Shown here: piece after piece, positions 1 to 33,023 of the stretch
Layout: each line of letters begins with the position of its first letter
How positions within the stretch are numbered: position 1 is the stretch's first letter
Program-made: the position numbers and the translations under genes
Assembly: GCA_001304155.1 (NCBI GenBank)
Contig: LJUX01000031.1
Span: 1 to 33,023 of the forward strand
Source: a candidate division Zixibacteria bacterium SM23_73_3
GTDB taxonomy: Bacteria > Zixibacteria > MSB-5A5 > SM1-73
Reading direction: 5' to 3'
DNA length: 33,023 nucleotides
Notes under the pieces: generated by a model
Database searches by the model: none
What the model was told of the DNA's origin: nothing
Seen by the model: the letters and a program-made list of their open reading frames with translations, nothing else

Positions 1-226
1 TCATCACCCTGGCTCCGCAGGCGGAGGCGCCAAATAGCATGTTTATAGCCGCCACCTCGCTTTCAGCCTGGATGAATGTTCCCCCCACCTCTGGTAATCT
101 CCAGGATAAATATTCAGGAACTTCATTTTGAGGGGTAATGGGATAGCCAGCAAAGAAGCGACATCCAGCCCGAACAGCTCCTTCGGCTAAAGCCTCATTT
201 CCCTTCATTAAGGTTTTTTCAGCCAT
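1..226 (-). CDS. 2-oxoacid:ferredoxin oxidoreductase alpha subunit (partial, cut by window edge)
   Basis: This reading frame is absent from the ORF track because it runs off the left edge; I translated it by hand. It starts [21 protein letters not shown] and contains [15 protein letters not shown] and [11 protein letters not shown]. These are the hallmarks of the N-terminal pyrimidine-binding domain of the alpha (KorA/VorB-type) subunit of 2-ketoacid:ferredoxin oxidoreductases, which oxidatively decarboxylate 2-oxoacids to acyl-CoA and reduce ferredoxin. Only 75 codons are visible. The ATG at 226 has an AAGGAG ribosome site just upstream. It lies about 90 bp downstream of a two-cluster ferredoxin gene on the same strand, the usual delta-alpha order. 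The exact substrate (2-oxoglutarate, branched-chain oxoacid or pyruvate) cannot be told from this fragment. Confidence 0.88.
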
Positions 227-251
227 GAATTAACTCCTTGAAATCAGTCTG

Positions 252-311
252 GAGTCTTGAGACCAGAGAATTTAGTTTTTCTCAAAACTCATAACTCCAA
301 ACTCAAGACTC
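252..311. repeat. Inverted repeat between ferredoxin and alpha-subunit genes
   Basis: The arms gagtcttgag (252-261) and ctcaagactc (302-311) are perfect 10-nt complements. They enclose a smaller hairpin, agtttt-tctc-aaaact. No U-tract follows, so it is more likely a processing or stability hairpin, or a dispersed intergenic repeat, than a terminator inside an operon. Confidence 0.5.
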
Positions 312-315
312 AAAT

Positions 316-519
316 CTATTTATATACTTCAATAGCCACATCCGGACATACAAAAGCACAGAGCATACAACCAGTGCAAGCCTCTGGTTTGACCATACAG
401 GCAGGATGGAAGCCCAGTGGGCTAAAATGATTTGCCAGTTCGATTACCTCATAGGGACATGCCACAATACACAGTTCACAAGCCTTACACCTTTTTTCAT
501 CAACCTCAATTCTTGGCAT
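316..519 (-). CDS. 4Fe-4S ferredoxin-type delta subunit of 2-oxoacid:ferredoxin oxidoreductase
   Basis: This small iron-sulphur protein has two complete CxxCxxCxxxCP motifs (CKACELCIVACP and CTGCMLCAFVCP), enough to bind two [4Fe-4S] clusters. The ORF track starts at 561, but the internal ATG at 519 (MPRIEVDEKRC) is preceded by GGAGAGG at good spacing. The 14 extra residues (MNLSLFSNHPGEDL) look like translated leader, so I use 519, giving 67 aa. It sits immediately upstream of the alpha subunit on the same strand. In this family the delta subunit passes electrons from the thiamine-diphosphate catalytic subunit to free ferredoxin. The catalytic beta and gamma subunits should lie beyond the left edge. 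Confidence 0.85.
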   Translation of the reverse strand: MPRIEVDEKRCKACELCIVACPYEVIELANHFSPLGFHPACMVKPEACTGCMLCAFVCPDVAIEVYK

Positions 520-701
520 AAGATCCTCTCCAGGATGGTTCGAAAATAGAGACAGGTTCAAATTCTAAAGCACCATGATGAACAATTTCTTATCAATCTA
601 CGCAATTCGTTTTTTAAAAGCAAGAAAATTTGTAACTTTTTTCACAAAGTTCATACCTCTCCCCCTATCTCCCCTTCAGGGTGAATCCCTTCAGGGTGAA
701 C

Positions 702-724
702 CCCTCTCCATTTCATGGAGAGGG
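702..724. repeat. Palindromic hairpin element (CCCTCTCCA...TGGAGAGGG)
   Basis: A perfect 9-bp stem with a 5-nt loop, directly after two copies of a 14-nt direct repeat. The cccctctcc core reappears at 18796-18804 in another inverted-repeat intergenic region, which suggests a dispersed family of short palindromes. Confidence 0.55.
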
Positions 725-931
725 TGAGATAGAAAATGGTTGCCTCGCGCCTTGCGGGTTTTTTGGGTGTAACCATTTTGGGAAAAGACCCAAAAATTTT
801 TTCAAAAATCTCAATTCAGGTTTGACGAAAAGAAAAACATGGTAATTTTACGTTTGATATTGTAATTGTGAGCAGAATTTTATAGTATATAAGCTATGCT
901 ATTGGAAGAGGCTGTGTTTACTTTATGTGTT

Positions 932-986
932 GCATCAGGATATTGTTATCCTGATGCGAAAGCATCGGGACCACAAAACCCCGATG
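932..986 (+). repeat. Cluster of three overlapping, mutually exclusive stems
   Basis: Stem A pairs gcatcaggata (932-942) with tatcctgatgc (947-957), 11 bp perfect. Stem B pairs cctgatgc (950-957) with gcatcggg (962-969) around a GAAA tetraloop, with one G-U pair. Stem C pairs catcggg (963-969) with cccgatg (980-986). B competes with both A and C. The tetraloop is of GNRA type only on the plus strand. The element may be a structured RNA or a dispersed palindromic repeat; no ORF follows closely on the plus strand. Confidence 0.5.
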
Positions 987-1193
987 GAACAAAACAAAGT
1001 TGTTGCGTCGAAAGTGGCCGGTAAGTTTCTTTTGTTATCTTAGCCTCCAAAGTGGAAAGATGGATTAACGATTAGAATTGTTGCTTTAAAATAAGAAAAA
1101 AGGGGTCTTTTTTGTGAGGGGATAGGACCACACACAAGTCTTCTGATCAGATAGAAGGGATTGGATGTGGTAGAAGAAGATCTATGAAACTGC

Positions 1194-1222
1194 AAAAAAA
1201 CCGCCACTTCCGACGGTTTTTT
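1194..1222 (-). terminator. Rho-independent terminator after the zinc-ribbon gene
   Basis: aaaaaaaccg and cggttttttt form an uninterrupted stem closed by a short loop. Read on the minus strand it ends in seven T residues. It lies about 40 bp past the stop of the 63-aa zinc-ribbon gene. The flanking A/T tracts would let it work on either strand. Confidence 0.8.
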
Positions 1223-1263
1223 TCAATTCCTCTCTAAAGAGATACCTTTTTGCGAGAACTGCC

Positions 1264-1455
1264 CTACTTATAGATTTCGTCATGATTACACTTACATACT
1301 CCCACATGTTTCTGTTTGAATTTCCATGTCCCTGAGCTTGATCTAACGGAAGTAACGTAAAGTATTTGTTCAATGGCTCCTCCACACTTGGGGCAATACA
1401 CCACCTGTTTTTCCTTTTTGACCTTATCTGCAAACGTGGTAAGCTTTCGAGGCAT
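1264..1455 (-). CDS. Small zinc-ribbon protein of unknown function
   Basis: A 63-aa basic protein with two cysteine pairs, CPKCGG near residue 21 and CKCN near residue 54, the spacing expected of a treble-clef or zinc-ribbon fold. The N-terminus is lysine-rich (MPRKLTTFADKVKKEK). The ATG has an AAAGGAG ribosome site, and a strong terminator follows, so it looks like a genuine single-gene transcript; the overlapping 105-aa ORF is a shadow. A possible promoter (TTGCCA-N16-TAAATT) lies about 100 bp upstream. The charge and metal site would suit nucleic-acid binding, but that is inference; I do not recognise a named family. Confidence 0.75.
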   Translation of the reverse strand: MPRKLTTFADKVKKEKQVVYCPKCGGAIEQILYVTSVRSSSGTWKFKQKHVGVCKCNHDEIYK

Positions 1456-1523
1456 AAATTATTCTCCTTTCCATTAGAAACCACCCTCCGTTTTCTCATA
1501 ATTACAGGTGGGTGATTTTACCT

Positions 1524-1565
1524 TTCAAATCAATTTGAATTTAATATAAAAACGCATCTTGGCAA
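1524..1565 (-). promoter_or_regulatory. Possible promoter and operator of the zinc-ribbon gene
   Basis: On the minus strand TTGCCA (1560-1565) is followed after 16 nt by TAAATT (1538-1543). The perfect inverted repeat ttcaaat-ca-atttgaa (1524-1539) overlaps the downstream edge of the -10 box, a position suited to a repressor. The match to consensus is moderate. Confidence 0.35.
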
Positions 1566-1631
1566 GAGTTTTTTTGAACAAAACAAGAGAGCTTCGAAAT
1601 CCTTCACAACTGAGCGTTGACAAGGGAATCC

Positions 1632-1991
1632 TCATTTTCCTAATAAGGATACCCCAAACAGTATTAAGACAATTCCTATCCACTTAAAGGTTGAGAAAGG
1701 TTCTGCAAAGATCTGCCACGAAAACAAAACTATCAGAACATAACCCAATCCCATCATCAAGGGATAAGCGTATGATATGTCCACCTTAGATAGAACCACC
1801 ATGTACATAGCAACGCTGGAGACATATGATATAAGCCCCAGAATAACAAAAGGGGTGGTGAAGATTTTGGAAAAACTCACCAGAAGCTGATCAACCGAGA
1901 TAGCACCTATTTTGTTCATCCCCGCTTTCAAAAATAGGTGACCGCAGACATTTAAGATTATGGCAGAAAAGATCAAGATCATTCCAGACAT
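1632..1991 (-). CDS. Small four-helix DMT/SMR-like membrane transporter
   Basis: From the ATG at 1991 (MSGMILIFSAIILN) the protein is 119 aa with four hydrophobic segments, the size and topology of small multidrug-resistance or ArnE/EmrE-like proteins of the drug/metabolite transporter superfamily. The ORF track begins at 2123, but the added 44 residues are not membrane-like, and AAAGGAG sits before the ATG at 1991. The first helix reads ILNVCGHLFLKAGM. The position held by the proton-coupling Glu14 of EmrE appears to be Asn, so it is less likely a classical drug/proton antiporter and closer to lipid-precursor flippase or undefined EamA-like members. Such proteins act as dimers; no partner gene is adjacent. 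Confidence 0.75.
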   Translation of the reverse strand: MSGMILIFSAIILNVCGHLFLKAGMNKIGAISVDQLLVSFSKIFTTPFVILGLISYVSSVAMYMVVLSKVDISYAYPLMMGLGYVLIVLFSWQIFAEPFSTFKWIGIVLILFGVSLLGK

Positions 1992-2358
1992 GATAGGCAC
2001 TCCTTTATGTTCGAAGACTTTATCCATACAATTAAGAACAGAACATTGCGCTAATTTAAGAGAATCATCTAACATGTCAACATAAAATTTTACCTTCGTG
2101 ACGGACAGATACACATTGGGCACTCTTCAGGGCGTTCTATCTTTGGGGTCAGTAAATACTTTGAAACAGCTTACCTTCAGGAATCCAAAAAATCGGAGGC
2201 GCAAACATAAGAAAAGCAGTTGACAAAAACTTCATTTTGAGTATTTTAAAAGTAGACAAAGAATTATAGGGCTGTTAGAGCAAGTCTTGAGTCAAACTTG
2301 ACGATAACTTTTGATGTGGTCGGTTTAATTACTCTTCGCGCTTGAAAGGAGAATCTGA
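1992..2358. other. Intergenic region between divergent genes
   Basis: About 370 bp separating the minus-strand DMT-like gene from the plus-strand M14 peptidase. It must hold both promoters. The only reasonable plus-strand match is TTGACA (2220-2225)-N16-TATTTT (2242-2247), roughly 110 bp before the peptidase ATG. No clear minus-strand promoter or gene was seen. Confidence 0.5.
2220..2247 (+). promoter_or_regulatory. Possible promoter of the M14 peptidase gene
   Basis: A perfect TTGACA, a 16-nt spacer and TATTTT (four of six matches). It implies a leader of about 105 nt before the ATG at 2359. Confidence 0.35.
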
Positions 2359-5300
2359 ATGAGACTGACGTGGACTTTGATCTTTACTATAGTGCTGATT
2401 TCCGTTCTCTTGTGGCAGAGTTCTGAGTCAGTGGCTTTTGAGGAAATCTATGCCCGGATATGGGTAACCTCTACGGAGGAGAAGGGAATGCTTTTGGGAG
2501 AAAAGGGGTTGATTGTGGATGCGGCCGGACCAAACTGGGTGGATGTGGTCATCAATTCAGAACGCTTGGATGATCTGCTGGCAAAGGGATACAATGTGGA
2601 GGTTGTATTCTGGACCCCGGAGGAAAGAAATACGAAACTCTTCGGGAAGGATTGGGACAGACAGTTTCACTCCTACAGCGACATGGTGGCGGAGATGCAA
2701 CAGGCCGCTTCGGATCACTCGGACATAATCATTCTGGACACTCTGGGTTATTCGGTTGAAGGGAGGATGATTCTGGGGGCAAAGATCAGCGATAATCCAA
2801 CTCTGGAGGAGGATGAGCCGGAATTTCGGATAATCGGATGCCACCATGGAAATGAATACATGTCGGTGGAGATGCCACTTTTGATGCTGGAGTATCTCAC
2901 CGATAATTATGGATCAGTGCCTCAGGTGACGCATCTGGTAAATGATCTGGAGACCTGGATCATCCCCATGATGAATCCAGACGGACGGACTGCCGGCACA
3001 AGGGGTAACGCCAACGGGGTGGACCTTAACAGAGATTATGGTTACCTTTGGAACCATTATTCTCCTGGAATTTTCTCTCAGGTAGAGACCAGAGTCATAA
3101 GAGAACACGGGATGAAAAACAACTTTTCCATTTCTCTTTCTTTTCATACCTCCGGTGACATAGTAAACCATGTATGGAATTACAAAGATTTCCCAGTAGC
3201 GGATAGTGCCTTTATTGTGGACATCTCTACCGAATACGGGTCTTATAATGGCTATTGGGTAGTGGAAGGATATCAGTGGTATCAGGTTTATGGAGATTGT
3301 AATGATTGGAGCTATGGTTCCAGGAGCAGCATAGATGCTACCATTGAAACGGACAATTACAATATTCCCAACGTCTGGAACCAGAACAGAAACGCCATAC
3401 TGGCGATGATGGAGAGGGCAGATGACGGAGTGAGGGGCATAGTGACCGATGCCAGCACTGGAGAACCCCTGGAGGCAATGGTTACTTGTATGGAATTGGG
3501 GTTACTGGTCTTTACTGATCCCGTGGTTGGCGATTATCAGAAGAACTTCCTGCCCGGCACCTACACCTTAAAATTCTCTGCCAACGGATATCGGGATACC
3601 ACCATCCCCGGGGTGGTGGTGAGTGGGGGCTCGCCCACCACCTTGAACGTGGCTTTAAGACCCGCATTAGATCTTTTTGCTGTGCACGTGATCTCATGTT
3701 ACTTTTATGATCCCTACTCTTGGCCCAATCAATATCCAAACAACCCCACCAATGCCTCCGCCGCTTTAGGGCTTCCGGATGGAATCTTTGCCTCTTTAGG
3801 AAGAGGTGGTCATGTTGAGTTAGACATGGGCGAGGTCACTCCTATAGTGGATGTTGAGGGAGACGATTTTACGATCCACGAGGTCGGCACCTCTGACGGA
3901 TACCACGTGTACTGGAGCAGTCTTCCCTATGGTGGAAGCTGGAATTATATAGGGAACGGATATGGCACCACCTCATTCGACATTTCCTCCCTTTCCACAG
4001 ATACCATCAGATATCTCATGATCGTGGATGATAATGACGGAAGCGCCACCGAATGGTATCCGGGATGCGATATCGATGCGATCACTCATGCCCGGCAGGT
4101 CACCGGTCCTTATGTGACCCTTTATACTTATTATGTGGATGACGATAGCCTGGATCTGAGCTTGGGTAATAACGATGGGAACGTCGATTTCGGGGAGACC
4201 ATAGAGCTTACCATGGTGCTGGAAAATATCGGAGACTCCATTGCTTATGACGTAGAAGCCATCTTGAGGACGACTCATCCGCTGGTAAGCGTGATCGACA
4301 GTCAGCAGATTTTCGGCGACATACCAGCCGGTGACACCATGGCAAGTTCAGCCGAGTTCGTTTTTTCAGTTTCCACGGAGATAGTTGACGGAGAGATCAT
4401 ACCTTTTCATCTGGACATAAATGCCACCAATGGTAGCTGGGGTTATGAGGGACCCAACATTTTGGTTAATGCTCCTCTTTTGGTTTATCATGCACTCGAT
4501 GTGGACGACATTGTGGGCAATGGAGATGGAAAAGCTGATCCTGGTGAAACCTGTTATCTAACAGTTACTTTGGAAAACGAAGGTGGTTATGAGGGCAAAC
4601 AGGTGGAGGCTATTTTAGTCTCAAATGATTTTTACGTAAACGTTATCTCCGGAACATCTTCCTACCCGGACATGCTTCCTGAAAGTACTGGTGTTTCCTT
4701 GACCCCTTACCAGGTTACCATAAGTGAAGAGTGTCCGGAGGGTCATTCCGCTTCCTTAATACTGGAGATCGACGCCTTTGGTCCATACTCTTCAGTTGAT
4801 ACCTTTGCACTTATTATCGGACAGAAGCCGATTTTGTTTGTGGATGATGATGGGGGAGAAGCATACGAATATTACTTCCTTACCGCTCTGGATTCGCTTG
4901 GAATAACATACGACGTATGGACCTATGAAACCCTCGATGCCCCGGCGGATTCTGTTCTGGAATTGTATCAGACAGTAGTATGGACTACAGGTCCAGATTA
5001 TGGAAGCATGGCAACTCCCCAGACCCTGACTGCTACTGATCGGACGCGGCTTATGACTTATCTGGACAATGGAGGGAACCTGTTTCTCTCCAGTCAGGAT
5101 CTTTTGCATGATAACGGTCTCAATACCTTTGTCACCGATTATCTACACGTGGTAGATTATGCTGAGGATAAGAACATCAATTCAGCAGCTGGGCTTGTTA
5201 GTGATACTATCTCTGACGGAATGGCTTTTACCTTAAATTATCCATTTTATAATTTTTCAGATTGTATAGTTCCTGGATCAGGTGCGACGGGAATCTTCTA

Positions 5301-5745
5301 TCAAACAGGAAAGGCTTCTTCAGCCTTCGAAGAAAGAGTGCCACACGATCGTCTTTCCAGTGCTGGCACTTCTGATTTGCTTGATTCTTGTGCATTGCGC
5401 TATCCTGCCTCAGGGCAATCAACCTACAAGGTGGTCTTCTTTGCATTCCCCTTTGAGGCAGTTCCTCCAGCAGGAGTATATCCAAATAATTCCCATACCC
5501 TTATGCGACGGATCATGGGTTGGTTTGGACTGGAGAAACCATCATATATCCGCGGCGATGCTAATGGAGATGGAATCATAGATCTTGGGGACATACTATA
5601 TCTGGTCAGCTACTTATACAAAAGCGGCCCAGCCTCTGATCCTTTTGAGGCAGGAGATGCTGATTGTGATGGGGACATTGACCTTGGCGATCTGCTCTAT
5701 CTGGTCAGCTATCTGTATAAGGGAGGACCAGCGCCTGGTTGTTAA
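2359..5745 (+). CDS. Secreted M14 zinc carboxypeptidase-like protein with C-terminal dockerin
   Basis: A 1128-aa exported protein. Residues 1-26 are a signal peptide. A peptidase M14 domain follows (about 100-350) with all key residues: zinc ligands H163 and E166 in HGNE and H263 in SFHTSG; substrate-binding R210 in NPDGR and N224-R225 in DLNRD; and catalytic E330 in TIETD. Next come a carboxypeptidase regulatory-like beta domain (about 357-435), a discoidin-like segment with YPNNPTNASAALGLPDG, two CARDB-like domains (each opening near GDGKADPGET), and an alpha/beta domain beginning KPILFVDDDGGEAYEYYF. Residues 1063-1128 form a duplicated dockerin-like module (GDANGDGIIDLGDILYLVSY and GDADCDGDIDLGDLLYLVSY) with calcium-loop aspartates. 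It probably cleaves C-terminal residues from extracellular peptides. The ATG has GAAAGGAG upstream. The dockerin partner is unknown. Confidence 0.88.
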   Translation: MRLTWTLIFTIVLISVLLWQSSESVAFEEIYARIWVTSTEEKGMLLGEKGLIVDAAGPNWVDVVINSERLDDLLAKGYNVEVVFWTPEERNTKLFGKDWDRQFHSYSDMVAEMQQAASDHSDIIILDTLGYSVEGRMILGAKISDNPTLEEDEPEFRIIGCHHGNEYMSVEMPLLMLEYLTDNYGSVPQVTHLVNDLETWIIPMMNPDGRTAGTRGNANGVDLNRDYGYLWNHYSPGIFSQVETRVIREHGMKNNFSISLSFHTSGDIVNHVWNYKDFPVADSAFIVDISTEYGSYNGYWVVEGYQWYQVYGDCNDWSYGSRSSIDATIETDNYNIPNVWNQNRNAILAMMERADDGVRGIVTDASTGEPLEAMVTCMELGLLVFTDPVVGDYQKNFLPGTYTLKFSANGYRDTTIPGVVVSGGSPTTLNVALRPALDLFAVHVISCYFYDPYSWPNQYPNNPTNASAALGLPDGIFASLGRGGHVELDMGEVTPIVDVEGDDFTIHEVGTSDGYHVYWSSLPYGGSWNYIGNGYGTTSFDISSLSTDTIRYLMIVDDNDGSATEWYPGCDIDAITHARQVTGPYVTLYTYYVDDDSLDLSLGNNDGNVDFGETIELTMVLENIGDSIAYDVEAILRTTHPLVSVIDSQQIFGDIPAGDTMASSAEFVFSVSTEIVDGEIIPFHLDINATNGSWGYEGPNILVNAPLLVYHALDVDDIVGNGDGKADPGETCYLTVTLENEGGYEGKQVEAILVSNDFYVNVISGTSSYPDMLPESTGVSLTPYQVTISEECPEGHSASLILEIDAFGPYSSVDTFALIIGQKPILFVDDDGGEAYEYYFLTALDSLGITYDVWTYETLDAPADSVLELYQTVVWTTGPDYGSMATPQTLTATDRTRLMTYLDNGGNLFLSSQDLLHDNGLNTFVTDYLHVVDYAEDKNINSAAGLVSDTISDGMAFTLNYPFYNFSDCIVPGSGATGIFYQTGKASSAFEERVPHDRLSSAGTSDLLDSCALRYPASGQSTYKVVFFAFPFEAVPPAGVYPNNSHTLMRRIMGWFGLEKPSYIRGDANGDGIIDLGDILYLVSYLYKSGPASDPFEAGDADCDGDIDLGDLLYLVSYLYKGGPAPGC

Positions 5746-5819
5746 ATCTGGCTTGGCAAGCCATGTTACTGTGTTGAGGCAGGGGTTTAAGGCACTGTTG
5801 AAAAGCTCCAGACCGGAGT

Positions 5820-5837
5820 GCACCAGCTTGCTGGTGC
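5820..5837 (+). terminator. Hairpin after the M14 peptidase gene
   Basis: gcaccagc-tt-gctggtgc is a perfect 8-bp stem about 75 bp past the stop, followed by cggtttta. The T run is short and interrupted, so it is a weak terminator or a dispersed palindrome. Confidence 0.45.
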
Positions 5838-6032
5838 GGTTTTACTATAAATCTAAGTGTTGGCAGCACAATAAGTTCTGAATTTCATAAAACGCGAAAG
5901 CAAGCTTTTACACTCCAAAACCACTTTTTCAACATGCCCGTACGGTTCATTCCTCTGGCGTGATTTTCAGACTATTCCCAAAGCACCAAGAATTTGTCAT
6001 TCTGTAACCATTTTTTAATTCTCTAAAGGCAA

Positions 6033-6491
6033 GTGCAAAAGAATATACCCATAGGAAAGACCATATTTTTATTTATAGGACTGTTTGTTTTAGGATACTT
6101 TATTTTATCCGGTTTATCAGATCAAAAACGTTCTTTCCCCCCGGATAAAAAGCTTATCCTACTTTCCTTTGATGATTTCGATAATCTGATAGGGGGCAGG
6201 GATCGTCTGCTCACAGATCACAAGAAGGCGATGTTTAACCAATACCGGGGGAGATACGTGAGATGGTCAGGGGAGGTGTATGGGATCACAAAAAAGATCT
6301 CAGGTGATTTTATTCTCAAAGTGCAACATACAGCAGGTATAAGGAATTTCGATGTAACCATTCGCTTTGATGATTCGAAAGCAGAAAAACTAAAGAGATT
6401 GAACAGAGGAGAGGCTGTGAGTTATTCAGGAAAACTGGTCAGCTTTGATCCCGACTCTGGCTACTATCTGGAAGATGGAGAACTTGAGTGA
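6033..6491 (+). CDS. Membrane-anchored OB-fold-like hypothetical protein
   Basis: A 152-aa protein starting at GTG with a weak AAAGG ribosome site close by. Residues 8-27 form one hydrophobic helix (TIFLFIGLFVLGYFILSGL), most likely a signal anchor, so the rest faces the periplasm. The soluble part contains YRGRYVRWSGEVYGITKK and later GEAVSYSGKLVSFD. This is the pattern of a tRNA_anti-like OB-fold domain, in which a strand ending in W-x-G-x-V is followed by a return strand of the form Y-x-G-K-L. Such small proteins are widespread and functionally undefined. It lies 290 bp downstream of the peptidase gene and is probably expressed separately. Confidence 0.65.
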   Translation: MQKNIPIGKTIFLFIGLFVLGYFILSGLSDQKRSFPPDKKLILLSFDDFDNLIGGRDRLLTDHKKAMFNQYRGRYVRWSGEVYGITKKISGDFILKVQHTAGIRNFDVTIRFDDSKAEKLKRLNRGEAVSYSGKLVSFDPDSGYYLEDGELE

Positions 6492-6594
6492 CTTTTTTTA
6501 TGAATTTTCTCCACTTTCGATGAACATATCAAGGAGTTGGCATAACAAAAAAATTGATGGTTCTTAAGATGATTCATAGAATTACAAGCGTTAC

Positions 6595-6623
6595 TTGACA
6601 AATCACTTTAAGTCAAACATAAT
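6595..6623 (+). promoter_or_regulatory. Strong orphan promoter on the plus strand
   Basis: A perfect TTGACA (6595-6600), a 17-nt spacer and CATAAT (6618-6623, five of six matches). No plus-strand gene follows. Transcription would begin near 6630 and meet the terminator at 6680-6715. Confidence 0.55.
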
Positions 6624-6629
6624 GCTAAA

Positions 6630-6720
6630 AGCTTCTCTGTTGACCAACTCGGTTCTCGGTAGAGTCTTTATCAAAATAAAAAAGCCCTCTGGTCTGAATT
6701 AACCAGAGGGCTTTTGTTTT
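6630..6720 (+). ncRNA. Candidate small RNA of about 90 nt
   Basis: This is inferred from a well-formed promoter (6595-6623) followed within 60 bp by a strong intrinsic terminator (6680-6715), with no ORF between. The predicted transcript begins about gcttctctgttgacc and ends in the GCCCTCTGGT hairpin and T-rich tail. It does not resemble an RNA family I know. It lies in the gap between the convergent OB-fold gene and the 969-aa repeat-protein gene. Confidence 0.35.
6680..6715. terminator. Strong bidirectional intrinsic terminator
   Basis: aaaagccctctggt (6680-6693) pairs perfectly with accagagggctttt (6702-6715) over 14 bp. T-rich runs occur on both sides: gtttttc on plus, ttttttattttg on minus. 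It lies 30 bp after the stop of the 969-aa minus-strand gene and serves that gene; it can also end plus-strand transcripts. Confidence 0.9.
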
Positions 6721-6744
6721 TCAAACTCTGATTGAACCGGGGTG

Positions 6745-9654
6745 TTACTTCATCAATATCATTTTCTTAGTTTGATGGAAATTATCCGCCTGTAATCGAT
6801 AGAAGTAAATTCCACTGCCCAACTGATCGTCATAGTCGTCTCTGCCATCCCAGATCAGAGTCTTCATCCCGGCATCCTGATGACCATCGAACACGGTCTT
6901 TACTCTTTGCCCCAGCACGTTGTAAATGATCAACTTGACCTGGCAAGCTGTGGGGAGATAGTAGCTGATTTTAGTTTCTGGGTTGAACGGGTTGGGCTGA
7001 TTCTGGAACAGGGCAAAGCTTTTAGGAGCATTAGGATTATCAGTCCAGTCCTCGACATAGCTTTGCTCATCCACCCTCAGGAACACGCTGGTGGTGCTCT
7101 CCTGTTTGGGATTCGCAGTTCCCTTTATAGTAAGCTGATAAATCTCGGCTGGAGTTGTTACGGCAGTGAATATGGTTAAAATAGAGGTATCATTGGGGAA
7201 AATCATTTCGGGATCGAAGCTGAAGGAGGCGTCTGGTGGCAGACCACTCTCGATGGACAAGGTGCAAGGTGCAGCAAATCCTGTATTGGGGACCATGATC
7301 ACCCCGAAGGTGGTATCATTTCCGGCCTCCACCCTTTGAGTATCAGGATAAGCCTCAATGTAGAATGCCCAGGTGGGAAGTGTGACAATTAGCGTAACAT
7401 CTTCGCTGCGCTGGAGCGCTTTCCCACCAACCATCTCGGTGGCAGTGACGGTGAGGGTGTAGGATCCCGTATCCATGCTTGGTGGGGTTGTATCCGACAA
7501 ATGTATGTTTAACGCCGTGCTATCGGTAGGTACCAAAACAGGTGATTCAAAGGTTCCCTCAGCTCCTTCAGGCAGACCAGTAACCGTCAGAGTGCAGGGT
7601 GAGTTAAATCCACTGATGGCGGTGAGGGTTACGGTATAACTGCTATCGCGGTCACGAGAAAGACGCAGGCTATCCGGGAACACACCGATGGCAAAATCCT
7701 GGGGAGAAAGAATCACCAGAACCACGTCCACACTGTGCTCCACCTCACCTTTAGGCGGTATCAGCTCAGTTCCGGTAATGGTAAGGTTATAGGTGTCGAT
7801 AGGCGTCGTCTCGGCCACCGTGATGGTTAATGCAGAGGTGTCGGTTGGTATGAGCGTGTTCGGTTCGAATTGACCCGAAGCGTTTTGAGGAAGGCCTGAC
7901 ACGCTCAGTGAACAGGTTGCATTGAATCCATAAACTGAGGTCAAGATCACCTCATAAGCTCCCTGGTCTCCCTGAGTAACCTCCAAGGTTTCTGGAGAAG
8001 CCTCTATGGTGAAATCTGGTTCCGGTACTATCAATACCACCTGGGTGCTGTGTTCAATTTTGCCATTATCAATCTCCGTCGCGGTCACAGTTATGTTATA
8101 GGACCCCGGTGGAGTCGTTACTGCCGTGCTGATGGTCATGACGGATGTGTCGGTAGGAGTTGCCGGGTTGGGATCAAAGCTCTCAGAAGCATCAGGCGGA
8201 AGACCACTTACAGTTAAAGTACATGGTGAGGCAAAACCGTAAAGGGACGTCAGAATCACATCATAATTCACAGAGTTGCCTGCTTGAACTTGCTGGGTAT
8301 CTGGATCAGCCTCTATGGTGAAGTCAGGAGGCGAGGTGACGATCAAGACCAGTTCATCTGTGTGAACTATTCCCTTATCGATTTCAGAAGCGGTCACGGT
8401 CACGGTGTAAGTATCTGCTGGCGTGGTCTCAGCCGTATTTATTTGAAGAATGGAAGTGTCGGTTGGAGTGATTGGATTAGGATCGAAGCTCTCAGAAGCA
8501 TCAGGCGGAAGACCACTTACAGTTAAAGTGCATGGAGAGGCAAAACCATAAAGGGATGTCAGAATCACATCCACATTGACAGAGCTTCCTGCCTGGACTT
8601 CTTGAGTGTCTGGGTCAACCGCAATGGTGAAATCGGACTGAATAATGGAGAAATCGGCATCGCTGATATCATAAGGATCCTCATCTTCAGCATCGGACAC
8701 CCTGACCCGGCAATACTCAGACGGAGTGGCTGGAACGGACCAGGAGTAAGAGCCAGTATTGGGAGCATTGATCTCAACGGTACTCCAATCGGTTCCCGAG
8801 TTGGTGGAGTACTCAATTTTCACATCGGGTCCATCGAAATTCTCAGAAAGCCAGTTGATCTGTTGGGCAGTTCCCACGGCCCAACTTTCTCCTCCATTGG
8901 GAGATGTGATCCGAATCTGGGAGGGACCAATCCAGAAACAGTTAGGCAGGTTGTCTCTGGGCACATAGGTTTCAGTGTCATACCGGCCAAACTTTAAACG
9001 TCCGCTAGGGGGCCAGAAAGTAGTATCCAAGTAAACGTGCATGGTATCCTCAACCAGGAAGGTCAAGGTGGCGAGCAAAACCCTATCGCCTTCCCACCAC
9101 CACTGATCCTCTGAGCCACTGGCAGCAAGGCTCATCCATGAATGCGGGGGCACAAAGGCAGAATCGTTTCCCCCGCTCCAATAGACCCAAGAGCTATCAC
9201 TCTCCAATATTAGGATTTTAGTATTCCAGTCCCTTCCCATAAAGTCAGCCGCCAAGTCTGCCATGCGATTGTGATAAAGAGTATCTGTCCCCTCCACTGT
9301 GTGGCGAAAGATGCTTCTGGTGCTGAAATCAGGGTAAACCGATAAGGTGGAGGTGGTATTCCACCAGCTCCCCAGACTGCAGTAAGCAGAAGGATTGGTG
9401 TGAGTCCAGGCGAGTGGAACGACAAAGCCACCGATAGAATCATTATAATCTATCTGATCATGTGTGACCAAAAGGAGGAAGCGGACAAAGTATGGTCCAG
9501 AACCGGGGCTCTGCTCGCAGTCTAAACAGATTATGTTAAGGGTGTCGCACTCTCCACTATCATTGGGATCTTCCGGGCATTGACCCCAGGATAGAGTGCT
9601 GAGGATTAAGATTGAAAATACAAAAATAATTGGGGTTAAAAAACTCCTTTTCAT
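6745..9654 (-). CDS. Secreted multi-repeat beta-sandwich protein with T9SS/FlgD-like sorting domain
   Basis: A 969-aa exported protein. Residues 1-24 form a signal peptide. The region from about 36 to 240 has a cohesin-like or related beta-rich character, with the phrase VLLATLTFLVEDT. A Kre9/Knh1-like domain follows (about 246-337, starting ITSPNGGESWAVG). Five tandem Ig-like repeats of about 103 residues occupy 341 to about 865, each with D/A-F-x-I, GLPxxA and TPTDTS. The C-terminus (about 885-969) is a sorting domain (FALFQNQPNPFNPETKISYY, ending IYFYRLQADNF), typical of type IX secretion or of the related FlgD-like module. It is probably a surface or secreted adhesive protein. The ATG has AAAGGAG upstream, and a TATAAT box lies about 30 bp further up. 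Confidence 0.8.
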   Translation of the reverse strand: MKRSFLTPIIFVFSILILSTLSWGQCPEDPNDSGECDTLNIICLDCEQSPGSGPYFVRFLLLVTHDQIDYNDSIGGFVVPLAWTHTNPSAYCSLGSWWNTTSTLSVYPDFSTRSIFRHTVEGTDTLYHNRMADLAADFMGRDWNTKILILESDSSWVYWSGGNDSAFVPPHSWMSLAASGSEDQWWWEGDRVLLATLTFLVEDTMHVYLDTTFWPPSGRLKFGRYDTETYVPRDNLPNCFWIGPSQIRITSPNGGESWAVGTAQQINWLSENFDGPDVKIEYSTNSGTDWSTVEINAPNTGSYSWSVPATPSEYCRVRVSDAEDEDPYDISDADFSIIQSDFTIAVDPDTQEVQAGSSVNVDVILTSLYGFASPCTLTVSGLPPDASESFDPNPITPTDTSILQINTAETTPADTYTVTVTASEIDKGIVHTDELVLIVTSPPDFTIEADPDTQQVQAGNSVNYDVILTSLYGFASPCTLTVSGLPPDASESFDPNPATPTDTSVMTISTAVTTPPGSYNITVTATEIDNGKIEHSTQVVLIVPEPDFTIEASPETLEVTQGDQGAYEVILTSVYGFNATCSLSVSGLPQNASGQFEPNTLIPTDTSALTITVAETTPIDTYNLTITGTELIPPKGEVEHSVDVVLVILSPQDFAIGVFPDSLRLSRDRDSSYTVTLTAISGFNSPCTLTVTGLPEGAEGTFESPVLVPTDSTALNIHLSDTTPPSMDTGSYTLTVTATEMVGGKALQRSEDVTLIVTLPTWAFYIEAYPDTQRVEAGNDTTFGVIMVPNTGFAAPCTLSIESGLPPDASFSFDPEMIFPNDTSILTIFTAVTTPAEIYQLTIKGTANPKQESTTSVFLRVDEQSYVEDWTDNPNAPKSFALFQNQPNPFNPETKISYYLPTACQVKLIIYNVLGQRVKTVFDGHQDAGMKTLIWDGRDDYDDQLGSGIYFYRLQADNFHQTKKMILMK
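8017..8634 (-). repeat. Two nearly identical 309-bp tandem repeats inside the sorting-domain protein gene
   Basis: Ig-like repeats 1 and 2 are much closer to each other than to repeats 3-5. They share a 43-nt exact match beginning at 8178 and again at 8487, exactly 309 nt (103 codons) apart. This indicates a recent duplication or gene conversion. Confidence 0.8.
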
Positions 9655-9679
9655 TTCAGCTCCTTTGAAAAGGTTGTTT

Positions 9680-9685
9680 ATTATA
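9680..9685 (-). promoter_or_regulatory. -10 box of the sorting-domain protein gene
   Basis: A perfect TATAAT on the minus strand, about 25 bp before the ATG. No good -35 box is visible at 16-18 nt. Confidence 0.4.
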
Positions 9686-9960
9686 CTTCAATGGTTGGTT
9701 TTTGAATTGTCATGACTAATCAGGAACTAGGTGACGAATTGATTTATTCGCACCCAATTGACGTTATATTTCGATTCAGATGAAATGCAAAAAATATGCC
9801 ACTACATATAACTTATAAATAATTTTGCCACGCAAGCGCAATATCAATCTAAGCCTATGAAAATTCTGAAGATCACCGCTTTTCCGTGGAGAATAGATCA
9901 ACTCTTCTCAAGGTGGCTTAATTTTTTTTAACAGCTACTATCTACCCACTGTGCATTGAG

Positions 9961-9980
9961 TTTTGCAAATATTTGCAAAA
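9961..9980. promoter_or_regulatory. Perfect 20-nt palindrome (possible operator)
   Basis: ttttgcaaatatttgcaaaa is identical to its own reverse complement. The symmetric TTTGCAAAT half-sites with no spacer resemble a dimeric regulator site. It lies about 300 bp upstream of the 969-aa gene start and 210 bp downstream of the lipoprotein stop. Confidence 0.4.
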
Positions 9981-10062
9981 AATTGCTCAGTTCGCTCAAG
10001 TGCGGAAAAGCTTTGATTTTCACATCTTTCAAACCATTCTAAAGGTAACACAAATGTCCATT

Positions 10063-10085
10063 TTGTCAAGCAAAAACAGGCACTT
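10063..10085 (-). repeat. Second copy of the 23-nt rplM promoter upstream element
   Basis: ttgtcaagcaaaaacaggcactt differs from the copy at 29829-29851 at a single base. It carries a perfect minus-strand TTGACA, but the -10 position (TACCTT) is poor. Confidence 0.6.
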
Positions 10086-10189
10086 AGATGGGGATCAAAT
10101 ACGATTATTGAGCTTTTTTATGATCCTCACACCTCTTTTTTTCCTGGAATTCTATTTGTCCTGTTTGATCCTAAAAAAAGCGAGCTTTT

Positions 10190-11857
10190 TTAATAATTGG
10201 AATTCCTGTGAAATTTCAATTCAACACCTTCAGTTCTCCAGCGGGAACGCACGTAGATAGTGTCGGGGTATACCACAAAAGGTTCCAAGGGGGAGAAAGG
10301 TTCAGGCTGACCCAGGGAAAGAGTTTCATCTTCATTAAAGTCGAGAAACCCTCCCATGAAATATTTTCCAGGCAGAACTCTTTCGAACAGAAAAGGTCCG
10401 GGTTGAGGTAGGATAAGTTGATAAGATAATTCATTTTGCTCCAACTGCCAGAGTATCAAAGCCATAGGGGCCGGCTCCATTTTTTGTTCAACCTCCACGC
10501 TACCTGAAACTGAACCAAGAGTGTCCGGGTCAAGAGAAACAAAGCTGGAGGTGAACACAGAATCTATCATGGAGGTGTTTTTTAACAGATCCCGGATCTG
10601 TTTGCCCAAAAGCTCGATTTTATATCTCATCTTTCCTAAAGTGAGGGAATCGGGAGAAAAGACAAATATGTTTGGACTCCTCCAGGCACCTTTTCCCGTT
10701 ATCTTGATCTGGTTTGAATCGATCAGAGCAAAAACAGCTTCCACCGTCCCTTGCTCAGGAGGCTCGTCAAAGACTAACTTTATTTCCGTATCAAAGGGGA
10801 CATTGATCTCTCCATCTTGGGGCAAAACACGAGCTATCTTTGGACCTACCGTATCAGGAATTTCCGATCCTTGGAACAGACAGGTATTTGAAGCGGTGTT
10901 AAGAGAATTTCCAGCTCTATCCTTTGCATCCAAAACTTTCAGTTCATATTTTTCCTCCGGATTCATTCGTTCAGTCAAAAGAAAAATGCTTCTGGTATCC
11001 GGGTCCTGAAAGAAAACAGAAATTACCTTTAAAGTTTTTTCATTCAAAACTGAAATAATTTTAAAATTAGCTGAATCCAACACAGAGTGATCTTTAAGTT
11101 CCTCATCAAACTCCAATTTGAGTAAGTTTCTATTTAAGGCATAGCAATTAACCAGACTTGGCGGATTTTCATCTTTTTTATCCAGTATGAAATCCATATG
11201 TGTTTTTGAAATGTTTTGCTCAGATAGCTTCACATCGCCGGTGGTCATGCCGATAGCCTCCTTTTCCCAATCCCAGATCAAATCCCGGTTCACATCCTGA
11301 ACTGCAAAAAGTCTATATTTCCCCAAACTCAAATTTTTCAGAGTGTATTTTCCTTCATTATCGGTTTGTGTGACATAGTCTGGCGTTTCCTTTTGGGGAT
11401 CGATTTCAGCTTTATCATGGGAAAGAAGGCATGCCCAGATGCTCGTCCCTATTTCTTTTTTAAGCCCAATTTTTTGTTTTGTCCAAACCTCTCCGGAGAT
11501 GGTGCCATAATCCAGTTTGGTTCCCGTGGAGAAAGCAAAGGTATAAGACTGGCTCAGGCGGTTTCTTCTCAGATCCTGGGCATCGGTGCCAATGGAAACC
11601 ACATAGGTTCTGTCAGGTTGCAGAGATTCTTGGGGCGTAAGGATCAATCTTTCCCCTTTCCACCTGAAATCAAAGGGTTTTTTGGGAAGGGGAGAGATAA
11701 ATATCGATTCTTCGGTTATCTTTGCCAGCACCACGGGTGGAGTGGTATCCTCTGGACCGCCAGGGGGCATGCCCTCCTTGGCACATTGAAAGAAGAATGT
11801 TAAAAGAATGAGTGGAGCAAAAATCAATTCTTTCTTTGGTTTTTTGACCATTCGCAA
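10190..11857 (-). CDS. Ig-like domain lipoprotein (Big_5 type, Bacteroidetes-like)
   Basis: A 555-aa envelope protein. The N-terminus has basic residues, a hydrophobic stretch and the sequence FFQCAKEGMPPGGPEDTTPPVV. A cysteine followed by a GGPxDTxPP phrase is characteristic of the large Big_5/SbsA-Ig lipoproteins common in Bacteroidetes-related bacteria. Two Big_5-like segments are visible, one early (SPLPKKPFDFRWKGERLILTP, ending TFAFSTG) and one near residue 340 (PKIARVLPQDGEINVPFDTE), with a carboxypeptidase-regulatory-like segment around 165-185 (DNEGKYTLKNLSLGKYRLFA). The lipobox FFQC is not the E. coli consensus. The listed start is TTG; an ATG two codons in (11851) is equally likely and neither has a clear ribosome site. 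It is the second gene after the TPR protein on this strand. Confidence 0.75.
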   Translation of the reverse strand: MRMVKKPKKELIFAPLILLTFFFQCAKEGMPPGGPEDTTPPVVLAKITEESIFISPLPKKPFDFRWKGERLILTPQESLQPDRTYVVSIGTDAQDLRRNRLSQSYTFAFSTGTKLDYGTISGEVWTKQKIGLKKEIGTSIWACLLSHDKAEIDPQKETPDYVTQTDNEGKYTLKNLSLGKYRLFAVQDVNRDLIWDWEKEAIGMTTGDVKLSEQNISKTHMDFILDKKDENPPSLVNCYALNRNLLKLEFDEELKDHSVLDSANFKIISVLNEKTLKVISVFFQDPDTRSIFLLTERMNPEEKYELKVLDAKDRAGNSLNTASNTCLFQGSEIPDTVGPKIARVLPQDGEINVPFDTEIKLVFDEPPEQGTVEAVFALIDSNQIKITGKGAWRSPNIFVFSPDSLTLGKMRYKIELLGKQIRDLLKNTSMIDSVFTSSFVSLDPDTLGSVSGSVEVEQKMEPAPMALILWQLEQNELSYQLILPQPGPFLFERVLPGKYFMGGFLDFNEDETLSLGQPEPFSPLEPFVVYPDTIYVRSRWRTEGVELKFHRNSNY

Positions 11858-12014
11858 GGAAGAGGCTGAATTTAACTATCCTCTATATACGATTGAACTC
11901 AGCGTGGTGAGAAGAAAAAGACGACATCGGCAGAATTGATTCGTTACAAACGAGCCTTTATGATTTGCTTTCTATGTACTTCCACAAGTTCGGACAGGAG
12001 TCGTATCTCTCCAT

Positions 12015-12045
12015 GTTGGGGCAGGGGTTCAATCCCTGCCCCAAC
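12015..12045. repeat. Strong 12-bp hairpin between TPR and Ig-lipoprotein genes
   Basis: gttggggcaggg (12015-12026) pairs perfectly with ccctgccccaac (12034-12045) around the 7-nt loop gttcaat. No T-tract follows on either strand, so it is not a standard terminator. It may be a dispersed palindrome or a stabilising structure in the shared transcript. Confidence 0.55.
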
Positions 12046-12066
12046 TACTATGCAAAAGCATTTATA

Positions 12067-13746
12067 TCACTTTATATTTTGCAGCTTTTCTTTTAACTTC
12101 TGGTTATCCGGATCTAAATTAATCGCTTGTTCCCACGCTTTTTTTGCCTTTTTAGTTTTGCCCAATGCGTTATAAATATCCCCAAGATGTTCATGGATGA
12201 CGGGATCATCCTTCAGTATTTCAAGCGCTTTTTTGATCTGAACCTCTGCCTCCCTCACTCGTCCCAATCTATATAAAACCCAGCCATAGCTGTCCAGATA
12301 AGCCCCATTGTCCGGTTCATATTCTAAAGCTTTCCTTATCATTGTCTGAGATTCATCCAGCCGGATGCCCTTATCCGCCAGCATGTATCCCAGGTAATTT
12401 AAAGCAGAGGCTTGCGTGGAATCAATTCTGATAAGCCGCTCAAACGTTGCTACAGCCTGGTCGAAATCTCCACTCTGTTCATAAGTAGATCCAAGGGCAA
12501 ATAGTATCTGGGTGTCGTGAGGGCTCCGATCGGAAGCTTTTCTTAAGATGACGATGGCGGAATCATATTGCTTTTCTTCAGCGTAGGCGGTTCCCAGAAG
12601 ATATAAAAGTCCAACCTTATCGTTGACCTTCTCAATAGCCTTTTTATAAACTTGGATAGCTTTCTTTGTGCTATCCTGCTTCAGATATACCCAGGCTAAA
12701 TTCACCCAGCCATCGGGCACAGAATCCTCTATGGAGACTGCAGTTTCGAATTCGGTCTTTGCTCTTTCGAAATCTTCTTTCTGAAAGGCAATTCTCCCTA
12801 AGTAGTAATGAACCTGAGCGTCATCAGGTCTGTCTTGAGTATATGATACGAAAAGGCTTTCTGCTTTGTGGTAATCTCCCTGGGTGAGGAAAAGAACTCC
12901 CAGCCTTTTTTGTGCTTCGGGATCATCCGGTGAAAAAAAGGTGGAACTTTCTGCCTCTTTTATGGCTTCTTCTATCTGCCCGGTTCGGTAATAAAGAGCG
13001 ATTATTCTGTTTCTCAGCTGATCATTGGAAGGCTCAAGATCCAAAAGCTTTTTATAAAACATTATGGCATTCTTTAAATCCTCCTGAGCTTCATAGCTTT
13101 TGCCCAACTCATATAAAGCCTTTCTGTTATCCGGCTTAACATCCAGTACCCTTTTGTATTCTGAGATAGCTTCATCATACTCGCCTTTCTGAGACAAAAG
13201 TGTGGCTAACTGCAGGTGAACCGAGCCAGAGAAGGACTGAAGAGAACCCAGCTTTCTCCAGTATTGGATAGCTTTGTCTATGTCCTGCTTCTGTTGCCAC
13301 AGGACTGCCAGATACCACAGGGAGTTAAGGTGTGTGGAATCCAATTTTACCGCCTTGAAGTAAGCTTCAATGGCGCTGTCTCTCTCTCCTATGGCTCGAT
13401 AACATTCTCCCAACAGGTGGTAGGTTCTGGCATCCTTGGGTTCAATTTCCAAAGCCTCCCTTTTGGCTGATTCGATATCTTTGGTTGCAAGATGGACGCG
13501 AGCCAGTGCATATCCTATTTCTGGAATCTCAGGCTGCAGGGCTTTTGCCTTCTGATATTCAGCGATGGCGGCGCGAAAATCTCCCGAAAGCTCGTATAGA
13601 TCTCCATTGACAAAATGCTCGAAGGCTTCCGGACTCATTTGTCCTTCGAACGTCTTGTCTTCCTCGGCGGATCGACCGTCGGGTGAGTTCAACAACGCGC
13701 AGATCAGCAGAAGCAACCAGAATCTGAGAGTAGATCTTTTTATCAT
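12067..13746 (-). CDS. Exported TPR-repeat protein
   Basis: A 559-aa protein with a signal peptide (about 1-26, FWLLLLICALLNSPDGRSA), then at least thirteen consecutive 34-residue tetratricopeptide repeats running to the C-terminus. Typical motifs include GDFRAAIAEYQKAKALQP, GEYDEAISEYKRVLDVKP and GKTKKAKKAWEQAINLDP. TPR solenoids are scaffolds for protein-protein contacts; being exported, this one probably helps assemble envelope or secretion complexes, but no partner is evident. No ribosome site stands out before the ATG at 13746; the nearest GGA-containing sequence is about 15 nt away. It is the first gene of a possible TPR - Ig-lipoprotein pair. Confidence 0.82.
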   Translation of the reverse strand: MIKRSTLRFWLLLLICALLNSPDGRSAEEDKTFEGQMSPEAFEHFVNGDLYELSGDFRAAIAEYQKAKALQPEIPEIGYALARVHLATKDIESAKREALEIEPKDARTYHLLGECYRAIGERDSAIEAYFKAVKLDSTHLNSLWYLAVLWQQKQDIDKAIQYWRKLGSLQSFSGSVHLQLATLLSQKGEYDEAISEYKRVLDVKPDNRKALYELGKSYEAQEDLKNAIMFYKKLLDLEPSNDQLRNRIIALYYRTGQIEEAIKEAESSTFFSPDDPEAQKRLGVLFLTQGDYHKAESLFVSYTQDRPDDAQVHYYLGRIAFQKEDFERAKTEFETAVSIEDSVPDGWVNLAWVYLKQDSTKKAIQVYKKAIEKVNDKVGLLYLLGTAYAEEKQYDSAIVILRKASDRSPHDTQILFALGSTYEQSGDFDQAVATFERLIRIDSTQASALNYLGYMLADKGIRLDESQTMIRKALEYEPDNGAYLDSYGWVLYRLGRVREAEVQIKKALEILKDDPVIHEHLGDIYNALGKTKKAKKAWEQAINLDPDNQKLKEKLQNIK

Positions 13747-13843
13747 CGATATAAAGAGAGTTCCATATCGGAACGCCTGGTCTTACTGAATCTATCGACC
13801 TGTTGTAAGAATACGGATCTTCACAGAACCTGAACGTGCCAAG

Positions 13844-13883
13844 CAAGAATTTTCTTGACACATCCATTTATACATGTTAGCTT
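13844..13883 (+). promoter_or_regulatory. Likely promoter of the OPT transporter gene
   Basis: A perfect TTGACA (13855-13860), a 17-nt spacer and TAGCTT (13878-13883, three of six matches). The inverted repeat caagaa-tt-ttcttg (13844-13857) overlaps the -35 box. The leader to the TTG start would be about 125 nt. Confidence 0.4.
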
Positions 13884-14016
13884 TACGAAAAGTTTGCGCT
13901 GAGGAAGAATGTTGCTTTTAGGATATGAGATCACACTGTTTACACTGTCTGTTCCACTGTGAAATTCCTGACCACAACCATACGGATCAACCTGCATTAA
14001 GTTGAGGAGGTGAAGG

Positions 14017-15984
14017 TTGGATAATCAAAAAAACAGCAATTTACCATCCAAGAATGAATTTCAGCCTTATATAAAGCCGACCCAGAGCATGGCGGAGGTA
14101 ACCCTGCAAGCGGTGGTGTTGGGAGTGATTCTTTCCGTCGTCTTTGGGGTGGCTAATGCTTATTTAGGTTTGAAAGTAGGAATGACCGTATCCGCCTCCA
14201 TTCCTGCTGCGGTCATATCCATGGCGATCCTCCGTGGAGTTATGAAAAGAGGAACGGTACTGGAGAACAACATCGTTCAGACTCTCGGATCGACAGGGGA
14301 ATCGCTGGCTGCAGGCGTGATCTTCACCATCCCTGCGTTTTTCATCTGGAACCAGACCATACCGGGCTTTTCCCACGAGATCTCTAACGCGGACATCATC
14401 TTTCTTTCGCTTCTGGGAGGAGCTTTGGGCATACTCTTCATGATTCCCCTGAGGAAGTATCTGGTTCAACGTGAACACGGCAAACTGAGATTTCCTGAGG
14501 GAACCGCCTGCGCCGAGATAATCAAAGCAGGGGACGAAGGTGGGGGTAAGGCGAAGACAGTCTTCGCCGGATTGGGATTGTCGGCTCTATATAAAATCCT
14601 GATGGGCGGCTTCAGGTTATGGCCCGAAGTACCCAACACCGACCTTAAGTTTTTCAAGGGGGCCAATATCGGGATAGACGCCACACCGGCTCTCTTGGGC
14701 GTGGGATATATCATCGGTCCGCGTATATCTGCCCTGATGCTGGGGGGAGCGGTGTTGGGTTATCTGGGGATTGCTCCCCTTATTGCCTACATCGGTACCT
14801 ACATTCCCCACACCCTGATTCCTCCGGGCGACATGCCCATTCCGGAGATGAGCCCGGGTGACATCCGTAACTTCTACATAAAATACCTGGGAGTTGGCGC
14901 CGTAGCCCTGGGTGGATTTGTGAGTTTGGTCAAATCGCTTCCGGTCATTTTCCACTCTTTCGCTGTGGGGGCCAAACAGATTCTGGGACAGAGAACCGCA
15001 GCGGAGATTGCCAGGTCCCGGCTAAGAACCGAAAGAGAGCTCCCCATGAAGACGGTGATCATCGGGTCGCTTCTGGTGATCTTTCTGATCTGGATTTATC
15101 CAGGAACGGAACTTCATCTTATAGGCGCTGCCCTGGTGGTGATCTTCGGCTTTTTCTTTGTAGTGGTGGCAGCCAGGATAGTTGGAATCGTGGGGAGTTC
15201 CTCCTCCCCGGTGTCCGGGATGACCATCGCCACTCTTTTAGTCACCAGCGTCATACTGCTGGCTTTTGGGGTCTCGGGCTTCAGAGGAATGGTCACCGTC
15301 ATGTCCATCGGAACGGTAGTCTGCATAGCAGTGTGTCTCTCCGGGGACATTGCTCAGGATCTAAAGACCGGCTATCTCCTGGGGGCAACTCCCAGACAGC
15401 AGCAGATAATGGAATTTGTGGGGCTTTTATTTCCGGCACTGGCAATGGGCTTCACCGTGTTTCTGTTAAGTAGTGCCTTCGGCTTTGTGAAAGATGCTAC
15501 GCACCCCTCACCGCTTCTGGCTCCTCAGGCCAACGTGATGTCAGTAATCGTTCAGGGGGTGATGACCGGAAATCTCCCCTGGGTTCCAATAATAGTGGGA
15601 TGCATGCTGGCAGCTGCCATTGAGTTAGTCGGCATCTCCTCGCTTCCCTTTGCCATCGGTCTTTATCTCCCTCTGAATCTTTCCACGCCCATCATGACTG
15701 GAGGATTGATAGCTCTTATAGTAAGAAAGATCTCAAGGGAAGACGTTGCAAAGAAAAGAGAGGAGAGGGGAATCCTGTTCGGCTCGGGATTGGTGGCGGG
15801 AGATGCACTGCTCGGCGTGATGATCGCCTTCATAATCGCATTCTCATCCAGCTACCGGGCTTTCTACGAGGCTCATGAAGAGCTGTCACTCACAGTCGCC
15901 TATGGTCCCTGGATATCTTTGATCGCCTTTGTGGGGATGTCCTACATGCTTTACCGGTCCACTCGGATTAAAAGGGTAAGTTAG
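14017..15984 (+). CDS. OPT-family oligopeptide transporter
   Basis: A 655-aa integral membrane protein with roughly 14-16 hydrophobic segments, typical of prokaryotic members of the OPT (oligopeptide transporter) family. Supporting signatures are NAYLGLKVGMTVSASIPAAV near the first helix, NNIVQTLGSTGESLAAGVIF, REHGKLRFPEGTACAEI, and the later GDIAQDLKTGYLLGATPRQQ and LPFAIGLYLPLNLS. These proteins import small peptides or metal chelates by secondary transport. The start codon is TTG, and AGGAGG lies six nucleotides before it. An aminopeptidase gene follows 105 bp downstream on the same strand, suggesting uptake and then hydrolysis of peptides. Confidence 0.92.
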   Translation: MDNQKNSNLPSKNEFQPYIKPTQSMAEVTLQAVVLGVILSVVFGVANAYLGLKVGMTVSASIPAAVISMAILRGVMKRGTVLENNIVQTLGSTGESLAAGVIFTIPAFFIWNQTIPGFSHEISNADIIFLSLLGGALGILFMIPLRKYLVQREHGKLRFPEGTACAEIIKAGDEGGGKAKTVFAGLGLSALYKILMGGFRLWPEVPNTDLKFFKGANIGIDATPALLGVGYIIGPRISALMLGGAVLGYLGIAPLIAYIGTYIPHTLIPPGDMPIPEMSPGDIRNFYIKYLGVGAVALGGFVSLVKSLPVIFHSFAVGAKQILGQRTAAEIARSRLRTERELPMKTVIIGSLLVIFLIWIYPGTELHLIGAALVVIFGFFFVVVAARIVGIVGSSSSPVSGMTIATLLVTSVILLAFGVSGFRGMVTVMSIGTVVCIAVCLSGDIAQDLKTGYLLGATPRQQQIMEFVGLLFPALAMGFTVFLLSSAFGFVKDATHPSPLLAPQANVMSVIVQGVMTGNLPWVPIIVGCMLAAAIELVGISSLPFAIGLYLPLNLSTPIMTGGLIALIVRKISREDVAKKREERGILFGSGLVAGDALLGVMIAFIIAFSSSYRAFYEAHEELSLTVAYGPWISLIAFVGMSYMLYRSTRIKRVS

Positions 15985-16089
15985 TAAAAAGATTTAACTT
16001 TTAAATTTATTAGGTTGGAAATTATTTTCTTCTGTTCGATTATAGAGAACTTTATGATCCAAGCACGCTGGTAAGAGTTGGGAGGAGAA

Positions 16090-17037
16090 ATGGATAAGCT
16101 ATTTAAATCGGCACAAGTGGCCATCAATAATTGTCTGGCAGTTAAAAAGGGTGAATCTGTTTTGGTGATTACGGATGAGCCGGAAAGAAAGATCGGTTAT
16201 GCCTTCTGGGGTGCGGCAAAGGAAGTAGGGGCTGAAGCTATGCTTTTAGAAATCCTACCCCGCTCCAGCAACGGAGAAGAGCCACCAGGGGCGGTGGCAA
16301 AGTTCATGAAAGATTTCGATGTTCTGATCATTCCCACCAGCAAGTCCATGTCTCACACCATAGCCAGAAGAGAGGCTTGCGAGGCAGGGGCAAGATGTGC
16401 TACCCTTCCCGGAATTCTGGAAGATACCATGGAAAGGACCTTGAACGCTGACTACCACGAGATTGCCCAGCGAAGCGTTAAGCTGGCAGAGATTGTGAGT
16501 CAAGGCAGAGTTGCCAAGGTCACCACACCAGCCGGGACGAATATCAGCATGAGCTTGGAGGGAAGAGAATGCCACGCAGATACCGGTCTGGTGCACAATC
16601 CGGGTGATTTCTCCAACCTGCCTGCGGGTGAGGCTTATATCGCTCCGGTGGAGGGGACGGCAAATGGAATCATTATGGTGGATGGAGCCATGGTGGGAAA
16701 GGTGAAAAAGCCCATCAAGATCGTGGTGAAAGATGGTTTCGCTACCCAGATTACCGGGGATAGGTCCGCTGAGGAGTTAGAGAAGATCCTAGAGCCTTTT
16801 GGTCAGCCGGGCAGAAATATAGCTGAGTTGGGAATCGGAACCAATCATAAGGCACAAATTGTAGGGAGCGTTCTGGAAGACGAGAAGGTCATGGGAACGG
16901 TGCATATGGCTTTAGGAGACAACAAATCCATGGGAGGAAATGTGTCGGTTCCCAGCCATCTGGATGGAATCCTTTTAAAGCCCACCCTGTGGGTCGATGA
17001 TAAAAAGATAATGGAAGATGGAGAGCTAAAAATATAG
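16090..17037 (+). CDS. M29-type metallo-aminopeptidase
   Basis: A 315-aa cytoplasmic enzyme of the thermophilic-aminopeptidase (M29) family. The metal-binding set is present: E181 in NLPAGEAYIAP, E246 in AELGIGTN, H272 in GTVHMALGDN, and H290 and D292 in SHLDG. Such enzymes remove N-terminal residues from peptides with a two-metal centre. The same fold includes 2,5-dihydroxypyridine dioxygenase, so a different reaction cannot be excluded; the protein is shorter than classical AmpS/AmpT (about 400 aa). The ORF track starts at a TTG (16078), but the bases after it, GGAGGAG, are the ribosome site for the ATG at 16090. Its placement after the OPT transporter supports a role in peptide use. Confidence 0.82.
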   Translation: MDKLFKSAQVAINNCLAVKKGESVLVITDEPERKIGYAFWGAAKEVGAEAMLLEILPRSSNGEEPPGAVAKFMKDFDVLIIPTSKSMSHTIARREACEAGARCATLPGILEDTMERTLNADYHEIAQRSVKLAEIVSQGRVAKVTTPAGTNISMSLEGRECHADTGLVHNPGDFSNLPAGEAYIAPVEGTANGIIMVDGAMVGKVKKPIKIVVKDGFATQITGDRSAEELEKILEPFGQPGRNIAELGIGTNHKAQIVGSVLEDEKVMGTVHMALGDNKSMGGNVSVPSHLDGILLKPTLWVDDKKIMEDGELKI

Positions 17038-17222
17038 ATAAAACAAAAAGCTTCTTTGAAGGTAATCAACACCGTCCAATATCCTGTATTACACAAAAGT
17101 TAAGGCGAAAAATCCTTAGAGACAATTCAGCAGGGGAGAGTCAAACGGAAAGACAGATTCCTCTCCCAACATGTTTTGAAACGGGTGCGTAGCAAATAAG
17201 GCATTTGTAGGAGGGACTTGAG

Positions 17223-17831
17223 ATGAAACAGATACTGATTCTCTTTGCCGCCGTGCTCCTTTTGTTTTTTGTATTCCAATGTGACGATAAAAAGAAGCCA
17301 AACAATCCAGAGCTGGAAGATCCCAGCTATTATTTTCCTATCAACTACTTCTACAAGTGGACTTACGTCCTCCTGAATCGTCAATGTGTGCCCAGTCAAG
17401 ATAGCTTTGCAATCACTGCCGTAAACAAAAACAAACGAGATGGAGCGTCTGGTTGGGATCTGTTATCATCAGGAGGAGGAACTACTTTTGTTTACCGAAT
17501 ACGGGATACCATTTTCACCAAAGATGTAGGATCAACCCCGTTGCCAGCTAAGATTCTGGTTGGTCCCATTAAGGAAGGGAATTCATGGAAGGACGCGCGC
17601 GGCTTTGATTACAGCATTGTGGGGTTCGAAGATGTTTACTCGACTGCAGCTGGTGGAACTTATCGAGGGTGTGCCAAGATCAGGAGAACCTATTCAGGAG
17701 ACCCCAAAGTAAGTTATTTCTGGTGGGCACCGCAGGTGGGAAAGGTTAAACGAACTGAAATCGACCAGGTAGGGCAATGTGTGAGTGGGGAGGAACTGAG
17801 GCGCCTGGATAAACGCCCAGATTTTCCTTAA
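17223..17831 (+). CDS. Small lipoprotein of unknown function
   Basis: A 202-aa protein with a basic N-terminus, a long hydrophobic core and a cysteine at residue 20 (FFVFQCDDKKKPNNP), followed by a polar linker, the layout of a lipoprotein signal. The body begins YYFPINYFYKWTYV, a phrase common in secreted proteins that open with a Y(F)P-N-x-W-x-Y strand, and is otherwise beta-rich. Three further cysteines are present. The ATG has GGAGGG eight bases upstream. It ends only 24 bp from the convergent GGDDF gene. No family is recognised. The FQC lipobox matches that of the Ig-like lipoprotein (FFQC), hinting at a lineage-specific signal. Confidence 0.72.
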   Translation: MKQILILFAAVLLLFFVFQCDDKKKPNNPELEDPSYYFPINYFYKWTYVLLNRQCVPSQDSFAITAVNKNKRDGASGWDLLSSGGGTTFVYRIRDTIFTKDVGSTPLPAKILVGPIKEGNSWKDARGFDYSIVGFEDVYSTAAGGTYRGCAKIRRTYSGDPKVSYFWWAPQVGKVKRTEIDQVGQCVSGEELRRLDKRPDFP

Positions 17832-17855
17832 AAGACATATTCTAACTACAAAGCT

Positions 17856-18782
17856 TCAATATTTTTTTCTTCTTTCGACAAAGTAATTTGAACCGGGCAG
17901 GGTTTTGGTGTAGCTTTTCAGGTCCGTAATCATGTGAGATATCTCACCCAGATGTCTGAACATCCTCTTCTGGTTTACTATCACCGCAATGGATAAGGTC
18001 ATTATGGGAAAGCTCTCCTTTTTTCCCCTGCGATTGGAGGTAACGATAAAACCCCGCAGAACATCCCTTTTTTTGTAACGACGGATTATCATACGATCAA
18101 AGATTTTGATGATCTCATCACAGGTGGGGTGAATCTTCTCCGGTGGAATTATAAAAACAAAGTCATCTCCCCCTATGTGTCCCACAAAGTTATCCCTGGA
18201 GAAGCTGTAAACCACGTCCCGGATTATCTCGGCGGTCATCTTTATGAGGCTATCTCCATAATGATAACCATAATAATCATTGTAAGCTTTAAAATTGTCC
18301 AGATCAGCATAACAGGCGGCAAACTCCTGTCCTCTCTTTATCCTTTTGCTCATCTCATTTTCAATGATGTTGGTTCCGGGAAGCCTGGTTGTGGGATTCA
18401 CCCCTAAATCTCTTCTGCTTCTATTTATAATCATCTTCAGTTTAGAGGAGAAAAGCTTGTTGTTCCATTTAGAGAAAAAGAACTCATCTGCTTCAAAATC
18501 AAACCCGCTCGAGATGATTTTCATGTTAGGCTGAGGATAATAAAGGATCAATGGAGCTAAGGATAAGATGGGGTGTTTTTTTATGCGCTTGGTCAGATTC
18601 AGTTCTTCTTCGAAAGAACCTTTACCAGCAATAAACACCAGATCCAGGATATATTTCTGAATCAAGCTCTCCAGTTGGACAAACTCGGAGAAAGGAAGAA
18701 ACTGCACCCTTCTTTTGGTTAGAGACCGACCGAGCCTCTCTTTGATCTCCACGCCCTTCTGATATAGAGCACAATAAAACAT
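17856..18782 (-). CDS. Diguanylate cyclase-like protein (GGDDF) with degenerate receiver-like N-terminus
   Basis: A 308-aa protein. Residues 1-120 look like an alpha/beta receiver-like module (for example LDLVFIAGKG). The GGDEF domain (about 128-300) has the signature GGDDF at 204-208, metal and GTP-binding residues in YADLDNFKAYND (D160, N168) and the entry motif NPTTRLPGTN. Asp for Glu in the third acidic position occurs in active members, so c-di-GMP synthesis is possible but unproven. The allosteric RxxD site expected just before GGDDF is absent (sequence SRDNFVGHI). An AAAGG precedes the ATG. It lies downstream of xerD, 174 bp away. Confidence 0.8.
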   Translation of the reverse strand: MFYCALYQKGVEIKERLGRSLTKRRVQFLPFSEFVQLESLIQKYILDLVFIAGKGSFEEELNLTKRIKKHPILSLAPLILYYPQPNMKIISSGFDFEADEFFFSKWNNKLFSSKLKMIINRSRRDLGVNPTTRLPGTNIIENEMSKRIKRGQEFAACYADLDNFKAYNDYYGYHYGDSLIKMTAEIIRDVVYSFSRDNFVGHIGGDDFVFIIPPEKIHPTCDEIIKIFDRMIIRRYKKRDVLRGFIVTSNRRGKKESFPIMTLSIAVIVNQKRMFRHLGEISHMITDLKSYTKTLPGSNYFVERRKKY

Positions 18783-18795
18783 ATAAACCTTTGTT

Positions 18796-18832
18796 CCCCT
18801 CTCCTTTCTGAGGAGGAGGGACAGGGGAGAGG
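18796..18832. repeat. Imperfect palindromic element with CCCCTCTCC arms
   Basis: cctctcc (18798-18804) pairs with ggagagg (18826-18832), and ctcct-ttctg-aggag nests inside. The cccctctcc core is shared with the hairpin at 702-724. It abuts the start of the GGDDF gene. Confidence 0.45.
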
Positions 18833-18956
18833 TTTAGAAAATATCGCCTTATTTAGATCATGAGGTTTTTATTTAGTATTCTGACCAACAACTAAATAAA
18901 GAAGAACCTTATTTTGGTTCGGCACAGACCACACTCTGCTGGATAGGGGAAGCCTT

Positions 18957-19856
18957 CTACACCTTCATCCTGGACCTGGGATGATAGTGTCTGTGCTCCT
19001 GCTTTAGATATTCTCTGTCCAGGTGAGTGTATATCTGTGTAGTAGATATATCGGCATGTCCTAGCATCTCCTGAACTGCACGCAGATCTGCCCCGCCTTC
19101 CAAAAGATGGGTGGCAAAGGAGTGCCTTATGGTGTGAGGACTGACCTTCTTTTTTATTCCCGCTTTCATTACATATTTTCTCAATATCTTCCACAGCCCC
19201 ATGCGGGAAAGAGGTCTTCCTCTTCTGTTCAAAAAGAGGAAATCTTCGGATGTTCGTTTGGCTAATTGTGGGCGTGTCTCACGAAGATACCTTTCCACTG
19301 ACCGAAGAGCTACCTTTCCAATAGGGATGATCCTTTCCTTTTGACCTTTTCCCATCACTCTGACTAATTCTACTTCCAACAATAAGTCTTTCCTTTTTAA
19401 ATGTATAAGCTCTGAGATTCTGACCCCGGCGGCATAAAGGAACTCAAGGATTGCCTTGTCACGTAAACCCAGAGCTTCCTGCTCGGCAGGTTGATTCAGC
19501 AGTCTCTTCATCTCCTCGACATTCAGAACCGTGGGTAGTTTTCGCCAGAGCTTAGGAGAATCCAGGGCACTTGCCGGGTTGGAATCAGAGTAACCCTCCG
19601 TGACTAAGAATTTATGGAACCGTCTTATGGAGGTCAGATTTCTTGCGATGCTGTTTGACTTAAGCCCCATCCTGGACAGAAGGACGATCAAATCGGTTAT
19701 ATGCTCTCCAGTGATTTTGTCCACGGAGTCGATTTTCTTTTCCTGGAGAGATTTCAAATATCTCTTCAGGTCCCTCCTATACGACTCTATAGTGTTCGAA
19801 GAAAGGCCAACTTCGATAGATAGATGATTCAAAAACTGATCGAGGAGTGTTTTCAT
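18957..19856 (-). CDS. xerD: Tyrosine recombinase XerD
   Basis: A 299-aa site-specific recombinase from the ATG at 19856 (MKTLLDQFLNHLSIEVGLS). The N-terminal SAM-like core-binding domain (1-100) and the catalytic domain are complete. The full catalytic set is present: R146 in AAGVRISEL, K170 in GKGQKER, H241 and R244 in SPHTIRHSFATHL, H267 in LGHADISTTQ, and the nucleophile Y276 in IYTH. XerC/D resolve chromosome dimers at dif. The ORF track adds 37 residues (to 19967), but that stretch is the translation of an inverted-repeat element, so it is not real coding. The ribosome site is weak (CAGGT). The upstream neighbour is ubiA. No mobile-element genes surround it, favouring a housekeeping role. 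Confidence 0.88.
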   Translation of the reverse strand: MKTLLDQFLNHLSIEVGLSSNTIESYRRDLKRYLKSLQEKKIDSVDKITGEHITDLIVLLSRMGLKSNSIARNLTSIRRFHKFLVTEGYSDSNPASALDSPKLWRKLPTVLNVEEMKRLLNQPAEQEALGLRDKAILEFLYAAGVRISELIHLKRKDLLLEVELVRVMGKGQKERIIPIGKVALRSVERYLRETRPQLAKRTSEDFLFLNRRGRPLSRMGLWKILRKYVMKAGIKKKVSPHTIRHSFATHLLEGGADLRAVQEMLGHADISTTQIYTHLDREYLKQEHRHYHPRSRMKV

Positions 19857-19893
19857 AAAAGACCTGTTGGAGAAAACAAATGAGCCCAACACA

Positions 19894-19951
19894 ATGTAGC
19901 GGAGACCTTCAGGTCTCCAGATATGTGGAAAGCTAAAGCCTTCCGCTACAT
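19894..19951. repeat. Composite inverted repeat with two inner hairpins
   Basis: The outer arms atgtagcgga (19894-19903) and tccgctacat (19942-19951) are perfect 10-bp complements. Inside are ggagacc-ttca-ggtctcc (19901-19918) and ggaaagct-aa-agccttcc (19927-19944, one mismatch). The structure fits a miniature palindromic element between ubiA and xerD. Confidence 0.65.
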
Positions 19952-19994
19952 AAAAATACCTTTTCACTCAACAAAAAGTTGGTACTATAATTTA

Positions 19995-20903
19995 CTACAC
20001 AAGTGTGGGATAGTCCAGCTTAAAACGTACTTTATAATACAGACGAGTTCCCACAAAACCTAAGATCAAAATGACAAAATACCAGGGATAAAAAATGCCT
20101 GCGGCGATAGATAAAAATAGTATTGAGACTTTGGTGGTTGCAATTATGATTCGTTCCTTTGTGGTAATCGCAGAAAAAATAAAAAACGGAAAAGAAAGGG
20201 AAGATGCAACAAGAAAAGGGATATCCTTAACCAAAAAGGATAGGACAATTGCCATAGCTACCAGAACAGATGATAAAACGATTACCTTTTCTTTCCCCCA
20301 TCTGACTGCTAGGGTATTTTTTCCTGCTCTTCTATCTCCCTCTATGTCCGGAATTGTAGTATTCAGATAGATTGCCCCGACTGCGAACATATAAGGAAGG
20401 GAGAACAACACTGACTCAAGTGTGAGCGAATGGTTCATGCTCCATCCCATAAGGAAAGCTAAGCTTCCGTGCGCAAAAGCATTCAATAATAAACTACCAA
20501 TCGGCCTGTTCTTGAAGCTAAAAGGTGGAGCAGAATAAAGAAATCCGAAGACCATTCCCAAGAGGAAAAAAAGACCTAACTGAAGTGAAATGAAAAAAGC
20601 AGCGATTACGCTTATTAAGTTTAAAAGTATCGTTTCATAAATTGCGCTTCTTAAGGAGATGTATTCCTTTGCCAGGAAAAAAAGCTTCTGGTTTTGCCGG
20701 TCAGATTCTACATCAAATATCTGATTTAGAACATATACTGCTCCCACCAAGAATGTAACCAAAAAGAGGGCAAGACCGGGAAGGTTGCTTTCTCCGAAAA
20801 GTTGTGAACTTCGGCGGTGTCCTAAAAGAAGAACGGTCCAAACCGGCGGCATCAAAACCGGTCTTATCAGGAAAAAATAATCCAAATATTTTAGCATTCT
20901 CAT
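19995..20903 (-). CDS. UbiA-family prenyltransferase
   Basis: A 302-aa membrane protein with about eight to nine hydrophobic helices. Both aspartate-rich motifs of the UbiA superfamily are present: NQIFDVESD (N60, D64, D68) and DIEGDRRAGKNTLA (D186, D190), which bind prenyl diphosphate through magnesium. These enzymes attach prenyl chains to aromatic or other acceptors to make quinones, haem O, chlorophylls or archaeal-type lipids. The neighbours (xerD downstream, divergent ccmF) do not fix the substrate. Menaquinone- or digeranylgeranylglyceryl-phosphate-synthase-like activities are both possible. No clear ribosome site precedes the ATG. Confidence 0.82.
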   Translation of the reverse strand: MRMLKYLDYFFLIRPVLMPPVWTVLLLGHRRSSQLFGESNLPGLALFLVTFLVGAVYVLNQIFDVESDRQNQKLFFLAKEYISLRSAIYETILLNLISVIAAFFISLQLGLFFLLGMVFGFLYSAPPFSFKNRPIGSLLLNAFAHGSLAFLMGWSMNHSLTLESVLFSLPYMFAVGAIYLNTTIPDIEGDRRAGKNTLAVRWGKEKVIVLSSVLVAMAIVLSFLVKDIPFLVASSLSFPFFIFSAITTKERIIIATTKVSILFLSIAAGIFYPWYFVILILGFVGTRLYYKVRFKLDYPTLV

Positions 20904-21214
20904 TTCGGAAAGCTACAAGTGTATAATGATCAAATACATATTCAACACCCGAGAGGAATCGTTGTATAATATACTTTAAGCTGAATTTAATTTCAACTTT
21001 AAATTTTTCAGGAGATGTTGGGGTTTCCCTTAACTATATTCGCCATTAAAATAACTTGAGCAAAATACGCAGATCGTACTTCCTGCATTCTCCATCTGTA
21101 AAGATAAACTTGGGATTAAGGGGAGAAAGAAAATTTTTATAAACAAACAGACTCACAAAAGCTTTTCGTATCTTCAACGATGAGTTCATTCTAATATCGG
21201 AGATACAGACCTAA
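20904..21214. other. Divergent intergenic region between ubiA-like gene and ccmF
   Basis: About 310 bp, AT-rich. It holds a plus-strand promoter candidate, TCAACA (20942-20947)-N17-TATAAT (20965-20970), which would give ccmF a leader of about 240 nt. I saw no structured RNA or clear minus-strand promoter. Confidence 0.5.
20942..20970 (+). promoter_or_regulatory. Candidate promoter for ccmF
   Basis: TCAACA (four of six) and a perfect TATAAT separated by 17 nt. Confidence 0.4.
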
Positions 21215-23431
21215 ATGATTTTGGGAGATATTTGTCTCACTTTAGCTTTTATTTTTGCTCTGTTTTCTTCTCTTTTATTTTTTGTCGGAGCAAAGGATAA
21301 AGAGAAGTTTCTGGGTGCCGGCAGGAAGACCTACTACATCTTCCTCTTTTTCACATCCCTCGCCACTTTTTATCTTTTGTATCTTTTCCTTACCCATCAC
21401 TTCGAGGTGGAATACGTTTACGGATACAGCTCATCCGATCTTCCCTTATTTTATTTGATCTCGTCTTTCTGGGCAGGTCAGGAGGGGACATTTTTGTTGT
21501 GGCTTTTCTTTGGGGCGATTTTGGGGATTTTCCCCTTAAAAAGATCCGGCATCTACAAAGGATATGTGATGGGTTTCTATCTTTTGGTCCAGATATTTCT
21601 ATTGACGTTACTATTGAAGAAAAGCCCTTTTTCCCTTCTAACCTGGTTTCCTGCTGAGGGTAGGGGATTGAACCCGCTTTTGCAGGATTTCTGGATGGTG
21701 ATTCATCCACCTATAATCTTTATCGGATATGCCGCCTTAGCGATTCCTTTCTCTTATGCTTTAGCCGCTCTATTTAGAGACAAATATGAAGATTGGGTCA
21801 GATTTGCTCTTCCCTGGGTAGCCTTGTCCTGTTTAACCTTGGGTTCTGGAATATTCATTGGTGGATATTGGGCTTATAAGGTTTTAGGATGGGGTGGATA
21901 TTGGGGATGGGATCCGGTGGAGAATGCCTCCTTGGTTCCCTGGCTTTTATGCATTGCCTTAGTGCATGGACTTCTTTTGGAAAAAACCAAAGGCAGTATG
22001 CGCCGAACTAATTTTCTTCTGGCAATTTTGTGTTTTCTTTTGGTGCTTTATGCAACTTTCTTAACCCGAAGTGGAGTTTTGGGCGATTTCTCAGTCCACT
22101 CTTTCGCCGATCTGGGTATCAATGCATATTTGATACTGTTTATGCTTTTTTTCACCTTATTCTCCTTCGGACTCTTCATCTTCAGATTATCCGGAATTAG
22201 ATATGTGGAAGCCACCAAAAATCTCCTCTCCGGGGAATTCTTAATCTTCCTTGCCATCACATTTTTGTCTGTATCTGCCATATTGGTTCTGCTGGGCACG
22301 TCCGCTCCCATTATCACCAAACTCTTTGGTCAGGCTTCCAATGTGAGCACTGCCTATTACGTCAACACCCAACTTCCTCTAGGGATCATCATTGCATCCC
22401 TTTTGGGTTTCGCACCTTTCCTGGGCTGGAAAGAGATAAGATGGAAAGATTTTAAAAAAGCCGTCATTCCTGTCTTGGTCATTTCATCCTTCCTCACAAT
22501 TCTAAGTTTCGTGTTGAAAGCAAGCATTTTTGTTTACTTAATCTTTATGTTTGTTTCATTCCTGGCTTTGGTGGGAAACCTGATAGCATTGTTAAAGAGG
22601 ACCAAAGCTGGTTTAAAATTTCTGGGCGGGTATCTAACTCATTTTGGCGTCGGTTTGATGTTGGTCGGGATTATCACCTCCTCTGGCTACAGTCGATCAG
22701 TCAAGATAAATTTGCCTGAAAAAGAATCTAAGGAAGCTTTTGGCTATAAGTTCACTTATCTGGGAATGGAGGGGGATACTCTTCTTTTAAATCCAGAGGA
22801 AAATCAAAAGAATGCTCTGAAGGTGGAAGTTGAGAAAAGCGGGAAGAGTTTCATTACCCGACCAAGATTTTACTTTAGCCAATATAATCAGAGTTACATG
22901 CGGGTTCCTTACATAAAGGTAAACCTGTTGAATGATCTTTACCTGGCTCCTTTGGAGCTTAAAGAGGGGGATGAAACCGGCGGCAATCTGTTTACCATAA
23001 AAAAAGGTGAAACCAAAGAGATCGAAGGGTATACCATTACGTTTGTCGGATTTGACATCTCTTCTCATGAAATGGGAGAGGGCATGAGTGTTGGTGCAAT
23101 TTTAGAGGTGACACACGAAAAAGAGAAGATGATCCTCACTCCTACTGTGGTTATGGAAGGAGTGGAGGAAGATGAAGCCAGAAGTATGGTTCATCTCCCG
23201 GGAGGAAAAGATCATATGGTTTTAGAAAAGATCGATGCAGACCGTAAGATGGTGATGTTGAATCTGCTTCTGGAGAAAGAAGAGCAAGCCAAAAATCTTT
23301 TGGTATTAGAGGTGAGCAAGAAGCCCTTGATTAATGTCCTGTGGCTGGGAACAGTCCTTATCATGGCGGGTCTTTTGATCACCACCTACCGCCGCACAAA
23401 AGAGATAAAAGCAACAAAAAATAGTTCTTAA
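21215..23431 (+). CDS. ccmF: Cytochrome c-type biogenesis protein CcmF (haem lyase subunit)
   Basis: A 738-aa polytopic membrane protein of the haem-handling family. The tryptophan-rich WWD motif is intact (GWGGYWGWDPVENASLVPWL, residues 225-243). The expected histidines flank it: H164 in HPPIIF, H251 in LVHGLL, H295 in SVHSFAD and one in YLTHFGVG. A periplasmic beta-rich domain (about 500-700) and a final helix complete the normal CcmF layout. CcmF attaches haem, delivered by CcmE, to CxxCH motifs of apocytochrome c. None of ccmA-E or ccmH is in this window, so the gene stands apart from its partners. The ribosome site is weak (GGAG, 12 bp upstream). Confidence 0.92.
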   Translation: MILGDICLTLAFIFALFSSLLFFVGAKDKEKFLGAGRKTYYIFLFFTSLATFYLLYLFLTHHFEVEYVYGYSSSDLPLFYLISSFWAGQEGTFLLWLFFGAILGIFPLKRSGIYKGYVMGFYLLVQIFLLTLLLKKSPFSLLTWFPAEGRGLNPLLQDFWMVIHPPIIFIGYAALAIPFSYALAALFRDKYEDWVRFALPWVALSCLTLGSGIFIGGYWAYKVLGWGGYWGWDPVENASLVPWLLCIALVHGLLLEKTKGSMRRTNFLLAILCFLLVLYATFLTRSGVLGDFSVHSFADLGINAYLILFMLFFTLFSFGLFIFRLSGIRYVEATKNLLSGEFLIFLAITFLSVSAILVLLGTSAPIITKLFGQASNVSTAYYVNTQLPLGIIIASLLGFAPFLGWKEIRWKDFKKAVIPVLVISSFLTILSFVLKASIFVYLIFMFVSFLALVGNLIALLKRTKAGLKFLGGYLTHFGVGLMLVGIITSSGYSRSVKINLPEKESKEAFGYKFTYLGMEGDTLLLNPEENQKNALKVEVEKSGKSFITRPRFYFSQYNQSYMRVPYIKVNLLNDLYLAPLELKEGDETGGNLFTIKKGETKEIEGYTITFVGFDISSHEMGEGMSVGAILEVTHEKEKMILTPTVVMEGVEEDEARSMVHLPGGKDHMVLEKIDADRKMVMLNLLLEKEEQAKNLLVLEVSKKPLINVLWLGTVLIMAGLLITTYRRTKEIKATKNSS

Positions 23432-23662
23432 ATGCCAGTGCGAAAGCGTCACGTCATATGACATCAGATGTGTTTGCTGGCGATATCCCCATTACTACAC
23501 TTCTGAAAAAATGGTGATTGTTCTTTAAGTAGGAAACGGTTTCCCTCTCTGTGCAGGAATCACTTATTTCAAATTGGGTAAAGAAAAAAAGAATTAAGCA
23601 GTCTTTGTGGTTAATGAATTATTATTAGGAAGCCGAATCAGAAGATCACACAGTATTCACTG

Positions 23663-23689
23663 AATCCGTTTAATCCGCTCAATCCGTTG
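23663..23689. repeat. Three tandem 9-nt units (aatccgYtN)
   Basis: aatccgttt, aatccgctc and aatccgttg follow one another directly, just beyond the cdsA stop codon in the convergent ccmF-cdsA gap. No terminator is recognisable there. Elsewhere in this 264-bp gap only a 10-nt palindrome (gtcatatgac) was noticed. Confidence 0.6.
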
Positions 23690-23695
23690 ACCGAT

Positions 23696-24526
23696 TCATC
23701 CATACACCACAAATTTTAAATAGTAATAGACTATCGGGGAGACGAAAAGCAAACTGTCGAATCGATCCAGAATTCCTCCGTGTCCGGGAATTATGTGAGA
23801 GATATCTTTGATTTCAGCGTCCCTTTTGAACAGCGACTCGGTCAGATCTCCTATCTGTCCGATGAGGCTGACAAAGAAGGCGATGATTAAAAGATGCTGT
23901 AACTGGGCAGATTTTAAGAAAACGTAGTAGGAGAAAAAAGCCGCCGCTACTGCTCCCAGGATGCCCCCACCAAATCCCTCCACTGTTTTTTTGGGACTTA
24001 CCGAAGGAGAGAGCTTGTGTTTTCCCAGAGGATCTCCTATAAAATAGGCGAAGGTATCACAGGACCAGATACAGATCAAAAGATATACTATCCACAACCC
24101 ACCAGTTTTGTAATCCAGCCCAAGCTTTTGCGGCATCTCTCTTAAAAGAATCAAAAAGCTGAAAAGTCCGGCTACATAGAAAAGGGCAAAAACCGTTAAG
24201 GACAAATCCGCGGTTGCGCCTTGCGTTCTCCCTTTTATTACAGAAACAAAAGCGGTCAAATAAAGTAAGCCCAGGAGGAAGAAGATGAACGCCCTTTCTC
24301 CCCAGAGATAGACGGATATGCCCAGAAATACTCCCATAAATAGCAAAATCCACTTGGGAATCTGAAAGTTTTTCAATTGAGCTAAGTAAGAGAATTCCCA
24401 CAAACCCAATATGATCAGAATCTCGACTAAGATCAAGAAGGGGAGTTTGCCCAGAAGGGTGACGTAAATTATCAGGGGACCGAAGATGGAGGCGATCACC
24501 ACTCTGGTGAAGAGATTGCTTTTCAT
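23696..24526 (-). CDS. cdsA: Phosphatidate cytidylyltransferase
   Basis: A 276-aa membrane enzyme with about eight helices. The C-terminal family signature is complete: SLFKRDAEIKD followed by IPGHGGILDRFDSLL, matching S-x2-KR-x4-KD ... GHGG-x2-DR-x-D. It makes CDP-diacylglycerol from phosphatidate and CTP, the branch point for phospholipid synthesis. It is the last gene of the conserved cluster rplM to cdsA. The usual next genes (dxr, rseP) are missing here, replaced by the convergent ccmF. The ribosome site is poor. Confidence in the function is high. Confidence 0.93.
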   Translation of the reverse strand: MKSNLFTRVVIASIFGPLIIYVTLLGKLPFLILVEILIILGLWEFSYLAQLKNFQIPKWILLFMGVFLGISVYLWGERAFIFFLLGLLYLTAFVSVIKGRTQGATADLSLTVFALFYVAGLFSFLILLREMPQKLGLDYKTGGLWIVYLLICIWSCDTFAYFIGDPLGKHKLSPSVSPKKTVEGFGGGILGAVAAAFFSYYVFLKSAQLQHLLIIAFFVSLIGQIGDLTESLFKRDAEIKDISHIIPGHGGILDRFDSLLFVSPIVYYYLKFVVYG

Positions 24527-24625
24527 AAGGTGGGCCTGAAGATTCTAGGTTCTCGATTCAAAGGGAGTAGAGAAAAAGGTTGTATGATTCAGAGGCTCAT
24601 CGTGGTTTGGCTTCAAGTCATTTGG

Positions 24626-25369
24626 TTATAACCTTCCGAATCTTCTTTCTCGGTTTTGATAGTTCCAGATGGCCTCATAAAAATGCTTAGTTGAGAAATT
24701 GGGCCACAAAATGTCGGTGATGTAAAGTTCGGTATAGGAGGTTTGCCACAAAAGGAAGTTGGATATGCGCATCTCTCCGGAGGTGCGGATAAGCAGGTCC
24801 GGGTCGGGAAGGTCTTTGGTGTAAAGATAATGAGAGAATTTTTCCTCTCCCAACTGTTCAGGATTCAGTCTCCCCCGTTTTACATCACTTGCGATCTCTT
24901 TTACCGCATCCAATATCTCGGTTCTGCCCCCATAATTCAAAGCTAAGTTCAAAATCAAGCCGGTGTTATTTTTTGTTCTTTTCATTGCTTTTTGTAATAT
25001 CTCTCTTCTGCGGAGAGAGAGCTCCTCTATTCTTCCAGTGGTGATCAATTTCACGTTATTTTCGTCCAGCTCATTTAGCTCTCTTTTCGTGGTCTCGTAT
25101 AAAAGCTTCATTATGGCTGACACTTCACTTTTTGGCCTTTTCCAGTTTTCCTGGGAGAAGGTGAAGAGGGTCAAAACGGATATCCCCAGATCGCCGGCGG
25201 CTTTTACGATTCTTTTCACCGCTTTTACTCCCGCTTTATGACCAGCGATTCGAGGTAATCCCCTTTTTTTAGCCCATCTTCCATTCCCATCCATGATGAT
25301 AGCTACGTGAGCGGGCAGATTTCTCTTCTTCAAAATCCTTTCTTTGAGATTGGACGTCTCTTTCGACAA
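24626..25369 (-). CDS. uppS: Isoprenyl transferase (undecaprenyl diphosphate synthase)
   Basis: A 247-aa cis-prenyltransferase. The catalytic and substrate-binding motifs are intact: HVAIIMDGNGRWAKKRGLPR (with the magnesium-binding Asp), FSQENWKRP, and RTSGEMRISNFLLWQTSYTE. It condenses isopentenyl diphosphate units to form the undecaprenyl carrier for peptidoglycan and surface polysaccharides. The start is TTG (25369), preceded by a GAGGTGAGG ribosome site; no in-frame ATG offers a better start before the first motif. It lies 61 bp after frr and 99 bp before cdsA, the conserved gene order. Confidence 0.95.
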   Translation of the reverse strand: MSKETSNLKERILKKRNLPAHVAIIMDGNGRWAKKRGLPRIAGHKAGVKAVKRIVKAAGDLGISVLTLFTFSQENWKRPKSEVSAIMKLLYETTKRELNELDENNVKLITTGRIEELSLRRREILQKAMKRTKNNTGLILNLALNYGGRTEILDAVKEIASDVKRGRLNPEQLGEEKFSHYLYTKDLPDPDLLIRTSGEMRISNFLLWQTSYTELYITDILWPNFSTKHFYEAIWNYQNRERRFGRL

Positions 25370-25430
25370 TTTACCTCACCTCACAAAATCCGCAAGATAT
25401 CAAAAGCAAAAACAAAGAGGTAGCCTCATT

Positions 25431-25991
25431 TTAAATCTCCATTATCTCCTGCTCTTTTTTCTTCAGCGTCTCTTCTATCTTCTCTATATGTTCATTTGTG
25501 ATCTCCTGCACACGTTCCTGTCCTTTTCGGGATTCATCTTCTGAGATCTCTTTGTCTTTTTCTGCATTTTTAAAAGCGTCGTTGGAATCACGCCTTATAT
25601 TTCTTATGGCTATCTTTCCCTCCTCCGCTACCTTTTTCACCAGCTTGACTAAATCCTTTCGTCGTTCTTCGGTTAACGGAGGTATGGGAAGCCGGACCAC
25701 GTTGGGGTCGCTTTGTGGGTTGAGCCCCAGATCTGATTTTTGAATAGCTTTGACGATTTCCGGAATCAATTTCTTCTCCCATGGTTGAATCACCAGAAGC
25801 CGAGCATCTGGAACGGATATGTTTGCCACCTGAGATAAATGAGTCATGGTGCCATAATAATCCACCCTGATCCCTTCCAGAAGGGAAGTGGTGGCTTTCC
25901 CGGTGCGAATGGAGGCAAATTCCTTTCTTATCGTCTCCACCGCCTTTTCCATCCTCTCCTCCGTGTCTCTGTGAATTTTTTTTACCGTCAT
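25431..25991 (-). CDS. frr: Ribosome recycling factor
   Basis: A 186-aa protein of standard length. Typical segments are RTGKATTSLLEGIRVDYYGT, LLVIQPWEKKLIPEIVKAIQ, SDLGLNPQSDPNVVRLPIPP and IRRDSNDAFKNAEKDKEISE. With EF-G it splits post-termination ribosomes into subunits. The ATG has GGAGGGAGGAG immediately upstream, one of the strongest ribosome sites in the window. It is 122 bp downstream of pyrH in the ribosomal-translation cluster. Confidence 0.97.
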   Translation of the reverse strand: MTVKKIHRDTEERMEKAVETIRKEFASIRTGKATTSLLEGIRVDYYGTMTHLSQVANISVPDARLLVIQPWEKKLIPEIVKAIQKSDLGLNPQSDPNVVRLPIPPLTEERRKDLVKLVKKVAEEGKIAIRNIRRDSNDAFKNAEKDKEISEDESRKGQERVQEITNEHIEKIEETLKKKEQEIMEI

Positions 25992-26113
25992 CTCCTCCCT
26001 CCTTTTTTACACTTGAATGAACATCCCTAAATCTGACTTAGTGTTTTTCTTATGTCTTGCCGATATTTGTGATTCCCGCCACAATGCGTGAGGTGAAAAC
26101 ACTGGTTCTTTTT

Positions 26114-26830
26114 TCATTCACTAACCTTGGTCCCGATCTTCTCTCCCAAAAGAATCCTTTTCAAATTCCCCTCCTTCAGCAGATTGAACACGATGATGGG
26201 GAGCTTATTCTCCATGCACAGCGAGATTGCCGTTAAGTCCATCACCTTTAATTTTCGGTTCAGCACCTCCATATAAGAAAGGGTGTCGAACATCTGGGCG
26301 GAGGAGTTTTTCATCGGGTCGTCATCATAAACTCCATCCACTTTGGTTCCTTTCATTACCACATCCGCCCCTATCTCAGTGGCTCTAAGGGCCGCGGTGG
26401 TATCGGTGGTGAAATAGGAATTTCCAGTTCCCCCAGCCAGGATGATCACACTTCCTCTCTTTAAATGTCTTAAAGCTTCCCTTTTCATATACGGCTGTGT
26501 TAAGGTGTCTATGTGAATGGCGCTCATCACTTGAGCGGAAAGCCCGAAATTCTCCAAGCTATCTTGAAGAGCCAGGGAGTTTATGATGGTGGCAAGCATC
26601 CCCATGTAGTCGGCTGATACCCGATCGATCGCACCCAGACTGGATATCTGTCCGCGGATGATATTGCCTCCGCCTACCACCGTAGCTAACTGCACCCCCA
26701 AGTCTTTTGCGGATTTGATCTCCTTTGAAAGGAAAGCAATTGCATCAGGGTCGATGACACCTTCTTTATCTCTGGCTAATGACTCACCAGATATCTTTAG
26801 AAGTATCCTTTTATAAATAGGAGTGCCCAC
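26114..26830 (-). CDS. pyrH: Uridylate kinase (UMP kinase)
   Basis: A 238-aa amino-acid-kinase-fold enzyme. It has KISGESLA at the start, the glycine-rich TVVGGGNIIRG, GGTGNSYFTTDTTAALRA and the KGTKVDGVYDDDP phosphate-binding segment. It phosphorylates UMP to UDP for nucleotide and cell-wall precursor synthesis. The listed start is GTG (26830) with no evident Shine-Dalgarno sequence, yet the length matches the family and there is no alternative before KRILLKISGE. It lies 103 bp after tsf. Confidence 0.96.
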   Translation of the reverse strand: MGTPIYKRILLKISGESLARDKEGVIDPDAIAFLSKEIKSAKDLGVQLATVVGGGNIIRGQISSLGAIDRVSADYMGMLATIINSLALQDSLENFGLSAQVMSAIHIDTLTQPYMKREALRHLKRGSVIILAGGTGNSYFTTDTTAALRATEIGADVVMKGTKVDGVYDDDPMKNSSAQMFDTLSYMEVLNRKLKVMDLTAISLCMENKLPIIVFNLLKEGNLKRILLGEKIGTKVSE

Positions 26831-26933
26831 AATTTTTTGACTGAATCGCTTTTTTCTATTAAGTCTATTTTAAACTTAAAATCAGTTGGCAGTCCAAACC
26901 ATAAAGTTCATGCTGGTGGCTACAGAATTGACT

Positions 26934-27800
26934 TTAGCCAACCTCATCCCCTAATCGGAATCGAGCGAACTGTCCCACCATTATCTCTTCACCCAGCTTT
27001 TTCTGGGCGTCATCAATTCTCTGTTTGACGGAACGGTCCTGATTTTTCACGAAGGGCTGTTCCAGCAGGCAAACCTCTTGATAATATTTTTCTATTTTGC
27101 CCTCTACAATTCGCTCAATGATCTTCTCTGGTTTCCGCTCGTTCTTTGCCTGGGTTCTGTATATGTCCTTTTCCTTTTCAATTATTTCAGGTTTTAACTC
27201 ATCCCGGGTAGTTACCAGAGGATTGGTGGCGGCGATTTGCATGGAGATATCCTTAGCCAGTTGCTTAAATTCCTGCTCTTGGGTCACAGCGTCGGCCTGG
27301 CACTTCAGTTCCAACAGGACGCCCAGCTTATCCCCGGGGTGAATATAACTGTAGATTAAACCATTTGATTTTTCTTCCATTTCGAAAAGAGCGAATCTTT
27401 TGGCGGCGATGTTCTCGCCTAACTTGGCTATGGTCTGGTTGAATCTAACCTTCATGGATTCGGTGAGCTGATCGATCTTTGGGGGGCGATGATCAACAAT
27501 CCACGTCGACACCTCTTGTGCCAGCTTTTTGAAATCTTCGGTTCGTGCCACAAAGTCGGTTTCGCAGTTAAGCTCCACCAAAACACCCAATTTTCCTTGC
27601 GATTGAATGGCTGAAAAGATCAATCCCTCTTTGGCAACTCGGGATGCCTTCTGGGTTGCTTTGGCTATGCCCTGCTCTCTTAAGTAGTCTATGGCCTTTT
27701 TTAGGTCACCTTTGGATTTCTCCAAAGCCCTTTTACAATCCATCATCCCGGCACCGGTCTTCTCTCTTAATTTTTTAACCTGATCAGCTGTGATGGTCAT
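26934..27800 (-). CDS. tsf: Translation elongation factor Ts
   Basis: A 288-aa protein, close to the usual 280-300. The N-terminal UBA-like domain (ADQVKKLREKTGAGMMDCKR) and the core motif NCETDFVART that contacts EF-Tu are present, as are the later Y-rich EVCLLEQPFVK. It exchanges GDP for GTP on EF-Tu. The ATG is preceded by GGAGGAG. It follows rpsB after an unusually long 285-bp gap. Confidence 0.97.
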   Translation of the reverse strand: MTITADQVKKLREKTGAGMMDCKRALEKSKGDLKKAIDYLREQGIAKATQKASRVAKEGLIFSAIQSQGKLGVLVELNCETDFVARTEDFKKLAQEVSTWIVDHRPPKIDQLTESMKVRFNQTIAKLGENIAAKRFALFEMEEKSNGLIYSYIHPGDKLGVLLELKCQADAVTQEQEFKQLAKDISMQIAATNPLVTTRDELKPEIIEKEKDIYRTQAKNERKPEKIIERIVEGKIEKYYQEVCLLEQPFVKNQDRSVKQRIDDAQKKLGEEIMVGQFARFRLGDEVG

Positions 27801-28085
27801 GAATTGGCTCCTCCAACAGAAAAATCCTTATGTGTTGAAAATTCAAACGAAAGCTTTGCATTTTTCAAAAAATCATCCATACCCTTTACCCCTTAAGGGT
27901 CAAGCCAGGTAAGCTTGGTTATGCCAGGCAACTGTGTTCTAAAAAATGATTTTGCATCTGGCTTTAGGAATCATTTGACAAAGAAAAGGAATCGCTATCT
28001 TTGAACCTCAGTTCAGGCGAAGGTATCTTTGTCTGGAAGATTCACTGGAAGAAAATCCAGAAGTTAAATGCTGAATCGTCACTCC
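27801..28085 (-). other. Long rpsB-tsf intergenic spacer
   Basis: 285 bp inside a cluster whose other gaps are 40-122 bp. It contains a CCCTTAAGGG palindrome and two copies of gccagg, but I found no ORF, terminator with a T-tract, or convincing promoter. Confidence 0.5.
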
Positions 28086-28805
28086 TTAAGTTTCCACCTT
28101 TTCTTTAATCTCTTTCTTTTCCTCTTTTGATTTCTGAGCCTCTAAAGCCGCCTCTGCTATCTGATGAGTTATCACCCGAATGGACTTTATGGCATCATCA
28201 TTTCCGGCGATGGGGAAGTTTATGGGATCTGGATCGGAGTTGGTGTCGATGATGGAAACTATGGATATGCCCAGCTTGCTTCCTTCAGCCACGGCGATTT
28301 TTTCCTTTTTGGCATCTACCGCGAACAGAAGACCGGGAAGGCGATTCATCTCTTTTATCCCCCCCAACACTTTTTCCAGCTTCATCCTCTCCTTCTCTAA
28401 TTTCAATACCTCTTTTTTTGTGAGTTTGTCAAAGGTGCCGTCATCTTTCATCCTTTCCAGATCTTTAAGTCGCTTCACGCTTCGTCTGATGGTTTGGAAA
28501 TTGGTCAACATGCCTCCCAGCCATCTTTCGGTGACGTAGAAAGCTCCACTTCTCAAAGCCTCCTCCTTCACCACCTCTTGAGCCTGTTTTTTCGTTCCCA
28601 CGAATAAAAGGGTTTGACCTGCGGCTACCACCTCTTTCACCTTCTGACAGGCTATCTCCAGACATTGGAGGGTCTTTTGTAGATCGATGATGTAGATGCC
28701 GCTTCGGGCGGTGAAGATGAACTTTTTCATCTTGGGGTTCCATCGTTTGGTCTGATGCCCAAAATGAACCCCCGCTTCTAACAGATCTTTGATGGTAATA
28801 TTCAT
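28086..28805 (-). CDS. rpsB: 30S ribosomal protein S2
   Basis: A 239-aa protein from the ATG at 28805, matching the usual length (about 240). It begins [20 protein letters not shown], the family-typical N-terminus, and continues with [24 protein letters not shown] and [13 protein letters not shown]. The ORF track starts 18 codons earlier at a GTG, but that extension is absent in typical S2, and AAAGGGA lies before the ATG. A component of the small ribosomal subunit needed for S1 binding. Confidence 0.95.
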
Positions 28806-28919
28806 GGATAGTTCCCTTTGGTTTTTGACCTCCACCGGCGTCAACTCCTCCAGCGCCACAGAATACTCTAAGTGGACCCGCCTTATGGATCAGCCGATGT
28901 GTGAATTTGTTTTATTTTC

Positions 28920-29312
28920 TTATCTCTTGGAATACTGGAATCTTTTTCGAGCTTTTATCTGTCCGTATTTTTTTCTCTCCACCATTCGAGGATCCCGGGT
29001 AAGAAGTCCGGCTTTTTTCAAAACATTTCGGGACTCCTCATTCATCTTCACCAAAGCTCTGGCTATGCCTAATCTGATGGCTCCAGCCTGACCGGATAAG
29101 CCACCACCCCGGGCAGAACAGAAGATGTCCACTTTTCCCAACATGCCGGTTATCTCCAGAGGCTTTTCCACGAGCGCCATCAGGTCATCTTTGGTTAGAT
29201 ACTGGCGCATGGGCCTTCCATTCACCATCATCTTGCCGCCACCCGACATCACCCTGACAGAAGCCACGGCTGTTTTTCTTTTTCCTGTTGATCGATAAAC
29301 AACGGTTGCCAA
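28920..29312 (-). CDS. rpsI: 30S ribosomal protein S9
   Basis: A 130-aa protein, exactly the usual length when started at the TTG at 29312 (MATVVYRSTGKRKTAVASVRV). The ORF track begins five codons earlier at another TTG, but the bases there, GCAGGAGGACAAG, are the ribosome site for the 29312 start. The conserved C-terminus KARKRFQYSKR, which reaches the P-site tRNA, is intact. It follows rplM after 40 bp, the conserved pairing. Confidence 0.96.
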   Translation of the reverse strand: MATVVYRSTGKRKTAVASVRVMSGGGKMMVNGRPMRQYLTKDDLMALVEKPLEITGMLGKVDIFCSARGGGLSGQAGAIRLGIARALVKMNEESRNVLKKAGLLTRDPRMVERKKYGQIKARKRFQYSKR

Positions 29313-29352
29313 CTTGTCCTCCTGCAACTTGACGTTTAAATTCAGCTTGTTT

Positions 29353-29781
29353 TTAAATCTTCAAAGGCTCTGCTTTTTGAGCCTGATGGGGATGTCGGTC
29401 TCCCCGATACACAAAAAGCTTGGAGAGCATCTTTCTTCCCAGCTTATTTTTGGGAAGCATCCCCCGTATTGCATGGGTGAAAAGCTCCTCCGGCTTTTCC
29501 TTTAGGTATTTGGAAAAGACCACCGACTTCAATCCACCAGGATAGCCACTGTAACGATGATAAGTTTTGGTGTTTTGCTTCTTGCCGGAAAGAATCACCT
29601 TGTCTGCATTTATGATTATGACATAATCTCCCACATCCAGATGGGGAGTAAAATGGGGCTTACCCTTCCCCATGAGAAGGCCTGCCACCCTGGTGGCTAA
29701 TCTTCCCAACACCTTATTCTGGGCGTCGATCACGAACCACTTTCTTTCTAACCCTGAAACGCTGGGCGTATAAGTTTTCAT
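29353..29781 (-). CDS. rplM: 50S ribosomal protein L13
   Basis: A 142-aa protein of standard length. Typical motifs include WFVIDAQNKVLGRLAT, GDYVIIINADKV, KTYHRYSGYPGG and AIRGMLPKNKLGR. The ATG has AAGGAG eight bases upstream. It is the first gene of the rplM-cdsA cluster and has a good promoter about 30-55 bp upstream. Confidence 0.97.
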   Translation of the reverse strand: MKTYTPSVSGLERKWFVIDAQNKVLGRLATRVAGLLMGKGKPHFTPHLDVGDYVIIINADKVILSGKKQNTKTYHRYSGYPGGLKSVVFSKYLKEKPEELFTHAIRGMLPKNKLGRKMLSKLFVYRGDRHPHQAQKAEPLKI

Positions 29782-29807
29782 CTGCTAACTCCTTCAGCAA
29801 ATTTTTA

Positions 29808-29851
29808 AATATAACATCGAAATTTCACTTGTCAAGCAAAAACAAGCACTT
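29808..29851 (-). promoter_or_regulatory. Promoter of the rplM-rpsI-rpsB cluster with an extended upstream element
   Basis: On the minus strand TTGACA (29830-29835), a 16-nt spacer and TATATT (29808-29813). The upstream flank AAGTGCTTGTTTTTGC, together with the -35 box, recurs almost unchanged at 10063-10085. Confidence 0.65.
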
Positions 29852-29871
29852 TTCTAATGTAAGTAGCGATA

Positions 29872-31707
29872 TCAGGTCTTGTCTACAAATAGCTGATTCC
29901 ATAGCTCAAAGGTCAGAATTGTTCCCAGTTGTGAAGCTAAATTCTGTTTTCCAGAAAGATGCCTTTCAACTAATCTTTTAACATAATCGGGATTAAAATA
30001 ACCCCGGCTTAGAGATTTTTCATTTAAGATATTCAAAATCAAAAAGTCCTTGAGCTCATTCCGCATCCAATTATCATAATCTGAGTATCTACGTTTATCC
30101 ATCTTCGAATGGAGAATTTTTTCTTTCAACTTTTCTTTTGTTTTTCCGAACAAGATCCGGGGTAAACTGGAGCTGACCGGTATGCCAGTTCTTTGATAGG
30201 GAATCGAACCTAAAGGTGGAAATTTCTCAGTCAACAGACGACGATGAAAAATAGCCAGCGCTTTCTGTTTGGGAGGTATGGTTGAAACAAAATCTACCAG
30301 ATCATAATCACAAAAAGGAACCCTATATTCCACCAGGTTGTTGTCGAGCAAAAGGCCGTATAGAAACGATTTTGGAGCTTGTTCTCTGAAGCGGAAATGA
30401 TGAAATTTGTTAAAGGGAGAATCAAAGGGACAATCATTCATTAATTTCACAAAAGATTGAAAGGCGGAATCTTTTATCTGTGAATAGTATTTGGTTTGAA
30501 AAAGAGATGCCAGTTCACTCTCAGTAAAAGGATGGTTGATACGGTGAAAAAGTCTGCTAATCCAATTCTTTGAGTCCCTCTGAAACAATAATTGGGCGTT
30601 TGTCAGAGACAGAAACCCAAAAAGTTCCCCTCCCAAAAAGCCGTTTAGCACTACTGAAGCCTGCTTGCGGATCTCGGGTATAAATTCTATTCCATGAAAG
30701 TTTATACAACTGTTCATTCCCTCAGTTAACCAGACTCCCAACTTAGCCCACCTTTTCAGGAAATCTGGGGAAAGCTCAAGGAAGCGATTTGCCATGCCTA
30801 AGGTATTGGCAATTTCTCTTGCCAGCTTTTTGTCTGAACAATTTGCAATGCCGAAGGTAAAGGTGGGGATTTTATGTCCCAATTTGGCAACAGCTCCTAA
30901 CAGCGTTCTGGAATCAAGCCCGCCGCTTAAGGATAAGATCTTGGGGATATCGTCTCTGATTTGTCTTTGCACCGCCTGTTTTACCAAGAAGTGCGTCCTT
31001 TCAATGGATTCCTTTGCATTAAACTCCTTGCCCTCCTCTTTCAGATTAAGAGCCCAATACGATTTTATATTGAGATTGCCAGCTTTAAACACCACCATAG
31101 AAGCCGGTCGCAAAATCTTGATCTGCTTGAGCAGAGTCCGGTCCTGCACAACAAAGTTAAGGCTGAAGAACTCCGCCATTCCTTGCAGATCTATATCCTT
31201 TTTGACCTGCGAGAAGGTCAGGATGGATTTCATTTCAGAGGCAAAGACGAAAAGACGGTCTTGCCAAAAATAGTACAAAGGTCTTAAGCCGTATCTGTCA
31301 TTGGCGATAGTCAGCGTTTTCTCCCTGGAGTTCCATAGTGCCAACACAAAGGACCCGTTGAGTTTTTTCATAATTTCAATACCGTAAACATCTATTAGAT
31401 TTAGAACCGAAAGAGCGCGGTTGGTTGGTTCAGAGGGATGAATTTTCTGCAGGGTCCACAGAGGATCATCCGGATAATTATACATCTCCCCATACATAAC
31501 CAGGCACAGGGATTTGTCGCGGTTGAAGACTGGTTGGTGATAAGGGTCGATTACTCCTAAGGTAGCCTTGCCTAAGGCCATGGGCTTTTGGTGGAATTGA
31601 GCCACCTTATACCATGGTTCATGCTTCATCAAAGATAGCATGCCAGCCATTTTTTCTTCTAAGTCAAATTTTCCTTCAAGATCAACTATTCCGGCGATTC
31701 CAGGCAA
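29872..31707 (-). CDS. Asparagine synthetase-like protein with inactive glutaminase domain
   Basis: A 611-aa AsnB-type protein. The N-terminal Ntn-hydrolase-like domain begins MPGIAGIVD, so the nucleophile Cys2 of glutamine-dependent enzymes is replaced by Pro. Other glutamine-binding positions also look lost (MYGEMYN instead of NGEIYN; the RLxIxD arginine is absent). The C-terminal synthetase domain retains the ATP-pyrophosphatase loop SGGLDSRTLL at 261-270 and DNNLVEYRVPFCDYDLVDF. It probably activates a carboxylate by adenylation and uses ammonia or another nucleophile, as in beta-lactam synthetase or polysaccharide-linked homologues. The start is TTG with AAGGAAG upstream. Neighbours do not reveal a substrate. 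Confidence 0.85.
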   Translation of the reverse strand: MPGIAGIVDLEGKFDLEEKMAGMLSLMKHEPWYKVAQFHQKPMALGKATLGVIDPYHQPVFNRDKSLCLVMYGEMYNYPDDPLWTLQKIHPSEPTNRALSVLNLIDVYGIEIMKKLNGSFVLALWNSREKTLTIANDRYGLRPLYYFWQDRLFVFASEMKSILTFSQVKKDIDLQGMAEFFSLNFVVQDRTLLKQIKILRPASMVVFKAGNLNIKSYWALNLKEEGKEFNAKESIERTHFLVKQAVQRQIRDDIPKILSLSGGLDSRTLLGAVAKLGHKIPTFTFGIANCSDKKLAREIANTLGMANRFLELSPDFLKRWAKLGVWLTEGMNSCINFHGIEFIPEIRKQASVVLNGFLGGELFGFLSLTNAQLLFQRDSKNWISRLFHRINHPFTESELASLFQTKYYSQIKDSAFQSFVKLMNDCPFDSPFNKFHHFRFREQAPKSFLYGLLLDNNLVEYRVPFCDYDLVDFVSTIPPKQKALAIFHRRLLTEKFPPLGSIPYQRTGIPVSSSLPRILFGKTKEKLKEKILHSKMDKRRYSDYDNWMRNELKDFLILNILNEKSLSRGYFNPDYVKRLVERHLSGKQNLASQLGTILTFELWNQLFVDKT

Positions 31708-31720
31708 GGCCGCTTCCTTG

Positions 31721-31734
31721 ATTATAAGATTATA
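31721..31734 (-). promoter_or_regulatory. Two overlapping -10 boxes before the asparagine synthetase-like gene
   Basis: TATAAT occurs twice on the minus strand, at 31729-31734 and 31721-31726. The upstream one would give a very short leader of about 15 nt holding the ribosome site. No strong -35 box is evident. Confidence 0.4.
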
Positions 31735-31766
31735 TCTTGTGTTTCTGTGTACCTATTAAGTTGGTG

Positions 31767-31802
31767 AAAAAAACCAGAACCCAACTTAAGCTAGGTCCTG
31801 GT
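31767..31802 (-). terminator. Intrinsic terminator after the TPR lipoprotein gene
   Basis: On the minus strand ACCAGGACC pairs with GGTTCTGGT (9 bp, one G-U) around a 12-nt loop and is followed by TTTTTT. It lies about 27 bp past the stop and separates the clpB-lipoprotein transcript from the asparagine synthetase-like gene. Confidence 0.8.
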
Positions 31803-31828
31803 GCGTATATACTCAACTTCCGTCTTTT

Positions 31829-32224
31829 CTAATCAGACGATGCTGAACTCGTATCCAGAATGATAGGTAAGCTATCTTTTGCCATGGTCTTTAGCATGTA
31901 TTGGGCATCATCTGCCAGATCACACTCCGGATATTTCTCAATCATCATTCTGTAATTCTCTCTTGCCTTTTTGTAATCCTTTAAATTCTCTGAATAAACA
32001 AAGCCAATCAAAAATTGTGCCTTATAAGCACGTGGGCTATCCGGGTATAGCTTCAGAATCTCCTTGTAGATCTTTATGGCAGATTGAAAATCCCCTTTTT
32101 CTGAATAGTCCTGAGCTTCAGTATAAAGCTCCTCTTCGGTTTTTTTACTGTTGGAGCCAGAGGAGCAGGAGAAAGTCAAAACACCGACAGCCAAAATTAC
32201 AACAAAGGTTGCTATGTTCTTCAA
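31829..32224 (-). CDS. TPR lipoprotein (BamD/YbgF-like)
   Basis: A 131-aa protein with a lipoprotein signal ending LTFSC (lipobox cysteine at residue 20), a Ser/Asn-rich linker and then two to three TPR-like helical pairs (AQDYSEKGDFQSAIKIYKEI, FVYSENLKDYKKARENYRMM). The spacing and the phrase YPDSPRAYKAQFLIGFVY resemble BamD or the YbgF/CpoB C-terminal TPR region, which work in outer-membrane assembly or cell-envelope constriction. The protein is shorter than BamD, so the role is uncertain. The start is TTG with AGGAGG nine bases upstream. It lies 36 bp after the clpB fragment, probably one transcript. Confidence 0.78.
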   Translation of the reverse strand: MKNIATFVVILAVGVLTFSCSSGSNSKKTEEELYTEAQDYSEKGDFQSAIKIYKEILKLYPDSPRAYKAQFLIGFVYSENLKDYKKARENYRMMIEKYPECDLADDAQYMLKTMAKDSLPIILDTSSASSD

Positions 32225-32260
32225 TTTCGTAACCTCCTTTTTAAAGAGATATCGAAAAAA

Positions 32261-32770
32261 TCAATTTTTTTTCACAAAAACTACCTGGTCGTCTTTGACA
32301 TCGACTTTTATTTTGTCCTCAGGCTTGAATTTCCCTTTCAAAATCTCATTGGCCAAAGGCTGGATGATTAGCTTCTGTATCATTCTTTTCAGAGGCCTGG
32401 CTCCAAAAGCTGGGTCAAACCCCGCCTTAGCCAAATACTCTTTTGCTTTATCAGTCAGGCTTGCGTTTATTTTTTGCTCGGCTAATCTTAGGTTGACCTC
32501 TTTAAACTGCAAATCGACGATATTTTTTATGTCCTCAAAAGATATTGAATGAAACACTATTACTTCATCTATACGATTCAAAAACTCAGGTCTTAGGGAT
32601 TTTCGCAAAAGATTTAACACCTGCGAACTCATTTCATGATATATTTGGTCTTCATTTTCTGAGGTTATGGTTCGGGACATTTGCGCTATCAAGGAAGCCC
32701 CGATATTAGAGGTCATTATCAAGATGGCGTTCTTGAAGCTGACCGTTCTTCCCTGATTATCGGTAAGCCT
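32261..32770 (-). pseudogene. clpB: 3' fragment of clpB (disaggregase ClpB), interrupted
   Basis: 169 codons match the C-terminal end of ClpB/Hsp104. RLTDNQGRTVSFKNAILIMT leads into sensor 1 (TSNIG), the arginine-finger region RPEFLNRIDE, sensor 2 GARPLKR, and the D2-small domain to the stop. In intact ClpB the first segment follows DEIEKAH...LLQVLDDG. Here the homology ends exactly at the Arg of DDGRLTD, and the upstream in-frame codons (to 32839, MPWRQAVKACLREPG) are unrelated translated repeat. The Walker A and B motifs of the second ATPase are therefore absent from this reading frame. Either the gene is broken by an insertion or the junction is an assembly chimera. The downstream lipoprotein gene is intact. 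Confidence 0.75.
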
Positions 32771-33023
32771 GTCGAACCTTGTGGCTGTCCGCGGACCTGG
32801 TTCGCGTAGGCAAGCCTTCACGGCTTGGCGCCAAGGCATGAAGCCTCGGCTACGCGCTAATTCGACCTAATTTTGAATTTTGAATTGCAATTTTGCATTT
32901 TGCTTTTTGGTCTTTGAATTTACGTATGGTTTGGCACCGAGGCATGAAGCCTCGGCTACGCTCTTTCTGGAATTCAAGCCCGCCTTGGTGGGATCTGCGA
33001 CTTCAGCTTGACCAACGGTTCAC
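32771..33023. other. Repeat-rich non-coding sequence replacing the 5' part of clpB
   Basis: About 250 bp up to the window edge with no ORF of merit. It contains a GTCCGCGGAC palindrome, a caagcc-ttcac-ggcttg hairpin, two copies of a 31-nt palindromic unit, and a low-complexity ttttgaattttgaattgc stretch between them. Confidence 0.65.
32825..32961. repeat. Two copies of a 31-nt palindromic unit
   Basis: ttggcgccaaggcatgaagcctcggctacgc (32825-32855) and its copy at 32931-32961 differ at two positions and are 106 nt apart. The second contains the perfect hairpin ccgaggc-atga... with gcctcgg. The end gctacgc recalls the tagcgga/tccgcta arms of the element at 19894-19951. Confidence 0.65.

Follow-up and report, generated by a model that had tools for sequence, protein, structure and literature searches.

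A truncated clpB gene joined to dispersed repeats in a Zixibacteria genome and its counterparts within the order

Near one end of the analyzed contig, a clpB reading frame begins abruptly within a conserved motif, directly after repeat-rich DNA. This raises the question of whether the gene is truncated in the organism or was cut during assembly and, if the truncation is real, how it arose and whether related genomes share it. The window, i.e. the whole stretch of DNA analyzed, is the entire contig C60 (33,023 bp) of the MAG G000, which comprises 1.88 Mb in 90 contigs and is 82% complete. It was compared with relatives G001-G010, and the set for the order consists of 11 genomes, G002 among them.

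The clpB stub and its locus

A clpB 3′ stub of 169 codons, recognized by profile and ortholog matches, occupies positions 32261..32770 on the minus strand and runs from RLTD to the native stop codon. The frame 32770-32261 (-) matches positions 695-852 of the 853 positions of TIGR03346 (188 bits). It comprises Pfam AAA_2 from position 103 and a complete ClpB_D2-small; what remains is the final portion of the D2 large domain together with all of D2-small. Residue 1 of the stub is the R of DDGRLTD and is equivalent to residue 716 in G002, whose open frame has 888 residues. The break within this motif, previously described in a sequence-only reading of the contig, was thereby confirmed. Codons 1-715, the front four-fifths of the gene, are missing in the window. 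The stub shares 81% protein identity with G002, and 82% DNA identity over the first 102 codons. According to the ORF list, it is predicted to be the greater part of a 192-aa open frame (32261..32839, minus strand), whose ATG lies within the repeat and which continues in frame into the clpB codons.

An AAA+ protein that has lost the Walker A and B pairs of both rings is unable to work as a disaggregase. In a functional ClpB, each of the two AAA+ rings carries Walker A and B motifs; the window frame begins past the D2 Walker B region. Although its 169 codons are orthologous to the ClpB/Hsp100 disaggregases (TIGR03346), it lacks the Walker A and B motifs of either ATPase ring together with the N, D1 and middle domains. 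The predicted product cannot be a disaggregase, since both Walker A and B pairs are gone, and the frame is a remnant.

The gene directly downstream, at 31829..32224 (minus strand), encodes a TPR lipoprotein-like protein, as indicated by Pfam and synteny. The same gene comes next after clpB, or after what is left of it, in every relative examined here (G001, G002, G003, G006, G008, G009 and G010). In G002 a whole clpB frame precedes this same TPR gene, and the window stub is thus a truncation with respect to an intact ortholog at the equivalent locus. Upstream of clpB in G002 are prfB and a small zinc-finger-like gene without a Pfam match (‘UVR’), while the stub of G009 is preceded by dnaK, an rpoZ-like gene and a zinc-ribbon gene. 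The window also contains a whole asparagine-synthase-like gene (29872-31707), which lies between the TPR gene and rplM and was not seen in G002. G001 carries only a C-terminal remnant of this gene (residues 536-609; L060 2204-2425), which is another 3′ remnant at the clpB locus.

The joint and the repeats upstream of it

The 253 bp that lead from the joint to the end of the contig (32771..33023, minus strand) constitute a dispersed-repeat mosaic without ClpB similarity, in agreement with the at least 250 bp of repeats noted earlier. A search for further copies of this segment, suggested at the same time, found copies of its repeats on many G000 contigs. Within the mosaic, repeat comparison distinguished a hairpin-forming dispersed repeat, whose copy closest to the joint lies at 32803..32858 and whose second, partial copy lies at 32928..32964 (both minus strand). 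These 253 bp contain no transposase or similar gene, and no known RNA element was identified at the joint with Rfam.

In a motif search, positions 32762..32778 (minus strand), which overlap clpB codons, matched the dispersed repeat motif GGTTCGACARGCTYACC. With at most one mismatch, this motif is present in 12 copies in G000 (the joint counted) and 12 in G001, and the reversed-pattern control yielded 0 matches in both genomes at the same threshold. The repeat copy on contig C89, GGACAGCCACACGGTTCGACAAGCTCACCGTCCTGAG, agrees with the window as far as ACCG, with 3 mismatches, and the two part ways where clpB begins. At the equivalent site clpB reads GACGACGGTAGATTGACCGACAATCAG in G002, GATGACGGTAGACTCACAGACAATCAG in G003 and GATGACGGCAGGCTGACTGACAACCAG in G008. 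The bases at the joint are thus compatible with both parents over ~10-11 bp, (C)AGGCTTACCG (32761..32771, minus strand), an exact length of overlap that is deduced from the repeat copies and the intact relatives. The microhomology had originally been given as AGGCT; a sequence common to the repeat and clpB does exist, but its length was underestimated. That these ~10-11 bp appear assignable to either parent is as expected of short-homology recombination. Recombination at a short common sequence, also proposed earlier, is supported by the repeat copies and the clpB relatives.

The joint lies in repeats, 253 bp from the end of a contig of an incomplete MAG, which would suit an assembly chimera or strain mixture, with clpB intact in the organism or in part of the population and the contig following a wrong or minority repeat path. 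The stub would then be expected to evolve as an intact gene does, and this is the case (see the substitution patterns below). However, the ~10 bp common stretch is shorter than usual assembly overlaps, and the 26 G000 contig ends examined lie mostly in genes, with few in recognized repeats according to a partial repeat database. Moreover, the separately assembled congener G001, represented by one scaffold, has a clpB remnant that starts at the same codons as the window stub (GACAGGCTCATCGATAATCAG), and its upstream repeats match those before the window joint. When the segment between two GACAGGCTCA copies is looped out of G001, the alignment is continuous across the joint.

A composite of the hairpin and CAGGTCYGCGGRYAGCC stands upstream of the window joint, and twice immediately upstream of the G001 joint. 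Elsewhere in G000, G001, G002 and G003, parts of this composite were found, never the whole. Its limitation, among these four genomes, to the window and G001 joints is not what would be expected of a chance chimera. Because the joint recurs in G001 behind repeats that match those of the window, the misassembly considered in the sequence-only reading is unlikely, and the comparison suggests that the window joint is probably real. Taken together with a possible strain mixture, an artefactual origin seems to us unlikely.

The search for the missing 5′ part that had been suggested earlier detected no Clp_N domain, nor any other fragment of the N-terminal, D1 or middle domains of ClpB, on any contig of the 82% complete MAG. 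The sole AAA_lid_9 match in G000 belongs to ClpC on contig C39. This ClpC gene (24879-26282) is also severed by a contig end, so that the MAG has neither of its two large Hsp100 genes in full. The missing clpB 5′ part is weak evidence, since the MAG, 82% complete, is also without dnaK, the nearest match being an MreB-like protein of the HSP70 fold. As dnaK is present in all six relatives tested, several of which have two or three copies, its absence from G000 is probably an assembly gap, perhaps caused by the collapsing of near-identical copies.

The prfB contig of G000, C27, stops within the ‘UVR’ gene, which precedes clpB in G002, and an unassembled clpB 5′ end could therefore lie there. This contig end would fit the insertion of a repeat-bearing or mobile segment within clpB, with the 5′ part beyond the contig end, as would a Y1 transposase gene that adjoins the stub of G010. 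Yet none of the G000 contigs carries the 5′ part and the window has no transposase near the joint. Furthermore, the gene upstream of the G001 joint, beyond an N run, encodes a subtilase and not ClpB, while the prfB-UVR locus of that genome lies 1.4 Mb away. Beside prfB-UVR, comparisons with the clpB 5′ region gave chance-level matches in G000, G001 and G003. Plain insertion, another of the early proposals, is thus less likely, and we consider it very improbable. An intein, an intron and a programmed split gene were also considered and were ruled out, as the search of the 82% complete genome gave no 5′ partner and the endpoints vary among relatives.

Substitution patterns and the number of losses

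The lineage-specific changes of the window, G001 and G002 were compared over 102 alignable codons, with a neutral expectation of 76% nonsynonymous changes. G001 has 29 nonsynonymous and 18 synonymous changes of its own, which is near neutral, and its stub has decayed, with a stop codon and a lost frame towards the end. The window has 6 nonsynonymous and 16 synonymous changes, similar to the 5 and 13, respectively, of the intact G002 gene, and neutral evolution of the window stub is rejected (P = 2e-6). Substitutions of the type expected of a remnant are hence found in the G001 stub only. These counts indicate that the G001 stub is old and drifting, while coding constraint acted on the window stub during the greater part of the time since the split. 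The constraint implies either a recent, independent loss at the same site or a stub that is still selected. A single old loss common to the window and G001, with no later selection, is rejected on the basis of the constrained substitutions in the window stub.

One ancestral deletion in G000 and G001, followed by decay of the stub in G001 and its selection in G000 as a short ClpB-derived protein, would explain the same joint and the matching upstream repeats in both genomes, as well as the open 192-aa frame with its ATG and coding-type substitutions. This would nevertheless require selection on a stub that has no nucleotide-binding Walker motifs and is dead in G001; in addition, a three-species tree based on three proteins does not clearly place G000 and G001 as sisters (54% bootstrap). 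We regard this ancestral deletion as rather unlikely. We prefer a recent, independent loss in the window lineage, because both lineages would have possessed the two ingredients, namely the repeat upstream and the clpB codons that match it.

The whole-protein ClpB query, which was run on the order's genomes alone, detected a whole clpB in one of the 11 genomes (G002). In G003 and G008 the gene is severed by contig ends, and in G004, G005 (98% complete) and G007 none was found with this query. Stubs with differing endpoints were identified in three relatives belonging to another genus, g4. G009 has kept clpB from immediately past the same motif, fused to a different repeat at CAGGGTCGCGCT, while G010 carries an in-frame internal deletion that joins the first ~18 residues to the last ~59, and in G006 ~45-50 residues are left, joined to a repeat. 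The portions of the G001 and G009 matches that precede residue 716 were judged to be chance extensions into repeats. As the endpoints of the g4 stubs differ, these are separate events. Over the last 55 codons, 13 synonymous but just 2 nonsynonymous changes separate G009 from G010, so the g4 losses also look recent. The view that the stubs (192 aa in the window, 169 aa in G009 and 77 aa in G010) are alive, i.e. open, with coding-type substitutions, selected and encoding short ClpB-derived proteins, appears quite improbable.

Just upstream of the G010 stub, a gene for a Y1 (IS200-like) transposase of 163 aa was found (L061 2791-3282), flanked by dispersed repeat copies; this transposase may be a RAYT linked to the dispersed repeats. 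The system resembles REP-like palindromes with Y1 (RAYT-type) transposases in its short dispersed hairpin repeats and in this Y1 gene beside a stub, but differs in that no transposase gene lies in the 253 bp at the window joint. In G006, a gene with a SEC-C-like CPCGSGKKYKYCHG terminal motif, recognized by eye (L062, minus strand, ~4070-3130), stands between the upstream genes and the clpB stub.

Beyond the order, the ClpB/ClpC survey used a C-terminus query, which is blind to stubs that retain the N-terminus only; the majority of the ClpB or ClpC frames that it found have 815-905 aa, and some of these genomes carry Hsp100 frames that are less closely related and have 357-411 aa.

Origin and meaning of the truncation

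We put at roughly 60% the probability that the window carries an orthologous clpB 3′ stub at a real joint, formed by ~10-bp recombination in a recent event separate from the older G001 loss at the same site. A dispersed repeat upstream and the RLT(D) codons within clpB would have recombined at the sequence common to them, and codons 1-715 would have been removed or separated. The window event would be one of several clpB losses in the order. Several points count against this explanation. Deletions that arose twice, independently, at one endpoint require coincidence or a hot spot, and contig ends of the G000 assembly do not usually lie in repeat-rich DNA. The joint is close to a contig end in an incomplete MAG that lacks dnaK, and the C27 end could hide the 5′ part of the gene.

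Short-homology deletion at dispersed repeats is a known route to pseudogenes. The present case resembles it in the bi-parental joint sequence, in the repeat on one side and the 3′ remnant on the other, and in the decay seen in G001. It differs in that G000 and G001 are hit at the same few codons of a conserved AAA+ motif, and G009 at codons slightly further downstream, and in that decay of the window stub has yet to set in. In the literature on clpB loss or repeat-mediated deletion, we found nothing matching this pattern of stubs at repeats. For the order as a whole, the best reading is that short-homology deletions or rearrangements have recurred at dispersed repeats and led to convergent clpB loss. 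The clpB truncation is most likely a real gene loss of an ordinary type, mildly interesting for the recurrence of its breakpoint, and does not look like a novel class of element.

In many bacteria, ClpB contributes to stress tolerance (PMC8100447). Its loss should be costly unless other chaperones suffice. The loss of ClpB suggested at the outset holds as a pattern in the order, but for the window genome proof would require reads. The locus also illustrates how comparison with relatives can test a doubtful joint near the end of a contig, which need not simply be dismissed. If the favored explanation is right, this uncultured order is repeatedly losing the general disaggregase ClpB, partly very recently, with breakpoints set by dispersed repeats. 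It would then offer a small natural example of repeats steering gene loss, and its sister genomes would form a set for studying the cost of ClpB loss.
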